Shown here in pieces: positions 1-64,000 of a stretch of 64,000 nucleotides of DNA (the first letter of the stretch is position 1; each line of letters starts with the position of its first letter). Under the pieces are notes generated by a model that was not told the origin of the DNA, made no database searches, and was given only the letters and a program-made list of their open reading frames with translations. A program made the position numbers and the translations under genes. Origin of the DNA: Ralstonia sp. SET104 (lineage in GTDB: Bacteria; Pseudomonadota; Gammaproteobacteria; Burkholderiales; Burkholderiaceae); contig NZ_BHVX01000015.1 of NCBI RefSeq assembly GCF_003851545.1, positions 1 to 64,000 of the forward strand, given 5' to 3'.

Positions 1-23
1 CTCGCTGTACCTGTACATGAAAA

Positions 24-63
24 CACCCCAAAAGTTGGTGTCCAACTTTTGGGGTGCAGTTCA
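24..63. mobile_element. Probable terminal inverted repeat of an IS3-family (IS150-type) element
   Basis: Bases 24-38 (CACCCCAAAAGTTGG) and 42-56 form a perfect 15-bp inverted repeat with a 3-nt loop. Read on the minus strand from 63, the sequence begins TGAACTGCACCCCAAAAG, which resembles the terminal repeats I know from IS150-group IS3 elements (TG...CA ends, a CCCCAAAAGTTGGACA core). The element body would lie left of base 1, and its junction would fall about 44 bp past the phoR stop. A plain intrinsic terminator is the alternative, but there is no T-run directly after the stem on either strand. Confidence 0.5.
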
Positions 64-106
64 CAACAGCGTGCTTTTTTCGTTACGCCGGAAGAATAAC
101 CGTCGA

Positions 107-1435
107 TCAGGCCACGCGCTCGTCACTGACGCTGGCGCTGCGCACCACCGTGCGCTCTGGCGGAAATATGGCGCGGAAGGTGCTGCCCTTGCCGTGCTCG
201 CTGGTCACCTGCAGCTCACCGCCGTGGCGCGACAGTACGTGCTTGACGATCGCCAGACCCAGCCCGGTGCCGCCCGTATCACGCGAACGGCTGCGATCAA
301 CGCGGTAGAAACGCTCGGTCAGACGCGGAATATGCTCGGGCGCAATGCCGATCCCCGTATCGGTGACGGAGTACACCGCGTGCCCGTCCCGCACAGCCCA
401 GTCGAGGCGAATTTCACCGCCATCTGGCGTGTAACGCACCGCGTTGGAGGCTAGATTGCTGAATGCAGAAAGCAGTTCCAGCTCGGCGCCGCAAACGCTC
501 ACAGCGGGGTCGCACGTCATGCTGACGGTGTGCCGGCCGGCGGATAGCGCCTCGATATCATGCTGGAGTTGCAGCATCATGCGCTGCATCGGCACCGGCA
601 CGACTGACGGCGGCTCGGAATTGCCTTCCAGTGTGGCGAGCGCCAGCAGGTCTTCCACCAGATGCTGCATGCGCATGGCCTGCGTATGCATCATGTCCAG
701 GTAGCGCTTCTTGTCTTCTTCCGGCAATGGAATGTCGCGCACCGTTTCCAGAAAGCCTGAGAGCACAGTCAGCGGCGTCTTCAGCTCGTGCGAGACGTTT
801 GCTACAAAATCGCGGCGCATCGCCTCGGTGTTCTCCAGCTTGGTGATGTCCTGCGACACCAGCAGCTTGCGGTCTTCGCCATACGGCAAGACCTGTGCGG
901 AGATGATGCTTTGCTTGTGCGGGCCCACGTCATGCATGGTGAGCGGCTCCTCAAACTCCCCGCGCGCCAAGTAGCGCACGAACTCCGGCCGGCGGATCAG
1001 GTGGGTAATGCGTTGGCGCAGGTCACGCTTGGCAGACAAGCCGAAGTGCTCTTCAGCCACGGCGTTGCACCATTCGATCTGGTCTTCACCGTCGAGCATC
1101 AGCACGCCGTTGGGCGACGCCTGAATGGCCTGAATGAAGCGGCTGTGCTGTTGCTCAACCTGCAGCACCTGGGTGCGCCAGCCCTTCATCAGCCGATGCA
1201 GGCGGTAGTAGACCTCGCCCCACAGGCCGAGCGCGCTGGGGATCTCGCCGTAGGCCGGCGAATCCAGCACGCGCCACAAGCGTTGGATCTGATAGATGTA
1301 ATACAGGAGCATCGCCAACAGCATTGCACTGAGCAAGGCCAGCGCAACGACATGGTCGACGAAGATATACAGGCATGCCGTGACGATGCCCATCAGGGCG
1401 GCGAAGACGGCAAAGCGGGTCCAGAAGACGTTCAT
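107..1435 (-). CDS. phoR: Phosphate regulon sensor histidine kinase PhoR
   Basis: Membrane histidine kinase that phosphorylates PhoB when phosphate is scarce and is held off by the Pst transporter and PhoU. The 442-aa protein has two N-terminal membrane segments (about residues 6-27 and 29-48), a PAS domain near 95-160, the phosphoacceptor H-box SHELKTP with His216, an N-box around Asn331, and G-boxes DTGIGIAP and GGTGLGLA. Length and domain order match PhoR. It is the last gene of the pst-pho cluster, 95 nt after phoB, and starts with ATG. The stretch beyond its stop carries the possible insertion-sequence tip. Confidence 0.95.
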   Translation of the reverse strand: MNVFWTRFAVFAALMGIVTACLYIFVDHVVALALLSAMLLAMLLYYIYQIQRLWRVLDSPAYGEIPSALGLWGEVYYRLHRLMKGWRTQVLQVEQQHSRFIQAIQASPNGVLMLDGEDQIEWCNAVAEEHFGLSAKRDLRQRITHLIRRPEFVRYLARGEFEEPLTMHDVGPHKQSIISAQVLPYGEDRKLLVSQDITKLENTEAMRRDFVANVSHELKTPLTVLSGFLETVRDIPLPEEDKKRYLDMMHTQAMRMQHLVEDLLALATLEGNSEPPSVVPVPMQRMMLQLQHDIEALSAGRHTVSMTCDPAVSVCGAELELLSAFSNLASNAVRYTPDGGEIRLDWAVRDGHAVYSVTDTGIGIAPEHIPRLTERFYRVDRSRSRDTGGTGLGLAIVKHVLSRHGGELQVTSEHGKGSTFRAIFPPERTVVRSASVSDERVA

Positions 1436-1530
1436 GAGGGCATTCTAAGCGCTGGACCGCGAGGATCGTATGCGTGCGGCGTGTGAACGCGCGCCAGGCA
1501 AGACCGATGCGCGCGTTCAATCAGAAGATG

Positions 1531-2244
1531 TTATTGCCCAGGGTTGCGTGCTAAACGATAGCCGCTGCCGCGCACGGTTTCGATCATGTTGCTGTAGCCA
1601 CCGGGAGCCAGTGCCGCGCGCAAGCGCTTGATGTGCACGTCCACCGTACGCTCTTCCACAAACACGTGGTCGCCCCACACCTGATCGAGCAACTGCGAGC
1701 GGCTGTGCACGCGCTCCGGATGCGTCATCAGGAAATGCAGCAGGCGGAACTCGGTCGGGCCGAGGTCCAGCTTGATCGGGTTTTCCGCCTCGATGTTCAT
1801 CGCCGTCACGCGGTGCGTGGCCGGGTCCAGCTTCAAACCGTTGATGGCCACCACGTCATCGGTCAGCTGCGGCGCGCGCCGGCGCAGCACTGCCTTGATG
1901 CGGGCCAGCAATTCCTTGGGCGAGAATGGCTTGGTGACATAGTCGTCCGCGCCGCTGTCCAGGCCCATGATCTTGTCCTGCTCTTCGCTGCGGGCGGTCA
2001 GCATGATGATCGGAATCTGGCGCGTGCGCTCATTGGCGCGCAGCTCCTTGGCGAACATCACGCCCGACTTGCCCGGCAGCATCCAATCCAGCAGGACGAG
2101 GTCGGGCAACACGTCGCTCATCAGCGACAGCGCCTGCTCGGCGTTGTACGCGCGGATCGGGTAATGCCCCGCGTGCTGCAGGTTGACAGCGATCAGCTCA
2201 GCGATCGCCGGTTCGTCTTCCACGACCAGAATACTGCTCGGCAT
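1531..2244 (-). CDS. phoB: Phosphate regulon response regulator PhoB
   Basis: OmpR-family activator that binds Pho boxes once phosphorylated by PhoR. It has a receiver domain with the acidic pair VVEDE, phosphoacceptor Asp53 in LLDWMLPG and the conserved Lys in VTKPF, then a C-terminal winged helix with the recognition segment RTVDVHIKRLR. I prefer the ATG at 2244 (MPSSILVV, 237 aa) because a GGAG lies 8 nt upstream. A GTG at 2250 would add two residues but sits only 2 nt from that site. It lies 23 nt after phoU and upstream of phoR, so phosphorylation partners are neighbours. Confidence 0.95.
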   Translation of the reverse strand: MPSSILVVEDEPAIAELIAVNLQHAGHYPIRAYNAEQALSLMSDVLPDLVLLDWMLPGKSGVMFAKELRANERTRQIPIIMLTARSEEQDKIMGLDSGADDYVTKPFSPKELLARIKAVLRRRAPQLTDDVVAINGLKLDPATHRVTAMNIEAENPIKLDLGPTEFRLLHFLMTHPERVHSRSQLLDQVWGDHVFVEERTVDVHIKRLRAALAPGGYSNMIETVRGSGYRLARNPGQ

Positions 2245-2267
2245 ACTCACGTCTCCAATCCTGCCTT

Positions 2268-2981
2268 TTATTCGCCCTCGCCCAGGATCTCGCGCTCCAG
2301 CGTCTCGCGCGAAGCGTGCCGGACGTCGGTTCCCTTGACGATGTAGATAATAAACTCGGCGATGTTCTTGGCGTGATCGCCAATACGCTCGATAGCCTTG
2401 GCAATGAACAGCAGATCCAGCGCCACCGAGATCGTGCGCGGGTTCTCCATCATGTACGTGATGAGTTCTCGCATGAAACCGCGGAATTCCTCATCGATGG
2501 CCTTGTCTTCCTGCAGGATCGACACAGCGGCAGCCGTGTCCAGGCGCGCGAAGGCGTCCAGCGCATGGCGCAGGATGGTCGCGGCCATCTCGCCCGAGCG
2601 CTCCACGGCAGCGTAGTTCAGTGCGTGTGCCGACGGGTCCTGCATGATGCGCTTGGTGCGCTTGGCGATCTTCTCAGCTTCATCGCCGGCGCGCTCGAGG
2701 TTGGTGATGGTCTTGGAGATGGCCATCACCAGGCGCAGATCGCGTGCAGTCGGCTGACGGCGCGCGATGATGTTGTTGCAGTCGCCGTCGATCTCGATTT
2801 CGAGCGCGTTGACTTCCAGCTCCACAGCCATGACCTGATCGCACATGGCGGTGTCGAAGTTGGCCAGGGCGCGCATCGCACGGGCGATCTGTGCTTCGAC
2901 CAAGCCGCCCATCTGCAGCACCTTGGTGCTGATGGAGGTCAGGTCGGTATCAAATTGCGATGACAGATGTTTCTCGGACAT
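2268..2981 (-). CDS. phoU: Phosphate signalling complex accessory protein PhoU
   Basis: Peripheral protein that links the PstSCAB transporter to PhoR and represses the Pho regulon when phosphate is plentiful. The 237-aa product has the usual two tandem three-helix PhoU repeats, each with an acidic metal-binding motif (for example ERAGDEAEK in the first and ERIGDHAKN in the second). The ATG at 2981 is preceded by AAGGAG at good spacing. It sits 41 nt downstream of pstB and 23 nt before phoB. Confidence 0.96.
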   Translation of the reverse strand: MSEKHLSSQFDTDLTSISTKVLQMGGLVEAQIARAMRALANFDTAMCDQVMAVELEVNALEIEIDGDCNNIIARRQPTARDLRLVMAISKTITNLERAGDEAEKIAKRTKRIMQDPSAHALNYAAVERSGEMAATILRHALDAFARLDTAAAVSILQEDKAIDEEFRGFMRELITYMMENPRTISVALDLLFIAKAIERIGDHAKNIAEFIIYIVKGTDVRHASRETLEREILGEGE

Positions 2982-3022
2982 CGTTTTCTCCTTGTCGTTT
3001 TAGCGTGGCAGATCAGCCAGGA

Positions 3023-3814
3023 TCAGCCAAAACGGCCGGTGATGTAGTCTTCCGTTTCTTTGCGCTGCGGCTTGATGAAGATCTTTTCGGTGTCGCCGAA
3101 TTCGATCAGCTCGCCCAGGTACATGTATGCCGTGTAGTCGGAGCAACGCGCCGCCTGCTGCATGTTATGCGTCACGATGACGACCGTATAGTCATCCTTC
3201 AGTTCGGCGATCAGCTCTTCAATCTTGCCGGTCGAGATCGGATCCAGCGCCGAACACGGCTCGTCCAGCAGCAGGACTTCCGGGCGGATGGCAATGCCGC
3301 GTGCAATGCACAGACGCTGCTGCTGACCACCCGACAGGCCGTAGCCCGACTGGTTGAGCTTGTCCTTCACTTCGTTCCACAGCGCGGCCTTGGTCAGCGC
3401 CCATTCCACGCGGTCGTCCATTTCGGAACGCGACAGGCGCTCGAACAGCTTCACACCGAAGGCGATGTTGTCGTAGATCGACATCGGGAACGGCGTCGGC
3501 TTCTGGAACACCATGCCCACCTTAGCGCGCAGCAGGGCGATATCCATGTTGGACGTCAGCAGGTTCTCGCCGTCCATGTTGATCGCACCTTCTGCACGCT
3601 GCTCGGGATACAGCCCGTACATCTTGTTGAACGTACGCAGCAGCGTCGACTTGCCGCAGCCGGAAGGGCCGATAAATGCCGTTACCTGCTTCTCGGGAAT
3701 CTGCAGCGAGATGTTCTTCAGCGCGTGGAACTTGCCGTAGTAGAAGTTCAAGTCGCGAACGTCGATCTTCGGGTTCTGCGTGCGCACTTCGAGGGACGTA
3801 GCAGTCATGGTCAT
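3023..3814 (-). CDS. pstB: Phosphate ABC transporter ATP-binding protein PstB
   Basis: ATPase that powers high-affinity phosphate import. The 263-aa protein has Walker [10 protein letters not shown], signature LSGGQQQR, Walker [12 protein letters not shown] and the H-loop VTHNMQQ. The frame stays open far upstream to 4564, but homology begins at [10 protein letters not shown] and the ATG at 3814 overlaps the pstA stop as ATGA, so that start is used. The second ATG at 3808 is a minor alternative. The overlap implies translational coupling with the permease genes. Confidence 0.96.
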
Positions 3815-4749
3815 TTCTTCGTGAACAAGGCACGCGCGAGGATATTCAGCCCCAGCACACCCAGCGTAATCAGGAACACCCCGGCCCAGGCCAATTGCTG
3901 CCACTCGGGGAACGGGCTCATCGCAAACTTGAAGATCACGGTCGGCAGCGTGGCCACCGGCTGATTCAGGTCCAGACTCCAGAACTGGTTGTTCAACGCA
4001 GTGAAGAGCAACGGCGCGGTTTCGCCGGCAATACGGGCCACGGCCAACAGCACACCGGTAATCACGCCGGCGTACGACGCCTTGAGCGTGATCGACAGCA
4101 CCATCTTCCACTTGGGCGTGCCAAGCGCCATGGCCGCTTCGCGCATCGCGTTGGGCACCAGGTTCAGCATGTTCTCTGTGGTGCGCACCACGATCGGGAT
4201 CTGCAGCAGCGCCAGCGCAAGCACACCGGCAATGCCCGAGAAATGCTGCACGCGCGCCACCACGACGGCATACACGAACAGGCCGATCACGATGGACGGC
4301 GCTGACAGCAGAATGTCGTTGATGAAGCGCGTGGCGCTTGCGAGCATCGACGTCTTGCCGTACTCGGCCAGATAGATGCCGGCCAGGATGCCCAGCGGCG
4401 TGCCGATCAGCGTGGCCATGCCAACCAGCAGCAACGATCCCGCGATGGCGTTGGCCAGACCGCCTCCCGGCGTATTGGGTGCCGGCGTCATCTCTGTAAA
4501 GAGCGACATCGACAGCCCGCCCACACCCAGCGAGAGCGTGGTCCACAGAATCCACGCCAGCCACACCAGGCCGAAGGCCATGGCAGCAAGCGAGAGTGCC
4601 AGCGCAATGCCGTTGACGTTGCGGCGGCGGGCCTGCAGGCGTGCCTTGATCTTCTCAGAGTCGGCGCGAACGGCAGGGATCGAAGACGTACGCATGGTGT
4701 TGGGTCTCATGGCACTGGTCGGAGCATGCGATAGGTCGCGTTGGTTCAC
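3811..4749 (-). CDS. pstA: Phosphate ABC transporter permease PstA
   Basis: Inner-membrane permease that pairs with PstC. The 312-aa protein has a basic cytoplasmic N-terminus of about 45 residues, six predicted membrane segments and the permease EAA loop ([15 protein letters not shown]). The start codon is GTG at 4749, overlapping the pstC TGA as GTGA. A downstream ATG (MRPNTMRTS) is possible, but the overlap favours the GTG. It ends in an ATGA overlap with pstB, so pstC, pstA and pstB are coupled. Confidence 0.95.
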
Positions 4750-5720
4750 TTCTGGCCCTCGCCCTTCTGCAAGCGCAGAAGCAGCAGCTTGGACGCCGCC
4801 AGCACGATGAACGTGATAACGAACAGGATCAAGCCCAGCTCCATGAGCGCCGCGGTGTGCAGGCCCTGACCCGCTTCCGCAAATTCATTGGCCAGCGCCG
4901 AGGTGATGCTGTTACCCGGCGAAAACAGCGATGCATCGGACAGCAGATTGGTGTTGCCGATCACGAACGTCACGGCCATGGTTTCGCCCAGCGCACGGCC
5001 CAGGCCCAGCATCACGCCGCCTATCACGCCGGCCTTGGTGTAGGGCAGCACCACGTTCCACATGACCTCCCACGTCGTGCAACCCACACCGTAGGCCGAT
5101 TCCTTGAGCAGCGTCGGCGTGATTTCGAACACGTCACGCATCACGGCCGAGATGTACGGGATGATCATGATCGCCAGGATCACGCCCGCACACAGCAAGC
5201 CGATACCGATCGGCGCGCCCTGGAACAGCACCCCGATCACAGGGATCTTGCCGACGGTCGCAGCCAGGGGCTTCTGAAAGTACTCGCCGAAGATCGGCGC
5301 AAACACGAGCAGGCCCCACATGCCGTAGACGATGGACGGCACAGCAGCAAGCAGCTCGATGGCGGTACCCAGCGGTCGGCGCAGCCACGCTGGCGACAGC
5401 TCGGTCAAAAACAGGGCAATGCCGAAGCTCACAGGCACGGCAATGATGAGCGCGATCAGCGAGGTGACCAGGGTGCCGTAGACGGGCACCAGCGCGCCAT
5501 AGATGTCGGAGGGCGGATCCCACTCCGTGTTCCACAGGAACGACAGGCCGAATTTCTGAATCGTGGGCCAGGAGCTGATGATGAGCGAGACGATGATGCC
5601 GCCTAGCAGCAGCAGCGTAACGATTGCGGCAAGGCGGGTCAGACCACCAAACACCAGATCGCCGAAGCGGCTGGGTGCTCGCATACGGGAAGCGCCGGAA
5701 GAATCAGAGAGCGTGGCCAT
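4746..5720 (-). CDS. pstC: Phosphate ABC transporter permease PstC
   Basis: Permease half of the PstSCAB importer. The 324-aa product has a cytoplasmic N-terminus, a first membrane helix near residues 31-52, further helices and the EAA-type loop [15 protein letters not shown]. The ATG at 5720 begins [14 protein letters not shown]. It follows pstS after a 117-nt gap that carries a strong hairpin, which would let pstS be expressed more than the membrane genes. Confidence 0.95.
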
Positions 5721-5758
5721 GAGGGAAACCGGTCAGCCGTGAGAGAAGCTTTTGAAAT

Positions 5759-5794
5759 GGTGCGGGCGGCCGATTCGTACCATCCGCCCGCACC
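5759..5794 (-). promoter_or_regulatory. Hairpin in the pstS-pstC intergenic spacer
   Basis: GGTGCGGGCGG (5759-5769) and CCGCCCGCACC (5784-5794) form a perfect 11-bp stem with a 14-nt loop, 43 nt after the pstS stop. No T-run follows on the minus strand. It is more likely an mRNA-stabilising or partial-termination element that raises pstS over pstCAB than a full terminator. Confidence 0.65.
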
Positions 5795-5837
5795 TTGTGC
5801 TGCACTTACTTACGAGCCCTTATGCAGCAGGCACCAA

Positions 5838-6872
5838 TCAGTGGTTGTAGACAACCTTGCCCGATGCATCCTTCACGCTCGACTTCCACGTTGCGCGGAT
5901 CTGGTTCTTCACAGCGTCCGGCAGCGGCACGTAGTCCAGGCTCTTGGCAGCATCGTCGCCACCCTTGTAGGCCCAGTCGAAGAACTTCATGACTTCAGCG
6001 CCCTGCTCCGGCTTGGCTTGCGTCTTGTGCAGCAGGATGAACGTTGCACCAGCGATCGGCCATGCATCCTTGCCCGGCTCGTCCGTCAGGATCTGGTAGT
6101 ACGTCTTGCTCCACTCGGCGCCAGCAGCAGCTGCCTTGAAGGCTTCAGCGGTCGGCTGCACAGTGGCACCCGCCTTGTTCTGCAGGTTCACGTACGTCAT
6201 CTTGTTCTGCTTGGCGTAGGCGTACTCAACGTAGCCGACTGCGCCACCCAGACGCTGCACGAAGGCGGCCACGCCTTCATTGCCCTTGCCGCCCGTACCA
6301 GTCGGCCAGTTCACGGTCGTGCCTTCGCCCACCTTGCTCTTCCACTCGGTATTCACCTTCGACAGATAGTTCGTGAAGATGAACGACGTGCCCGAGCCGT
6401 CAGCACGGCGCACCACCAGGATGTCCTGGTCCGGCAGCTTTGCCTTCGGGTTCAGCTTGGCGATGGCCGGATCATTCCACTTCTTGATCTTGCCCAGGTA
6501 GATGTCGCCCAGCAGTTGACCGTTCAGGGTCAGCTCGCCCGGCTTCACGCCTGGCAGGTTGATCACGGGCACCACGCCGCCGATCACGGTCGGGAACTGG
6601 ATCAGGCCATCCTTGTTCAACTCTTCGTCCTTCAGCGGCATGTCCGATGCGCCGAAGTCGACGGTCTTGGCAGTGATCTGCTTGATGCCACCCGACGAAC
6701 CGATACCTTGGTAGTTCACCTTGGTATTGGTCGCCTTGTTGTAGTCGGCAGCCCACTTGTTGTAGACCGGTGCCGGGAACGTTGCGCCTGCACCAGTAAT
6801 GTCAACGGCAAATGCTGCACCAGCGAAAGCCAACGCAGCCACGCCAGCGATAGCGGTTTGGACCAGTTTCAT
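5838..6872 (-). CDS. pstS: Periplasmic phosphate-binding protein PstS
   Basis: Captures inorganic phosphate in the periplasm and delivers it to PstCA. The 344-aa precursor has a clear signal peptide ([22 protein letters not shown], cleavage near residue 22). The mature protein starts [18 protein letters not shown], and phosphate-contacting motifs include GSSGG, DMPL and [10 protein letters not shown]. The ATG at 6872 has GGAG 5 nt upstream. It is the first gene of the phosphate operon and directly follows two Pho boxes. Confidence 0.97.
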
Positions 6873-6899
6873 GAGTTCTCCAGAGGAGCGGTTGAGCGA

Positions 6900-6953
6900 T
6901 GACAGATTTTTGACACCCGAACTTTAGGCCGCTCAAATGACAGTTCCGTGACA
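6900..6953 (-). promoter_or_regulatory. Two Pho boxes upstream of pstS
   Basis: On the minus strand TGTCACGGAACTGTCA (6938-6953) and TGTCAAAAATCTGTCA (6900-6915) each contain two TGTCA half-sites with the 11-bp period expected for PhoB. They are 38 bp apart. A possible -10 (TAAAGT, 6921-6926) sits 11 bp past the upstream box and fits a PhoB-dependent promoter. The downstream box would then overlap the early transcript. Confidence 0.85.
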
Positions 6954-7011
6954 ACACGAAAACTTCTCATAACTGACCTGCAAGCCACGAAAGTCGACTC
7001 GCGCGCATAAA

Positions 7012-7035
7012 AAAAGCGGCCCAGAGGCCGCTTTT
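7012..7035 (-). terminator. Intrinsic terminator after glmM
   Basis: AAAAGCGGCC (7012-7021), a 4-nt loop and GGCCGCTTTT (7026-7035) form a 10-bp stem. On the minus strand it is followed by a T-run, about 30 nt after the glmM stop. The stem is A/T-flanked on both sides. Confidence 0.85.
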
Positions 7036-7064
7036 CTGCTTTTTTTGCTTGATCTGGCAACAAC

Positions 7065-8408
7065 TTACTGCAACGTCGAAGCGAGCCGCTCAGCATGCTG
7101 GTTGGCCAGTTCGGCGTCCTGCGCTTCGACCATCACGCGGACGACCGGCTCTGTGCCCGACGGGCGAATCAGCACACGCCCTTTGCCATCAAGCTCGGCC
7201 TCACTGGTCTTGAGCGCAGCCTGCAGGCCCGGGTGTGATTTCCAGTCGAAACCCTTTTCGACCCGCACGTTGATGAGCTTTTGCGGGAACAGGCGAACGC
7301 CGTCCAGCATCTGATCCAGCGTCTGGCCACTGCGACGCAATGCCGCCAGCACTTGCAGCGCCGAGATGATGCCGTCGCCGGTGCTGTGCTTGTCCAAGCA
7401 GAGCAAGTGGCCCGAACCTTCGCCACCCAACAGCCAGCCGTTTTTCTTCAGTTCTTCCAGCACATAGCGGTCGCCCACCTTGGCCCGGACAAACTTAACG
7501 CCCTGCGCCTTCAGCGCCAGCTCCACGGCCAGATTGGTCATGAGCGTGCCGACTGCGCCCTGCACCGGCTGGCCCGCAGCGCGGCGCGCCTGCACCATCA
7601 CGTAGAGCAGCTCGTCGCCGTTATACAGGCGGCCGTTGCGGTCCACCACCTGCAGACGATCGGCATCGCCATCGAAGGCCAGGCCGATATCGGCACCATG
7701 TTCGCGCGTGGCTTCGACCAGCTTACCTGGCGCGGTCGCGCCATAGCCATCGTTGATGTTGCGGCCGTTCGGCTGGTTACCGATCGACACCACGTCAGCA
7801 CCCAGTTCATGGAAGACGTGCGGCGCAATGTGATAAGCCGCGCCATGCGCACTATCCAGCACAACCTTCATGCCGAACAGATTCAGGTCGCTCGGGAATG
7901 TGCTCTTGCAGAATTCGATATAGCGGCCGGCAGCATCCTCAATGCGGCGGGCACGACCCAGCGCGTCGGAGGCAGCGTACTCCATTGGCTTTTCCAACTC
8001 AGCTTCGATCTGGAGTTCGGTCTCATCCGGCAGCTTGTCGCCGGTAGCCGAGAAGAACTTGATACCGTTGTCGTAATACGGATTGTGCGACGCCGAGATC
8101 ACCACACCCGCCGAAAGCCGCAGCGCGCGCGTGAGGTACGCGACGCCAGGCGTAGGTAGCGGCCCGCTCATCAACACGTCAACGCCAGCAGCAGTAAAGC
8201 CTGCTTCCAGCGCGGCTTCCAGCATATAGCCCGACAGGCGCGTGTCTTTGCCGATCAGCACAGTGGGCCGGCCATGGCCGTGCGCTTCACCGCCGTGAGC
8301 CAACACCCGGCCGGCAGCATAACCAAGGCGCAACACGAAATCCGGCGTGATCGGGCTTTCACCAACACGCCCGCGGATACCGTCAGTGCCGAAATACTTC
8401 CTGGACAT
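7065..8408 (-). CDS. glmM: Phosphoglucosamine mutase GlmM
   Basis: Converts glucosamine-6-phosphate to glucosamine-1-phosphate for UDP-GlcNAc, the precursor of peptidoglycan and LPS. The 447-aa protein has the active phosphoserine loop SASHNP (Ser107), the metal loop DGDADR, the sugar-binding GEGSGH and the C-terminal phosphate loop [11 protein letters not shown]. The frame is open further upstream, but the family start [13 protein letters not shown] is the ATG at 8408, preceded by AGGAG. It follows folP, a common pairing. Confidence 0.97.
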
Positions 8409-8531
8409 TGGGAGTCTCTCCTGGAGAATGTTTCTTTCTTTGTTTGTAAGGCGACGGCCACTGCCGGGCAATCGTCTGTTCGCTCGACCCCCGGCCGCGT
8501 GAGGCCCGGCTGTGTGAGAGTGCTATGGCCG

Positions 8532-9407
8532 TCACGCCAGTGGCGGATTCACGCGTTCGTGGCGCATCGCCCACCAGATTTGAATCGCCTCCACGGTCGG
8601 CTGCACATCGTGCACCCGCACGATGAAAGCACCCCGTTCCGCTGCCAGCAGCGCTGCCGCCACACTGGCAGTAACGCGCTCGGCCGGCGGTTTGCCACCC
8701 AGCACCGCGCCCAGCGTCGACTTGCGCGACAAGCCAGCCAGCAGCGGCAAACCGAGCCGCTCGAACTGGGCTAACCGGTTGAGCATGGTCAGATTGTGAT
8801 CCGGCGTCTTGCCAAAGCCAAACCCCGGATCGAGCGAGATACGCTCGACTCCCACGCCAGCGGACATCAGCGCCTCTGTCTGCTTGCGCAGGAAAGCTTC
8901 CACTTCGCCCATCAGGTCCGTATAGCTCGGCGCTTCCTGCATCGTTTCGGGGTCGCGCTGCATGTGCATCACGCACAGACCTGCGTTTCCCTCGACCACC
9001 GCCTCAATGGCACCCGGACGACGGAAACCCCAGATGTCGTTGATCAGGTCAGCGCCAGCATTCAGCGTGGCGCGCATTACCTCGGGCTTGTAAGTATCGA
9101 TCGACAGCGCTTTGCCGCAATCGCGCAGCGCCTCGACGATCGGCATCACGCGGTCCAGCTCGGCCTGCAGACTCAGCGGCTCGGCGCCGGGGCGGCTCGA
9201 TTCGCCACCGATGTCGATCATGTCGACGCCTTCAGCGATCAGCTGCTCGGCGTGACGCAATGCTGCATCGCGGGTGACGTGCTTGCCGCCGTCGGAAAAC
9301 GAATCGGGCGTGACGTTGAGAATGCCCATGACCAATGGGCGCTGATTACGTGCGTAGCGGAAACGTCCGCACTGGAAATGCGTAGTGGTAGGGATGGAGG
9401 CAGACAC
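8532..9407 (-). CDS. folP: Dihydropteroate synthase FolP
   Basis: Condenses p-aminobenzoate with dihydropterin pyrophosphate in folate synthesis and is the sulfonamide target. The 291-aa protein has both family signatures: ILNVTPDSFSDGG near residue 30 and DIGGESSRPGA near 64. Later come the conserved ND (DLINDIWGF) and the SRKS loop. The start is GTG at 9407 with a weak ribosome site. An ATG in front of GILNVT would cut off the first strand, so the GTG is kept. It lies between ftsH and glmM. Confidence 0.95.
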   Translation of the reverse strand: MSASIPTTTHFQCGRFRYARNQRPLVMGILNVTPDSFSDGGKHVTRDAALRHAEQLIAEGVDMIDIGGESSRPGAEPLSLQAELDRVMPIVEALRDCGKALSIDTYKPEVMRATLNAGADLINDIWGFRRPGAIEAVVEGNAGLCVMHMQRDPETMQEAPSYTDLMGEVEAFLRKQTEALMSAGVGVERISLDPGFGFGKTPDHNLTMLNRLAQFERLGLPLLAGLSRKSTLGAVLGGKPPAERVTASVAAALLAAERGAFIVRVHDVQPTVEAIQIWWAMRHERVNPPLA

Positions 9408-9472
9408 GATAGCTTGATGAGAATGCAGCGCGGGACCGGAATGTTACGCCAGACGTGCAAAAAAAGGCGCCC

Positions 9473-9500
9473 ACAAAAAAGCCGGTGCGTTTGCACCGGC
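9473..9500 (-). terminator. Intrinsic terminator after ftsH
   Basis: GCCGGTGC (9481-9488), loop GTTT and GCACCGGC (9493-9500) form an 8-bp stem. On the minus strand it is followed by TTTTTTG, 40 nt beyond the ftsH stop, so it separates ftsH from folP. Confidence 0.85.
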
Positions 9501-9539
9501 TCCTCTGCGTTGCCGCCCAAGCGACAAATCAAGCAGTCA

Positions 9540-11426
9540 TCAGGCCGTAGCCGGAACGTTGCCCGGGTTCGCGCCGGCCGGAGTACCGCCGCCCGGCGGG
9601 GTGCTGCCACCGCCGGTCGAACCGTAACGCGGCGGGCGCGGCGGCTTGCCATCCATGATGTCGTTGACCTGGTCGGCGTCGATGGTTTCCCATTCGAGCA
9701 GCGCGGCAGTCATGGCTTCCACCTTGTCGCGATTCGATTCCAGCAGGCCCTTGGCCAGCGCGTACTGCTCGTCCACGATGCGGCGGATTTCCGCGTCAAC
9801 CTTCTGCTGGGTCGCCTCAGACACCGTCTTGGATGCCATACGGCCGAAGAAACCGTCCTGCTCGGTATCGACGTACACCATGGTGCCGAGCGTGTCGCTC
9901 ATGCCGTAGCGCGTCACCATGTCGCGGGCCATCTTGGTGGCACGCTCAAAGTCATTGGACGCCCCAGTGCTCATCGCGCCCAGGAACACCTCTTCCGCAG
10001 CACGACCGCCAAACAGAATCGCGACCTCTTCAAGCATCGTGTCCTTATAGGCGTAATGCTTATCGTGCTCCGGCAACTGCCAGGTCAGGCCACCAGCCCA
10101 GCCGCGCGGCATGATCGTGACCTTATGCACCGGATCGGCCTTCGGCAGCAGCTTGGCGACCACCGCATGGCCTGACTCGTGATATGCCGTCGCCTTGCGC
10201 TCTTCCTCACGAATAACCGCCGACTTGCGCTCCGGCCCCATGTAGATTTTGTCCTTCGCGTCTTCGAAGTCCTGCATGTCGACCACGCGCTTGTTGCGGC
10301 GTGCGGCAAACAGCGCAGCTTCGTTGACCAGGTTGGCCAGATCCGCACCCGAGAAGCCCGGCGTGCCGCGTGCCAGCACCGATGCATCCACATCGTTGCC
10401 AATCGGCACCTTGCGCATGTGAACCTTGAGGATCTGCTCACGGCCGCGGATGTCCGGCAGGCCCACATAGACTTGGCGGTCAAAACGGCCCGGACGCAGC
10501 AGCGCCTTGTCGAGCACATCAGCGCGGTTGGTTGCCGCAATCACGATGACGCCGGAGTTGGCCTCGAAGCCATCCATCTCGACCAGCATCTGGTTCAGGG
10601 TCTGTTCGCGCTCGTCGTTGCCGCCACCCATGCCGGCGCCACGATGGCGGCCGACCGCATCGATTTCGTCGATGAATACGATGCAGGGGGCTTGCTTCTT
10701 GGCATTCTCGAACATGTCGCGCACGCGGGCTGCACCCACGCCAACGAACATTTCAACGAAGTCCGAGCCGGAGATGCTGAAGAACGGCACTTTGGCTTCA
10801 CCCGCAATGGCACGTGCCAGCAGCGTCTTACCCGTACCTGGAGGGCCGACCAGCAGTACGCCGCGCGGGATACGCCCACCCAATTTCTGGAATTTCTGCG
10901 GGTCTTTCAGGAAGTCGACCAGCTCGACAACTTCCTCCTTCGATTCGTCACACCCTGCCACGTCAGCAAACGTGACGCTATTGTTGTTCTCGTCGATCAG
11001 ACGTGCGCGGGATTTGCCGAAGGAGAAGGCACCACCTTTCCCGCCACCTTGCATCTGCCGCATCATGTAGAACCAGAACACGATGATCAACAGCGTGGGA
11101 CCGAGGTAGTAAAGCGCAGTGAGGAGCACACCTTGCTCTTCTTCCGCCTTGCCGGTCACTTGCACACCGTACTTCATCAGATCGCCGACCATCCAGATGT
11201 CGCCCGGCGAGATGATGGAATACTTGTTGCCCTCGTTGGGCGTGACCAACAGCGTACGACCCTGGACCTCGACACGCTTGACCTTGCCGCCCTTCGCGTC
11301 ATCCATGAATTGCGAGTACGTCACGCCCTCTTGGGCGCGCGGCTTGTCGAACTGCTTGAAGACGGTGAACAGCACCAAGGCAATCACCAGCCAGATGGCC
11401 GCCTTCTGAAACCAGTTGTTATTCAA
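9540..11426 (-). CDS. ftsH: ATP-dependent zinc metalloprotease FtsH
   Basis: Membrane-anchored AAA+ protease that degrades misfolded membrane proteins and regulators. The 628-aa protein has a short N-terminal helix (about 9-23), a periplasmic domain, a second helix (about 103-122), Walker A GPPGTGKT (194-201), Walker B VFIDEID, the SRH region and zinc site HESGH (416-420). The C-terminus is glycine/proline rich. The start is TTG at 11426, supported by AAAGGAG 7 nt upstream and the expected N-terminal hydrophobic helix. It lies downstream of rlmE, the classical pair. Confidence 0.97.
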
Positions 11427-11557
11427 GGCGAGACTCCTTTAGAAATGCCTTGACGGGATGCTTGGCATTGTAATGCACGGACACCGCCGCGGGTTGATTG
11501 CCCGCAAGACCGCAAGACCACCGCTTCACCCGGGGGCCCCTTCCTGGGTATCGTCCG

Positions 11558-12223
11558 TCAGCCGGGATGCTTGAGCTGGCGGCCCAGCAGAAACGTTTCG
11601 GACGATTTGTCGCGGGAGGCTTTAGGCTTGCGCGGCGCCACGATCTTGAAATGGCGCTTGAACATCTCGACGATCTGACTATAGCCGCTGCCGTGAAAAC
11701 ATTTGATCAGCAGCGCGCCTTCAGGTTTCAGGTGCGCCATGGCAAATTCCACAGCCAGCTCGGCGATGTGCTCCATGCGCGCGGCGTCTGCCGACGCCAC
11801 ACCTGAGAGGTTGGGGGCCATATCGGACAAAACAAGGTCCACTTTGCCCCCACCGGTGGCCTCTAGCACGATTTCTTCCAATTGGCGGAAAACATCGTCC
11901 TCGCGAAAGTCACCCTGGATGAACTCGACGTCCGCAATGGCTTCCATGGGGAGAATGTCAATGGCAACGATGGCGCCATCAATGCGACCGTCCTTGGCGC
12001 GCGGTGAGGCGGCCAGCTTGTTGCGCACATACTGACTCCAACTGCCCGGCGCAGCGCCCAAATCAACGATGACTTGACCCGGCTTGATCAGCTTGTCCTG
12101 CTCGTCGATCTCTTTGAGCTTGTAGGCAGCGCGCGCGCGATAACCCTCGCGCTGCGCCAGCTTTACATATGGATCGTTGATATGGTCGTGCAGCCACGAC
12201 TGATTGAACTTGTTCTTTGCCAT
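11558..12223 (-). CDS. rlmE: 23S rRNA 2'-O-ribose methyltransferase RlmE (FtsJ/RrmJ)
   Basis: Heat-shock methyltransferase that modifies U2552 of 23S rRNA late in 50S assembly. The 221-aa product begins [14 protein letters not shown] and shows the SAM loop [12 protein letters not shown], the family Lys near the N-terminus (AYKLKEID), the catalytic Asp of LSDMAPN and the Lys of LLIKCFHG. The frame is open 91 codons upstream, but homology starts at the ATG at 12223. No Shine-Dalgarno is visible; a 13-bp tandem repeat fills that space. It is divergent from yhbY and upstream of ftsH. Confidence 0.95.
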
Positions 12224-12249
12224 CGAATTGGTTGCACGAATTGGTTGCA
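12224..12249 (-). repeat. Perfect 13-bp tandem repeat at the rlmE start
   Basis: The unit CGAATTGGTTGCA occurs at 12224-12236 and again at 12237-12249. On the minus strand it reads TGCAACCAATTCG twice, ending directly at the rlmE ATG where a ribosome site would be expected. Confidence 0.9.
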
Positions 12250-12344
12250 ATTTCGCCCAAATGCAGCGCCAAACATGGCGGCCAGGACTGATTTTGGCGG
12301 ATAATACGCGCCGTTTGTCTTTTTGCGCGATCCCGCCCTTATTT

Positions 12345-12845
12345 ATGCCCGCCCTTATCCTCACCCCTGCCCAACGATCGGAACTGCGCTCGGAAGCGCA
12401 CGCGTTGAACCCGGTCGTCATCATCGGTGCGGAGGGCCTGACCAAGGCCGTTCTGGCCGAAATCGACCGCTCGCTGGCGGCCCACGGGCTGATCAAGATT
12501 CGCGTCTTTGGCGATGACCGCGAAGCACGTATCGAACTCTATGACACCATCTGCGCCCGCCTGCAGGCCGCACCCGTGCAGCACATCGGCAAGCTGCTGG
12601 TGATCTGGCGTGAAGGTCCGGCCTACCTGAAGGAAAACCAGCCGCGAGACCTCAAGCCGCCGCGCAAGACCACCATTGGCGCAGGCCCGCGTTCGGTCAC
12701 CGTGCGCAAGCCGAACCCGAACAGTGCTCGCCGCCCGAAGCCGGTTCGCCTGAGCGTGCTCGGCAACGAACGTGTCACGGCCGGTGGCAACGTCAAGCGT
12801 GCCAAACCCCGTCAAGCCAGCCAGAAGAAGAAGGCGCTGTCCTGA
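12345..12845 (+). CDS. yhbY: YhbY-type CRM-domain RNA-binding protein
   Basis: Small ribosome-assembly factor that binds pre-50S particles. Residues 1-95 form the CRM domain, including [16 protein letters not shown], the GAEGLTKAV turn in place of the GxxG loop, and [10 protein letters not shown]. The remaining 70 residues are a basic, low-complexity tail rich in Lys, Arg and Pro ([19 protein letters not shown]), longer than in E. coli YhbY (about 97 aa), and probably disordered and RNA-binding. The frame is open upstream, but the homologous start is MPALILTP at 12345. It is divergent from rlmE, with a possible -10 GATAAT at 12300. Confidence 0.9.
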
Positions 12846-12871
12846 TCTGACTCAGAGCCCGTACAGAAAAC

Positions 12872-12899
12872 GACCGGCTTTTCAGCCGGTCTTTTTTTT
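12872..12899 (+). terminator. Intrinsic terminator after yhbY
   Basis: GACCGGCT (12872-12879), loop TTTC and AGCCGGTC (12884-12891) are followed by eight T residues on the plus strand, 27 nt after the yhbY stop. The convergent DUF4149 gene ends at 12905. Confidence 0.9.
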
Positions 12900-12904
12900 C
12901 GCCC

Positions 12905-13372
12905 TCAAGCGGTTTGCCGTACACCTGCTGTCTTCCAGATCAGCGCCAAGCCAAGCAGGCTTTGCGCCAGATAAAACACGCTCGACACACCATGCAGCAG
13001 GCCAAACTGCGCACGGTAAGGCGAATCCCCCACCGCTACGCCGAGCGCATCGGCCTGTTGGCGCAGCGAAGCCATGAACGGCTGCAGGCCGAAATACCCC
13101 ACTAGCACGCACAACAGCATCGCCAGCACCAGCCAGCGTAGCCGCTTGTAACCCGCCTGCCCGCGCCGCACCAGCGCTGTGGCCGCCAGCAGCAACAAAC
13201 AGCCAGTCGCAAGGCCGATCCATGCCTCGGCATGAAACAACCGGCCGGCAATCGCGCCGGCCAACTGGCGATCATCGAGCGTGGCAAACAGCGTCGGCGC
13301 GACGATGTAGCCAATGGTCCAGAGCGATCCGCACCATACCGTGGCAAGCAACTGGAAGAAGCGCTGCGGCAT
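12905..13372 (-). CDS. DUF4149-type (TMEM205-like) membrane protein
   Basis: Integral membrane protein of 155 aa with four predicted helices, near residues 5-28, 47-65, 78-97 and 128-147. The N-terminus MPQRFFQLLATVWCGSLWTIGYIVAP and the loop FHAEAWIGL resemble DUF4149 proteins, a family of unknown function often found next to greA in betaproteobacteria. It starts with ATG 20 nt after the greA stop, so co-transcription with greA is likely. No catalytic motif is visible. Confidence 0.8.
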   Translation of the reverse strand: MPQRFFQLLATVWCGSLWTIGYIVAPTLFATLDDRQLAGAIAGRLFHAEAWIGLATGCLLLLAATALVRRGQAGYKRLRWLVLAMLLCVLVGYFGLQPFMASLRQQADALGVAVGDSPYRAQFGLLHGVSSVFYLAQSLLGLALIWKTAGVRQTA

Positions 13373-13392
13373 GGCGGTCGTCTCGGCTTGGG

Positions 13393-13869
13393 TTAAAGGT
13401 ACTTGACGGCCAGGACTTCGTATTCGCGCTCACCGCCAGGGGCGACCACGGTGGCGACGTCGCCTTCGAACTTGCCGATCAGCGCACGGGCGATCGGAGA
13501 GCTGATGGAGATCTTGCCGGTTTCCAAGTCCGCCTCGTCATCGCCGACGATCTGATAAGTGACAGGCTTGCCCGAATCGAGGTCTTCCAGGTCAATGGTG
13601 GCACCAAAGACCACGCGGCCTTCGGCATCGAGTTCGGACGGATCGATGATATTCGCGGCCGACAACTTGCCTTCGATTTCCTGGATGCGGCCTTCGATGA
13701 AACCCTGGCGCTCCTTGGCGGCATCGTAATCGGCGTTTTCAGACAGGTCGCCTTGGGCACGTGCCTCGGCGATGGCGTTGACGACGGCCGGACGCTCCTT
13801 GGTCTTCAGACGTTGGAGTTCGTCTTTCAGCATCTCGGCACCGCGCTTGGTGATCGGAATGGTGCTCAT
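13393..13869 (-). CDS. greA: Transcription elongation factor GreA
   Basis: Rescues backtracked RNA polymerase by stimulating transcript cleavage. The 158-aa protein has the N-terminal coiled coil with the acidic tip [12 protein letters not shown] and a C-terminal FKBP-like domain ([14 protein letters not shown]). Length and motifs match the family. The ATG at 13869 begins [15 protein letters not shown] nested hairpin with a T-run ends about 22 nt upstream of this start, which may insulate greA from carB or act as an attenuator. Confidence 0.97.
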
Positions 13870-13890
13870 GTTGAATAATTCAGAATCACA

Positions 13891-13950
13891 AAAAAATCAG
13901 CCGCTGCGAAGCGGGAGGGCGCGTAGCGCACACCCGCCTGACGGCGGCTG
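13891..13950 (-). terminator. Nested hairpin with T-run between carB and greA
   Basis: CAGCCGC (13898-13904) pairs with GCGGCTG (13944-13950). Inside, GCGGG (13911-13915) pairs with CCCGC (13933-13937) around GCGC-GTA-GCGC. On the minus strand the outer stem is followed by ATTTTTTTG. It ends about 22 nt before the greA ATG, so it could be the carB terminator or a greA leader attenuator. Confidence 0.75.
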
Positions 13951-13984
13951 TCGTTGTTTTGACACGGACGCTCTAGTGTAGGCG

Positions 13985-14023
13985 AACCGCCCGGAGGCGG
14001 CAACTGCCTCACTCCGGGCGGTT
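13985..14023. repeat. Inverted repeat just downstream of carB
   Basis: AACCGCCCGGA (13985-13995) and TCCGGGCGGTT (14013-14023) form a perfect 11-bp stem, with a small inner GGC/GCC pair in the loop. It lies 43 nt past the carB stop. No T-run follows on either strand. It probably protects the carB transcript 3' end or aids termination together with the next hairpin. Confidence 0.7.
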
Positions 14024-14065
14024 CAGCGCGACGCTATGCCGCGTCGCGGGGCCCTGATGATGGGC

Positions 14066-17000
14066 TTACAGCGTCGCGTGCAGGCCCTGCAGGTCATACA
14101 CATCCAGGTGTTGCATGTGCTTCAGACCTTCCACTGCGGCGCGCGCGCCAGCAATGGTCGTGTAGTACGTCACACGCTGGGCCAGCGCGGCCTGACGGAT
14201 GGAACGCGAGTCGGCAATTGCGGCACGCGTCTCGTCAACGGTCGTGAACACGAGGGCGATCTCGCTGTTCTTGATCATATCGACGATATGCGGACGGCCG
14301 TCCTTCACCTTGTTGACCACACGCACCGGAATGCCTGCGGCTTCGATGGCCGAGGCCGTGCCGCGCGTCGCCACGATCGGGTAGCCCAGCGTGTGCAGCG
14401 CACGGGCGACTTCCACCGCTTGCGGCTTGTCGCTGTCCTTGACCGTCATCAGCACGGTGCCCTTCTCGGGCAGGCGCGAACCAGCGGCGAGCTGGCTCTT
14501 GAACAGCGCCTCGCCGAAGGTCTTGCCGACGCCCATCACTTCACCGGTCGAGCGCATCTCCGGTCCAAGCACCGGGTCCACGCCCGGGAACTTGTTGAAC
14601 GGGAACACGGCCTCCTTGACGCTGTAGTACGACGGCACGACTTCCGTTTCGATGCCTTGCGAATCGAGCGACTGGCCAGCCATGCAGCGCGCGGCCACCT
14701 TGGCCAGCGAGATGCCGGTTGCCTTCGACACGTACGGCACCGTGCGCGAGGCGCGCGGGTTCACTTCGAGCACGTAGACAATGTCTTCGCCGCCCTTCTG
14801 CTGGATGGCGAACTGCACGTTCATCAGGCCAACCACGTTCAGGGCCTTGGCCATCGCGGCGGTCTGGCGCTTGAGTTCGTCAACCGTGGCTTGCGACAGC
14901 GAGTACGGCGGCAACGAGCAAGCGGAGTCGCCCGAGTGCACGCCCGCCTGTTCGATGTGCTCCATCACGCCGCCGATAAACACGCGCTTGCCGTCAGAGA
15001 GGCAATCCACGTCGCATTCGATGGCGTCGTTCAGGAAGCGGTCGAGCAGCACCGGGCTGTCGTTCGACACCTTCACGGCCTCGCGCATGTAGCGCTCGAG
15101 ATCGCGCGGCTCGTGCACGATTTCCATCGCACGGCCACCCAGCACGTACGACGGGCGCACCACCAGCGGGTAGCCGATTTCTTCGGCCAGCTTGAGCGCT
15201 TCGTCTTCGGCGCGCGCCGTGCGATTGGGCGGCTGACGCAAGCCCAGCTCGTGCAGCAGCTTCTGAAAGCGCTCGCGGTCTTCAGCCGCATCGATCATGT
15301 CCGGCGACGTACCGATGATGGGCACGCCGTTGGCTTCCAGGTCGAGCGCGAGCTTCAGCGGCGTCTGGCCGCCGTACTGCACGATCACGCCGACCGGCTT
15401 TTCCTTGTCGACGATCTCGAGCACGTCTTCGAGCGTGACGGGCTCGAAGTACAGGCGGTCGGACGTGTCGTAATCGGTCGAAACTGTTTCCGGGTTGCAG
15501 TTGACCATGATGGTCTCGTACCCGTCTTCGCGCAGCGCCAGCGCGGCGTGCACGCAGCAGTAGTCGAACTCGATACCCTGGCCGATCCGGTTCGGGCCGC
15601 CGCCCAGCACCATGATCTTCTTGTTATTGGTGGGCTCGGCTTCGCACTCGCCGTGCTCGGCCTCGTAGGTCGAGTACAAGTAAGCCGTATTGGTGGCGAA
15701 CTCGGCCGCGCAGGTGTCCACGCGCTTGTAGACCGGGCGGACCTTCTCGGCGATACGCTTCTCGCGCACGGCCTTCGCCGTCGTCTTCATCAACTTGGCC
15801 AAACGACGGTCGGAGAAACCCTTCTGCTTGAGCAAACGCAGTTCGGCAGCCGACAGGCTATCGAGCGCGCGCGCCTTCACCAGCGTTTCAGTCTTGACGA
15901 TGTCCTCGATCTGCGCGAGGAACCACGGGTCCACAGCCGTCTCGGAGTAGACCTCGTCAATCGACAGGCCCAGGCGGAATGCGTCACCCAGATACCAGAT
16001 GCGGTCGGGGCCGGCTTCGCCGATCTCCTCGATGACCTCGTCGCGGTCGGCGGATTTCTCATCCAGCCCGTCCACGCCGACTTCCAGGCCGCGCAGCGCT
16101 TTCTGGAACGATTCCTGGAAGGTACGGCCCATGGCCATCACCTCGCCCACCGACTTCATCTGCGTGGTCAGGTGGCTGTCGGCCTGCGGGAATTTTTCGA
16201 ACGCGAAACGCGGCACCTTGGTGACCACGTAGTCGATCGACGGCTCGAACGACGCCGGGGTCGCGCCGCCGGTGATCTCGTTCTTCAGCTCGTCCAGCGT
16301 GTAGCCCACGGCCAGCTTGGCGGCAACCTTGGCGATCGGGAAACCGGTGGCCTTCGAGGCCAGCGCCGACGAACGCGACACGCGCGGGTTCATCTCGATC
16401 ACGATCATCCGGCCATCTTGCGGATTGATCGAGAACTGGACGTTCGAGCCGCCGGTATCGACACCGATTTCACGCAGCACAGCCAGCGAGGCGTTACGCA
16501 GGATCTGATATTCCTTGTCGGTCAGCGTCTGCGCCGGGGCCACGGTGATGGAGTCACCGGTGTGGATGCCCATCGGGTCGAGGTTTTCGATCGAGCAGAC
16601 GATGATGCAGTTGTCGGCGCGGTCGCGCACGACTTCCATCTCGTATTCCTTCCAGCCGAGCAGCGATTCTTCAATCAGCAGCTCGTTGGTCGGCGAGAGG
16701 TCCAGGCCGCGCTTGCAGATCTCTTCAAATTCTTCGCGGTTGTAAGCGATGCCGCCGCCCGTGCCGCCCAGCGTGAACGACGGACGGATCACGATCGGGT
16801 AGCCGCTGGTGCCGGTTTCCTTGGCGATTTGCGACTGCACGGCCACGGCTTCGTCCATCGAATGCGCAATGCCCGACTTGGCCGAACCCAGGCCGATCTT
16901 GGTCATTGCATCCTTGAACTTCTGGCGGTCTTCGGCCTTGTCGATGGCCTCGGGCGACGCACCGATCAGTTCGACGTTGTACTTGGCCAGCACGCCGTGG

Positions 17001-17311
17001 CGGTGCAGGTCCAGCGCGCAGTTCAGCGCGGTCTGGCCACCCATGGTCGGCAGAATCGCGTCCGGGCGCTCCTTGGCGATGATGCGCTCGACCACTTCCC
17101 AGGTGATCGGCTCGATGTAGGTCACATCGGCCGTGCTCGGGTCGGTCATGATGGTGGCCGGGTTGCTATTGACCAGGACCACCTTGAAGCCCTCCTCGCG
17201 CAGCGCCTTGCAAGCCTGCGCGCCGGAGTAATCGAATTCACACGCCTGGCCGATGATGATCGGACCTGCGCCGATGATCAGGATGGTTTTGATATCTGTA
17301 CGTTTTGGCAT
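14066..17311 (-). CDS. carB: Carbamoyl-phosphate synthase large subunit CarB
   Basis: Makes carbamoyl phosphate for arginine and pyrimidine synthesis from bicarbonate, ATP and glutamine-derived ammonia supplied by CarA. The 1081-aa product has the duplicated architecture: an N-terminal carboxyphosphate ATP-grasp half, an oligomerisation domain near 405-550, a second ATP-grasp half for carbamate phosphorylation ([15 protein letters not shown] near 570), and a C-terminal allosteric MGS-like domain ([15 protein letters not shown]). It starts at the ATG at 17311, 16 nt after the lysE-type gene. Confidence 0.98.
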
Positions 17312-17327
17312 AACCCGCTCGATTCGA

Positions 17328-18008
17328 TTAATTCAGTGTGGCCGTCGCCAGCTTGGCGGAAAAGCCGATAAACATGGCGCCGACGCCGCTGCTCATACCG
17401 GCAGACAGTCGTCGTCGCGCGCGGAACGCCGCGGCCAGCCGCGCGCCCACGAAGATGATGGTGGTCAGGTACAGGAAGCTGCAGACTTGGCAGACCAGCC
17501 CCAGCACGACGAACGACACCACCGGCAACGCGAAGTGCGGATCGACGAACTGGATGAAGAACGAGATGAAAAACAGGATCGCCTTCGGGTTCAACAGGCT
17601 GATGATCAGCGCCTTCTTGAACGGATTCGCTTCGTCTCGCTCGGTTGCCACTGCGCTCTGGTCAACCGCGCTGCCCTGTTGGCGAGCTCGCCAGTTGCGC
17701 ACGGCACCTCGCAGCATCTGCAGGCCGATCCACGCCAGATACGCCGCACCGATGTACTTCACGGCGTAAAACAGCGCCGGGCTCGCCTTCAATAGCGAAG
17801 CCACGCCCGCTGCCGACAGCACCATCAGAATGGCGTCGCCCAGAAACACGCCGCACGCGCCCTGGTAGCCCGCGCGCACACCGCGGCGGGCCGCCACCGA
17901 CAGCACGTACATCGAATTCGGCCCCGGCAGCAGCACGATGAAGATCGTGCCGAGCAGGAAGGTCCAGAACTCGGTGACGCCGAAGTGGGCGAGCATGAAG
18001 GCGTTCAT
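17328..18008 (-). CDS. LysE/RhtB-family amino acid exporter
   Basis: Predicted inner-membrane efflux protein of 226 aa. The N-terminal part has the family motif [21 protein letters not shown], followed by [16 protein letters not shown] and [23 protein letters not shown], with about six membrane segments. It is closest in style to LeuE/RhtB exporters; the substrate cannot be read from the sequence. It lies between carA (21 nt) and carB (16 nt), so it is almost certainly co-transcribed with both, hinting at a link to amino acid or arginine overflow. Confidence 0.88.
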
Positions 18009-18029
18009 GGGGATGCGTTCTCGTTTGTG

Positions 18030-19166
18030 TTACTGCTTCGCTGCGTCCATCGCTGCAGTGAAGCGGTCGAACAGGTACGCGATGTCGTGCGGACCGGGCG
18101 ACGCTTCCGGGTGACCCTGGAAGCAGAACGCCGGGCGGTCGGTCAGTTCGAAGCCCTGCAGCGTGCCATCAAACAGCGAGACGTGCGTCACGCGTGCATT
18201 GGCCGGCAGCGATGCCGGGTCCACCGCAAAACCGTGGTTCTGCGAGGTGATGACCACGCGGCCGTCCTGCAAATCCTTGACCGGGTGGTTGGCGCCGTGG
18301 TGACCGGTCTTCATCTTGAGCGTCTTGGCGCCGACGGCCAGGCCCATGATCTGGTGCCCCAGGCAGATGCCGAACGTCGGGATGCGGCGCTCAAGGAACG
18401 CCTTCGTGGCGGCGATGGCGTAATCGCACGGCTCCGGATCACCAGGGCCGTTGGAGAGGAACACGCCGTCCGGGTTGTGCGCCAGCACATCGGCGGCACT
18501 GGTTTGCGCCGGCACCACCGTCACGCGACAGCCGCGCTCGGCCAGCATGCGCAGGATGTTGAACTTGACGCCAAAGTCATACGCAACCACGTGGTACTTC
18601 GGAGCCTCCTGCTTGCCGTAGCCGCGGCCCAGCGCCCATTCGGTCTGGGTCCACTCGTACGGCTCTGCAACAGACACCACTTTCGCCAGATCCATGCCCG
18701 ACAGGCCCGGGAACGAGCGCGCCAGGTCGATCGCCTTCTGCACGTTGTCTTCGCCGGCCAGGATGCAGCCGTTCTGGGCGCCCTTCTCGCGCAGGATGCG
18801 CGTCAGCTTGCGGGTGTCGATGCCGGCAATGGCAACGACTTTCTCGCCCTTCAGGTAGTGCGAGAGCGAATGCTCCTTGCGGAAGTTCGACGCGAGCAGC
18901 GGCAGATCCTTGATGATGAGGCCGGCGGCATGGACTTTCGTGGCTTCGACGTCCTCACGATTCACGCCAACGTTGCCGATATGCGGGTACGTAAGCGTGA
19001 CGATCTGGCGCGAGTAGCTCGGATCGGTAAGGATTTCCTGATAGCCGGTGATGGCGGTGTTGAACACCACTTCGCCGATCGTATGACCGGCCGCACCGAT
19101 GGAATAGCCACGAAAGACCGTGCCGTCTGCAAGCGCGAGAATGGCGGGCGGGAAAGACGGCAACAC
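18030..19166 (-). CDS. carA: Carbamoyl-phosphate synthase small subunit CarA
   Basis: Glutamine amidotransferase subunit that feeds ammonia to CarB. The 378-aa product has the N-terminal CPSase domain ([13 protein letters not shown]) and a C-terminal class I GATase domain with the nucleophile Cys in FGICLGHQ and the catalytic His/Glu in [11 protein letters not shown]. The start is GTG at 19166, with AGGAG 7 nt upstream. It heads the carA-lysE-carB operon and has a near-consensus promoter and a leader of roughly 190 nt. Confidence 0.97.
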
Positions 19167-19365
19167 GGGTAGCTCCTGCTGGATTCACCCTGTGCCGACC
19201 TGAACACCTTGGCGCCGAAGCGGAATTCCGGCTGCGCGGAATCCGGGCCGTTTGCGCGTCGGGACTGGGGCAAAACTCACCAAGAAACGAGGCAGACGGG
19301 GCGGTAGGCGGGAGGTAGGAAGCGGTTGGCGCTAGGGTGATGGGTTTCTGAACTCAAACCTGACG

Positions 19366-19394
19366 ATTATACCCGCGCACCGCAAAAAACTCAA
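19366..19394 (-). promoter_or_regulatory. Sigma-70 promoter of the carA operon
   Basis: On the minus strand TTGAGT (19389-19394), a 17-bp spacer and TATAAT (19366-19371) form a near-consensus promoter. The start would be near 19359, leaving a leader of about 190 nt before the carA GTG. The leader contains an imperfect hairpin at 19229-19250. Confidence 0.75.
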
Positions 19395-19494
19395 TAAAAG
19401 GAAGGACTTAACGCCGAGTACCGCGTGAATTGTGACGTCCCGCAGTGCTCGCGAAGCCAGTTCCCGGCTGGCGAAAACGTCACTTTCTCCGGCC

Positions 19495-21396
19495 TTACTC
19501 CCCGCGCAACGCCGCCCGCACCTGCGCCAGCGCGGTGGGATCTTCAATGGTCGTCAGGTCACCCGGATCGCGCCCCTCCGCCACCGCCTGCATCGCGCGG
19601 CGCAGCAGCTTGCCGGAACGCGTCTTGGGCAACGCCGCGACAAAAAACACGCGTGAAGGCCGCGCCACCGCGCCCAACTGCGCCTCGACCGTGCGCATCA
19701 GTTCGCCCTCCAGCGCCAAGCGGTCTTCCGGATTGGCAACGCGCGACGCATCACGCACGATGGCAAACCCCATTGCCACCTGCCCTTTGAGTTGATCGGC
19801 CACGCCCACCACCGCCACCTCGGCGACAGCGGGATGCGACGACAGGCTCTCTTCGATCTCACGCGTACCCAGGCGGTGGCCCGCTACGTTGATCACATCA
19901 TCGGTGCGACCGAGAATGGTGACGTAACCCTCTGCGTCGCGCACCCCCCAGTCAAAACTCGAATAGATGTGCCGGCCGGGGAACGCAGACCAGTATGTGT
20001 TCAGGAAGCGCGCGTCGTCTCCCCAGACGGTGGTCATGCAACCTGGCGGCAGCGGCGCGGCGACGGCCACCAAGCCTTTCTCGCCGGGGGTACAGGGCTC
20101 ACCGGTCGCCTCATCCAGGATGTCGAGCTTGTAGCCGTAGACCGGAAAACCGGGCGAACCGATCTTCTGCGTCGATGGCTCCACGCCCTGAGGGATGGCA
20201 AGCATCGGCCAGCCAGTTTCGGTCTGCCAATAGTTATCGACGATGGGCTTGTGCAGGGCTTCGCCGATCCAGTGTGCGGTCGGCTCATCCAGCGGCTCAC
20301 CGGCCAGGAACAGGCGTCGCAGGCTCGACAGATCATGCCGCTGCAGCAGCGCCGGGTCCTGCTTCTTGAGCACGCGAATAGCCGTCGGCGCGGTGAACAT
20401 CACATTCACGCGGTACTGCTCGACGATGCGCCACCAGATCGCGCCGTCAGGGCGAATCGGCGTGCCTTCGTACATAACCGTCGTCAGGCCTGCAAGCAAC
20501 GGCGCATAGACGATGTAGCTGTGCCCCACCACCCAGCCAACATCCGACGCCGTAAACATCGTGTCGCCGGCCTGTGCGCCGAAGATGAGCGGCACGGACG
20601 CGGCCAACGCCACCGCATAGCCGCCGGTGTCGCGCTGCACGCCTTTCGGTTTGCCGGTCGTGCCCGAGGTGTAGAGGATGTACGAAGGCTCGCTCGCTTC
20701 CATCCATTCGCACGGCACATCGGCATCAGCGTGCTGCGCGGCGAGCGTTGCGTAATCGGCATCACGCGCGGCGTGCTGCACTGGCGCGAGATTGCGATTC
20801 ACCATCAGCACGCGCTCGGGCTTGTGCGCCGCTAAATCGATGGCCGCGTCGAGCAGCGGCTTGTACGCCACCACCTTGCCAGCGCGCGAGCCCGCGTCCG
20901 CGCTGATGATGACGCGTGGCGTCGCGTCGTCGATGCGCGTGGCGAGGCTGTTGGACGCGAAGCCCCCGAACACCACCGAATGAATCGCCCCAATACGTGC
21001 ACAGGCCAGCATGGCGAATGCGGCCTCGGGAATCATCGGCAGATAGATCAGCACGCGATCACCGCGCTTGACGCCCAGCGCCTGAAGGCTGGCGGCCATG
21101 CGGTTCACCTCGCGATAAAGCTGGCGATACGTGAACGAGGTCTCGACCCCTGTTTCGGTGGAGACATACACAAGCGCCACCTGCTCGCCGCGCGTGGCGA
21201 GATGCCGGTCGACGGCGTTATGGCACAGGTTGATACGCCCGCCCACAAACCACCGCGCAAACGGAAGGCGCGAATCATCAAGGACAGCGGAATACGGCGT
21301 TTGCCACTCGACGCGCCGGGCCTGCTCACCCCAAAAGCCAGCGGGATCGTCAATGGAACGCTGATACAGCGCGCGGTATGCGGCGGACATGGGCAT
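19495..21396 (-). CDS. prpE: Propionate/acetate-CoA ligase, PrpE type
   Basis: AMP-forming acyl-CoA synthetase that activates propionate (or acetate) through an acyl-adenylate. The 633-aa protein has an N-terminal ACS domain (YRALYQRSIDDPAGFWGEQA), the P-loop YTSGTTGKPKG, WQTETGWP, and the C-terminal Lys of TRSGKLLRR that is a target of acetylation in this family. I use the ATG at 21396, which has AGGAG upstream. No prp catabolic genes are nearby, so PrpE versus Acs is decided on overall resemblance only. Confidence 0.88.
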   Translation of the reverse strand: MPMSAAYRALYQRSIDDPAGFWGEQARRVEWQTPYSAVLDDSRLPFARWFVGGRINLCHNAVDRHLATRGEQVALVYVSTETGVETSFTYRQLYREVNRMAASLQALGVKRGDRVLIYLPMIPEAAFAMLACARIGAIHSVVFGGFASNSLATRIDDATPRVIISADAGSRAGKVVAYKPLLDAAIDLAAHKPERVLMVNRNLAPVQHAARDADYATLAAQHADADVPCEWMEASEPSYILYTSGTTGKPKGVQRDTGGYAVALAASVPLIFGAQAGDTMFTASDVGWVVGHSYIVYAPLLAGLTTVMYEGTPIRPDGAIWWRIVEQYRVNVMFTAPTAIRVLKKQDPALLQRHDLSSLRRLFLAGEPLDEPTAHWIGEALHKPIVDNYWQTETGWPMLAIPQGVEPSTQKIGSPGFPVYGYKLDILDEATGEPCTPGEKGLVAVAAPLPPGCMTTVWGDDARFLNTYWSAFPGRHIYSSFDWGVRDAEGYVTILGRTDDVINVAGHRLGTREIEESLSSHPAVAEVAVVGVADQLKGQVAMGFAIVRDASRVANPEDRLALEGELMRTVEAQLGAVARPSRVFFVAALPKTRSGKLLRRAMQAVAEGRDPGDLTTIEDPTALAQVRAALRGE

Positions 21397-21502
21397 GACG
21401 TTGTCTCCTGGCCATCGTGTGCGACGGCTCAATCTTGGGTGTGCTCGATGCGACTACTTTGCGATCGTCAACTTACGCAGGTCTTACCGCCGCCCCAAAA
21501 CA

Positions 21503-21528
21503 AAACGGCGCCCCGCAGGACGCCGTTT
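21503..21528 (-). terminator. Intrinsic terminator after mltD
   Basis: AAACGGCG (21503-21510) and CGCCGTTT (21521-21528) form an 8-bp stem with a 10-nt loop. On the minus strand it is followed by TGTTTTG. The mltD stop is 12 nt before it. Confidence 0.75.
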
Positions 21529-21540
21529 CTCATGCCAGCC

Positions 21541-23091
21541 TTAGCGCTTCTTGCGCTTGACCGAGGTCGATGAGGCTGCCACCGGTTTAGCTTTGACCAC
21601 GGGTTTGCCGGCCACCTTCGCGGTCGGCACGCGTGTGGTTGCCGCGGTGGCACGCGACGTTGTGGCTGACACGCGCATCACGCGCACACGTCCGCCGCGA
21701 CCGCCACCGCTCGCTTGCGGCAGCATCAGCACGACGCTGCGGCCCTTGGGAATGGCGTCGCCGGGCAACTGATTCCAGGCCCGGATCTGTGCGACCGACA
21801 CGCCGTAGCGCCGCGACAGGCCGGCAACCGTGTCGCGCTTGCCCGCGCGCACCACCACCTTTCTCAGGTCCGGCATGTCGGGCTCGACCGCCATGGTGGC
21901 GTTCTCAGCCAGCTCGGGGCTGATGTCGGGCGCGTTTTCCTGGGCGCCGTCGGCACGGGGCACCACCACGGTGGACCCGGCCTTCAGACGCATGCCCTTC
22001 GGGATGCGATTGATCTCGCGAATGGTGTCGGGGTCGACCTTCAGGCGTGCCGCCAACGCTTCCACACGTTCGCGATTGCCAACCGTCACGGCCGTCCAGC
22101 TGGACAGACCTCCACGATAGGTATTCAGGTTGTATTGGAACGTTTCCGCGTTGTCGTACGGCAGCAGGATCTGCGGGTTCGACGCCCCCAGGATGACCGG
22201 CCGGTTGAACGACGGATTCAACGCCTTGAATTCGTCCATCGGCAGGTTGGCCAGTTTGGCCGCCAGCGTCACATCAATGTCACGCGAAGTGGTGACGGTG
22301 ACAAAGTATGGATGGTTCGGGATCTCCGGCAACGTGACGCCGTAACGCTCCGGGTTGGCAATGATGTTTTTCACTGCTTGGAGCTTGGGCACATACATGC
22401 GCGTCTCGGCGGGCATATTCAGGTTGACGTAATCCGTCGCCAGGCCCGCGGCCTGGTTGCGCGCAATCGCCCGCGCGACCGCGCCCTCGCCCCAGTTGTA
22501 GGCGGCCAGGGCAAGTTGCCAGTCGCCAAACTGGTCGTGCAACTTGGAAAGATAGTCAAGCGCAGCGTCGGTCGAGGCCAGCACATCGCGGCGTTCGTCC
22601 TGGAATACGTTCTGCTTGAGGTTATAGGTTTTGCCTGTGCTCGGGATGAACTGCCACATCCCGGCGGCCTTGGCGCTCGACACAGCCTGCGGGTTGAACG
22701 CGCTTTCCACGAACGGCAGTAGCGCCAGCTCGGTGGGCATATTGCGCCGCTCCAGCTCTTCGACGATGTGATACAGGTAGCGATTGGAGCGATCCACCAT
22801 GCGGCGGAAGGCGTCCGGGCGCTGCGCATACCAGTCGGTACGATCGTCCACGGCCGAGCTTTGCAGATCGGGCATGGAGAAACCCTGGCGAATGCGCGCC
22901 CAAAGATCCTTGGCTGGCCCTTTCAGGGAAGCCACGGCCTGCTGATCGACATTGACGACCGGCGCAGAAGCCTGGCCGGCGAAAGTGGAGGCGCCAGTGC
23001 TGGCTGTGTCGGCATTCGGCCCGGGGGCCGTAGCACAGGCCGCGAGGAGCAGACTGAGCACAGTTGCCGCAAGAAGTCGCACGGATCGCAT
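21541..23091 (-). CDS. mltD: Membrane-bound lytic murein transglycosylase D
   Basis: Lipoprotein that cleaves peptidoglycan glycan strands with 1,6-anhydro ring formation. The 516-aa protein has a signal peptide and lipobox LLAAC (Cys19), a GH23/SLT domain with catalytic Glu129 in VESAFNPQ and AAGMWQFIPSTGK, then two LysM-type peptidoglycan-binding repeats (about 325-385 and 410-460) and a basic Thr/Val/Lys-rich tail. The ATG at 23091 is chosen over an adjacent TTG. Its place next to gloB, the methyltransferase and rnhA matches an arrangement shared with E. coli. Confidence 0.95.
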   Translation of the reverse strand: MRSVRLLAATVLSLLLAACATAPGPNADTASTGASTFAGQASAPVVNVDQQAVASLKGPAKDLWARIRQGFSMPDLQSSAVDDRTDWYAQRPDAFRRMVDRSNRYLYHIVEELERRNMPTELALLPFVESAFNPQAVSSAKAAGMWQFIPSTGKTYNLKQNVFQDERRDVLASTDAALDYLSKLHDQFGDWQLALAAYNWGEGAVARAIARNQAAGLATDYVNLNMPAETRMYVPKLQAVKNIIANPERYGVTLPEIPNHPYFVTVTTSRDIDVTLAAKLANLPMDEFKALNPSFNRPVILGASNPQILLPYDNAETFQYNLNTYRGGLSSWTAVTVGNRERVEALAARLKVDPDTIREINRIPKGMRLKAGSTVVVPRADGAQENAPDISPELAENATMAVEPDMPDLRKVVVRAGKRDTVAGLSRRYGVSVAQIRAWNQLPGDAIPKGRSVVLMLPQASGGGRGGRVRVMRVSATTSRATAATTRVPTAKVAGKPVVKAKPVAASSTSVKRKKR

Positions 23092-23230
23092 CAAGTTCTG
23101 AGGGGTTAGGGCTAAAAATTGCCCCAGATAGTAAGAAACGCATCCAACCGCGTCAACCCACGTTCACCCGGCGTTGCACCTGCCGAATGCGTCACATCGG
23201 GCTTCGTCATCGCCCACGCGCCGAGCATTC

Positions 23231-24070
23231 TCAACGGAAATCGTTCTTCCACTGGCGCAACGCGGCGAATACCGTAACCGGATCCGCGTCATCAATACCG
23301 GCATGGCGCGCCACGGCCTGCGTCACATTGGCGTCATCCGATCGCATGAAGGGGTTGGTCGCAAGCTCGTGGCCAATGGTGGTGGGCACAGTCGAGCGGC
23401 CCTCGGCCCGCAACGCCGTTACCTCATCCTCCCAGGCCGCCAGATCGGCGTTGCCAGGTTCGACTGCACGCGCAAAGCGCACATTCGATGCAGTGTATTC
23501 ATGCGCGCAATAGACACGCGTATCGGGCGCCAGCGCCGCCAGCTTGGCCAGCGACGCCCGCATCTGCGCAGGCGACCCTTCAAAAAGCCGGCCGCAACCG
23601 GTGGCGAAGAGTGTATCGCCACAAAACAGGCTCGCCGATGCGGCTTTACCCTGAAGGTGCCCCACATAAGCGACGTGTCCGCTGGTATGACCGGGCACAT
23701 CGATCACCCTGAACACGGCGGCTGGCTGCATGAGCGTAACGACGTCGCCTTCGCGCACGGCGTGCGTGCGGCATGGAATCGATTCACCCGCCGGGCCGAT
23801 CACCTGCAGCGGCGCACCCTCGGGATTCTCCGGATACGCCGCAAGCAGTTCGCGCACCCCGCCGACGTGATCGCCGTGATGATGTGTGATTACAATGGCA
23901 CCGAGCGCGAGCCCGCGTTCCTTCAGGAAGCGCAGCACCGCTTGCGCGTCGCCTGGATCGACGACCGCAGCCACACGGCCATCGTGTAGTGCCCAAATAT
24001 AATTGTCGGCAAACGCAGCGATCGCCTCGACCTCAAGCGCCCCACTACGCGGCACACCGCCCTGGACCAT
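23231..24070 (-). CDS. gloB: Hydroxyacylglutathione hydrolase (glyoxalase II)
   Basis: Hydrolyses S-D-lactoylglutathione to lactate and glutathione, the second step of methylglyoxal detoxification. The 279-aa protein is a metallo-beta-lactamase fold with the two-metal motif [10 protein letters not shown] (His63 to His68) and later [10 protein letters not shown] and [15 protein letters not shown]. The frame is open upstream, but the ATG at 24070 has AGGAG 7 nt before it and fits the family start. This ATG overlaps the divergent methyltransferase ATG by two bases. Confidence 0.94.
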
Positions 24071-24974
24071 GTCCGACTCCTCTAACGATCGTCGCATTAT
24101 AGATTGGCACCACTGGCTGGCTTCGCCCCCCGGGCAATACGTCCTGCGCTGGGAGCAGGCCCAGTTCGATCGCACGGTGGCTGACATGTTCGGCTTTCAC
24201 GCATTGCAGCTTGGCCACCCTGGTTTTGGCGCGTTACGTGAGAACCGCATCCCGCTGATCGCCCGCGTGGTGGACGACATCGACCCCACTGCCCCGACCG
24301 AAACACTCGACCCGATGGATGGCGATCCGGCTGAACCCGCCGATACGGGCGACGGCCAATCCGACGCCAATACGCCGCAGCGCCAAGCCACGCCGCGCGT
24401 GATTTGCCGCTACGACGAGTTGCCCTTCGCCTCGCAAAGCATCGACCTCGTCGCCCTGCCCCACGTGCTTGAATTTACTGACGACCCGCACGAAGTGCTG
24501 CGCGAAGTGGCGCGCGTGCTGATGCCCGAGGGGCGGCTGATCATCACGGGCTTCAATCCGTTGAGCCTGTGGGGCATGCGCCAGGGCATGCGACGCCTGG
24601 GCACGGAATCGTTCCTGCCCGCGCAGAGCCAGATGATTGCGTTCACGCGCCTGAAAGACTGGCTCAAGCTGCTCGGATTTGATATCGTGCGCGGCCGTTT
24701 CGGCTGCTACTGCCCGCCCAATCGCTCGGACAAATGGCTGCAGCGCACTGCCTTCATGGAGAAGGCCGGCGACCGCTGGTGGCCGATCTTCGGTGCGGTC
24801 TACATGCTGCAGGCTGTCAAGCGCGTGCGCACCATGCGCCTGGTGGGCCCGGCGTGGAAGACGCGCAAGTCGCCGGGGCTGGTACCGGCCGGCACTCCGG
24901 TCGCAACGCCTTCGGGCTCGCACTCCACCAAGGCGCCATCGGCCACGGCGCGCGACGGCAAATCGGGCGCCTGA
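24069..24974 (+). CDS. SAM-dependent methyltransferase (YafS-like)
   Basis: Class I methyltransferase of 301 aa whose substrate is unknown. After an N-terminal [18 protein letters not shown] segment it shows [22 protein letters not shown] (motif II to III region), [25 protein letters not shown] and a C-terminal basic tail. The usual glycine-rich SAM loop is not obvious. There is an acidic insert (about residues 80-110) rich in Asp and Pro. The chosen ATG at 24069 overlaps the gloB ATG on the other strand. No ribosome site is visible. A GTG/ATG further upstream would run through gloB. Confidence 0.85.
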
Positions 24975-25013
24975 GCGCGGCCGCTTCACTCACTGATCAC
25001 CCATCGTTTCTTA

Positions 25014-25460
25014 ATGCAGGAAGTCACCGTTTATTCCGATGGCGCATGCAAGGGCAACCCCGGCCTTGGCGGCTGGGGCACCGTGCTCGTCTCGGGCAGC
25101 CACGAAAAAGAGCTCTTCGGCGGCGAAGCGCTTACCACTAACAACCGCATGGAGTTGATGGCGGTAATCGAGGCCTTCCGCGCGCTCAAGCGTCCGTGCC
25201 GGGTGCAGGTGTACACAGATTCGCAGTACGTGCAGAAAGGCATCAGCGAATGGCTGGCCGGCTGGAAGGCGCGCGGTTGGAAGACCGCAGACAAGAAGCC
25301 GGTCAAGAACGACGACCTCTGGCGCACGCTCGACGAACTTGTTATTGGGCATGACGTGAGCTGGCACTGGGTCAAGGGCCATGCCGGCCACCCCGGCAAC
25401 GAGCGCGCGGATGCGCTGGCCAACAAGGGCGTCGAAATGGCGCGCCAGGCAGGCGCCTGA
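25014..25460 (+). CDS. rnhA: Ribonuclease HI
   Basis: Cleaves the RNA strand of RNA-DNA hybrids in replication and R-loop removal. The 148-aa protein has the complete active site: Asp9 in [11 protein letters not shown], Glu47 in NRMELMAV, Asp69 in YTDSQYV, His123 in [11 protein letters not shown] and Asp133 in ERADALA. The ATG at 25014 begins [10 protein letters not shown]. It follows the methyltransferase by 39 nt. dnaQ, which usually lies next to it, is about 9.7 kb away on the other strand. Confidence 0.97.
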
Positions 25461-25477
25461 CGCGGCCAGGGTCACGC

Positions 25478-25987
25478 TCACTTGCCCGCGCAGCGCTGCG
25501 TCTGGATCTGCGGCGCATTGGCGGCGGTGGTGGTGACGTACTGCGGCTTGCCGTCCTGCGCATAGATCAGCCGCAGCGGGCCGCGCTTCGAAAGGCCATC
25601 GTCAATATCCGCCTGCAGCAGCCCAGCCTGTGCCCATGAATCGCCACCGATGCTGCGCTTCTGCATCATGGCGGGGCGGTTAGTGCCCGGTTCCCAGTTG
25701 GCCTGGCGCTCCGGTACGTACCGGTTGGGCAGCGTGCCGTATGCGTAGAGCTGATTCAACGTATCAGCCAGATACCGCGCGGCTTGATCGTTGAAAGTCG
25801 GCAGCTCCTGGTTTCCGAGTTCGGTGCGGACGCGCTGAGCCTCTGCTGCGCAACTGGGTGCGGCATTGTCGGCTGCGCGGGCGTAAGACATGCCAATCGC
25901 AATGGCTGCGGCGGCAAGCCATGTCAGTGCGCGATACAGGCGGCGCGGGCGGGTGGTGGGAATCACAGACATCGGTTCGGTATGCAT
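25478..25987 (-). CDS. Secreted protein of unknown function in the DUF2589/lysozyme cassette
   Basis: I do not recognise this 169-aa protein. Residues 17-39 form a signal peptide (LTWLAAAAIAIGMSYARA), with mature start near ADNAAPSCAAEA. Two cysteines remain after cleavage, one near the new N-terminus and one four residues from the end (QRCAGK), suggesting a disulfide that closes the fold in the periplasm. The ATG at 25987 has GGAG upstream; MSVIP five codons later is an alternative. It is last in a four-gene minus-strand run behind a cytoplasmic-looking lysozyme, 34 nt away, so an inhibitor or partner role is possible but only inferred. Confidence 0.7.
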   Translation of the reverse strand: MHTEPMSVIPTTRPRRLYRALTWLAAAAIAIGMSYARAADNAAPSCAAEAQRVRTELGNQELPTFNDQAARYLADTLNQLYAYGTLPNRYVPERQANWEPGTNRPAMMQKRSIGGDSWAQAGLLQADIDDGLSKRGPLRLIYAQDGKPQYVTTTAANAPQIQTQRCAGK

Positions 25988-26021
25988 GCGAGCTTCTCCG
26001 TTGAAGTAACGTGCTTGTGAA

Positions 26022-26474
26022 TCAGGACAGGAACAACTTGCGCTCGGCCTGCCGACGTTTCGTCAGCCCCTTGAGCGGCTTGCCGCCAGCCTTGTCCCAC
26101 AGCAGGAATTGGTTGGCCGCGCCGGCGTAGTCGCCCGCGTTGAGCTTGCGCAGCAGCGTCGACGAACGCAGCCGCCCCGCCCCCAGGTTGAAGACGAACG
26201 ACGCCAGCGCGTCAAACTGCCCCTGCGTTATCGACACGCGCACGGCTTTGGCGATGCCCTGCTCGGTGTCAGCCAAGTCCTTGCGCAGTAGCGCTTCCGC
26301 CTGCTGCTGCGAGATGGGCCCCTTGAAGGTTTCGCCAGGGCGGATCAGGTGGCCGTAGCCGATGGTCGGCTTGCCCACGGCATCCAGATACGTCGACAGT
26401 CGCAGCCCTTCCGATTCCTTGATTAAGGCGAGGCCTTGCTCGCCGGTGGTGCGCGGGTTGTGCTCAGTGCTCAT
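26022..26474 (-). CDS. T4-type lysozyme (GH24 endolysin-like)
   Basis: Muramidase of 150 aa. It shows the exact T4 lysozyme spacing Glu22-x8-Asp31-x5-Thr37 within IKESEGLRLSTYLDAVGKPT, followed by IGYGHL and the C-terminal RRQAERKLF. No signal peptide or SAR helix precedes the domain, so it needs a holin, another exporter or cell lysis to reach the wall. The ATG at 26474 has AGGAG upstream and overlaps the end of the DUF2589 gene by 11 nt, which implies coupling. No phage structural genes are near, so it looks like a domesticated lysozyme. Confidence 0.9.
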   Translation of the reverse strand: MSTEHNPRTTGEQGLALIKESEGLRLSTYLDAVGKPTIGYGHLIRPGETFKGPISQQQAEALLRKDLADTEQGIAKAVRVSITQGQFDALASFVFNLGAGRLRSSTLLRKLNAGDYAGAANQFLLWDKAGGKPLKGLTKRRQAERKLFLS

Positions 26475-27222
26475 CGCGCTTCTCCTGGGGTGTGCCGGTT
26501 GCATCGGAGCCGGCGGCATGCGGCTGCACAGGCCTTGGCACCAGCCGATTCGTGTATTCGTCAATCAGCCGCATCACCGCCTCGGGCGGCGGCAGCGCGG
26601 TGAACTTCATCTCGATGTCGATGTGCTCGCTGTCGCGGCCGGTGTCACGCTTGGAATGCGGTGCAAGCGAGACGTAGAATCGGCCAACGCCGCCAGTGCC
26701 CTCGCCGTGCGCGGGCAGCGTCTCGGCGATGTCGCTGCGCACGGTCATGTTCACCGTCATTTCCTCCAGCGCCAGGCCACGCGGCATTGCCAGCGACACC
26801 AGCGGCAGCGCCAGCCGGTGTTGGCTGTCGAGCGCAAGCTCCACTTCGCGGGCGACCAGCGTGCCGCTGTCATCCGCGTCGAAGAACTGATCGAGCAGCG
26901 CGGTGTACTGCTGCGCAAGCATCTGGTTGGCAGAAGCGGCGGCGTGCTGCATGCCGCGCGTGATGTCGTCGAGCGTCAAGCCATTCAAGCCCGGATGATC
27001 GTGGCTGTGATTGCCGCCGCCCGCGCCGCTTCCAGGCGGTGATGCATTGGGCGGCGACGGCGGAGACGCATCGGGTGCGGCCTCAGGAAACGGCGCTGTT
27101 GCGGAAGGCGCTGCGGGCTGCGCTGATGCAGGCGGCACCCTCACGGCGGGCGCCGATGGTGGGGCAGGCGTTGACGACGCTCGGTCGTCATCACGCCGGC
27201 GGCGGCTGAAGAGTTTGAACAT
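26464..27222 (-). CDS. DUF2589-family protein with a proline-rich N-terminus
   Basis: The 252-aa protein starts with a basic stretch (MFKLFSRRRRDDDR), then about 55 residues rich in Pro, Ala and Ser and a GGGNHSHDH segment. From about residue 78 (NGLTLDDITRGM) it resembles DUF2589: AASANQMLAQQYTALLDQFF, then ALPLVSLAMPRGLALEEMTVNMTV and an HIDIEMKFTALPPPEAVMRLID strand. It is a paralogue of the next gene upstream; the shared elements are the Gln-Ala rich helix and the Pro-x-Glu-Ala-x-Met-Arg motif. Function unknown. It is 110 nt after its paralogue and overlaps the lysozyme gene. Confidence 0.8.
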   Translation of the reverse strand: MFKLFSRRRRDDDRASSTPAPPSAPAVRVPPASAQPAAPSATAPFPEAAPDASPPSPPNASPPGSGAGGGNHSHDHPGLNGLTLDDITRGMQHAAASANQMLAQQYTALLDQFFDADDSGTLVAREVELALDSQHRLALPLVSLAMPRGLALEEMTVNMTVRSDIAETLPAHGEGTGGVGRFYVSLAPHSKRDTGRDSEHIDIEMKFTALPPPEAVMRLIDEYTNRLVPRPVQPHAAGSDATGTPQEKRDEH

Positions 27223-27332
27223 GGTGTCGGGTCGGTCGGGTCGATCAGATCAACAGGCGGCGCGCGGCAAGGCGCGCACCGATCAGGACACCGGCCGTGG
27301 GGAGCCCGGCCGGCGTTCATTGCCTTGGCTGC

Positions 27333-28001
27333 TTAGGGGTTGGCAGGGGCCGGGGCTGGTGCGTTACCACCCGACGGCACCTTCTCGCCGACCATCGTGC
27401 CGTCGGTCGGCGTGGCGGGCAGCGGCTTGACGTCCTTCTCCTTGCCCTTGACGACCACCGGTTTGGTTGCCGCGTCAGTCAAGAACTCCATCACGCGCAT
27501 CAGTGCTTCCGGCGGGTTCTGGCGCTTGACCTGGGTATGGAACGAGTACTTGGCACGCGTATCGGTGCTGCGCGTCTGTTCAGACTTGTGCGAGGCTCGG
27601 CCCGACACAGACACGCTGAACGGCCCCCAGCCGAGCTTGGCCTGGAACGACCCTTCCGCCTCGGTGCTGGACGACGATTTCTCCGACTGCGAAATCTCCA
27701 GCTCGAAGTCGATCGTACCTTCTTCGATGGCGATTACCGGATGCACAACCGCGCACAGCAGCGGAATACGCATGGTCTTCTGAATCGTGCCCTGCGACAC
27801 ACCCTGCTCATCGACCAGGGTTTCGTCGTAATCAAACTGCACGGCAACCGCCTTGCCGTTCTGAATACACACCTGCAGCAGAAAATCTGCATAGGATTTT
27901 GCCGCTGACGTTTGCGCCGCGATCATGGCTTGCAGCGGCGCGGAGATCATCTTGTCGATCGGCAGCGCATTGATAACCGATCCGATAAATCCGGTGTCCA
28001 T
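27333..28001 (-). CDS. DUF2589-family protein
   Basis: The 222-aa protein resembles the DUF2589 family. An N-terminal helical part (LPIDKMISAPLQAMIAAQTSAAKSYADFLLQVCI) is followed by a beta-rich domain: IPLLCAVVHPVIAIEEGTIDFELEIS, a Ser-rich loop (EKSSSSTEAE), GWGPFSVSVSGRASHKSEQTR, and NPPEALMRVMEFLTDA, then a Pro/Ala tail. No signal peptide is present. The ATG at 28001 follows GAGGAG. It is first in the minus-strand run leading to the lysozyme and is divergent from the LuxR-type gene. Function is not established for the family. Confidence 0.82.
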   Translation of the reverse strand: MDTGFIGSVINALPIDKMISAPLQAMIAAQTSAAKSYADFLLQVCIQNGKAVAVQFDYDETLVDEQGVSQGTIQKTMRIPLLCAVVHPVIAIEEGTIDFELEISQSEKSSSSTEAEGSFQAKLGWGPFSVSVSGRASHKSEQTRSTDTRAKYSFHTQVKRQNPPEALMRVMEFLTDAATKPVVVKGKEKDVKPLPATPTDGTMVGEKVPSGGNAPAPAPANP

Positions 28002-28030
28002 TTAAAACTCCTCACATTGAATTATTTGGA

Positions 28031-28046
28031 CGCACAGGCCTGTGCG
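28031..28046. promoter_or_regulatory. 16-bp perfect palindrome upstream of the DUF2589 operon
   Basis: CGCACAGGCCTGTGCG is fully palindromic and lies 30-45 bp before the first DUF2589 start codon. TTTGGA (28025-28030) and TCCAAA (28053-28058) extend the pairing with a 6-nt bulge. A second hairpin, GGCCAC/GTGGCC, is at 28106-28123. Either could be an operator or a leader structure. Confidence 0.5.
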
Positions 28047-28141
28047 CCGGAATCCAAAGTAAGCGCTTTTTCTACGCGGTTCGATGCCTCAAAAGTCCCA
28101 GCCAAGGCCACGGAGCAGTGGCCCAGAACGTATCAATAGGC

Positions 28142-28159
28142 TGCCCGTGACTTTCGGCA
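28142..28159 (+). repeat. 18-bp motif, copy 1 (upstream of the LuxR-type gene)
   Basis: TGCCCGTGACTTTCGGCA matches the copy at 28926-28943 at 17 of 18 positions. It lies in the divergent region between the DUF2589 operon and the regulator, 91 bp before the regulator start, a position suited to an operator. Confidence 0.6.
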
Positions 28160-28249
28160 CTGAACTTCGGTTTCAATGCATCCGGATCGATCCCGCCCTA
28201 CAAAACAATCAGTTTCACTGAAAATAATTAACTGAAGTACGAGGGGTCG

Positions 28250-28909
28250 ATGAATATTCTTGTAATCGATAGCTTGCCGCTTTTTGCGGCAGGTGTGTCC
28301 AATGTATTGAATGCACTCGACGCGCAGGGTGTGTTTATCGATACGCATTACGCTACGCAAATCGGACCGGCTTGCAGGGAAGCTGAACCGAGAGCCGTCG
28401 TGATGGAATGGAGCGCGCAAGACGACGACGCGCGACAGCGTTTGTCGGAGTTGAAAGCGGCGCTGCCCGAAGTGCCGGTCTTGCTGACCGTGCAAGCCGT
28501 TGGCCGGCACGTGGTGGGCGATGCGCTGCGCTTTGGCGCCGCCGGAGTGGTCGACCGGCAGGCCACCGCCGACATTCTGCTCGAAGCCCTGCAGCGCATC
28601 ACCTCGGGTGCGGTCTACTTGCCACCGATCAGCAATCTCTCCCCCGACGACCCGCGTCAAAGCTCGGGAGAAAGCCCGGCCGAGCTCTGGCGCCGTCTCA
28701 CACCGCGACAGCATGAGGTGCTGCAACTGCTTGCAGAAGGCAAATCCAACAAGCAAATCTGCCGCGTGCTGAACGTGGCGGAGGGCACGATCAAAAACCA
28801 TCTGTACGCCTTGTTCCGGCAAATTGGCGTCAACAACCGCACCGAGGCTGCGCTCTGGCTCTCACGCTGCAGGGCGAGCCTCGTCCGCCTGCAGATGTGC
28901 GCGATATAG
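28250..28909 (+). CDS. LuxR/NarL-type response regulator with a degenerate receiver
   Basis: The 219-aa protein has a receiver-like N-terminus and a NarL-type helix-turn-helix (about 150-206: LTPRQHEVLQLLAEGKSNKQI, then VAEGTIKNHLYALFRQIGVNNRTEAA). The receiver lacks key residues: only one Asp remains in the acidic pair (VIDSLP), the phosphoacceptor position carries Glu53 (VVMEW), and the conserved Lys is replaced in GVVDRQ. Phosphorylation is therefore unlikely, and Glu may mimic the active state. The ATG at 28250 has AGGGG upstream. It is divergent from the DUF2589 operon and flanked by two copies of an 18-bp motif. Confidence 0.88.
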   Translation: MNILVIDSLPLFAAGVSNVLNALDAQGVFIDTHYATQIGPACREAEPRAVVMEWSAQDDDARQRLSELKAALPEVPVLLTVQAVGRHVVGDALRFGAAGVVDRQATADILLEALQRITSGAVYLPPISNLSPDDPRQSSGESPAELWRRLTPRQHEVLQLLAEGKSNKQICRVLNVAEGTIKNHLYALFRQIGVNNRTEAALWLSRCRASLVRLQMCAI

Positions 28910-28925
28910 CGCCGCGCACTGCGCT

Positions 28926-28943
28926 TGCCCGTGACTTCCGGCA
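28926..28943 (+). repeat. 18-bp motif, copy 2 (downstream of the LuxR-type gene)
   Basis: TGCCCGTGACTTCCGGCA differs from copy 1 by one base. It starts 17 bp after the regulator stop, 142 bp before the DUF1488-like start. Here its CCCGTGAC (28928-28935) also pairs with GTCACGGG (28956-28963), so it could form a stem as well as bind a protein. Confidence 0.6.
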
Positions 28944-29084
28944 GCTTTGTCAGACGTCACGGGCCAGGCGCCACCATCGTCCCGTGAAAACATCGAGCCG
29001 CCTACATTGCATTCACGCGACTACGCCATACACTGGTTGAAAGGCGGCGCACGGCGCATCGCCGTTTTTTCATGGAGGCCGGCC

Positions 29085-29363
29085 ATGGAAATCATCGAGT
29101 TCCACACCAGCCCGCCACGCTATTGCGCTGCGGATCTCACCCTCACCTGCACCGCAAGTGTCGACGGCATCTTCGCCTGCTACGCGGTGACGGCCGAAGC
29201 GCTCGAAGAGCATTTCGGCGCGCGCTCGTGGCGGCAGGAAGATCTGCTGCAAGCCATGGAATCGCATCGCGGCACCATTGAAGACATGGCGCGGTCGCTG
29301 TTCAAGCTGACCGACTCGCACAACATCGTGCTACGCAGCGGACACTTCCGCTTCGGCATGTAG
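29085..29363 (+). CDS. Small DUF1488-like protein
   Basis: A 92-aa soluble protein beginning MEIIEFHTSPPRY. The pattern of short beta strands (LTLTCTASVDGIFACYAVTAEALEEHFGA), then a helical half (DLLQAMESHRGTIEDMARSLF), resembles DUF1488-type proteins; the match is from memory and moderate. The frame extends upstream, but GGAGG lies 6 nt before this ATG. It lies 175 nt downstream of the regulator on the same strand. Function unknown. Confidence 0.65.
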   Translation: MEIIEFHTSPPRYCAADLTLTCTASVDGIFACYAVTAEALEEHFGARSWRQEDLLQAMESHRGTIEDMARSLFKLTDSHNIVLRSGHFRFGM

Positions 29364-29422
29364 TTGCAGTTGAACTATGGGCACCATGGGCACCATGGCC
29401 GACACTCACGTCTGATGCCGAC

Positions 29423-29449
29423 AAAAAAGGCCAGCGCAATGCTGGCCTT
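29423..29449 (-). terminator. Intrinsic terminator of the yeaG-yeaH-spoVR operon
   Basis: AAGGCCAGC (29427-29435), loop GCAAT and GCTGGCCTT (29441-29449) form a 9-bp stem. On the minus strand it continues into TTTTTTG. It sits 17 nt after the spoVR stop. Confidence 0.85.
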
Positions 29450-29466
29450 GTGCAAGCAGACACGTG

Positions 29467-31026
29467 CTAGTCAGGCTTGCATTCGTGCTTCATCTCGCGT
29501 CGCCCATCTTCGTAGACCACCTCCAGCCGGCACGTAAAGCCCCACAGGCGCACAACGTGCCGGAGCATCTCTTCGTAGTTGGGCCCCAGAGGCCGGCGGC
29601 TGCTTTGCAAGTGACGCAGCGTCATTGAGCGATCGCCTCCCACATCAACGTTCGTCACCTGGATATTGGGCTCGATGTTTGACAGGTCGTACTGCCCTGC
29701 CAGCAACTCGCGGATCTTGCGATAACCGTCATCGTCGTGGATCGCGGTGACGCGCAGCTTGGCATCACGGTCGTCATCCAGCACGGAGAACAGCTTCAAC
29801 TCGCGGATCACGCGCGGCGAAAGGAACTGCAGCAGGAAGCTCTCGTCCTTGAAGTTGCGCATGGCAAAGTCGAGCGTCGTCTGCCAATCGCTGCCGGCAA
29901 TTTCGGGCGCCCAGCGGTAGTCCTCTTCTTCGGGCGATTCGCAGATGCGGCGGATGTCCTGGAACATCAGGAAACCCAGCGTGTACGGGTTCAGGCCGCT
30001 GTAGTAGGGGCTGTTGAACGGCGGCTGATAGATCACGTTGGTGTGCGCCTGCAGCAGTTCGAGCATGAACGCATCGTTGACGAGCTTCTCGTCGTACAGC
30101 TTGTGCAGGATGGTGTAATGCCAGAACGTGGCCCAGCCCTCGTTCATCACCTTGGTCTGCCGCTGCGGATAAAAGTACTGCGCGATCTTGCGCACGATGC
30201 GCACGATCTCTCGTTGCCACGGCTGCAATTTGGGCGCGTTCTTCTCAATGAAGTACAGCAGGTTCTCTTCCGGCTCAGGCGGAAATTGCGGATCGGGCTC
30301 GGGGGTGTCGTCCCTGGTTGCCAGCGCATGCGAACGGTGCGTGGGCAGCGTGCGCCACAGGTCGTTCACCTGCGCTTCCAGGTATTTCTCCCGTTCGGTC
30401 TGGCGGGCCTGTTCCTCATTGATCGACAGCTTCTTGGGCCGTCGGTACCGATCCACGCCGTAGTTCTGCAGTGCGTGGCACGAATCGAGCAACAGCTCCA
30501 CCTCCTGCTCGCCGTAACGCTGCTCGCACTCGGCCACGTAGTTCTTGGCAAAGAGCAGGTAGTCGACGATCGCGTCGGCGTTCGTCCATGTGCGGAAGAG
30601 GTAATTGCCTTTGAAGAAGGAGTTGTGGCCGTAGCACGCGTGCGCGATGGTCAGCGCCTGCATCGGCATCGTGTTCTCCTCCATCAGATAGGCGATGCAG
30701 GGGTTGGAGTTGATGACGATCTCGTAAGCGAGCCCCATCAGGCCGCGTTGGTAGCCGCGCTCGGATGCGAGGAAATGCTTGCCGTACGACCAGTGGTTGT
30801 AGCCCAGCGGCAGGCCAGACGAAGCATAAGCATCGAGCATTTGCTCTGCGGTGATGATCTCGATCTGGTTCGGATAAGTGTCCAGGCCGAAATTGGCAGC
30901 AATGCGGGCGATGCTTTGGTCGTAGCACCTGATCAGCTCGAAGGTCCACTCCGAGCCCGTAGATAGGTAGGCCATGCTCGTTCCCGTTGGTCCATCACAC
31001 AGGGTCACAGGTCGCGTGTTTGCCAT
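29467..31026 (-). CDS. spoVR: SpoVR/YcgB family protein
   Basis: Large cytoplasmic protein of about 519 aa, closely like E. coli YcgB along its length (LDTYPNQIEIITAEQMLDAY, IAYLMEENTMPMQAL, KVMNEGWATFWHYTI, NPYTLGFLMFQDI). The NEGWATFWH segment and nearby His residues recall a zinc-peptidase-like site, but its biochemical role is not established. It is the third gene of a module with yeaH (DUF444) and the PrkA-type kinase YeaG. Start choice is uncertain: ATG at 31026, ATG at 30975 (MAYLSTGSEW) or GTG at 31041; none has a strong ribosome site. Confidence 0.93.
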   Translation of the reverse strand: MANTRPVTLCDGPTGTSMAYLSTGSEWTFELIRCYDQSIARIAANFGLDTYPNQIEIITAEQMLDAYASSGLPLGYNHWSYGKHFLASERGYQRGLMGLAYEIVINSNPCIAYLMEENTMPMQALTIAHACYGHNSFFKGNYLFRTWTNADAIVDYLLFAKNYVAECEQRYGEQEVELLLDSCHALQNYGVDRYRRPKKLSINEEQARQTEREKYLEAQVNDLWRTLPTHRSHALATRDDTPEPDPQFPPEPEENLLYFIEKNAPKLQPWQREIVRIVRKIAQYFYPQRQTKVMNEGWATFWHYTILHKLYDEKLVNDAFMLELLQAHTNVIYQPPFNSPYYSGLNPYTLGFLMFQDIRRICESPEEEDYRWAPEIAGSDWQTTLDFAMRNFKDESFLLQFLSPRVIRELKLFSVLDDDRDAKLRVTAIHDDDGYRKIRELLAGQYDLSNIEPNIQVTNVDVGGDRSMTLRHLQSSRRPLGPNYEEMLRHVVRLWGFTCRLEVVYEDGRREMKHECKPD

Positions 31027-31051
31027 GGCACGCTCTGCCACCGATCAGCGA

Positions 31052-32314
31052 TCAGGCGGCACGCTTCTGAAACAGTTCGTGCAGCACCGGATAGATCTCA
31101 TCCGGCTTGAGGATGCGCTGCATCGCGAAGTTCTCGTGCCCAGCCTTCAACGTAAGATACTCCTCCCACAGGTTCTGCGGCTCCGTGGAGACCACCTCGA
31201 CATAGGCGTAATACTGCGTCAGCGGCAGGATCGTTTCGCGCAGCAGCTTGGCGCAGAGTTCCGAGTCCCCTGCCCAGTTATCACCGTCCGAAGCCTGCGC
31301 GCAATAGATGTTCCATTGGCTCGGCGGATAGCGCTCCTGCATCACTTCCGCCATCAGTTTGAGTGCGCTCGACACGACAGTGCCGCCGGATTCACGCGAG
31401 TGGAAAAAGTCCTCTTCGTCCACCTCTTTGGCCACGGTATGGTGGCGGATGAAGACGACGTCGATGCGCTCGTAATTCCGCTTCAAAAACAGATAGAGCA
31501 GCATGAAGAAACGCTTGGCGAGATCCTTGCGCGATTCGTCCATCGAGCCGGACACGTCCATCACGCAGAACATCACCGCCTGCGCCTGCGGGCGCTTGCG
31601 CAGCACGCGATTGTTGTAGCGCAGGTCGAGCTTTTCAATAAACGGCACGCGATCGAGGCAGGAACGCAGATGGCGCATCTCCTTCATCAACTCTTGCGCG
31701 CGTGCGGTGTATGGGCCGTCGTTCTCCAGTTCTTCGTTGTACTCCCGCTCGAGCTCACGCAAGCGACGCTGATACGGACTGGACAAAGCGATGCGGCGGC
31801 CGAGCGAGCTGCGCATCGTGCGCAGAATCGACAAGTTGGAGGGTGTGCCGTCGAGCGAAAAACCGGCGCGCACCTTGCGCACCTCCGCGATCTTGGCCAG
31901 GCTGCGCTTGGCTAAGTCTGGCAGCGCCATGTCTTCAAAGAAGAAGTTGAGGAAGTCCTCGCGCGAGAGTGTGAAGATGAAATCGTCTTCGCCTTCGCCC
32001 GAGTCGCTGGCCTGTGAGCCCGTTCCGCCGCTGCCCTGCTGCGGGCGGTCAAAGCTGTCGCCGCGAATGAACTCCTTGTTGCCCGGGTGAACGCCCTCGC
32101 GGCGCCCGCCCGAGCCATGGTGAAACATGGGCTCGGAGATATCCTTGACCGGAATGGACACCTGCCCGCTCTGCTCGATGTCCATGATCTTGCGGCCGGT
32201 CACCGCCTTGGCCACCGCACGGCGGATCTGGTCCCGGTAACGCTTGATGAAGCGTTGCTTGTTGACGGTGCTCTTGCCGCCACCGTTCTCCCGCCGATCG
32301 ATGATCGTGCCCAT
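31052..32314 (-). CDS. yeaH: YeaH/DUF444 von Willebrand A-domain protein
   Basis: The 420-aa protein has a basic N-terminus (VNKQRFIKRYRDQIRRAV), a low-complexity Gly/Ser/Gln linker (about 88-110), a helical middle and a C-terminal VWA-like domain with the MIDAS motif DVSGSMDES (253-261). In E. coli the homologue is co-expressed with the kinase YeaG and acts with it in starvation survival; the mechanism is unclear. It lies 48 nt after yeaG and about 25 nt before spoVR. Confidence 0.95.
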   Translation of the reverse strand: MGTIIDRRENGGGKSTVNKQRFIKRYRDQIRRAVAKAVTGRKIMDIEQSGQVSIPVKDISEPMFHHGSGGRREGVHPGNKEFIRGDSFDRPQQGSGGTGSQASDSGEGEDDFIFTLSREDFLNFFFEDMALPDLAKRSLAKIAEVRKVRAGFSLDGTPSNLSILRTMRSSLGRRIALSSPYQRRLRELEREYNEELENDGPYTARAQELMKEMRHLRSCLDRVPFIEKLDLRYNNRVLRKRPQAQAVMFCVMDVSGSMDESRKDLAKRFFMLLYLFLKRNYERIDVVFIRHHTVAKEVDEEDFFHSRESGGTVVSSALKLMAEVMQERYPPSQWNIYCAQASDGDNWAGDSELCAKLLRETILPLTQYYAYVEVVSTEPQNLWEEYLTLKAGHENFAMQRILKPDEIYPVLHELFQKRAA

Positions 32315-32362
32315 GTGACTGCCCTCGTTTGGAAGTGGTCCGCCGGGTCGCGCCTGCCCTCC

Positions 32363-34285
32363 TTAAGACGACTTCCTAACGCGCAGGTACCACTCTACGA
32401 GCAAGCGCACCTGCTTCTGCGTATAGCCTTTCTCAACCATACGGTTGACGAAGTTTTCATGCTTCTCCTTGTCGTCATGCGAAGACTTGGCGTTGAACGA
32501 GATCACAGGCAGCAAGTCTTCCGTGGTTGAGAACATCCGTTTCTCGATCACCGCGCGCAGCTTCTCGTAACTCGTCCAGACCGGGTTCTTGCCTCCGTTC
32601 TTGGCCCGCGCGCGCAGCACGAAGTTGACGATCTCATTGCGGAAATCCTTCGGGTTGGAAATGCCCGCCGGTTTTTCCACCTTCTCCAGTTCGTCGTTCA
32701 ACGCACCGCGATCAAGAATCTCGCCAGTGTTCGGATCACGGTATTCCTGATCCTGGATCCACAGATCGGCAAACACCACGTAGCGGTCGAAGATGTTCTG
32801 CCCGTACTCGGAATACGACTCCAGGTAAGAGGTTTGTATTTCCTTGCCAATGAACTCCACATATGGCGACGTGAGGTATTCCTTGATGTAGGACATCAGC
32901 CTGGATTCCGTCTCCGGCGGAAACTGCTCGCGCTCGATCTGCTGTTCAAGCACGTACAGCAAGTGCACCGGATTGGCCGCCACTTCCGTTCCATCAAAGT
33001 TGAACACCTTCGACAACACCTTGAACGCAAAGCGCGTCGACAGCCCAGTCATGCCCTCGTCGATGCCGGCAAAGTCGCGGTACTCCTGATATGACTTGGC
33101 TTTGGGGTCGACATCTTTCAGGCTCTCGCCGTCGTACACGCGCATCTTCGAGAAGATGTTGGAATTCTCGGGCTCCTTGATGCGTGTGAGTACCGCAAAC
33201 TGGCCCATCATCTTCAGCGTGTTCGGCGCGCACGGTGCTGCTGCCAGTGAACTGTTGCGCAGCAGCTTGTCGTAAATCTTCACCTCGTCCGACACGCGCA
33301 GGCAGTACGGCACCTTGACGATATAGATGCGGTCGAGAAAAGCCTCGTTGTTGCGGTCAGACTTGAAGCTCTGCCACTCCGCCTCGTTCGAGTGCGCGAG
33401 GATGACGCCATCGAACGGGATCGCACCAAAGCCTTCCGTGCCCTTGTAGTTGCCCTCCTGCGTGGCCGTCAGCAACGGGTGCAGCACCTTGATCGGCGCC
33501 TTGAACATCTCGACGAACTCAAGCAAGCCGCGGTTGGCCAGGCACAGCCCGCCCGAATACGAATATGCATCCGGATCATCCTGCGGATAGTCCTCCAGCT
33601 TGCGAATGTCGACCTTGCCCACCAGCGACGAAATGTCCTGATTGTTTTCGTCGCCCGGCTCCGTCTTGGAAATCGCAATCTGCGACAGCACCGACGGATG
33701 CAGCTTCACCACCCGGAAACGCGTGATATCGCCATTGAACTCATGCAACCGTTTGACCGCCCACGGCGAGGCAATCGAGTTCAGATAGCGCTTCGGGATA
33801 CCGTAGTCTTCCTCCAGAATCTTGCCGTCTTCGTCGGGTGAGAACAGCCCGAGCGGGGACTCGTGAATGGGCGAGCCCTTGAGCGCGTAGATGGGAATTT
33901 GCTCCATCAACGCCTTCAACTTCTCGGCAAGCGAAGATTTGCCGCCGCCCGGAGGCCCAAGCAGGTAGAGGATCTGCTTGCGTTCTTCAAGACCCTGCGC
34001 GGCATGCTTGAAGAAGGAGACGATCTGCTCGATCGTGTCTTCCATGCCGTAGAACTCCCGGAAAGCCGGGTAGATCTTGATGACCTTGTTGAAGAACAAT
34101 CGCGACAGCCGAGGATCATGGTGGGTGTCCACCAGTTCTGGCTGACCGATCGCTGTGAGCATGCGCTCGGCGGCAGTCGCATAGGCGGTCGAGTCCTTCT
34201 TGCAGATATCCAGGTACTCCTGGATGCTGTACTCGTCCTCTTTGCGAGCTTCAAAACGCGTTGCGTAGTGGCGGAAAATATCCAT
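32363..34285 (-). CDS. yeaG: PrkA-type serine protein kinase YeaG
   Basis: AAA+-like serine kinase of 640 aa. It has an N-terminal AAA PrkA region with Walker A GPPGGGKS (110-117), the conserved IPFDGVILAHSNEAEW segment, and the C-terminal kinase-related PrkA domain. The ATG at 34285 has GGGGGAGAT immediately upstream. As first gene it should set expression of yeaH and spoVR. In enteric bacteria the operon responds to nitrogen starvation and stationary phase. I saw no convincing sigma-54 motif in the 700-bp upstream region. Confidence 0.96.
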   Translation of the reverse strand: MDIFRHYATRFEARKEDEYSIQEYLDICKKDSTAYATAAERMLTAIGQPELVDTHHDPRLSRLFFNKVIKIYPAFREFYGMEDTIEQIVSFFKHAAQGLEERKQILYLLGPPGGGKSSLAEKLKALMEQIPIYALKGSPIHESPLGLFSPDEDGKILEEDYGIPKRYLNSIASPWAVKRLHEFNGDITRFRVVKLHPSVLSQIAISKTEPGDENNQDISSLVGKVDIRKLEDYPQDDPDAYSYSGGLCLANRGLLEFVEMFKAPIKVLHPLLTATQEGNYKGTEGFGAIPFDGVILAHSNEAEWQSFKSDRNNEAFLDRIYIVKVPYCLRVSDEVKIYDKLLRNSSLAAAPCAPNTLKMMGQFAVLTRIKEPENSNIFSKMRVYDGESLKDVDPKAKSYQEYRDFAGIDEGMTGLSTRFAFKVLSKVFNFDGTEVAANPVHLLYVLEQQIEREQFPPETESRLMSYIKEYLTSPYVEFIGKEIQTSYLESYSEYGQNIFDRYVVFADLWIQDQEYRDPNTGEILDRGALNDELEKVEKPAGISNPKDFRNEIVNFVLRARAKNGGKNPVWTSYEKLRAVIEKRMFSTTEDLLPVISFNAKSSHDDKEKHENFVNRMVEKGYTQKQVRLLVEWYLRVRKSS

Positions 34286-34954
34286 ATCTCCCCCGTAGAC
34301 GCTTCCTCATCCCGACATGGCTGCCGACGAGAGGTTAGTTGTGACGTGCGTTAAGTGCGGTAGTGATTCCACTGTAGACCAATCAGCCGTTTGCACAAGC
34401 GTCGCGTAAGAAAACAGCGATCCGCGAAAACCCGCTTCCAGCGTACGTTAGCGCTCGATGCCTTGCAGTGCTAACGCCCTCTGCGCCTGCCGACCTTCGC
34501 CACAGTCCACGCGTGCTCAACCACCCGCACGCTCTCACTAAACAACGAATCTGCGCTGCAGCACAACATCCACGCAACGCCATCGAGTCGATTGCGACAC
34601 AGCAGAAACCATACCCGTGCCGCTGCGCATTCCACATCCGTGTGCTTGCCGGTTGGTATGTAACCAGTCCGTGCGAGTTCCCACGCTCGTTCAGATGAAT
34701 GATTCGTGCGATGTGGGTACGGCGGTGGCTGCCAACAAAGCGGTGCCGATCCTCGCGCTGACAGCCGCGTGCGCCGACAATATCCGCTGGTTCTCGCAAC
34801 GGCCAATTGCGTGATTGGTGCACGAACCGTCTGTTCGGTGCATATGGATCTTTGCGATCCGTCTTTGATGCGGGAGGAGCGTGCGGCAACCTCTGTTGTC
34901 GCTTTTGTGCAAAAGGATCAACTGAAGCAGTCGAAGAAAGTACGAGAGACAAAG
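34286..34954. other. Gene-free stretch upstream of yeaG
   Basis: About 670 bp between the yeaG start and the tRNA-Val terminator. Open frames here (for example one over 34383-34952 on the minus strand) have atypical composition, rich in Arg, Cys and His, with no ribosome site or recognisable domain. The stretch is less GC-rich than its surroundings and must hold the yeaG promoter. An unannotated small RNA or gene remnant cannot be excluded. Confidence 0.5.
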
Positions 34955-34988
34955 AAAAAGGCCCTCGGCATCTGCCTGAGGGCCTTTT
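34955..34988 (-). terminator. Intrinsic terminator after tRNA-Val
   Basis: AAAAGGCCCTC (34956-34966) and GAGGGCCTTTT (34978-34988) form an 11-bp stem. On the minus strand it runs into TTTTTCTTTG. It is 19 nt past the tRNA 3' end. Confidence 0.88.
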
Positions 34989-35007
34989 AAGCGATTGCTC
35001 GCCAGTT

Positions 35008-35082
35008 TGGTGGGTGGTACAGGGATTGAACCTGTGACCCCTGCCGTGTGAAGGCAGTGCTCTACCGCTGAGCTAACCACCC
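35008..35082 (-). tRNA. tRNA-Val (CAC)
   Basis: The minus strand gives a complete cloverleaf. The acceptor GGGTGGT pairs with ACCACCC, the D arm contains TAGCTCAGCGGTAGAGCA, the anticodon stem CTGCC/GGCAG encloses TTCACAC (anticodon CAC), and the T arm is ACAGGTTCAATCCCTGT. The CCA end is encoded (35008-35010). Length is 75 nt. Confidence 0.96.
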
Positions 35083-35100
35083 GAATGCGGTGAAAACGAG

Positions 35101-35129
35101 ATTATGTCGAAAAGACACTGCCGTGTAAA
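35101..35129 (-). promoter_or_regulatory. Promoter of tRNA-Val
   Basis: On the minus strand TTTACA (35124-35129), a 17-bp spacer and CATAAT (35101-35106) lie 18 bp before the tRNA 5' end. This places transcription start a few bases upstream of the mature tRNA. Confidence 0.75.
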
Positions 35130-35152
35130 TACCTTGGCCGCACTTTTTTTGA

Positions 35153-35881
35153 TCAGGCAACTGGTGGCGGCGCTTCCACGGCTTCGCGCGTCCAGACGGT
35201 CTTGCCCCCGCTGGCCTTGTCGATCTCTTTAAGCACGCCTGCGTGCGCGTCGGCTTCGGCTTCAGTGGCCAGCAGCACCGGCAACTGCAGCGCGCTCAGG
35301 TCGACGGCAACAGTTTGGGCCGATGCACCCTCACCCGACTCCAGCATGTCGATCACCAGCGTGTTCTGGCCACGCGTCATGGCCAGGTACACCTCGGCCA
35401 GCAGTTCCGCATCCAGCAATGCGCCGTGCAGCGTACGGTGCGCATTGCTCACGCCCAGCCGGTCGCACAGCGCATCCAGCGAGTTGCGCTTGCCCGGGAA
35501 CATCTGGCGCGCCTCGCGCAGCGTGTCGATATGGCCAGACAAATGCTCACGGAATGTCGGCAGCCCCAAGCGCTGGAATTCCATGTCCAGAAAGCCCAAG
35601 TCAAACGCCGCGTTGTGAATGATTGCCTCGGCGCCCTGCACGTAGTCGCGAATCTCATTCACGACCTCCGCAAACTTCGGCTTGTCGGCCACGAACTCGT
35701 TGGTGATGCCGTGCACTGCCATCGCGCCCGCGTCGATCTCGCGCTCGGGGTTGAAGTAGAAATGCAGATTGCGGCCCGTCAGGCGCCGGTTGACCATTTC
35801 CACGCAGCCGATTTCGATCACACGGTCGCCGGTGGCGGCATTCAGGCCGGTGGTTTCCGTATCCAGGATGATCTGTCGCAT
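35153..35881 (-). CDS. dnaQ: DNA polymerase III epsilon subunit (3'-5' proofreading exonuclease)
   Basis: Proofreading subunit of the replicative polymerase. The 242-aa protein has the DnaQ exonuclease motifs: ExoI ILDTETTGLN (Asp7, Glu9), ExoII with IIHNAAFDLGFLD, and ExoIII HRTLHGALLDAELLAEVY, followed by a C-terminal tail that binds the alpha subunit. The ATG at 35881 is clear. It lies upstream of tRNA-Val and 24 nt after purU. The familiar adjacency to rnhA is broken here. Confidence 0.96.
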   Translation of the reverse strand: MRQIILDTETTGLNAATGDRVIEIGCVEMVNRRLTGRNLHFYFNPEREIDAGAMAVHGITNEFVADKPKFAEVVNEIRDYVQGAEAIIHNAAFDLGFLDMEFQRLGLPTFREHLSGHIDTLREARQMFPGKRNSLDALCDRLGVSNAHRTLHGALLDAELLAEVYLAMTRGQNTLVIDMLESGEGASAQTVAVDLSALQLPVLLATEAEADAHAGVLKEIDKASGGKTVWTREAVEAPPPVA

Positions 35882-35905
35882 CGCGTGCCCCCTACTCTGA
35901 TTGCA

Positions 35906-36772
35906 TTACTTGAAGACGACGGTCTTGTGGCCGTTGAGCAGAATGCGATGTTCCGCATGCCATTTCACGGCACGGGCCAGCGCCACACATTCCACGTCGC
36001 GGCCGACCGCGGTGAGCTGCTCTGGGTCCATGCTGTGGTCTACGCGCTCGATTTCCTGTTCGATGATCGGGCCTTCGTCCAGGTCAGCCGTCACGTAGTG
36101 CGCCGTCGCACCGATCAGTTTCACGCCGCGCTCATGCGCCTGATAGTAAGGCTTGGCGCCCTTGAAGCTCGGCAGGAACGAGTGGTGGATGTTGATGGCA
36201 CGGCCTTCCAGCTTGCGGCACAGGGCGTCCGAAAGAATCTGCATGTAGCGCGCGAGCACGACCAGATCGATCTGCTGTTCCTGCGCAATTTCCCAGATGC
36301 GGGCTTCCTGCTGCGCCTTCTGCGCGTCCGTGCCCTGCAGCAGCGGCAGATGCATGAACGGCACGTCGTACGACGCGGCCAGTTGGTAAAAATCGCGGTG
36401 GTTCGAAACGATGGCGGCGATCTCGATCGGCAGTTGGCCGGCGCGGGCGCGGAACAGCAGGTCGTTCAGGCAGTGGCCGATCTTTGAGACGAGGATCATC
36501 ACGCGCGGCTTGACAGCGGCATCAAACATGCCCCACTGCATGGAGAAGCGCTCGCCGATGGGCGCAAAGCGGTCGCGCAATGCAGCAAGGTCGAGCGGCT
36601 GACCCTGCGGCACGAAATGCACGCGCATGAAGAAGCGGCCCGTGAATTCGTCACCAAACTGGTCCGAATCGAGAATATTGCAGCCCTGCTCAAACAGCAG
36701 GCCGGACACGGCGTGAACAATGCCGGGCTGGTCCGGGCACGACAGGGTGAGAATGAAACCGGAGTGACTCAT
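35906..36772 (-). CDS. purU: Formyltetrahydrofolate deformylase PurU
   Basis: Hydrolyses 10-formyl-THF to formate and THF, balancing one-carbon pools. The 288-aa protein has an N-terminal ACT domain (LTLSCPDQPGIVHAVSGLL) and a C-terminal formyltransferase domain with the catalytic Asn/His in NIHHSFLPSF and Asp in TADLDEGPII. The ATG at 36772 begins MSHSGFIL. It lies 8 nt after the Nudix gene and 24 nt before dnaQ. Confidence 0.96.
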   Translation of the reverse strand: MSHSGFILTLSCPDQPGIVHAVSGLLFEQGCNILDSDQFGDEFTGRFFMRVHFVPQGQPLDLAALRDRFAPIGERFSMQWGMFDAAVKPRVMILVSKIGHCLNDLLFRARAGQLPIEIAAIVSNHRDFYQLAASYDVPFMHLPLLQGTDAQKAQQEARIWEIAQEQQIDLVVLARYMQILSDALCRKLEGRAINIHHSFLPSFKGAKPYYQAHERGVKLIGATAHYVTADLDEGPIIEQEIERVDHSMDPEQLTAVGRDVECVALARAVKWHAEHRILLNGHKTVVFK

Positions 36773-36780
36773 GAAGCGTT

Positions 36781-37635
36781 TTATGTATTGTTGTCGGGCG
36801 CAAACCGCTGCGGCGCATGGGACGAATTCAGGCGCCCCAGGGCATCGAGGGTGACGAGCGTGGCGTCGACCGTCATCGTGAAGTCCGCCATGATATCAAG
36901 CGCCGCGTCGGGGCTGGCGCGCAGGTGGCCGGCCACCTCACCGTCCTGATTGGCGGGGACGAAGCTGGCGGGCAGTGTCAGGTCGAAAGCGAAGAGCGTT
37001 TCGCACTGGATGCCTTCGGGCACTTCGCGCAGCACATCCAGCGTGCCCCGCGGCACCAACCGGGCCGCCAAACTGGCGCCAATACCAGCCTCTTCCCAGC
37101 ACTCTTTCTCCAGCGCGCCGCGCGCATCGAAGCCATGTCCAATGCCGCCGGCGACGAGGTTGTCCCACATGCCCGGGTCGATCGGTTTGGTTTGGGCACG
37201 GCGGGCCAGCCAGAGCGCCGGCCCAGCTTCATCAGCGCCGTCGATCAGGCCGTTCATGTGCGCTGCATACGTGCGGATGCCGAAGAAACGCGCAGCAGCG
37301 CGTTCGATGAGCGCCAGCGTGGGTGTGCCCCAGCCCGTGTTGACGGCGAAACGCTCGTCGCGCCAGCCGCACACGTGACCGTCTTCAGCCAGACGCGCGA
37401 TCACTTCAGTCAGCGCGGCGGTGCGCTCGGCTTCAGTGGCCAAGGTATTGCGCAAATCGACCCGGTGCGCCGACACGTCAAACCACTGCGGCCAGCGCGC
37501 AAGCAGCGAAGCGCGCTCGTGACTCAGCCAGCCAACGCGTTGGCCGGCAACAATCCACGGAACCAGCGCGTCGGCATTAAACGCTTGCCGAGCGGCCAGG
37601 CCGTCCCGTATGCGCTGCACGCGGGGGTCTGTCAT
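36781..37635 (-). CDS. Nudix hydrolase with DUF4743-type N-terminal domain
   Basis: The 284-aa protein has an N-terminal domain (FNADALVPWIVAGQRVGWLSHE) of the DUF4743 type and a C-terminal Nudix domain. The Nudix box is close to consensus around GGIGHGFDARGALEKECWEE, with Lys replacing the usual Arg in the REUxEE part. Proteins of this type resemble the Nudix half of plant and yeast thiamine-related enzymes, so a role in cleaning damaged thiamine diphosphate is possible but inferred. It is first of a minus-strand run with purU and dnaQ. Confidence 0.82.
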   Translation of the reverse strand: MTDPRVQRIRDGLAARQAFNADALVPWIVAGQRVGWLSHERASLLARWPQWFDVSAHRVDLRNTLATEAERTAALTEVIARLAEDGHVCGWRDERFAVNTGWGTPTLALIERAAARFFGIRTYAAHMNGLIDGADEAGPALWLARRAQTKPIDPGMWDNLVAGGIGHGFDARGALEKECWEEAGIGASLAARLVPRGTLDVLREVPEGIQCETLFAFDLTLPASFVPANQDGEVAGHLRASPDAALDIMADFTMTVDATLVTLDALGRLNSSHAPQRFAPDNNT

Positions 37636-37739
37636 ATCAGCGCCTCATCATATCGGGCCTGCATTGTGCTTTCCGTGCGGCACGGGCCGCGCGATAATAC
37701 GCCGTTAATACAAGCCGTCATCAGACTGGAGAAACAAGG

Positions 37740-38132
37740 ATGGATGAAATCGACGAGCTGTCGGACCTGCCGACCCCGCGCTTTATTTGGGGCTTCGCCA
37801 TTGCCGTCACACCGTCCGGCGAAGTGTCGCACGATGAATTTGAGTATCTGACGCACACCCGCGCACCGCGCTTCACCTGTCGCGTGGTCGAACTCGAAGA
37901 CGCACCGGCCGAGCCGGAAGACGAAGGCGACATCGATGGCCGCATCGTCCACTTCGACAACCCGAAACGGATGTTTTACATCACAGACCTGGGCCTGGCG
38001 TTGATGAACTTCACGCTGTTCGACAAGGTGGATAACAAGTCCAAGCTGAAGAGCGCCTGCGACCAAGCCATCGCCGACTGGCTCACCCGCCGTGAATTCC
38101 TCGACTCCGAACCGGACGACGACGAGGATTGA
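37740..38132 (+). CDS. Conserved acidic protein of unknown function
   Basis: I do not recognise a named family. The 130-aa product is soluble and acidic, ending in EPDDDED, with a beta-rich N-terminal half (PRFIWGFAIAVTPSGEVSHDEFEYL) and a helical C-terminal half (KLKSACDQAIADWLTRREFL). The ATG at 37740 has GGAG 8 nt upstream. Codon use matches neighbours, so it is very likely expressed. It is divergent from the Nudix gene. Confidence 0.8.
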   Translation: MDEIDELSDLPTPRFIWGFAIAVTPSGEVSHDEFEYLTHTRAPRFTCRVVELEDAPAEPEDEGDIDGRIVHFDNPKRMFYITDLGLALMNFTLFDKVDNKSKLKSACDQAIADWLTRREFLDSEPDDDED

Positions 38133-38144
38133 TCGCTTGATCGT

Positions 38145-38705
38145 TCAGCCCTGAACCCCGACGCTGCGATCCTCGGTAAATCGCAGCTCGGTCAGGCGCA
38201 CATCGGCGTAGGCGCGCCCCGCATCCAGCAGGGCCGAAACCTGCGCCTTCACTTGCTCTTTCTGCGCGCGCAACGCCCGCGGCGGTACGGTCGAATCCTG
38301 GCCGGTGTGGTGCAGATACAGCATCTTGTAGGTGAGTTGGCTCACCATCCATTGCCGCAGCACGCGGCGCCGGCCGGCGTGGTCGGCTTCCAGTCCATCG
38401 ATCTGCCCCAGCAACGCGGAAAACGCCCGCGCCATAGCTGCCGGCTCAAGTACCTCGCCGGCGATGCAGCGTTCGGCCAGGGCGCGCGCTTCGGACGGCA
38501 ACATGGTGTTATCCGTTTCAACAAAACGCTCTGCGGCCGGCTTCGGGCGCGATGCCGGTGGCCGACTGGCCAGCCGCGCGGACACCGCGGACAGTGCTTC
38601 CTGCGCACGGCGGATGGACGCTTCCAGCGATTCCGCATTGCCCGGCACGATGCCGATGGTGGTCGGCATCTCGCTGGGTTGTTCGGCGCGTTTTTTGACG
38701 TCCAT
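38145..38705 (-). CDS. Conserved protein of unknown function
   Basis: The 186-aa product is soluble and mostly helical: an N-terminal segment with SLEASIRRAQEALSAVSARLAS, a Pro-rich linker (RPPASRPKPAAE), a middle helix pair and a C-terminal RALRAQKEQVKAQVSALLDAG. No catalytic motif is seen. The ATG at 38705 follows GGAGGG at good spacing. It converges with the acidic protein gene, their stops 12 nt apart. Confidence 0.75.
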   Translation of the reverse strand: MDVKKRAEQPSEMPTTIGIVPGNAESLEASIRRAQEALSAVSARLASRPPASRPKPAAERFVETDNTMLPSEARALAERCIAGEVLEPAAMARAFSALLGQIDGLEADHAGRRRVLRQWMVSQLTYKMLYLHHTGQDSTVPPRALRAQKEQVKAQVSALLDAGRAYADVRLTELRFTEDRSVGVQG

Positions 38706-38968
38706 CGTTCCCTCCGGTGATCGCCCTCAGCCAAGCTGCGTGGCGGACGAAAGCAGAATTGTAGAACGCGGCGCACATTTTTCGACAGTTCAACACAGCG
38801 GTTCCATATTGCAAAGACGGCGCAAACGGTAACGTGGCGTCACAAAACCACGGTGCAATGTTGGCGGCCTTTCGCGCCGGGGCGGCCTCGCCACGGGTAA
38901 AATGCCGGATTGCGCTGCCAGCGCAAGCACTCAATTGCTGACCGCCTCCGCGCGGCAAGGAAATCGCC

Positions 38969-39871
38969 TTGATCAAGTGGATTATCGTGGCCCTCTATCT
39001 GGGCTCCATTCTGTATGTGCACTTTCGCGGCAAGGTGCGCCTGAAATTCTGGCGCCAGATGTTCGACCACTCGGCCGTGGTCGCGCCGGTCAACTGCTTT
39101 ATGTATGCGTTCTCGGGCGTGCCGCAGACGCCATATGTGCCGGTCGAGCGCTTTCCAGATCTGGAAAAACTGCAGGCCGCGTGGCCGCAGATTCGTGACG
39201 AAGGCCTGGCGCTCATCAACCTGCGCAAGATCAAGGCCGCCGAGAAGAACGACGACGCCGGCTTCAACTCGTTCTTCAAGAATGGCTGGAAGCGCTTCTA
39301 CCTGAAGTGGTACGAGGCACATCACCCGTCAGCCGAACAGCTCTGCCCGCAGACCGTCGCGCTGCTGCGTGATCTGCCCAGCGTGAAGGCCGCAATGTTT
39401 GCCGAGCTGCCGCCGGGCGGCAAACTGAACCCGCATCGTGACCCGTTTGCCGGCTCGCTGCGCTATCACCTGGGGCTTGCCACACCCAATGACGACCGCT
39501 GCTTTATTGAGGTCGATGGCGAGCGCCACAGTTGGCGCGACGGCCAGGGCGTGGTCTTTGACGAGACCTACCTGCACTGGGCTGAAAATGCCTCCGACAA
39601 GGACCGCCTGATCCTCTTCTGCGACATCGAGCGCCCAATGAAATTCGGCTGGGCGCAGCGCATCAACAAGTGGCTCGGCCGCAAAGTCATGACCGCCGCC
39701 AGCTCGCCCAACGATGACGGCGACCAGACCGGCGGCATCAACAAGCTGTTCCGCTACGTCTGGGCGATGGGCCAGTACCGGCGCCGCTTCAAGGCGTGGA
39801 ACCGCAAGGTCTACTACGTGGTGAAGTTCGGCCTGATCATTGGCGTGGCAGCGTTGATCGTCTGGATCTGA
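38969..39871 (+). CDS. lpxO: LpxO-type lipid A / aspartyl beta-hydroxylase
   Basis: Fe(II)/2-oxoglutarate dioxygenase of 300 aa, likely hydroxylating a lipid A secondary acyl chain at the inner membrane. It has an N-terminal membrane helix (about 3-17), the family segment FAELPPGGKLNPHRDPFAG with iron-binding His, LGLATPNDDRCFIEVDG, FDETYLHWAEN, and a C-terminal membrane helix (about 282-299). The start is TTG at 38969 with AAGGA 7 nt upstream. A Rho-independent terminator follows. Confidence 0.92.
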   Translation: MIKWIIVALYLGSILYVHFRGKVRLKFWRQMFDHSAVVAPVNCFMYAFSGVPQTPYVPVERFPDLEKLQAAWPQIRDEGLALINLRKIKAAEKNDDAGFNSFFKNGWKRFYLKWYEAHHPSAEQLCPQTVALLRDLPSVKAAMFAELPPGGKLNPHRDPFAGSLRYHLGLATPNDDRCFIEVDGERHSWRDGQGVVFDETYLHWAENASDKDRLILFCDIERPMKFGWAQRINKWLGRKVMTAASSPNDDGDQTGGINKLFRYVWAMGQYRRRFKAWNRKVYYVVKFGLIIGVAALIVWI

Positions 39872-39901
39872 TCCCACGCCCTGCTGTACCTGCCCCGCAC
39901 A

Positions 39902-39928
39902 AAAACCGGCCTGAAGCGCCGGTTTTTT
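39902..39928 (+). terminator. Intrinsic terminator after lpxO
   Basis: AAAACCGGC (39902-39910) and GCCGGTTTT (39918-39926) form a 9-bp stem followed by further T residues, 30 nt past the lpxO stop. Confidence 0.9.
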
Positions 39929-40182
39929 GTTGGGTATAAAAAAGCGACTCGCATTGCAGTCGGCTTGCGTTTTTACAAAGCAGAGAGGTAAAAGCGCCAC
40001 ATCCGGCACAAATCTCGCCTAATGTCAGGAATTGAACGCTCCGGCGCTCATGCGATATGGCGGGCACGCCGCTTGCTCCATCTTGGTCGACACCCCTGCC
40101 AATGGCATGGGATCGAGTCAGAGCCGGGACGCGCGCGTGCCTGCGTTCCTCGTCAACATCAGAGACAGTGAGATCGATCGCC

Positions 40183-40788
40183 ATGAAAAAAAACCTCATC
40201 AGCCGCCGTACTGCTGCAACGCTTGCCGCCGTCGCACTGCTCGGCACCCAGATTGCGGCCTGTACCACCACCAGCCCGAATGCGCAGGGCTCCGACGTGA
40301 TGTCGTCGACCAACAAGCACGCCACCACCAACTCGCAGGCCGATTCGGTGCTCTCGCGCCTGTACACCACGGCCAGCGGCTCACGTGAGCTGGTTGGGCG
40401 CGCCAAGGGCGTACTGGTGTTCCCGTCGGTGCTCAACGCCGGCTTTGTGGTGGGCGGCCAATATGGCGAAGGCGTACTGCGCACGGGCGGCGGCCGGCCG
40501 CTGGGCTACTACAACATCGCCTCGGCGTCAGTTGGCTTCCAGGCCGGTGCGCAATCGCGTGCACTCATCATTCTGTTCATGACGGACGAAGCGCTGCAGA
40601 AATTCCAGAACAGCCAGGGCTGGACGGCCGGCGTGGATGCCACCGTGGCGTTGGCGAAGATCGGCGCAAACGGCGCCGTGGATACCAACACTGCGCAGCA
40701 GCCGATCATCGGCTTCAACTTGACCAATGCGGGCCTGATGGCCGGTGCGTCGGTCGAAGGTACGAAGATCACGAAGCAGAACAACTGA
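40183..40788 (+). CDS. YSC84/SYLF-domain lipoprotein
   Basis: The 201-aa precursor has a signal peptide with lipobox QIAAC (Cys27), then the SYLF (YSC84) domain: LYTTASGSRELVGRAKGVLVFPSVLNAGFVVGGQYGEGVL, RPLGYYNIASASVGFQAG and NLTNAGLMAGASVEGTKI. The domain binds lipids in eukaryotes; the bacterial role is unknown, probably envelope related. The frame is open upstream, but the ATG at 40183 begins a proper signal sequence. Confidence 0.9.
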   Translation: MKKNLISRRTAATLAAVALLGTQIAACTTTSPNAQGSDVMSSTNKHATTNSQADSVLSRLYTTASGSRELVGRAKGVLVFPSVLNAGFVVGGQYGEGVLRTGGGRPLGYYNIASASVGFQAGAQSRALIILFMTDEALQKFQNSQGWTAGVDATVALAKIGANGAVDTNTAQQPIIGFNLTNAGLMAGASVEGTKITKQNN

Positions 40789-40811
40789 TCTGCACACTGG
40801 TTACTGCCAAT

Positions 40812-40839
40812 ACCGCCGTCTCGCACGGCGGTTTTTTTT
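40812..40839 (+). terminator. Intrinsic terminator after the YSC84 gene
   Basis: ACCGCCGT (40812-40819), loop CTCGC and ACGGCGGT (40825-40832) are followed by a run of T residues to 40839. Confidence 0.9.
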
Positions 40840-41000
40840 GCGCGGAACCTGCGTGAAGCGTTGCGGCAATGTTGCAGCCCCAGGGAAATCCGGAGGGGGC
40901 GGCGCAAGGCTTCTCGGCTAGCATCGTTCGGCCGATGCTGCGGTGCGTGCTGCGGTATCGGCCACACAGACAAAACAACCACCCAGAAGAAGGGAGAGAC

Positions 41001-42152
41001 ATGACAGGTCGCAACGCCGCTTTGCGTGGCGCCATCGTATGCGCGTGGCTGTCGGGGCTGTTGCTGGCGCCTGGCCAAGCGATGGCTGAACCGGGCATCA
41101 CCGACAACAAGATCGTCATCGGCCAGACTGCGGGCTTCACCGGCCCTGCCGGCGAACAGGTCAAGGAGATGACGCAAGGCGCCAATCTCTATCTCGATGC
41201 GGTGAACCGGGCCGGTGGCGTAAACGGACGCAGGATCGAGCTGATTTCTGAAGACGACGGCTTTGACGCGACCGCTTCCAAGAAGCAGGCGCATACGCTG
41301 CTGACGGACAAGCAGGTCTTCGCCCTCTTCCTGCCGCGCGGCACGCCGAATACCGAGGCGGTCATGACAGAGGCCCGCCCGCTGGGCGCGCCGGTGGTGG
41401 CGCCTTCAACCGGCGCCTCGGCGTTCTTCGATCAGCCCGACCCGCTACTCTTTGTGGTGCGCGCGAAATACCAGTCGGAGATTGCCGAGCTGGTGCATTA
41501 CTTCGACACGCTGGGCCTGCGCCGCCTGGCACTCGTCAACGTGAATGACACCTTCGGCAAGGACACCGAAATCGGTTTCAACAACGCGACAAAAAAGCTG
41601 CCCGCCGACGCGCACACCATCTTCACCGTCGATCGCCTGAAGCCGGACATCGCCAAGGCCACGGCTGACGTGGGCAAGTTCGCGCCACAGGCGGTGATCC
41701 TGGCCTGCCCCGGCACGACAGCGCGCGCGATGATCGAAGCGCTCAACAAGCAAGGCACGGTGACGCAGATTGCGGCACTGTCCAACAATGCCGGCCTGGC
41801 CTTTGCGAAGTCGCTCGGCGCGCTGGGGCGCGGCGTGGTGATTTCGCAGGTGATGCCCTCGCCGGTGCGCTCCACTTCTTTGCTGGGCCGGGAGCTGGCG
41901 TCCAGCGCCAAGTCGGCCGGCGTCGCGCCGTCGTACGCCATGATGGAAGGCTACGCAGCCGCGCGCGTGCTGGTTGAAGGGCTCAAGCGTGCAGGCAAGT
42001 CGCCCACGCGCGCCAGCTTTATCTCGGGGCTGGAGTCCGCCGGCACGATCGACCTGGGCGGCCTGGACGTCCGCTATGGCCCGAACCTGCGCAAAGGATC
42101 GAACTACGTCGAGTTGACCGTGATCGGCCCGAACGGCACCTTCGTTAAATAG
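41001..42152 (+). CDS. Orphan branched-chain-amino-acid-type ABC binding protein
   Basis: Periplasmic binding protein of 383 aa of the LivK type. The signal peptide ends near APGQAMAEP; the mature protein reads ITDNKIVIGQTAGFTGPAGEQVKEMTQGANLYLDAVN, with a typical type I fold and VVISQVMPSP. The ATG at 41001 is preceded by GGGAG. No Liv permease or ATPase genes are nearby, so it may serve a transporter elsewhere or a sensory role. It is followed by the LysR regulator on the same strand after 168 nt. Confidence 0.9.
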   Translation: MTGRNAALRGAIVCAWLSGLLLAPGQAMAEPGITDNKIVIGQTAGFTGPAGEQVKEMTQGANLYLDAVNRAGGVNGRRIELISEDDGFDATASKKQAHTLLTDKQVFALFLPRGTPNTEAVMTEARPLGAPVVAPSTGASAFFDQPDPLLFVVRAKYQSEIAELVHYFDTLGLRRLALVNVNDTFGKDTEIGFNNATKKLPADAHTIFTVDRLKPDIAKATADVGKFAPQAVILACPGTTARAMIEALNKQGTVTQIAALSNNAGLAFAKSLGALGRGVVISQVMPSPVRSTSLLGRELASSAKSAGVAPSYAMMEGYAAARVLVEGLKRAGKSPTRASFISGLESAGTIDLGGLDVRYGPNLRKGSNYVELTVIGPNGTFVK

Positions 42153-42233
42153 CGGCAGGTACGCGCTGCGGCGGAGCCTGCCGCGGCAATTTTTGCACCG
42201 CACGAAATAGGGGTTGCCCGCGCCAAACGCATG

Positions 42234-42251
42234 AGTACATAAGAAAATACT
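42234..42251. promoter_or_regulatory. Possible LysR-type operator
   Basis: AGTA (42234-42237) and TACT (42248-42251) form an interrupted dyad with a 10-nt A-rich centre, 70 bp before the LysR gene. It fits the T-N11-A style of LysR sites, but the match is short. Confidence 0.3.
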
Positions 42252-42320
42252 ATTTGGAATTCACATACTGCCTCTACCAGAATGCACAAGTCACATGCAT
42301 GACCGGGATCAATCAGGCTG

Positions 42321-43295
42321 ATGGAACTCCGACAACTCGAAGCGTTTGCCGCGGTCATGTCGACCGGCAGCGTCACTGCGGCGGGCAAGCTGCTGGGCCG
42401 TTCGCAGCCCGCAATCAGCCGGCTCATCCAGGATCTGGAAGCCGAGATCGGCTATGCCCTGTTCACGCGCGCGGGGCCGCGCGTCTCGCCCACGGAGCAG
42501 GGTTTCCTGTTGTACGAAGACGTTGAGCATACGCTGATCAGCGTACGTCAGATCCGCGCCCGCGCCGAAGAAATCGCGCGCGGCGAGGCACGGCCGCTGC
42601 GCCTGGCGGCCACGTCCGCACTGGCGGCAGGCTTGCTGCCCGCTGCGCTGGCCGACGAGTCGGAACTGGCGCAGCACGTGCAGATTCGCAGCGCCTCGCC
42701 CGAGCAGGTCGTGCACGCGGTGCTGACCGGCGCCGCCGACCTTGGCCTCAGCAGCCTGCCGCTGGAGCATCGCGGCGTGACGGTGCATTGGATTGGTGAG
42801 GCCGCGTGCGTGGCTGCCATGCAGACGAGCGACCCGCTGGCCGTTGGCAAGCGTGTGGCATTGGCCGATTGCGCGGGGCGCCGCATCGTCACGATGCACA
42901 ACCCGTATCGCCTGCGCCGCCGCTTGGACCAAGCGTTGGCAAAAGCCGGCGTGGAACCCGTCTCGCTCATCGAGACCAATGCGTCGCTCAATGCGTTGAC
43001 TGCCGTGCGTGCGGGGCTGGGCGTGGCGTTGCTGGAGCCGGTCACGGCATACGGCGTGCCAATCGACGGCGTGGCCGTGCGCCCGATCGACGCCGATATC
43101 CCCTTCTTCTTTGGCGTGATCACCCCCGAGGCAAAGCGGCCGTCGGCAGCGGTGCTCTCGCTGACCGACGCGCTTTCTCGCGCGGCACAGCGCCTGCTGC
43201 CGGACTGCAAGCTGCACGATCCGGCACGCCATGCCAGCATGCTGCAGGTGCTGTACGGCGAACCCATCAACGAAACCGAAGGCGCGTCCGCATGA
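42321..43295 (+). CDS. LysR-family transcriptional regulator
   Basis: The 324-aa protein has an N-terminal winged helix (MELRQLEAFAAVMSTGSVTAAGKLLGRSQPAISRLIQDLE) and a C-terminal periplasmic-binding-like effector domain (about 95-300). It resembles LysR proteins that sense amino acids or opine-like compounds; the ligand is unknown. Its stop overlaps the monooxygenase ATG (ATGA), so unusually for a LysR protein it is co-directional and translationally coupled to the operon it probably controls. Confidence 0.92.
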   Translation: MELRQLEAFAAVMSTGSVTAAGKLLGRSQPAISRLIQDLEAEIGYALFTRAGPRVSPTEQGFLLYEDVEHTLISVRQIRARAEEIARGEARPLRLAATSALAAGLLPAALADESELAQHVQIRSASPEQVVHAVLTGAADLGLSSLPLEHRGVTVHWIGEAACVAAMQTSDPLAVGKRVALADCAGRRIVTMHNPYRLRRRLDQALAKAGVEPVSLIETNASLNALTAVRAGLGVALLEPVTAYGVPIDGVAVRPIDADIPFFFGVITPEAKRPSAAVLSLTDALSRAAQRLLPDCKLHDPARHASMLQVLYGEPINETEGASA

Positions 43296-44791
43296 CCGCT
43301 GCACAACAAGACAATGCGCCGCAGGTCACTGGGCTCGCAGCGCTGGAAGCGCGTTTGCACCAAGACCTGTCCTGGCTTGAACTCCCTGCAAAAAATTGGA
43401 CGCTGCCGCATACGGTAGACGGCCAACCCGTGCTGGATGTGGCCGTCATTGGTGGCGGCATGGCCGGCCTGGCGGCAGCGGCGTCGCTCAGGCATCTGGG
43501 CATCGGCGTGGTGGTGTTCGACCGCGCCCCGTTTGGCTTCGAAGGCCCGTGGGCGACGACGGCGCGCATGGAAACGCTGCGCTCGCCCAAGCAACTGACC
43601 GGCCCTGCGCTTGGCCTTCCGGCGCTGACGTTTCGCGCGTGGTTTGAAGCGCAGTTCGGCACCGATGCGTGGGAGGTGCTCGACAAGATCCCGCGTCTGC
43701 AATGGATGGATTACCTGCGCTGGTACCGACGCGTGCTGCAGCTCGACGTGCGCAACGACCACTGCGTGCAGACGATCCACCCGCGCGAGGACGACGCCGT
43801 TGCATTGCTGATCGACGCACCGGGGCAGCCAACCCAGCGCGTGTTTGCACGCCGCGTGGTGCTGGCTACCGGACGTGATGGACTCGGCGGTGCGTCGGTG
43901 CCGGACTTTGCGCACCAGTTGCCGCGTCGCTGGTGGGCGCATTCATCCGACGAGATGGATTACGGCACACTGGCCGGCAAACGCGTGGGCGTGATCGGCG
44001 CCGGTGCATCGGCCATGGACTCGGCCGCGACGGCGCTGGAAGCCGGCGCCGCCAGTGTTGACATGCTGATCCGCCGCCCTGACCTGCCGCGCGTGAACAA
44101 GGGCAAGGGTGCCGGCAGCCCGGGCCTCGTGCACGGCCACCTGCATCTGCCCGACGCGTGGAAATGGCGCATCCGCCATTACATCAACGTTGAGCAAGTG
44201 CCGCCACCGCGCGGCAGCACGCTGCGCGTGTCGCGCCACCCGAACGCACGCTTCAACCTAGGCTGCGGCATCCTGGGCGTGGACGAACACGACAACGTGC
44301 TGCATGTGGCCACCACCAAGGGCGTGTTCCAGTTGGACTTCCTGATCTTCTCGACGGGCTTTCGCACCGATTGGGCTGCGCGCCCCGAGTTCAGTGCGCT
44401 GGCACCGCACATCCGCCAATGGCGCGACCGCTATACGCCGCGCCCCGGCGAGGAAGATGCGGAACTCGCCGATTCACCCGACCTCGGCCACGCCTTCGAA
44501 TTTCGCGAGAAAACGCCCGGCACGCTCCCCGGCCTGTCGCGCGTGCATTGCTTCTGCTACCCGGCGTCGGTCTCGCACGGCAGCGTCTCGGGCGACATTC
44601 CCGCCATCAGCGAAGGCGCGAAGCGCTTGGCGCAAGGCATTGCCGGGCTGCTGTATCAGGAAGACATCGACGCGCACTACGCTGCCATCCAGGCCTATGC
44701 CGAGCCGGAAATCTTCGGCGATGAATGGACGCCTGCATCGCCGCCAGGCATAGAAGCGCAAGCCACACCGCGCCAGGAGGCCGCACGATGA
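43292..44791 (+). CDS. Flavoprotein monooxygenase-like NAD(P)/FAD oxidoreductase
   Basis: The 499-aa protein has two dinucleotide-binding motifs: FAD-binding VAVIGGGMAGLAAAASL near residue 50 and NADPH-binding VGVIGAGASAMDSAATAL near 232, with LIFSTGFRTD near 354. This layout is that of FMO/Baeyer-Villiger type monooxygenases or related hydroxylases. The first 48 residues are an extension with no known motif. It begins with ATGA overlap to lysR and ends with ATGA overlap to the permease gene, so oxidation of the transported compound is a fair inference. Confidence 0.88.
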   Translation: MTAAQQDNAPQVTGLAALEARLHQDLSWLELPAKNWTLPHTVDGQPVLDVAVIGGGMAGLAAAASLRHLGIGVVVFDRAPFGFEGPWATTARMETLRSPKQLTGPALGLPALTFRAWFEAQFGTDAWEVLDKIPRLQWMDYLRWYRRVLQLDVRNDHCVQTIHPREDDAVALLIDAPGQPTQRVFARRVVLATGRDGLGGASVPDFAHQLPRRWWAHSSDEMDYGTLAGKRVGVIGAGASAMDSAATALEAGAASVDMLIRRPDLPRVNKGKGAGSPGLVHGHLHLPDAWKWRIRHYINVEQVPPPRGSTLRVSRHPNARFNLGCGILGVDEHDNVLHVATTKGVFQLDFLIFSTGFRTDWAARPEFSALAPHIRQWRDRYTPRPGEEDAELADSPDLGHAFEFREKTPGTLPGLSRVHCFCYPASVSHGSVSGDIPAISEGAKRLAQGIAGLLYQEDIDAHYAAIQAYAEPEIFGDEWTPASPPGIEAQATPRQEAAR

Positions 44792-45783
44792 CGGGCTGGT
44801 TCGGTTGGCTAGTAGGCCGCATCGGCCAGGCACTGCTGGTCGTGCTGGTGATGACGGTGATCGTTTTTGTTGGCTTGCACGCCATCGGCAATCCCGTCGA
44901 CATCCTGATCGGCCAGGACGTGGATCAGGTCGACCGCGCACGCATCATCGCCGAGCTGGGTCTGGACAAACCGCTATGGGAGCAATACCTCGCCTTCCTG
45001 AACGGCGCGCTGCACGGCAATCTGGGCAAGAGCTTCGTCTACAACGAGCCCGCCATCCTGCTCATCCTGCAACGCCTGCCGGCCACGCTGGAACTGGCGT
45101 TTTCAGCGCTGATCATCGCGGTGGTGATCGGTGTGCCGCTGGGGTTGTTCGCGGGGCTGTATCCGCGGCACCCGGTGTCGCGGCTGCTGATGACTGGCAG
45201 CGTGGTGGGCTTCTCATTGCCGACGTTCTGGGTCGGGCTGATGCTGATCATGGCGTTCAGCGTGAGCCTTGGCTGGCTGCCCGCCAGCGGGCGCGGCGAG
45301 ACGGTACGCGTGTTCGGCATCGAATGGTCGTGGCTGACGGTGGATGGCTTGCGGCACCTCGTGCTGCCGGCGGTCAACCTGTCGCTGTTCAAGCTGTCGC
45401 TGGTGCTGCGGCTCACATCTGCCGGTGTGCGCGAGGTGCTGCCGCAGGACTTCGTGAAGTTCGCACGCGCCAAGGGCTTGTCGCCGCTGCGGGTGGTGCT
45501 GGCGCACGTGCTGCGCAACACGCTGATCCCGCTGGTGACGGTGCTGGGGCTGGAACTGGGTTCGACCATCGCCTTCGCGGTGGTGACGGAGAGCATCTTT
45601 GCGTGGCCCGGTGCAGGCAAGCTGATTCTCGACAGCATCAACGCGCTGGACCGCCCAGTCATCGTTTCCTACCTCATCGTCGTGGTGTGCCTGTTCGTGT
45701 CACTCAACCTGATCGTTGACATCCTGTATCGGATGCTGGACCCGCGCGTGCGCGCGGCGGATAACGCGCAGGGGGCGTTATGA
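44788..45783 (+). CDS. Dipeptide/oligopeptide-type ABC permease (DppB-like)
   Basis: Inner-membrane permease of 331 aa with about six helices. It shows the family features GLDKPLWEQYLAFLNGALHGNLGKSF in the periplasmic loop and the EAA motif DFVKFARAKGLSPLRVVLAHVLRNTLIP. The ATG at 44788 follows AGGAGG and overlaps the monooxygenase stop. It resembles the transporters annotated near KPN_01854-type binding proteins, a link recalled from family names only. Confidence 0.93.
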   Translation: MTGWFGWLVGRIGQALLVVLVMTVIVFVGLHAIGNPVDILIGQDVDQVDRARIIAELGLDKPLWEQYLAFLNGALHGNLGKSFVYNEPAILLILQRLPATLELAFSALIIAVVIGVPLGLFAGLYPRHPVSRLLMTGSVVGFSLPTFWVGLMLIMAFSVSLGWLPASGRGETVRVFGIEWSWLTVDGLRHLVLPAVNLSLFKLSLVLRLTSAGVREVLPQDFVKFARAKGLSPLRVVLAHVLRNTLIPLVTVLGLELGSTIAFAVVTESIFAWPGAGKLILDSINALDRPVIVSYLIVVVCLFVSLNLIVDILYRMLDPRVRAADNAQGAL

Positions 45784-45893
45784 GCAGCAAGCAGAAGCCC
45801 CGCGCAGCCAGGAGGCGCGCGCCCGCGAATGCTGCCCGCCACCGGCACCAGCGGCGCACATTGATCGGCACGTTCCCGAAGGTGGCTGCATGA
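45780..45893 (+). CDS. Possible 37-residue basic peptide between the permease genes
   Basis: An ATG at 45780 overlaps the DppB-type stop as ATGA. The frame runs 37 codons to a TGA at 45891-45893 that overlaps the next permease ATG as ATGA. The peptide begins MSSKQKPRAARRR and ends GTFPKVAA; it is strongly basic (12 Arg or Lys in the first 26 residues). It would bridge the otherwise 106-nt gap with unbroken coupled translation. Chance is possible in GC-rich sequence, and no homologue is known to me. Confidence 0.35.
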   Translation: MSSKQKPRAARRRAPANAARHRHQRRTLIGTFPKVAA

Positions 45894-46809
45894 ATACGAC
45901 TTCGCAATCTACGGTGCGTGCAGCACGCGCACCGCGCAAGCAATCGCCCTGGCGGCGCGTGCTGTCGGATTTCCTGGCTTCCAAGGTTGCTGTCTTGGGG
46001 CTCTTGGTTGTGGTGGTGCTGATACTGGCTGCGCTGGCCGCGCCCTGGATCACACCGCAAAATCCGTACGACCTGATGCAGCTCGACGTGCTGGATTCGC
46101 GCCTGCCGCCGGGCTCGCCCAACGGCACGGGCACATTCACCTATTGGCTCGGCACCGACGGCCAAGGGCGTGATCTGTACTCCGGCATCCTTTACGGTCT
46201 GCGCATCAGCCTGGGCGTGGGGATCGGCTCGGCTGCGGTGGCCGCCGTTATCGGCACGCTGCTCGGGTTGATTGCGGCATACGCCGGCGGCCGCGTCGAC
46301 AGCATCGTCATGCGCACGGTCGACCTGCTGCTGTCGTTCCCGTCGGTGCTGGTGGCGATGATGATCCTCGCGTACCTCGGCAAGAGCATCAGCAATGTCG
46401 TGCTGACGCTGGTGCTGCTGGAGTGGGCGTACTACGCGCGCACGGTGCGCGGGCAGGCGCTGGTCGAGCGCCGCCGCGAATATGTGGAAGCCGCGCGCTC
46501 GCTCGCCCTGCCCGGCTGGCGCATCGCGCTCAAGCACATCCTGCCAAACTGTCTGCCGCCGCTCATTGTGGTCGGCACGCTGCAGGTGGCGCGCGCCATC
46601 ACGCTTGAGGCAACGCTTTCGTTCCTGGGGCTGGGCGTGCCGATTACCGAGCCTTCGCTGGGCTTGCTGATTGCCAACGGATACCAATACATGCTGTCTG
46701 GCCAATACTGGATCAGTTTTTATCCGGGCATCGCGCTGTTGTCGGCGCTGGTGGCCATCAACCTCGTGGGCGATCGCCTGCGTGAAGTGCTGAACCCGAG
46801 GACGCAACG

Positions 46810-46813
<4 letters not shown>
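45890..46813 (+). CDS. Dipeptide/oligopeptide-type ABC permease (DppC-like)
   Basis: Second permease, 307 aa, with an N-terminal basic segment, a first helix near 33-54, the periplasmic HxLGTD-type loop (YWLGTDGQGRDLYSGILYGLR) and the EAA motif EYVEAARSLALPGWRIALKHILPN. The ATG at 45890 has AAGGTGG upstream. The frame is open further left, but that stretch lacks homology. Its stop overlaps the first ATPase gene (ATGA). Confidence 0.93.
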
Positions 46814-47822
<1,009 letters not shown>

Positions 47823-47826
<4 letters not shown>

Positions 47827-48824
47827 GTACGCCACTGGTAGAACTCAAGCAGGTGAGCAAACGCTTTGGCGATCGCAAGAGCGGCGCGGGTGACCGCCTG
47901 TTGCAACGCGTAGGCCTGACACACCCGCCCGCAGTGGTGCGCGCGGTGGATGGCGTCGATCTCGCCATCCAGCCCGGTGAAGTCGTCGGCCTGGTAGGAG
48001 AATCGGGCTGCGGCAAATCCACGCTCGGCCGCATTGCAGCGGGCTTGATGCCGCCATCGGCGGGTGAGGTACGCGTGGACGGCAAGAGGGTCGAACAGCT
48101 TTCTGCTGATGAAGCCCGCGCGGCCCGCCTGAAGATCCAGATGATCTTCCAGGACCCATACGCCAGCCTCAACCCGCGCTTGCGCGTGGAAGAGATCGTC
48201 GGCGAGGCGGCGCGTGTGCATGGGTTGACGGACCGCGCCAACTTTGCCGATTACGTGGCCGCGCAGATGCAGCGCGCGGGCCTGGACCCGGCTTTGCGCG
48301 ATCGCTATCCGCATCAGTTCAGCGGCGGCCAGCGGCAGCGCATCGGCATTGCGCGTGCGCTGGCCGTGCAGCCGTCGATGCTTGTCTGCGATGAAGCGGT
48401 AGCGGCGCTGGATGTGTCGATCCAGGCGCAGATCCTGAACCTGTTCATGGACCTGCGCGAGCAGCTCAACCTGACCTACCTGTTCATCAGCCACGACCTC
48501 GGCGTGGTGGAACACCTGTCGGATCGTGTGGTGATCATGTACCTGGGCCGCGTGGTGGAATCCGCGCCGGCCGAGGAAGTTTTCCGCCGCCCGAACCATC
48601 CGTACACGCAGACGCTGCTGGCGGAAATTCCGCGCCTGTCAGCCCGGCACAAGACGTTCACGGCCATCCAGGGCGAGATGCCAAGCCCGCTGCACCCGCC
48701 CACCGGCTGCCACTTCCACCCGCGCTGTCCGCACGCCATGCCCCGCTGCAAGATCGAAACGCCGACGCTGCGCGGCATTGCGGTCAACCACATCAGTGCG
48801 TGTCATTTGAACGACGTTCAATAA
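47823..48824 (+). CDS. Dipeptide-type ABC transporter ATPase (DppF-like)
   Basis: Second ATPase, 333 aa, with Walker [25 protein letters not shown], signature [10 protein letters not shown], Walker [14 protein letters not shown] and a C-terminal [15 protein letters not shown] motif. Walker B reads DEAVAALD rather than the usual DEPTSALD (Pro to Ala); the catalytic Glu remains. The ATG at 47823 overlaps the preceding stop. Confidence 0.95.
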
Positions 48825-48861
48825 GCCAACGATTTAAAAAAAAAGGGAAAAGGGAACCCAC

Positions 48862-50442
48862 GTGAAACGCCTCCTAGCCTCGTCGCTTGCTGTTGCCTTG
48901 TTTGCTGCCGCCGCAGTGGCCACACCTTCGGTTGGCGCACAAACGCTGAACATCGCCTTTGCCGATCCCCTGTCGTCACTCGACCCGCAACTGAACAACC
49001 ACGCAGGTGACCGCTCGGTCGATGTGCATTTCTGGGATCTGCTGGTCGAAAACAAGTGGAACAAGCTGCAGCCCGGCTTGGCGCTGTCGTGGAAGACGCT
49101 GGACCCGAAGACGTGGGAATTCAAGCTGCGCCCCGGCGTGAAATGGCACGACGGCCAGCCGTTCACGGCGGATGATGTCATCTTCTCGTACCAGCGCGCG
49201 CGCAGCGTGCCGGGCAGCGTGGCGACGTTCGCGGGCTACCTGCGCACGGTGGAGTCCGTTTCGGCCCGCGACCCGCTCACGCTCGTCATCAAGACGAACA
49301 TCCCGAACCCGGATCTGCCGCTGAACCTCGCCTCCGTGCACATCGTCAGCAAGCACGTGGGCGAAAAGGCCGCCACGGAGGATTACAACGCCGGCCGCGC
49401 CGTGGTGGGCACGGGCCCATACAAATTCGTCTCGTACGTGCCCGGCGATCGCGTGGTGATGGCGCGCAACGATAACTACTGGGGCAGCAAGCAACTCTGG
49501 GAGAAGGTCAACTACCGCTACATCAACAACGCTGCTGCACGCACAGCCAACCTGCTCTCGGGCGAAGTGGACGTGATTGACAAGGTGTCGGTGTCTGACC
49601 TCGCACGCCTGCGCCAATCACCCAACGTGAAGGTGTTCGCCTACCCTGGCCTGCGCGTGATGCTGCTGCAGCCAAGCTTGCGCAAGGGACCAAACCAATA
49701 CATCACCGACAACGATGGCAAGCCGCTGGCCAACAACCCACTGCTGGATGTGCGCGTGCGCCAGGCGCTGTCGCTGGCGATTGACCGCAAGGCCATCGTC
49801 GATCGCATCCTGCAAGGCGCCGCCACCGTCGCCAACCAGTGGATGCCTTCGGACACCTACGGCTACAACCCTGAGGTGAAGAACATTGCCTACGACCCGG
49901 CGCAGGCCAAGAAGCTGCTGGCCGATGCCGGTTTCCCGCAGGGCTTCAGCCTGGTGATGCACGTGCCGAACGACCGTTACCCGCAAGGCCCGGAAACGGC
50001 CCAGGCGGTGGCGCAGTTCTGGACGCGCATCGGCGTAAAGGCACGTGTGGAGGTGGTGCCCTGGTCGGTCTACTCGGGCCGCGCCAATAAAAACGAGTAT
50101 GCGATGAGCATGCTGGCGTGGGGCAACGGCACGGGCGAGGCGAGCTATGCGCTGGTCAACGTGCTGGCCACCGTCGACACCAAGAAGGGCCTGGGCGCCT
50201 CCAACTGGGGCCATTACAGCAACCCGGCGGTGGACAACGCACTGAACGCCTCCACCGAGGAATTCAACGTCGAGAAGCGCGCGGCCATTCTGCGCCACTC
50301 GGTCAAGCTGGTATCGGACGACGTGGGCGTGATGCCGCTCTTCCACTACCAAAATGTGTGGGCCGCCAAGAAGGGCCTGAAGGTGACACCGATGACCAGC
50401 GACCGCACCGCCGCGCAGATGGTCACCAAAGACGGCAAGTAA
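48862..50442 (+). CDS. Peptide-type ABC substrate-binding protein (DppA/SBP family 5)
   Basis: Periplasmic binding protein of 526 aa. The signal peptide ends near TPSVGAQ; the mature protein has LNIAFADPLSSLDPQLNNH and the family 5 signature region LRPGVKWHDGQPFTADDVIFSYQR. There is no lipobox Cys, so it is a free periplasmic protein. The start is GTG at 48862 with AAGGGA upstream. It resembles the KPN_01854-type group of peptide ABC binding proteins. The ligand is unknown; being co-transcribed with a monooxygenase, a hydrolase and an AhpD-like gene suggests a small amphipathic or acylated compound rather than a plain dipeptide. Confidence 0.92.
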   Translation: MKRLLASSLAVALFAAAAVATPSVGAQTLNIAFADPLSSLDPQLNNHAGDRSVDVHFWDLLVENKWNKLQPGLALSWKTLDPKTWEFKLRPGVKWHDGQPFTADDVIFSYQRARSVPGSVATFAGYLRTVESVSARDPLTLVIKTNIPNPDLPLNLASVHIVSKHVGEKAATEDYNAGRAVVGTGPYKFVSYVPGDRVVMARNDNYWGSKQLWEKVNYRYINNAAARTANLLSGEVDVIDKVSVSDLARLRQSPNVKVFAYPGLRVMLLQPSLRKGPNQYITDNDGKPLANNPLLDVRVRQALSLAIDRKAIVDRILQGAATVANQWMPSDTYGYNPEVKNIAYDPAQAKKLLADAGFPQGFSLVMHVPNDRYPQGPETAQAVAQFWTRIGVKARVEVVPWSVYSGRANKNEYAMSMLAWGNGTGEASYALVNVLATVDTKKGLGASNWGHYSNPAVDNALNASTEEFNVEKRAAILRHSVKLVSDDVGVMPLFHYQNVWAAKKGLKVTPMTSDRTAAQMVTKDGK

Positions 50443-50449
50443 GCCCGCC

Positions 50450-52363
50450 ATGGCTGCATTCACGCTCAGCGTTACGCCAGCAGATGATCTGATCGACGTA
50501 TCCCGCCAGATTGTCGTGACGGGGCTGGCGCCCGGCGCGCAGGTCGGCATCGTCTCGCAGACGCGTCGCGGCGGTCACAGAAATACGGGCGTACTTTGGC
50601 ACGCGCGCGCCGCATTCGTTGCCGATGCGCAGGGCACCGTCGATCTGACCCGTGATGCGCCCGTCTCGGGTGACTACGGCGGCGTCAGCGCGATGGGTCT
50701 GATCTGGAGCCAGCGCCCCGAAGACGGCAAGGCGCGCGATGTCTTTCCGCAACCCGCGACCGAGCCACTGACGACCACGCTCACGGCCACGGCCAATGGC
50801 GAGTCGGTCCACGCGAGTTTCGTGCAGCGCCTGGCCGCACCGGGGGTGACACGCCAAGAGGTGCGCGCGGTGGACAATGAGGAGGGCCTGGTCGGCACCC
50901 TGTATCAGCCCGACCCATATGCACACCCTGGCCCACGCCCTGCCGTGCTGATCCTCAATGGCTCGGGCGGCGGCATCAACGAGCCGCGCGCAGCGCTGTA
51001 TGCCTCGCACGGCTATGCGGCGTTCGCACTGGCGTACTTCAAGGCACCGGGGCTGTCGGATTACATCTCCAACACGCCGCTGGAGTATTTCGAACGCGCC
51101 CTCGCGTGGCTGCGAAAGCGTGTGCAACCGCTGCACGACTTCGTTGCCGTGAGCGGCCAGTCGCGCGGCGGAGAGCTAGCGTTGCTGTTGGGCGCGACGT
51201 TTCCCGAGGCAGTATCTGCGGTGATCGGCTATGTGCCGGGCGCGGTGGTGCACAGCGGACAAAACGCCGCCGCCCCTGCGGTCGGCCGCGAGGGCCCGAC
51301 GTGGTTGTATCGCGGCCAGCCGCTGCCGCATCTGTGGGAAGGCAATCGCACGGCCACGTGGGCGCCATTTGACGAAGGCCCCGCGCCGCATCGGCACGAA
51401 CGCGCCATCCGCACCACGCTGCAGGATGCCGATGCCGTGGCGCGTGCGCGCATCCGCATTGAACGCGCGCGTGGGCCGGTGCTGCTGCTCTCTGCCACCG
51501 ACGACGGATCGTGGCCCTCGGGCGATTACTCGCGCATGGTCACCGCCAAGCTGGCCGAGGTGCGCCACCCCTACCCCGTGCAGCATTTCGACTATGAAGG
51601 CGCGGGCCACGCCATCGTCTTCCCGTACATACCAACCACGCAGCTCGTCTATGCGCACCCGGTGTCGGGCCGCATCAGCACCGGTGGCGGCGAGCCGCGT
51701 GCCAATGCCCGCGCCGATGCCCAGTCGTGGGCCGCGGTGCGACGCTTCCTCGCCAGCGCGGTGGCCGCGCGCGGCGCGTCCGTACCCGACTCCCGGAGCC
51801 TTTCATCGATGGATTTCACGCCCGCACAGGATGTTGTCGATCAGGTCGCTGGCCTGAACAACGGCAGCGCCACGCACGCACTGCGCCACACCCGCGAGAA
51901 GGTCGCAACGGCGACACAAGGTAGCTACGACGCGTTGTTTGACGCGGCGCTGCCCGGTCTCACACTCGGTGAACGCCTGCTCGTGGCGCTGTATACCTGC
52001 CGCCTGACGCCCGCACCCGAACTGGCCGAACACTACCGCGCACGCCTGACAGGCACGCCGGTTGACGCCAGCGCCCTGCAAGCCGTCGACCAGGGTGACG
52101 CGGACGCGCTGGCCGACACACGCCTGCGCGCCATCCTCGCCTTCACGCGCACGCTCGTCGAGCGCCCCATCGAAGGCGACCGCGAAGCGCTGCTGCGCCT
52201 GCCCGCCGCGGGCCTTGCCACTGCCGACGTTGTCACGCTCGCGCAGCTCATTGCCTTCCTGTCTTATCAGACGCGGCTGGCGGTCGGCCTGCGCGCGCTG
52301 AACGCACTCAACGGTGCCAACACCCCCACCACCCCCACCACCCGCACGGAAACCGCAGCATGA
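50450..52363 (+). CDS. BAAT/acyl-CoA thioesterase-type hydrolase fused to a CMD domain
   Basis: A 637-aa two-part protein. Residues 1-125 form a beta domain like the N-terminus of acyl-CoA thioesterase/BAAT proteins (IVVTGLAPGAQVGIV). Residues 130-435 are an alpha/beta hydrolase with nucleophile Ser238 in SGQSRGGELALLLG, a DDGSWPSG loop and AGHAI near the catalytic His. From about 454 (MDFTPAQDVVDQVAGL) the sequence resembles CMD-domain proteins of the Avi_7170 type (GSYDALFDAALPGLTLGERLLVAL). The internal ATG at 51809 has GGAG 10 nt upstream, so the CMD part may also be made alone (184 aa). Seven nt separate it from the binding-protein gene. Confidence 0.85.
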   Translation: MAAFTLSVTPADDLIDVSRQIVVTGLAPGAQVGIVSQTRRGGHRNTGVLWHARAAFVADAQGTVDLTRDAPVSGDYGGVSAMGLIWSQRPEDGKARDVFPQPATEPLTTTLTATANGESVHASFVQRLAAPGVTRQEVRAVDNEEGLVGTLYQPDPYAHPGPRPAVLILNGSGGGINEPRAALYASHGYAAFALAYFKAPGLSDYISNTPLEYFERALAWLRKRVQPLHDFVAVSGQSRGGELALLLGATFPEAVSAVIGYVPGAVVHSGQNAAAPAVGREGPTWLYRGQPLPHLWEGNRTATWAPFDEGPAPHRHERAIRTTLQDADAVARARIRIERARGPVLLLSATDDGSWPSGDYSRMVTAKLAEVRHPYPVQHFDYEGAGHAIVFPYIPTTQLVYAHPVSGRISTGGGEPRANARADAQSWAAVRRFLASAVAARGASVPDSRSLSSMDFTPAQDVVDQVAGLNNGSATHALRHTREKVATATQGSYDALFDAALPGLTLGERLLVALYTCRLTPAPELAEHYRARLTGTPVDASALQAVDQGDADALADTRLRAILAFTRTLVERPIEGDREALLRLPAAGLATADVVTLAQLIAFLSYQTRLAVGLRALNALNGANTPTTPTTRTETAA

Positions 52364-52950
52364 CCGAGATCATCCGCGCCCACGGCTTCACCAACGAATC
52401 GCTGGAATGGAAAGCGTGGCTCGATGTGATCGACCTCGACCGCGCCACGCCCGAGCAGATCGCCGTGCTGGAAGAGAGCCACCCAAAGGCGAAGACGTCG
52501 GACTACTACCGCTTTCTCGTTCATCAGCCGGAGATCCTGCGTCAGCGCTCGGCGGCGTTCAACGCGATCATGTACGCGCCGGGCGGCCTGTCGCGTGCCG
52601 AACGTGAACTCGCCAGCACGGTGGTATCGCGCGTGAACGGCTGCGTGTACTGCGCTTCGGTGCATGCGCAGCGCTTCGAGCAGCTTGCCAAGCGTAACGA
52701 CGTGATCAAGCAGGTCTTTGAAGACCCGCACATCGCGGGCACAAATGCGCGCGAGCGGGCCATCGCGCTGTTCTCGATCGACCTGACCCTGCACCCCGGC
52801 GACGTGCGTGGCGAAGACCTGCAACCACTCAAAGCCGCAGGGCTGACGGATGCGGAGATTCTTGACCTGATCCACGCCGTGGCGATCTTTGCGTGGGCGA
52901 ATCGACTGATGCTGAATCTGGGTGAGCCGGTGTTTCCGGACGCGGCCTGA
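52360..52950 (+). CDS. Alkylhydroperoxidase (AhpD/CMD)-family protein
   Basis: The 196-aa protein has the CMD fold with the redox motif CVYC (Cys95, Cys98) and His102 in NGCVYCASVHAQ, preceded by the conserved Glu83 of LSRAERELAS. It resembles the Avi_7169-type alkylhydroperoxidase group, which I recall next to Avi_7170-type CMD proteins. Its ATG overlaps the fusion-gene stop. AhpD members reduce peroxides or disulfides; here it may handle peroxide or peroxo products from the flavoprotein. Confidence 0.9.
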   Translation: MTEIIRAHGFTNESLEWKAWLDVIDLDRATPEQIAVLEESHPKAKTSDYYRFLVHQPEILRQRSAAFNAIMYAPGGLSRAERELASTVVSRVNGCVYCASVHAQRFEQLAKRNDVIKQVFEDPHIAGTNARERAIALFSIDLTLHPGDVRGEDLQPLKAAGLTDAEILDLIHAVAIFAWANRLMLNLGEPVFPDAA

Positions 52951-52975
52951 GCGTTGTGGCCTCGCCGCAAAAAAG

Positions 52976-53006
52976 AAAAAACCGCAGGCGCAAACCTGCG
53001 GTTTTT
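52976..53006. terminator. Bidirectional terminator between convergent genes
   Basis: AAAAACCGCAGG (52977-52988), a 6-nt loop and CCTGCGGTTTTT (52995-53006) form a perfect 12-bp stem with A and T runs on either side. It ends both the plus-strand operon and the minus-strand hydroxylase genes. Confidence 0.92.
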
Positions 53007-53026
53007 CTGTTTCAACGCAAGCGGCG

Positions 53027-55342
53027 TCACACCATCGGCAACTGCCGCACAGGCTTGCCAGTCAACTGCGCCACGGCATGCGCCACGGCCGGTGCGATCG
53101 GTGGCACGCCAATCTCGCCCACACCGGTGGGCTCGGCCGTGCTCGGCACGATGTGCGTTTCGATGAGGGGCGCCTCGGCCATTTTCAGCGCCGGATAATC
53201 CGGGAAGTTCGATTGCACGACCCGCCCGTCCTTGATGTCGATCCGCCCATACAACGCCGCCGTCAGGCCAAAGATGACTGCGCTTTCCATTTGCTGCGCA
53301 ACGATGCCCGGGTTGACCACCGTGCCGCAATCGACCGCGCACACCACGCGGTGCACGCGCGGCTTACCGTCCTTCAACGACACCTCCACCACTTGCGCCA
53401 CCACAGAGCCGAAGCTCGGGTGCAGCGCAATACCGCGCGCACGCGGTGCGCCATCTGGGGCCGGTGCCAGCGGTTGGCCCCAACCTGCCGCCTGCGCTGC
53501 TGTGTCGAGCACCTTCAGCTCGCGCGGATGCGCCTTCAGCAAGTCACGCCGCATCGCCAGCGGGTCGAGCTTGGCCGCCGCCGCCACGTCGTTGAGGAAG
53601 CCCTCCATGAAGAAGCCGTTGTATGAGTGGCCGACGCTGCGCCAGAACCCCACGGGAACGGGCAAGTCGACCGCCACGTGCGCGATGTGCTCGTGCTCGA
53701 TCTCGTACGGCAGGTCGAACAGCCCTTCCGCGGTGTAGCGATCGATACCCGCCGAGGGCGCACCGAACAGGCGGTCCAGCTCACCCGCCAGAATCGATTG
53801 CCCGGCGCTGCGCGAGGCAATGGCCGTGATCTTGCCGTTCTCCACCCGCGCCTTGAGCCGGGCAATCGCGTGTGGGCGGTAGAAGTCGTGGCGAACGTCC
53901 TCTTCACGCGACCAGATGACCTGTACCGGCTTGCCTTCGGTCTTGGTAGCGATGGTCACGGCTTGGCCGATGAAATCTGACTCCAGCCGCCGCCCGAAAC
54001 CGCCGCCGATGAGCGGGATGTCGATGCGAACCTTGTCGCCGCTCACACCTGCCGCGCGTGCGGCCACCAGTTGCGCCAGCGTGGCGACCTGCGTGGGCGC
54101 CCAGAGGTGCACACCGTCCTGCGTCACCTGCGCAGTGCAGTTGATCGGCTCCATTGTGGTATGCGCGAGATACGGCGCGGTGTATTCGGCTTCAACCAGG
54201 GTGGCGCCGTTGGCCTGATTGGCTTCACTGAACGCCTTCAAACCGTCACCGAGCGAGCGATAGGTGAATCCGCCCTTGTCGCTGTCCAGCGCGCTGACGA
54301 GCTGCTGCCGGATGCCCACAGAATCGAGCGTGGCATGCGGGCCGTTGTCCCACACAGGCTCGACTGTTGCCAGAGCTTGACGCGCCTGCCAGTAGTGGTC
54401 AGCCACCACCGCCACGCCGGGTGCGCCACCAGCAGCGCCTTCAAAGGGCACCACGTAACGCACGCCTGGCATGCCAAGTGCCGCTTTCGACTGGAACGAC
54501 TTGAGCTTGCCGCCAAACACCGGGCACATCACAACGGCCGCATACAGCATGCCGGGCAGACGTGTGTCGATAGAGAAGCGCGCGCTGCCATCCGTCTTGG
54601 ATGCCAAGTCGTTGCGCTGCGCCGGCTTGCCGATCAGTTGGTATTGCGAAGCCGGTTTGAGCGTAACGCTGGACGGCGCAGAAATGCCGCGCGCCGACTT
54701 TGCCATGCTGCCAAACGTTGCCTGTTTGCCGCCAGGGCCGATCAGTTGGCCATCGCGGATGCTCACTTGCGCAGCCGACACATTCCATTCGCGTGCTGCC
54801 GCTTCCACTAGCGCAGCACGCGCCGTGGCGGCAGCTTCGCGCACAGGCTGCCAGCCATCGGCCGTGCTGCTGCTGCCACCCGTGATGATGAGACCGATCT
54901 CGCGCGCGCTCTTGGCCATGATCCAGTGCAGTGCGCGCGCCCAGGTTTTGTCAGCGCTATCGGGATGCAGCGGCAGCGAACTGTCACCCATGGCGACCAC
55001 GTTGCCGTAGATGCGTTCTACCGGCGAGCTTTCGATGCGCACGCGCGTGAGCGGAATATCCAGCTCTTCCGCCGCCAGCATCGACAGCGCGGTGTGAATG
55101 CCCTGCCCCATTTCCACGCGCGGCATGGCAAGCACAACGTCGCCGTCGGGCGTGATCTTGATCCAGCCGTTCAGCGCGATCTCGCCATTGTGTTCAGGAA
55201 AGATTGCCGGATCACCCAGGCGGCTGCGCGGCGGCATCACGCCCCAACCCACCACAAGTGCGCCCCCGATACCAAGCGCGCCCAGCAAAAAACGGCGGCG
55301 CCCCGAACGCACCTTCGGCAGTTTCGTCGCGTTGGCGTTCAT
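53027..55342 (-). CDS. Molybdopterin-binding subunit of a xanthine-oxidase-family hydroxylase (IorB-like)
   Basis: Large subunit, 771 aa, of a two-subunit aldehyde/N-heterocycle hydroxylase. It starts with a twin-arginine signal ([16 protein letters not shown]), so it is exported folded with its cofactor. Motifs include [20 protein letters not shown], the tandem domain with [16 protein letters not shown], and [14 protein letters not shown] near the C-terminus. The ATG at 55342 overlaps the small-subunit stop (ATGA). It matches isoquinoline 1-oxidoreductase beta-type subunits; no cytochrome gene follows in this window. Confidence 0.9.
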
Positions 55343-55806
55343 GCCTGCCCCTCCCGCAGTGCCTTGGCGGCGCGCTTGATGGCGACACGCACGCGCGGAT
55401 ACGTGCCGCAGCGGCAAATGTTGGTCATGGCCGCGTCGATGTCGGCGTCGCTCGGGTCCGGGCTCTTGGTCAGCAGATCAGCGGCAGCCATCAGCATGCC
55501 GGATTGGCAGTAGCCGCACTGGGGCACCTGCTCGTCCACCCAGGCTTGCTGCAACGCGTGGCGCTTGCCTTCGCCACCGGCCAGCCCCTCGATGGTGGTG
55601 ATGTGCTTGCCGGCCACGGCTGCCACAGGCAGCACGCAGGACCGCACAGCCGCGCCGTCTACATGCACCGTGCATGCGCCGCACGCCGCAACGCCGCAGC
55701 CAAACTTGGTGCCGGTCAGGTTCAGGTGATCACGCAGCACCCACAAGAGGGGCGTGGCCGGGTCGCAATCAACGCTGACCGGCTTGTGGTTGACGTCCAA
55801 ATCCAT
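55339..55806 (-). CDS. [2Fe-2S] subunit of a xanthine-oxidase-family hydroxylase (IorA-like)
   Basis: The 155-aa protein carries two iron-sulfur clusters. The ferredoxin-like N-terminus has [15 protein letters not shown] and a fourth Cys in RSCVLPV; the helical C-terminus has CGYCQSG and the CRCG pair in ICRCGTYPR. It has no signal peptide and would be carried across with the twin-arginine large subunit. The ATG at 55806 has CGGAG upstream. It leads the two-gene operon; no FAD subunit is present. Confidence 0.94.
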
Positions 55807-55946
55807 GGGGTGAAGGTCTCCGGATATCGTTATTTTTGTGACTTTTGTGCGGCAGAGCGTACGTTCAAACGCCTGCGCGCCGCAAGAGAGACGCCCCTCT
55901 GGTTTTATCGTGCTGGAGGCTGGCGTGTAACACGAGCGCTGGGGGC

Positions 55947-55974
55947 TTGGCGGCCCTGCACGGTGTGCTACAAT
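55947..55974 (+). promoter_or_regulatory. Promoter of tRNA-Ser
   Basis: TTGGCG (55947-55952), a 16-bp spacer and TACAAT (55969-55974) lie 11 bp before the mature tRNA 5' end. Confidence 0.7.
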
Positions 55975-55985
55975 CGCGGGCTTCC

Positions 55986-56076
55986 GGAGAGATGGATGAG
56001 TGGTTGAAGTCGCACGCCTGGAAAGCGTGTATAGGTTAATAGCCTATCAGGGGTTCGAATCCCCTTCTCTCCGCCA
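55986..56076 (+). tRNA. tRNA-Ser (GGA)
   Basis: A 91-nt class II tRNA. The acceptor GGAGAGA pairs with TCTCTCC, the anticodon stem CACGC/GCGTG encloses CTGGAAA (anticodon GGA), a long variable arm follows (TATAGGTTAATAGCCTATC) and the T arm is GGGGTTCGAATCCCC. The discriminator is G and CCA is encoded (56074-56076). Confidence 0.97.
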
Positions 56077-56087
56077 GAATTGCACAC

Positions 56088-56115
56088 AAAGCCCTGATTT
56101 TTCAGGGCTTTTTCT
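56088..56115 (+). terminator. Intrinsic terminator after tRNA-Ser
   Basis: AAAGCCCTGA (56088-56097), loop TTTT and TCAGGGCTTT (56102-56111) form a 10-bp stem followed by TTTC. Confidence 0.9.
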
Positions 56116-56375
56116 TTTTGCGCTGATGCAACCCACTTTGCTGCCCATATTGCGGGGGAGTAATAGCTGGTCATTCGCCCGACAAGTTGGGCAGGCGATC
56201 AAGAAACAGCTGACATGGCTGCGGGATGCGTGCTTCAACGCGGTCAATGCCCGCCAGCAACAGGCGACGTTGCACTGTGGCGTTTTCCCTTGCAAGCGCC
56301 AAGCAAGCCCAATGCAAGCGTATCGAAGGCGCCAAGTCCCACTTCGCCTTACGCAGCCTGCATCCCTCTCGAAGC

Positions 56376-56657
56376 TCAATGGAGCGTGGCTGGCGTCTTC
56401 TCCATCAGCAGCGTCTGCGTAACCTGATCGCGAATCGACTGTGCTTTGAGCAGCAGGCGCAACGCGATATCGGCGCCGCGGCTATTGGCGACGTGTTCGA
56501 TAAAGGCGGTCCGTGCGCGTTCGTTCAGTGTGGCAACGTGCGCGGCTTCGGACCACACCCGCCACGCGGCAGGCTGACCGGCAAACTGCTCGCGGCGGCG
56601 CAGCAAGTCTGAGTCGATGGCTGCGGCAATCTCGAGGTCTTGAATAGTGCGATTCAT
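56376..56657 (-). CDS. Small helical protein of unknown function
   Basis: A 93-aa product starting MNRTIQDLEIAAAIDSDLLRR. It is mostly helical and soluble, with ALRLLLKAQSIRDQVTQTLLM near the C-terminus. I do not recognise a family. The ATG at 56657 has GGGGG about 7 nt upstream, and amino-acid composition is plausible for a real gene, unlike other frames here. It sits alone between tRNA-Ser and the CocE-like gene. Confidence 0.5.
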   Translation of the reverse strand: MNRTIQDLEIAAAIDSDLLRRREQFAGQPAAWRVWSEAAHVATLNERARTAFIEHVANSRGADIALRLLLKAQSIRDQVTQTLLMEKTPATLH

Positions 56658-57201
56658 GATGGCCCCCTTTCGGTCTGTGCTGGTTTTGCTGTCTGTACGT
56701 GGCGCCCTGTGCCGGGCCTGCCCAGCCTGACTCTGCAACGTCCATGCCAATGCCAATGCGCCGCCCACCGCGCGTCATGTGCATGCATGCGTTGTCGTTT
56801 TGATCTGTTTGAAACGCCCTGTGGGCGGGGGTTGGCGGGTAGCGCCCCTACGTTGGTGGGGTGCAAAATCCTCATCCGAAAACCGCCGCGCCAGACCGCC
56901 CGTTACGGGGAACGTTACGTAACGTGGGCTGCGTTCCACGCCCCGGCACACTTGCTACATCGCCATACAGCGCGCCGTACAGCGCCACCTGTGGGCGACA
57001 TGTCGACAGGCATGCTTGGTGCTTTATCCGTGCGCCCAAGCCCGCTGGCGCGTGGTCGGCCGTGTCACCCACCCCTCTTCTGCGCTGGCATCGTCGCTTG
57101 TTTCGCTTCCTGACCGGCAGCGATCGGCCGGGTGCCGCCACCCTCGGCGCCGCCGGCCATTCCCCCCATACACAACAAAAGCATTCAAGAGGAGACACCC
57201 C
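56658..57201. other. Divergent intergenic region with a 14-bp palindrome
   Basis: About 540 bp between the small minus-strand gene and the CocE-like gene, with no convincing frame. ACGTTACGTAACGT at 56912-56925 is a perfect palindrome, and a further CGTTAC lies 12 bp upstream at 56901-56906. This could be a regulator site for either flanking gene. No clear -35/-10 pair was seen. Confidence 0.5.
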
Positions 57202-59226
57202 ATGCAAATGGGCAACCCACGCATGCGGCACAGCTGCATCCTGATGTCGGCGCTACTGTGCGCGGCGCTTTCGCTTTCGCTTCCGCTGTCGGGCTGCGGC
57301 GGCGATGGCGGCTCGACTGTCGCCACCCCTTACGGCAGACCCACCGATTCAAACACCACGATGCAGCCAATGCAGCCGGTACGGCCTGCCGCCGCCAACT
57401 GGACCACGCTCGGCACACGTGCCACGCCAGCGCTGCCGGGCACATCCATCACGAGCAATGCGGGCGCGAAGTGGGTCGACTACAACCCGCCCGCGCTCTA
57501 CGCCGGTGTCGCACGGCAGGCCACGCAATACATCAGGATGCCCGACGGCACGAAGCTCGCGGCGTATGTGACGCTGCCGGCCGACGCCTCGGGCAACGCA
57601 GTCGCCGGTACATTCCCGACCGTGCTGGTGCAGACCTCGTACAACGGCGGCAACGCACAGTACGAAGCGTCAATTGGCGCCGCGCTAGGTGCGGCCGATC
57701 CGTACATCGTCCAGCACGGCTATGCGACGGTGGTGGTGGACGTGCGCGGCACAGGCCAGTCGCAAGGCACGTGGGACGCCTTTGGCGCCGACGAGCAGAG
57801 CGACTACGGCCACGTGGTCGACTGGGTCACGCAGCAGCCGTGGAGCAACGGTGCCATCGGCCTGTACGGCGTGTCATACCTTGGCATCACAACAGTCATC
57901 ACGGCGGCGCAGAACCATCCGGCGGTCAAGGCGGCCTTCCCCATCGTGCCGATTGGCGATGGGTACCGCGACATCGTCTTTACTGGCGGGCAGACCAATC
58001 TGACGTTCATCCCGGCGTGGTTCGGGCTGGTGTCGGTGCTGAGCCTGACCGACCCGACACTGGTGACCGACCCCACCATCGGTCTGCCGGCGGTGCTGCA
58101 GCACCTGGTGTCTGCGGTAACGACATTCCAGTTGCCGACCATGCTGCAAGCGCTGCTCGGCACAACCGCCACCGCCTATGACGGCGCGTTCTGGGCGACG
58201 CGCTCGCCGCTGGAGAACGACGGCAAGATCAAGGTGCCGACGTTCGTGGTGGGCGGCCTGCACGATCTCTTCCAGCGCAGCGAACCGCTCACCTACGAGG
58301 CCATCAAGACGCAGGCGCCGGCCAAGCTGCTGATCGGCCCATGGACGCATCTGCAGGCTGGGGTGGGCAACGGGTTGCCGGTCGATGGCGTGCCGCCGCT
58401 GAACCATATTCAGTTGCAGTGGTTCGACCAGTATGTAAAGGGCATGAATGTGGACGCCGATGCGCTGCCGAACGTCACGCAATACGTGACTGGCCACGGC
58501 CACTACGCCACGGCGACCGACTGGCCGCATCCCCAAGTGCAGGCGCAGCAGCTCTTCCTGCGCGGCGACAAGAGTCTGTCAGCCACAGCGCCCGCGGCCA
58601 ATGAAGCCAGCAATCAGGTCGCCCAGCAGCCACTGAACGGCGCGTGCTCGATCAGCTTGGCGCAATGGACAGCCGGTTTGACTGGCTTCATCCCGCTGCC
58701 ATGCCAGACCGACGACACCCTGGCTGAAGCCGCTGATGTGAAGTTCGAAACGCCGCCCATGCCGGCTGATGTCTACCTCAACGGGCCAATTGAAGCGGAC
58801 GTATGGATCTCCACGACTGCGCTGGATGCCGGCGTATCGGTGCGCATTGACGACGTGGATGCCGCAGGCAATGTCACGCCGCTCACCGACGGTCTGCAGA
58901 CGGCCTCGTTGCGCGCGTTGGACACAAGCCGTTCACGCACGATGAACGGCCTGACGATCCAACCGTGGCACCCCTTCACGCCCAGCTCCGTGCAGGCGCT
59001 TGTGCCTGGCGAAGCCGTTATGGTGCCCGTCGAGGTATTCCCGACCAGTGCACTGGTCGCCAAGGGCCACAAGTTGCGCGTCGCCGTGGGCGCGAGCAAC
59101 CTGCCCCAAGGCGTGCCGCCGCTGCCCACGCTGCTCAACTCGCTGATCGGCGTGCTGACGATCTATAGCGATGCGGCCCACCCATCCAAGGTGGTGCTGC
59201 CGGTCGTGCCCGCCACCGCGTTGTAG
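57202..59226 (+). CDS. CocE/NonD-type (peptidase S15) hydrolase lipoprotein
   Basis: The 674-aa precursor has a signal peptide and lipobox LPLSGC, so it is probably an envelope lipoprotein. The S15 alpha/beta hydrolase domain includes MPDGTKLAAYVTLPAD, VVVDVRGTGQSQG, the nucleophile Ser in GLYGVSYLG and a catalytic Asp/His region (VGGLHDLFQRSE and IGPWTHLQAG). The C-terminal jelly-roll domain of X-Pro dipeptidyl-peptidases follows. The ATG at 57202 has GAGGAG upstream. Esters or acylated peptides are likely substrates; exact specificity is unknown. Confidence 0.9.
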   Translation: MQMGNPRMRHSCILMSALLCAALSLSLPLSGCGGDGGSTVATPYGRPTDSNTTMQPMQPVRPAAANWTTLGTRATPALPGTSITSNAGAKWVDYNPPALYAGVARQATQYIRMPDGTKLAAYVTLPADASGNAVAGTFPTVLVQTSYNGGNAQYEASIGAALGAADPYIVQHGYATVVVDVRGTGQSQGTWDAFGADEQSDYGHVVDWVTQQPWSNGAIGLYGVSYLGITTVITAAQNHPAVKAAFPIVPIGDGYRDIVFTGGQTNLTFIPAWFGLVSVLSLTDPTLVTDPTIGLPAVLQHLVSAVTTFQLPTMLQALLGTTATAYDGAFWATRSPLENDGKIKVPTFVVGGLHDLFQRSEPLTYEAIKTQAPAKLLIGPWTHLQAGVGNGLPVDGVPPLNHIQLQWFDQYVKGMNVDADALPNVTQYVTGHGHYATATDWPHPQVQAQQLFLRGDKSLSATAPAANEASNQVAQQPLNGACSISLAQWTAGLTGFIPLPCQTDDTLAEAADVKFETPPMPADVYLNGPIEADVWISTTALDAGVSVRIDDVDAAGNVTPLTDGLQTASLRALDTSRSRTMNGLTIQPWHPFTPSSVQALVPGEAVMVPVEVFPTSALVAKGHKLRVAVGASNLPQGVPPLPTLLNSLIGVLTIYSDAAHPSKVVLPVVPATAL

Positions 59227-59252
59227 CAGGCACCCTGCTCCTCTGTTGTCTG

Positions 59253-59280
59253 ACGGCCCGCTCTGGCGGGCCGTTTTCTT
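59253..59280 (+). terminator. Intrinsic terminator after the CocE-like gene
   Basis: ACGGCCCGC (59253-59261), loop TCTG and GCGGGCCGT (59266-59274) form a 9-bp stem followed by TTTCTTT, 27 nt past the stop. Confidence 0.88.
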
Positions 59281-59764
59281 TGCACACTACGCGTAACCAA
59301 AATATGTAGTTATCTAGATACATGCGAAAAACCACGCAATGCACAGCCCGTAGAGAAAATAGAAATACCTGACTTCATTTACCGCAAATACGGTAGAGAA
59401 AAGTTGGCAACCGGCACCTCGTATAACCCGTCTCACGATACGGAATCCTGTAGCGCGCCCCCTTTCGAATGAGGTTTCACGTGCGAAACACGCGCACCCT
59501 CCATTGCCACACCCTCCATTGCATTAAGTGAAAACGCGTATGAAGAATGTTATTCAGAATTTTCTTTTCAATGCCGATAACCCTTGAGGAGACAGAAAAG
59601 CGAACGGAGACAAATCGGTCTCGCTGTGACTGAACCCGCATTTTTCTCATCTCACCTCATCTACGCAGCACCTTGCACATAACCAACGTGGCCGTCGACC
59701 GTCTTTCTCAAGTCGCTCCGGTGCGAGGCCACGCCTCAATTCAGTCTGCAAACCGGAGGACGCT
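59281..59764. other. AT-rich regulatory region before the chemotaxis gene
   Basis: About 480 bp with no gene and visibly lower GC than the rest of the window (for example around 59290-59410). It contains a repeated GTAGAGAAAA (59350-59359 and 59393-59402), the dyad TACCG/CGGTA (59380-59395) and two copies of CACCCTCCATTGC (59495-59507 and 59510-59522), then the FliA-like promoter. Confidence 0.6.
59554..59580 (+). promoter_or_regulatory. Sigma-28 (FliA)-type promoter of the chemotaxis gene
   Basis: GCCGATAA at 59573-59580 is an exact match to the FliA -10 consensus. The -35 at 59554-59561 (TCAGAATT, 11-bp spacer) matches TAAAGTTT at four positions only. The downstream leader would be about 180 nt. 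Confidence 0.65.
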
Positions 59765-61342
59765 GTGAACCTTTCCCGGATGACCATCAAGGCCAAGCTC
59801 GCCACAGGCTTTGGCGTGCTGGCAGCCATCGTTGTCGTGGTGTCGGGCATGTCGTTGCGGGCACTGTCCGAATCGACTCAAGGATTCCTGAACTACGTGC
59901 ACGGCATCAGCGCCCGCGCAGACGTCGCCAACGACGTGCGTACGGCGGTGGATCGCCGCGCTATTGCCGCGCGCAACCTGGTGCTCGTGGTCACGCAACA
60001 GGACCTGGAACTGGAAAAGGCTGACGTCTTTCGCGCGCACGACGATGTGAAGAACAAGCTCAAGCAGCTCAACGACATGATCGCGAGCGCCAGGGACACC
60101 AACGACCGCGCCCGTACGCTGGTGGAAGACATCAACCGCGTGGAAGCGCAGTACGGGCCCGTGGCCACCGACATTGTCGGGCTGGCACTGGCCGGCAAGC
60201 GCGATGAGGCCATCCAGAAGATGGACAACGAATGCCGCCCGCTGCTGGCTAAGCTCATCAAGACCACCGATGCATATGCCACTTACACGCACGAGCGCCA
60301 GGAACAGCTAATGCAGGCGTACGAGGCACAGTACGGCATGCAGCGCAATCTGCTGGCCGGTCTGTCGATCGGCGCGGTACTGCTTGCGGTGATGGCCGGC
60401 ATGATCATCACGCGCTCGATCACGCAGCCGATCCGCACTGCCGTGGATGTCGCCAGAACGGTGGCCCGTGGTGATCTGAGCAGCCGCATCAACGTGCAAG
60501 GCAAAGACGAAACGAGCCATCTGCTCTCCGCCCTGCGCGACATGAACGGCCGCCTGACCGAGATCGTTGACAAAGTGCGCGACAGCAGCAGCAGCGTCGC
60601 CGGTGCCGCCAAGCAGATTGCCGCCGGCAATGCCGACCTGAGCCAGCGCACGGAAGCGCAGGCATCGTCACTGCAAGAAACGGCCGCCAGCATGGAAGAG
60701 CTGACTTCTACCGTCAAGCAGAACGCCGACAACGCACAGCACGCCACCACGCTCGCCTCCACCGCGTCGGAAGTGGCGCTCAAGGGCAGCACGGTCGTGA
60801 GCCAGGTCGTGTCGACCATGCAAGACATCAGTGAGCGTTCGAGCAAGATTGCCGATATCACCGGCATCATCGAGGGCATCGCATTCCAGACCAACATCCT
60901 GGCGCTGAATGCCGCCGTGGAAGCCGCACGCGCAGGTGAGCAGGGCCGCGGCTTTGCGGTGGTCGCCAGCGAGGTGCGCAGCCTGGCGCAGCGTTCGTCA
61001 ACGGCGGCCAAAGAGATCAAGGAACTGATCGCCTCGTCGGTGGAACGCATTCACGATGGCTCCACGCTGGCGGGTGAGGCGGGCGTGACGATGACGGAAG
61101 TCACGCAGGCGGTGGCCCGCGTTACGCACATCATGGAAGAAATTGCCGCCGCGTCGGTCGAGCAGAAGCGCGGCATCGAGCAGGTCAACCAGGCGATCTC
61201 GCAAATGGATGAAGTCACGCAGCGCAACGCAGCGCTGGTGGAAGAGGCTGCAGCCGCATCGCAATCGCTGCAGGATCAGGGGCAGGAGCTCAACGCAGCG
61301 GTATCGTTCTTCCGCGTCGATCCGCACGCCGTGCACGCCTGA
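59765..61342 (+). CDS. Methyl-accepting chemotaxis protein
   Basis: Transmembrane chemoreceptor of 525 aa. It has a first helix (about 10-31), a periplasmic four-helix ligand domain (about 32-190), a second helix (about 191-211), HAMP, and the cytoplasmic signalling hairpin with [20 protein letters not shown]. The start is GTG at 59765 with GGAGG 6 nt upstream; an ATG five codons later is possible. The C-terminus ([11 protein letters not shown]) lacks the NWETF-type pentapeptide for CheR/CheB binding. The ligand is unknown. A FliA-type promoter fits its role. Confidence 0.95.
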
Positions 61343-61385
61343 GCAGAGCGATCCATGTCGTAGCCGTTATCTCCGAGCTGTCATT

Positions 61386-61413
61386 GCGCCCGCCGCCGAA
61401 AGGCCGCGGGCGC
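61386..61413 (+). terminator. Intrinsic terminator after the chemotaxis gene
   Basis: GCGCCCGC (61386-61393) and GCGGGCGC (61406-61413) form an 8-bp stem with an inner GCC-GAAA-GGC hairpin, followed by TTTCTCTTTCC. Confidence 0.8.
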
Positions 61414-61673
61414 TTTCTCTTTCCGTCCTGTGTCTTTCGTTAGGCCGTCGTACGTGACTTCCGCCGCATTGGCGGGCGTGCAAGTGCGACGCAAAGTGGA
61501 TTTGCCCCGTGCAACAAAACCAACGGGGCAAGCCAGGGCCGCGCACGGCCCACCCTGCCGACGAAGGCCACCATGCAAGCGAGCCAACCACACCTGCCGT
61601 GCCGCCGGTTCTGCGCTGTCATGCCGCGCATGCCATCCGTGCTACCCATGCGGTGCGATGGCGGGAGTCCGGC

Positions 61674-62681
61674 ATGATCCCGCACGCCCTGGGGCACTGG
61701 CTATGCCCGCGTGTGGTGCCGCACATGCATCCAATTCCGGCTCTTGCTGAACAGCTTCGTGAGGAATGCGAGGCCATGGCCCGCTACGCCCTGCACCACG
61801 GGCTGCCAGTCGCACCAGAACTGATCGCCCAGCTTGGCGACCTGATCGATCGGCAGATGCCGGCACGTGCCACGCCGCACCACGCGTTGGCGGCCATCCA
61901 CCGCAAGCTCGCGGCGGCCATCGCGCCAGCCACGCCGCAGGCCGTCACCCTGCTCGACGCGCAGCATCGCAGCGATCACCCATTCGCATGGCTTGGGCCC
62001 GTGCCGTTGATCCGGCTGCTGACCAGCGCGGCCATCGCCTTCCTGATCGCGGTGATTGCCACCGGCATGTCGCCCGACGTGTCGAGCGCGAACATCGACC
62101 GGGGCTTCCTGCAATCTGACGGCACACGCCTGCTATGGAACACGCTGTTCCTGCTGTTCTGCGCCGGGCTGGGGGCGTCGTTTGCCACGCTGTTTCAGGC
62201 GCATCGCTATGTTGCCGCCTCCACCTACGACCCGAAGTACGACGCTTCGTACGGCGCACGGTTGATCCTCGGCGTGATTGCCGGGCTGATCCTGGTGGAG
62301 ATGCTGCCTGCGCAGCTGTTTGACCGCGGCAGCATGCACAACTTCGGCAAGCCGGCGCTGGCGATGCTGGGCGGATTCTCGGCCACCGCCGTACACCGGT
62401 TGCTGCAGCGGCTGGTGGATGCGCTGGAAACCCTGGTGCGCGGCGACCGCTCGGCCGATGCCGACGCCGCCATGCAAACCTACCGCGCCCGCGCCGCCAG
62501 CGAGCGCACGCAGTGGCAAAGCGAACTCGCTGCCAACCTGATTGACCTGCAGCAATCGTTCGACAGCACCGCCTCGCCCGAAGCGATACGCCAACGCCTG
62601 GCGGATTTCACACGCGCCATGCTCGCCGCCAGCGACCCGGCGGCCTCCTCTTCCCCCGCCACCCGACCATTCAAGGAGTGA
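61674..62681 (+). CDS. Membrane protein of unknown function, first of a pair
   Basis: The 335-aa product has a cytoplasmic N-terminal helical domain (HPIPALAEQLREECEAMARYAL), then four predicted membrane segments (about residues 118-136, 155-175, 199-216 and 228-244) and a C-terminal helical tail rich in Ala and Gln. The frame is open to 61509, but ATG 61674 has GGGAG 7 nt upstream; ATG 61725 is an alternative. It ends 4 nt before the next membrane gene, so the two are coupled. No family recognised. Confidence 0.72.
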   Translation: MIPHALGHWLCPRVVPHMHPIPALAEQLREECEAMARYALHHGLPVAPELIAQLGDLIDRQMPARATPHHALAAIHRKLAAAIAPATPQAVTLLDAQHRSDHPFAWLGPVPLIRLLTSAAIAFLIAVIATGMSPDVSSANIDRGFLQSDGTRLLWNTLFLLFCAGLGASFATLFQAHRYVAASTYDPKYDASYGARLILGVIAGLILVEMLPAQLFDRGSMHNFGKPALAMLGGFSATAVHRLLQRLVDALETLVRGDRSADADAAMQTYRARAASERTQWQSELAANLIDLQQSFDSTASPEAIRQRLADFTRAMLAASDPAASSSPATRPFKE

Positions 62682-62685
62682 CCCC

Positions 62686-63495
62686 ATGCTGTTCCTCTAC
62701 AACATCCCCGCTTGGGCGATGGGTGCGCTCATCGTCTTCGCAACGCTGTTTCTGGCATTGGGTGGCTACGTACTGTTCCGCCGGTTTTTTCCGATCACGC
62801 TCGATGCCGAACAGCGCAGCATGACCATCGCCATGATGACGGCCGTCACCACCATCAACTCCTTGCTGGTGGCGTTCTCGGCCATTTCGGTATGGGGCGC
62901 GTATCAGGCCGCCGCCGACATCGTGGCCGCTGAAGCCGCGTGCGCCACAGAACTCGCTCGCGATCTCTCGGCGTTCTCGCACCCGAGTGCCACGACGGCG
63001 CGGCGCGAGCTGGTGGCCTATCTGGAACACGTCGTGCATGATGAATGGCCAAGCATGCAGCAGCACGCCCAGCCTGATGCGGATACGGAGACAGTATTCA
63101 ACCGCATGTTCGCCACGGCCAACCGCATCACCCCGCGCGACGACCGCGAGCGCGTGCTGTTGATCGAAGTGCTCGCCCGCGTCAACGAGATGGTGAAGTA
63201 CCGCGAAAAAAGGTTGCAGAACCTTGAGGCTGCCATGCCCGGCACGCTCTGGGGCGTGATGCTGATCGCCAGCGGCCTGTCGTTGCTGCTGCTCTATGCA
63301 CTGCCGGCCACGCGTTTTCACATGGCGCTGGTGGCGGTATGGGCCATCACGCTGGGCCTGGCGTTCTTCTTTGTGCTGGCAGTGGACCGCCCCTTTGCAG
63401 GCGAAGTCAGCGTCAGTGCGGCGCCGCTCGATCGGGCCATCCAGACATTGTCGAACGACAAGCCGCAGACGAATCCTCTGCCCTCGCCCAACTAA
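62686..63495 (+). CDS. DUF4239-type membrane protein, second of a pair
   Basis: The 269-aa product resembles the DUF4239 (bestrophin-like) group. It has two N-terminal helices (about 9-31 and 54-75), a long soluble domain with conserved Arg and Trp (EHVVHDEWPSM, and REKRLQNLEAAMPGTLWGVM), and two C-terminal helices (about 185-205 and 208-228). The ATG at 62686 has AAGGAG upstream. Family function is unknown; ion conduction has been suggested from the distant bestrophin resemblance. Confidence 0.75.
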   Translation: MLFLYNIPAWAMGALIVFATLFLALGGYVLFRRFFPITLDAEQRSMTIAMMTAVTTINSLLVAFSAISVWGAYQAAADIVAAEAACATELARDLSAFSHPSATTARRELVAYLEHVVHDEWPSMQQHAQPDADTETVFNRMFATANRITPRDDRERVLLIEVLARVNEMVKYREKRLQNLEAAMPGTLWGVMLIASGLSLLLLYALPATRFHMALVAVWAITLGLAFFFVLAVDRPFAGEVSVSAAPLDRAIQTLSNDKPQTNPLPSPN

Positions 63496-63597
63496 GTGCG
63501 CCGCCTCGCCACGATGCCCGCCACGATGCCCAGCATGCAGGCTGGCGAGAGCGCTAGCCCTCGGGGCGGCGCCCCCCACGCTTCGGCCCCGCCTTTT

Positions 63598-63624
63598 ACC
63601 GGCTCGTCGGGGGCCGGTTTTTTT
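63598..63624 (+). terminator. Intrinsic terminator between convergent genes
   Basis: ACCGGC (63598-63603) and GCCGGT (63613-63618) form a 6-bp stem with seven T residues on the plus side. On the minus strand the stem sits just past the symporter stop and may serve it too, though the T-run there is weaker. Confidence 0.75.
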
Positions 63625-64000
63625 ACAGCGGCTCGCGAATGTAGCCGACCAGCTTATCGATCACCGGCCGGTTCGGTCTGGTGAGCAGACTTACGACAAT
63701 CGCCACCACAAACCCCGCCGGCACGCCGAACGCTCCCGAGGCAATCGGGTCCACGCCAAACCACGGCTGGCCCAGCGCGCCCGTCATACGCGTGAAGAAC
63801 GGATAGTTGGCGATGATGTAGTACACACTCACAGCCAGCCCGGTCAGCATGCCCGCGATGGCTCCGGCGCGGTTGGTGCGCCGCCAGAACACGCCCAGCA
63901 CCAGCACCGGAAAGAAGCACGACGCCGCCAGCGAAAACGCCGCCCCCACCAGGAAGAGGATGTTGCCCGGCTTCAATGACGTCACGTAAGCCGCCAGCAA
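63623..64000 (-). CDS. Sodium/solute symporter (acetate-permease type), C-terminal part
   Basis: Only the last 125 residues are in the window; the gene continues beyond base 64000. The visible part has three membrane segments (about 12-36, 42-65 and 93-108), the motif FFPVLVLGVFWRRTNRAGAIAGMLTGL, and a short cytoplasmic tail ending VGYIREPL. It resembles the SSS family, in particular VC_2705-type cation/acetate symporters. Substrate is inferred only. Confidence 0.85.
   Translation of the reverse strand: MLAAYVTSLKPGNILFLVGAAFSLAASCFFPVLVLGVFWRRTNRAGAIAGMLTGLAVSVYYIIANYPFFTRMTGALGQPWFGVDPIASGAFGVPAGFVVAIVVSLLTRPNRPVIDKLVGYIREPL

Follow-up and report, generated by a model that had tools for sequence, protein, structure and literature searches.

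In Type 10 secretion, known from Yersinia entomophaga, lysis of a subpopulation of cells releases cytoplasmic cargo, as described in the accessible parts of two reports (PMC10847048 and PMC10101115). The locus analysed here lies in a window of 64,000 nucleotides from Ralstonia sp. SET104 (the whole stretch of DNA under study) and joins an endolysin-type gene to two genes of the DUF2589 family. This family is large, a single search having found at least 3169 proteins at E <= 0.001, and is without a described function: within the accessible text of the literature searched, DUF2589 is named only in PMC3949148, where an archaeal member is listed among unknown genes up-regulated on lactate, and PF11655 is named nowhere.

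The five genes and their distribution within the genus

A preliminary description of this DNA listed four genes in one direction between 25478 and 28001, with a lysozyme gene overlapping a DUF2589 gene. Both observations hold: the four genes lie on the minus strand at these positions, and the overlap is with DUF2589-B and measures 11 bp when the lysozyme start is placed at 26474, which fits a ribosome-binding site (AGGAG) and gives a product of 150 aa. The divergent regulator gene had been omitted. Read from the sequence, the unit is made up of five genes, this regulator and the four minus-strand genes, with the regulator counted because the whole block is absent from the site in four genomes of the same genus. 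The features are as follows.

28250..28909, plus strand: NarL/LuxR-type response-regulator-like gene, 219 aa (GerE, PF00196, E 5e-18)
28002..28249, no strand: divergent intergenic region of 248 bp separating DUF2589-A from the regulator; putative control region for both
27333..28001, minus strand: DUF2589-A, 222 aa (PF11655, E 4e-25)
26464..27222, minus strand: DUF2589-B, 252 aa (PF11655, E 1e-13, residues 84-225)
26022..26474, minus strand: GH24 (T4-type) lysozyme/endolysin, 150 aa (PF00959, E 9e-46)
25478..25987, minus strand: exported barnase-related protein, 169 aa (Sec-type signal by inspection; relationship from the family profile against the PDB)

Among 16 genomes of the genus, 12 carry both the DUF2589 pair and the lysozyme and 4 carry neither, and in every one of the 12 carriers the DUF2589 and lysozyme genes overlap or directly adjoin each other, a pattern that exceeds chance. 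In 4/4 of the cassette-less genomes, the interval from rnhA to the following conserved gene lacks the regulator, DUF2589-A, DUF2589-B, and lysozyme genes; three of these sites are reduced to gaps of 26, 45, and 67 bp, and the fourth retains a 79-aa vestige of the gene for the exported protein. In Mantel tests, DUF2589-A was correlated with DUF2589-B, the lysozyme, and the regulator (r of 0.64, 0.84, and 0.87, respectively, values reached in 0/2000 permutations), which supports co-inheritance of these genes without separating it from species relatedness. The intergenic region 28002..28249 was aligned across 11 loci of the genus; a consensus scan of this region found no promoter-like site, and scanning for promoters and terminators yielded no decisive result.

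The window lysozyme matched the PHROG endolysin family phrog_7 (E 7e-61), and its best PDB match was a chain named lysozyme (E 9e-43). The intact Glu-Asp-Thr triad claimed for it is present as Glu22-Asp31-Thr37, and in a 51-row alignment Glu and Thr were conserved in 51/51 rows and Asp in 50/51. Its dN/dS values of 0.016 to 0.138 (11 comparisons with the window) indicate strong purifying selection. These values, together with a cassette G+C of 0.627 compared to 0.628 for the window, speak against a recent isolated insertion of the lysozyme gene, one of the two circumstances named as refuting the proposed cassette. Neither inspection nor hydropathy revealed a transmembrane segment or a signal in this protein, in agreement with the earlier claim that it has no export signal, and the same was found for all ten hydrolases examined. 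The N-terminal hydropathy peaks of the nine non-window hydrolases were -0.32 to 0.92 versus 1.32 to 1.34 for two exported proteins; the peaks of the exported proteins (1.28 to 1.34) also fall below the transmembrane threshold of 1.6, so that the assignment of no signal to the hydrolases is based on their lower N-terminal peaks and on inspection.

The regulator has Glu53, not Asp, at the phospho-acceptor position, and its Response_reg Pfam match is below the cut-off for that family. Across 54 regulator rows, this column holds Glu in 26, Asp in 17, Asn in 8, Ala in 2, and Ser in 1. The regulators change between lineages while the DUF2589 pair stays constant.

The exported protein had been put forward as a periplasmic inhibitor of the lysozyme, a claim that is not supported. 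We dropped this identity as the leading reading when the family profile instead matched binase-type (E 1e-13) and barnase (E 2e-11 or weaker) chains in the PDB over approximately 85 residues; the PDB chains matched with E <= 1 included no lysozyme inhibitor. With single sequences, PF00545 was matched by one of the 29 family members (E 5e-4) and not by the window protein. The equivalent of Arg83 is Arg in 29/29 homologues and the equivalent of Glu73 is not Glu in any of them; the equivalent of His102 is likewise not His in 29/29, a count made by stepping along from the conserved strand without gaps. In 2/29 (L094 and L097) there is a His immediately after the catalytic position, and in 5/29 a His follows it at a distance of one to three residues. 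Cys46 and Cys166 are invariant within the family. From these replacements we predict that the exported protein is catalytically dead as a ribonuclease; its putative role is to bind a partner outside the inner membrane.

Hydrolases beside DUF2589 pairs across bacteria

The proposed link between DUF2589 and lysozyme genes was found to recur across many genera; a lack of such linkage in other genomes, which would have refuted the cassette, was not what was observed. In a breadth sample of 72 relatives in genome contigs, 67 of them in untruncated loci, a peptidoglycan hydrolase was encoded within 3 kb in 54/67 untruncated loci (GH24 in 47, pesticin-type in 6, and GH19 in 1). When close relatives were removed, 36 loci were kept, 2 of which were truncated, and a hydrolase was present in 23 of the 34 others. 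The 3-kb zones contained 56 hydrolase open reading frames (0.102 per kb) and the sequence beyond them 1 (0.0013 per kb), as counted with models built from these same loci, which may under-count unrelated hydrolases both inside and outside the zone. In 13/67 loci, no hydrolase was detected within 3 kb: nine of these are from Pseudomonas, one is in a syntenic MAG that bears the name Paucimonas, and three (L120, L129, and L147) are on short contigs. Among 14 more distant loci, four encode a GH24 enzyme, amidase, M15 endolysin, or N-acetylmuramidase, the families beside these pairs being PF11860, Amidase_3, the M15 endolysin phrog_465, and GH24; in the other ten, no hydrolase was found when open reading frames were read and chosen ones scanned. 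Two genes were left out of these counts: one near a Vibrio pair, for a 512-aa product that carries a peptidoglycan-binding annotation but matched nothing in Pfam, and the DUF922 gene next to L178. The occurrence of varied hydrolases beside a constant pair fits a lysis or release module with interchangeable endolysins.

The window cassette contains no recognisable holin: hydropathy gave no transmembrane segment in DUF2589-A, DUF2589-B, the lysozyme, or the exported protein, and these four proteins had no spanin family match. Small membrane proteins follow the lysozyme in 23 enterobacterial loci (cluster 4 in 21 and cluster 14 in 11), with no holin family match in Pfam or PHROGs. On the far side of the regulator, Burkholderia-type loci encode further membrane-type proteins (cluster 7 in 16 loci and the bestrophin-like cluster 31 in 7), and because of this a partner may lie outside the five genes.

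A proposed self-lysis cassette and its alternatives

We propose, with a probability of roughly 0.4, that the five-gene unit is a regulated self-lysis and release cassette; lysis-based release was among the functions raised in the preliminary description. The joint absence of the genes from sister genomes, the kept catalytic residues, and the swapping of unrelated hydrolases are the parts of this proposal that are read directly from sequence. In the proposed mechanism, the NarL/LuxR-type regulator would activate the operon and the lysozyme would build up in the cytoplasm without doing harm. The constant part, the DUF2589 pair, would then let the enzyme reach the wall, acting alone in Ralstonia and together with holin-like membrane proteins in the enterobacteria, and some cells would burst and release their contents.

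The role of the DUF2589 pair is where this proposal meets its strongest rival, in which the pair is itself the cargo, a cytoplasmic filament or particle freed by endolysin lysis, with the holin encoded elsewhere. Both proteins exceed the curated PF11655 cut-off of 23 bits (89.3 bits for DUF2589-A and 52.1 for DUF2589-B). DUF2589-A, the more conserved subunit judging from these sequences, has dN/dS values of 0.029 to 0.061 (11 comparisons with the window), indicating strong purifying selection, and the window copy is 54 to 79% identical to the first 27 rows listed, which are of Burkholderia, enterobacteria, Pseudomonas, and phage type; DUF2589-B has values of 0.14 to 0.20 and a Pro-rich N-terminal region of approximately 80 residues whose length varies in the alignment. 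Such conservation would suit a cargo, as would the constancy of the pair while hydrolases and regulators vary, the lack of transmembrane segments by hydropathy, and the joint occurrence of two unequal paralogues in 69/72 loci, the remaining 3 being cut by contig ends. However, the candidate payloads encoded nearby vary by lineage and the pair does not, and therefore a machine fits better than a cargo. Also weighing against a cargo is the position of relatives of the pair in metagenomic phage contigs. A protein gene precedes the pair in 9/9 such contigs (about 6 distinct), the member tested having a C-terminal transmembrane segment, and a portal gene follows the pair in the one contig tested; lysis genes can be located in a region of this kind. 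A viral scan with one distant DUF2589 query returned no relatives, and 78 genomes searched in the neighbourhood of a distant genome yielded no additional DUF2589 genome. On balance, we consider the cargo reading somewhat unlikely.

A bolder form of the self-lysis proposal, which we regard as unlikely as it stands, would make the DUF2589 pair a holin-equivalent of two soluble proteins that frees endolysins of any kind (GH24, pesticin-type, GH19, amidase, M15, or PF11860), a widespread and as yet unnamed lysis machine that phages use and that bacteria have taken over for programmed release under the control of regulators of their own. A membrane-active helix in DUF2589-A was looked for without success: the predicted N-terminal helices have ordinary hydrophobic moments, and the reading of the pair as a pore is therefore weakened. 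Two AlphaFold models of DUF2589-A (mean pLDDT of 60.6 and 69.7) gave no convincing structural match.

Two further alternatives leave the cassette its endolysin and change the outcome. It could be a suicide (abortive-infection) device, in which a cytoplasmic endolysin acts once a phage holin or other insult breaches the inner membrane and so causes early lysis. An endolysin with no visible signal under strong purifying selection in a cassette with no recognised holin would be expected of such a device, and the patchy presence in 12/16 genomes of the genus would agree with it, but DUF2589-A, DUF2589-B, the lysozyme, and the exported protein had no PADLOC match, and the regulator matched only through the helix-turn-helix part of CARF/CasR-type models; we judge this explanation improbable. 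Peptidoglycan remodelling, with DUF2589-linked export of the lysozyme opening the wall locally for an envelope structure in a cell that survives, could account for the exchange of wall hydrolases next to a single conserved pair. Enzymes dedicated to opening the wall for envelope machines usually have signal peptides, however, and none was seen in the ten hydrolases examined; the cluster examples read contained no recognised genes for an envelope machine, and remodelling likewise receives little weight from us. Antagonism between bacteria, in which DUF2589 would deliver the lysozyme to rival cells and immunity would come from the exported protein, has in its favor the intact muramidase triad and the exported protein co-encoded in 30/72 loci (clusters 5 and 11), but it gained no positive evidence and is very improbable given the barnase relationship of that protein, its going undetected in several GH24 loci (for example, Pectobacterium and some Burkholderia), and the lack of a delivery apparatus within the cassette.

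Comparison with known systems

The self-lysis proposal gives DUF2589, a widespread domain, a hypothesis of function that is testable in one operon, and it suggests that annotation based on holins would pass over some regulated lysis cassettes of bacteria. If the pair replaces a holin, it would represent a new route for endolysin release; a pair that serves as the cargo would be a released assembly of a new type.

The window enzyme resembles the GH24 phage lysozymes (PF00959 and phrog_7) in sequence family, triad, and size but differs from them in its setting, a bacterial operon with DUF2589 genes and a divergent regulator, and no signal or transmembrane segment was seen in it. The exported protein is like the guanyl-specific ribonucleases barnase and binase in its profile and its Arg83 equivalent; unlike them, its family lacks the catalytic Glu and His equivalents and has an invariant Cys pair. 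The regulator shares the GerE domain of NarL/LuxR response regulators and departs from them in the replacement of the phospho-acceptor Asp. As a whole, the cassette is similar to Type 10 secretion and holin-endolysin cassettes, as far as the accessible parts of those reports describe them, in being bacterial and regulator-linked and in containing an endolysin, here a GH24 enzyme with an intact triad. It differs from Type 10 secretion in having no recognisable holin or spanin, and also in its composition, in which the DUF2589 pair is constant and the hydrolase family depends on the lineage.

Composition of the cassette and its exported protein

The preliminary description had proposed a cassette of four genes in one direction with an intact lysozyme triad, and both the minus-strand set at 28001 to 25478 and the triad (Glu22-Asp31-Thr37) were found to be present; the set was not complete, however, as a divergent regulator gene also belongs to it.

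Genes of the cassette, in window coordinates
28250 to 28909, plus strand: NarL/LuxR-type regulator, divergent, 248 bp upstream of DUF2589-A
27333 to 28001, minus strand: DUF2589-A, 222 aa
26464 to 27222, minus strand: DUF2589-B, 252 aa
26022 to 26474, minus strand: GH24 lysozyme, 150 aa, start at 26474 chosen by ribosome-binding site fit
25478 to 25987, minus strand: exported protein, 169 aa, Sec-type signal by inspection

The lysozyme start and the DUF2589-B end have 11 bp in common, and the triad was conserved over 51 aligned lysozyme rows with a single exception, Asp to Asn in one row. Hydropathy revealed no transmembrane (TM) segment in the lysozyme, DUF2589-A, or DUF2589-B of the window, and DUF2589-A yielded neither an unusually amphipathic helix nor a convincing fold match.

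The exported protein had been suggested to be a periplasmic lysozyme inhibitor. A profile of 29 homologues instead matched binase-type chains (E 1e-13) and barnase (E 2e-11 or weaker). All 29 carried Ser, Gln, Ala, Leu, Val, or Thr at the Glu73 position and none had His at the His102 position, and the Arg83 equivalent was Arg in every one. Because both catalytic residues are replaced, this product, judging from its sequence, most likely has a binding role after export; it is probably not a ribonuclease, nor is it an obvious inhibitor of lysozyme.

Presence and selection within the genus

The DUF2589 pair was found in 12 of 16 genus genomes, and the lysozyme was found in the same 12, with no match in the same 4. 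At the rnhA site, the region searched for the regulator and exported genes in these four genomes, the regulator, DUF2589-A, DUF2589-B, and lysozyme were all absent; the next conserved gene followed after 26, 45, and 67 bp in three of them, and in the fourth, 79 aa of the exported gene persisted as a remnant. This joint absence indicates that loss or gain affected all five genes together as a block; the remnant favors loss. The G+C content was 0.627 for the cassette versus 0.628 for the window. Compared with 11 relatives (10 in the case of the regulator), the window genes had dN/dS values of 0.016 to 0.138 for the lysozyme, 0.029 to 0.061 for DUF2589-A, 0.14 to 0.20 for DUF2589-B, 0.084 to 0.24 for the exported protein, and 0.033 to 0.099 for the regulator. 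Beside the cassette (29467 to 32314) are two minus-strand genes that we take to be SpoVR-like and YeaH/DUF444-like, kept in all four cassette-less genomes, and a DUF1488 gene, kept in three of them.

Wall hydrolases, regulators, and other neighbors of DUF2589

Scanning genome contigs with DUF2589-A gave 72 loci from Ralstonia, Burkholderia, Paraburkholderia, Trinickia, Kosakonia, Pectobacterium, Ewingella, Rahnella, Leminorella, Pseudomonas, Ochrobactrum, and others. DUF2589-B was present in 69, the remaining 3 ending at contig ends, and adjoined DUF2589-A in all but ten loci, from Pectobacterium and Brenneria, in which it lay ~1.3 to 5 kb off with the lysozyme. Five loci were truncated; in 54 of the other 67, a peptidoglycan hydrolase was encoded no more than 3 kb from a DUF2589 gene, comprising 6 pesticin-type, 1 GH19, and 47 GH24, the neighbor that the preliminary description had proposed seeking in other genomes and which recurred in many genera. 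The density of hydrolase open reading frames (ORFs) was 0.102 per kb in these 3-kb zones versus 0.0013 per kb outside (56 versus 1), and in a thinned set of 36 loci, 2 of them truncated, 23 of the other 34 had a hydrolase. The 13 loci with none within 3 kb were nine from Pseudomonas, a syntenic metagenome-assembled genome (MAG) named Paucimonas, and three on short contigs (L120, L129, and L147). The link of the pair to wall hydrolases is general.

Pesticin-domain muramidases occurred in Pseudomonas alcaligenes-type loci, two MAGs, and one further genome (PF16754 confirmed for L115, L141, and L180, the others assigned by model), and the GH19 endolysin (PF00182, phrog_181) lay 28 bp past DUF2589-B in one MAG. 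Four of 14 more distant DUF2589 loci carried a hydrolase: a GH24, an Amidase_3, an M15 endolysin (phrog_465, E 1e-25), and, on a deltaproteobacterial plasmid, an N-acetylmuramidase (PF11860); none was found in the other ten, whose ORFs were read and chosen ones scanned. By hydropathy, ten hydrolases, the window's among them, had no TM segment, and the N-terminal peaks of the nine others were -0.32 to 0.92 versus 1.32 to 1.34 for two exported proteins. Unrelated, apparently signal-less hydrolases swapped beside a constant pair form the pattern expected of lysis modules. Kosakonia-type loci (L112 and L113, about 9.2 to 9.9 kb; L184 to L186) had a second GH24 gene directly upstream of DUF2589-A besides the one after DUF2589-B.

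Regulator-like ORFs belonging to one cluster with the window's were present in 51 of the 72 loci, about 8 kb distant in L141 and L142. The phospho-acceptor was Glu in 26 rows, every one a Burkholderiaceae cassette, Asn in all 8 Pectobacterium rows, and Asp in all 13 rows of the remaining enterobacteria, Brenneria excepted. A Mor-family regulator was found in 14 Pseudomonas-type loci and two Vibrio plasmids (L156 and L157), where it and the pair lie within ~10 kb of genes that are large-toxin-like by annotation only.

In 23 enterobacterial loci, two small membrane proteins without family matches, one present in 21 and the other in 11, were encoded 3' of the lysozyme and look holin-like by size and layout. 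A multi-TM protein of 173 to 177 aa begins directly after DUF2589-B in P. alcaligenes-type loci (L107, L108, L115, and L150). Three of 12 viral contigs were Kosakonia-like flanks, and the other nine represent about six distinct ones; all nine encoded a protein ahead of the pair (with a C-terminal TM segment in the member tested), seven encoded a ~200-aa protein without family matches after it, and a portal gene followed the pair in the one contig tested.

In many loci of the Burkholderia type (L089 to L091, L093 to L095, L097 to L100, L102, L104, L105, L054, and L070), the region downstream of the lysozyme encoded an exported PHB-depolymerase-like esterase and a phasin-like protein, both under Pfam cutoffs, together with a 205- to 206-aa family without a Pfam or PDB match, present in as many as three tandem copies. 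By eye, Pectobacterium and Brenneria loci (L117, L119, L123 to L126, L138, L148, and L149) had an opposite-strand NRPS-like gene between DUF2589-A and DUF2589-B/lysozyme and further NRPS/PKS-like genes after DUF2589-A. Six loci from enterobacteria encoded, after the exported protein, a protein of ~190 aa in which Cys-Gly and His-Trp are invariant and the layout is papain-like (about 12.3 to 13.0 kb in L106, L121, L127, L130, and L134; 7.4 to 8.0 kb in L118); the family had no PDB match, and the single member scanned matched nothing in Pfam or PHROGs. A ~92-aa family (KRI.VGN...GEHQ...YH.GFER, by eye) lay between or next to distant DUF2589 genes (L068, L175, L176, L177, L158, L156, and L157), sometimes accompanied by a third protein of about 120 to 180 aa. 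Another layout, of two or three related DUF2589 genes (L062, L064, L178, L181, L182, and L183), included a sister type that Pfam did not recognize in the two scanned, and only L181 had a hydrolase nearby.

Proposed function and comparison with known systems

Block loss, a selected intact endolysin, and exchangeable hydrolases are the basis for reading the cassette as a regulated lysis and release unit, a tentative reading to which we assign a probability of about 0.4. The regulator would induce the operon, the enzyme would cross the inner membrane aided by DUF2589, and the cell would burst and release its contents. Counting against this are the lack of a TM segment, amphipathic helix, or fold match in DUF2589-A, the pairs without a hydrolase in Pseudomonas and in 10 of the 14 distant loci, and the occurrence of DUF2589 in an archaeon (PMC3949148). 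The main rival, in which the two DUF2589 proteins form the assembly that is released, is considered less likely.

The literature searched contains no mention of PF11655, and DUF2589 appears in it once, in a passage on induced archaeal genes (PMC3949148). In type 10 secretion, a subpopulation undergoes controlled lysis that releases cargo (PMC10847048, PMC10101115). Since, unlike in those systems, no holin was found in the window cassette, we do not class it as type 10 secretion; like them, it is proposed to act by controlled lysis and release.
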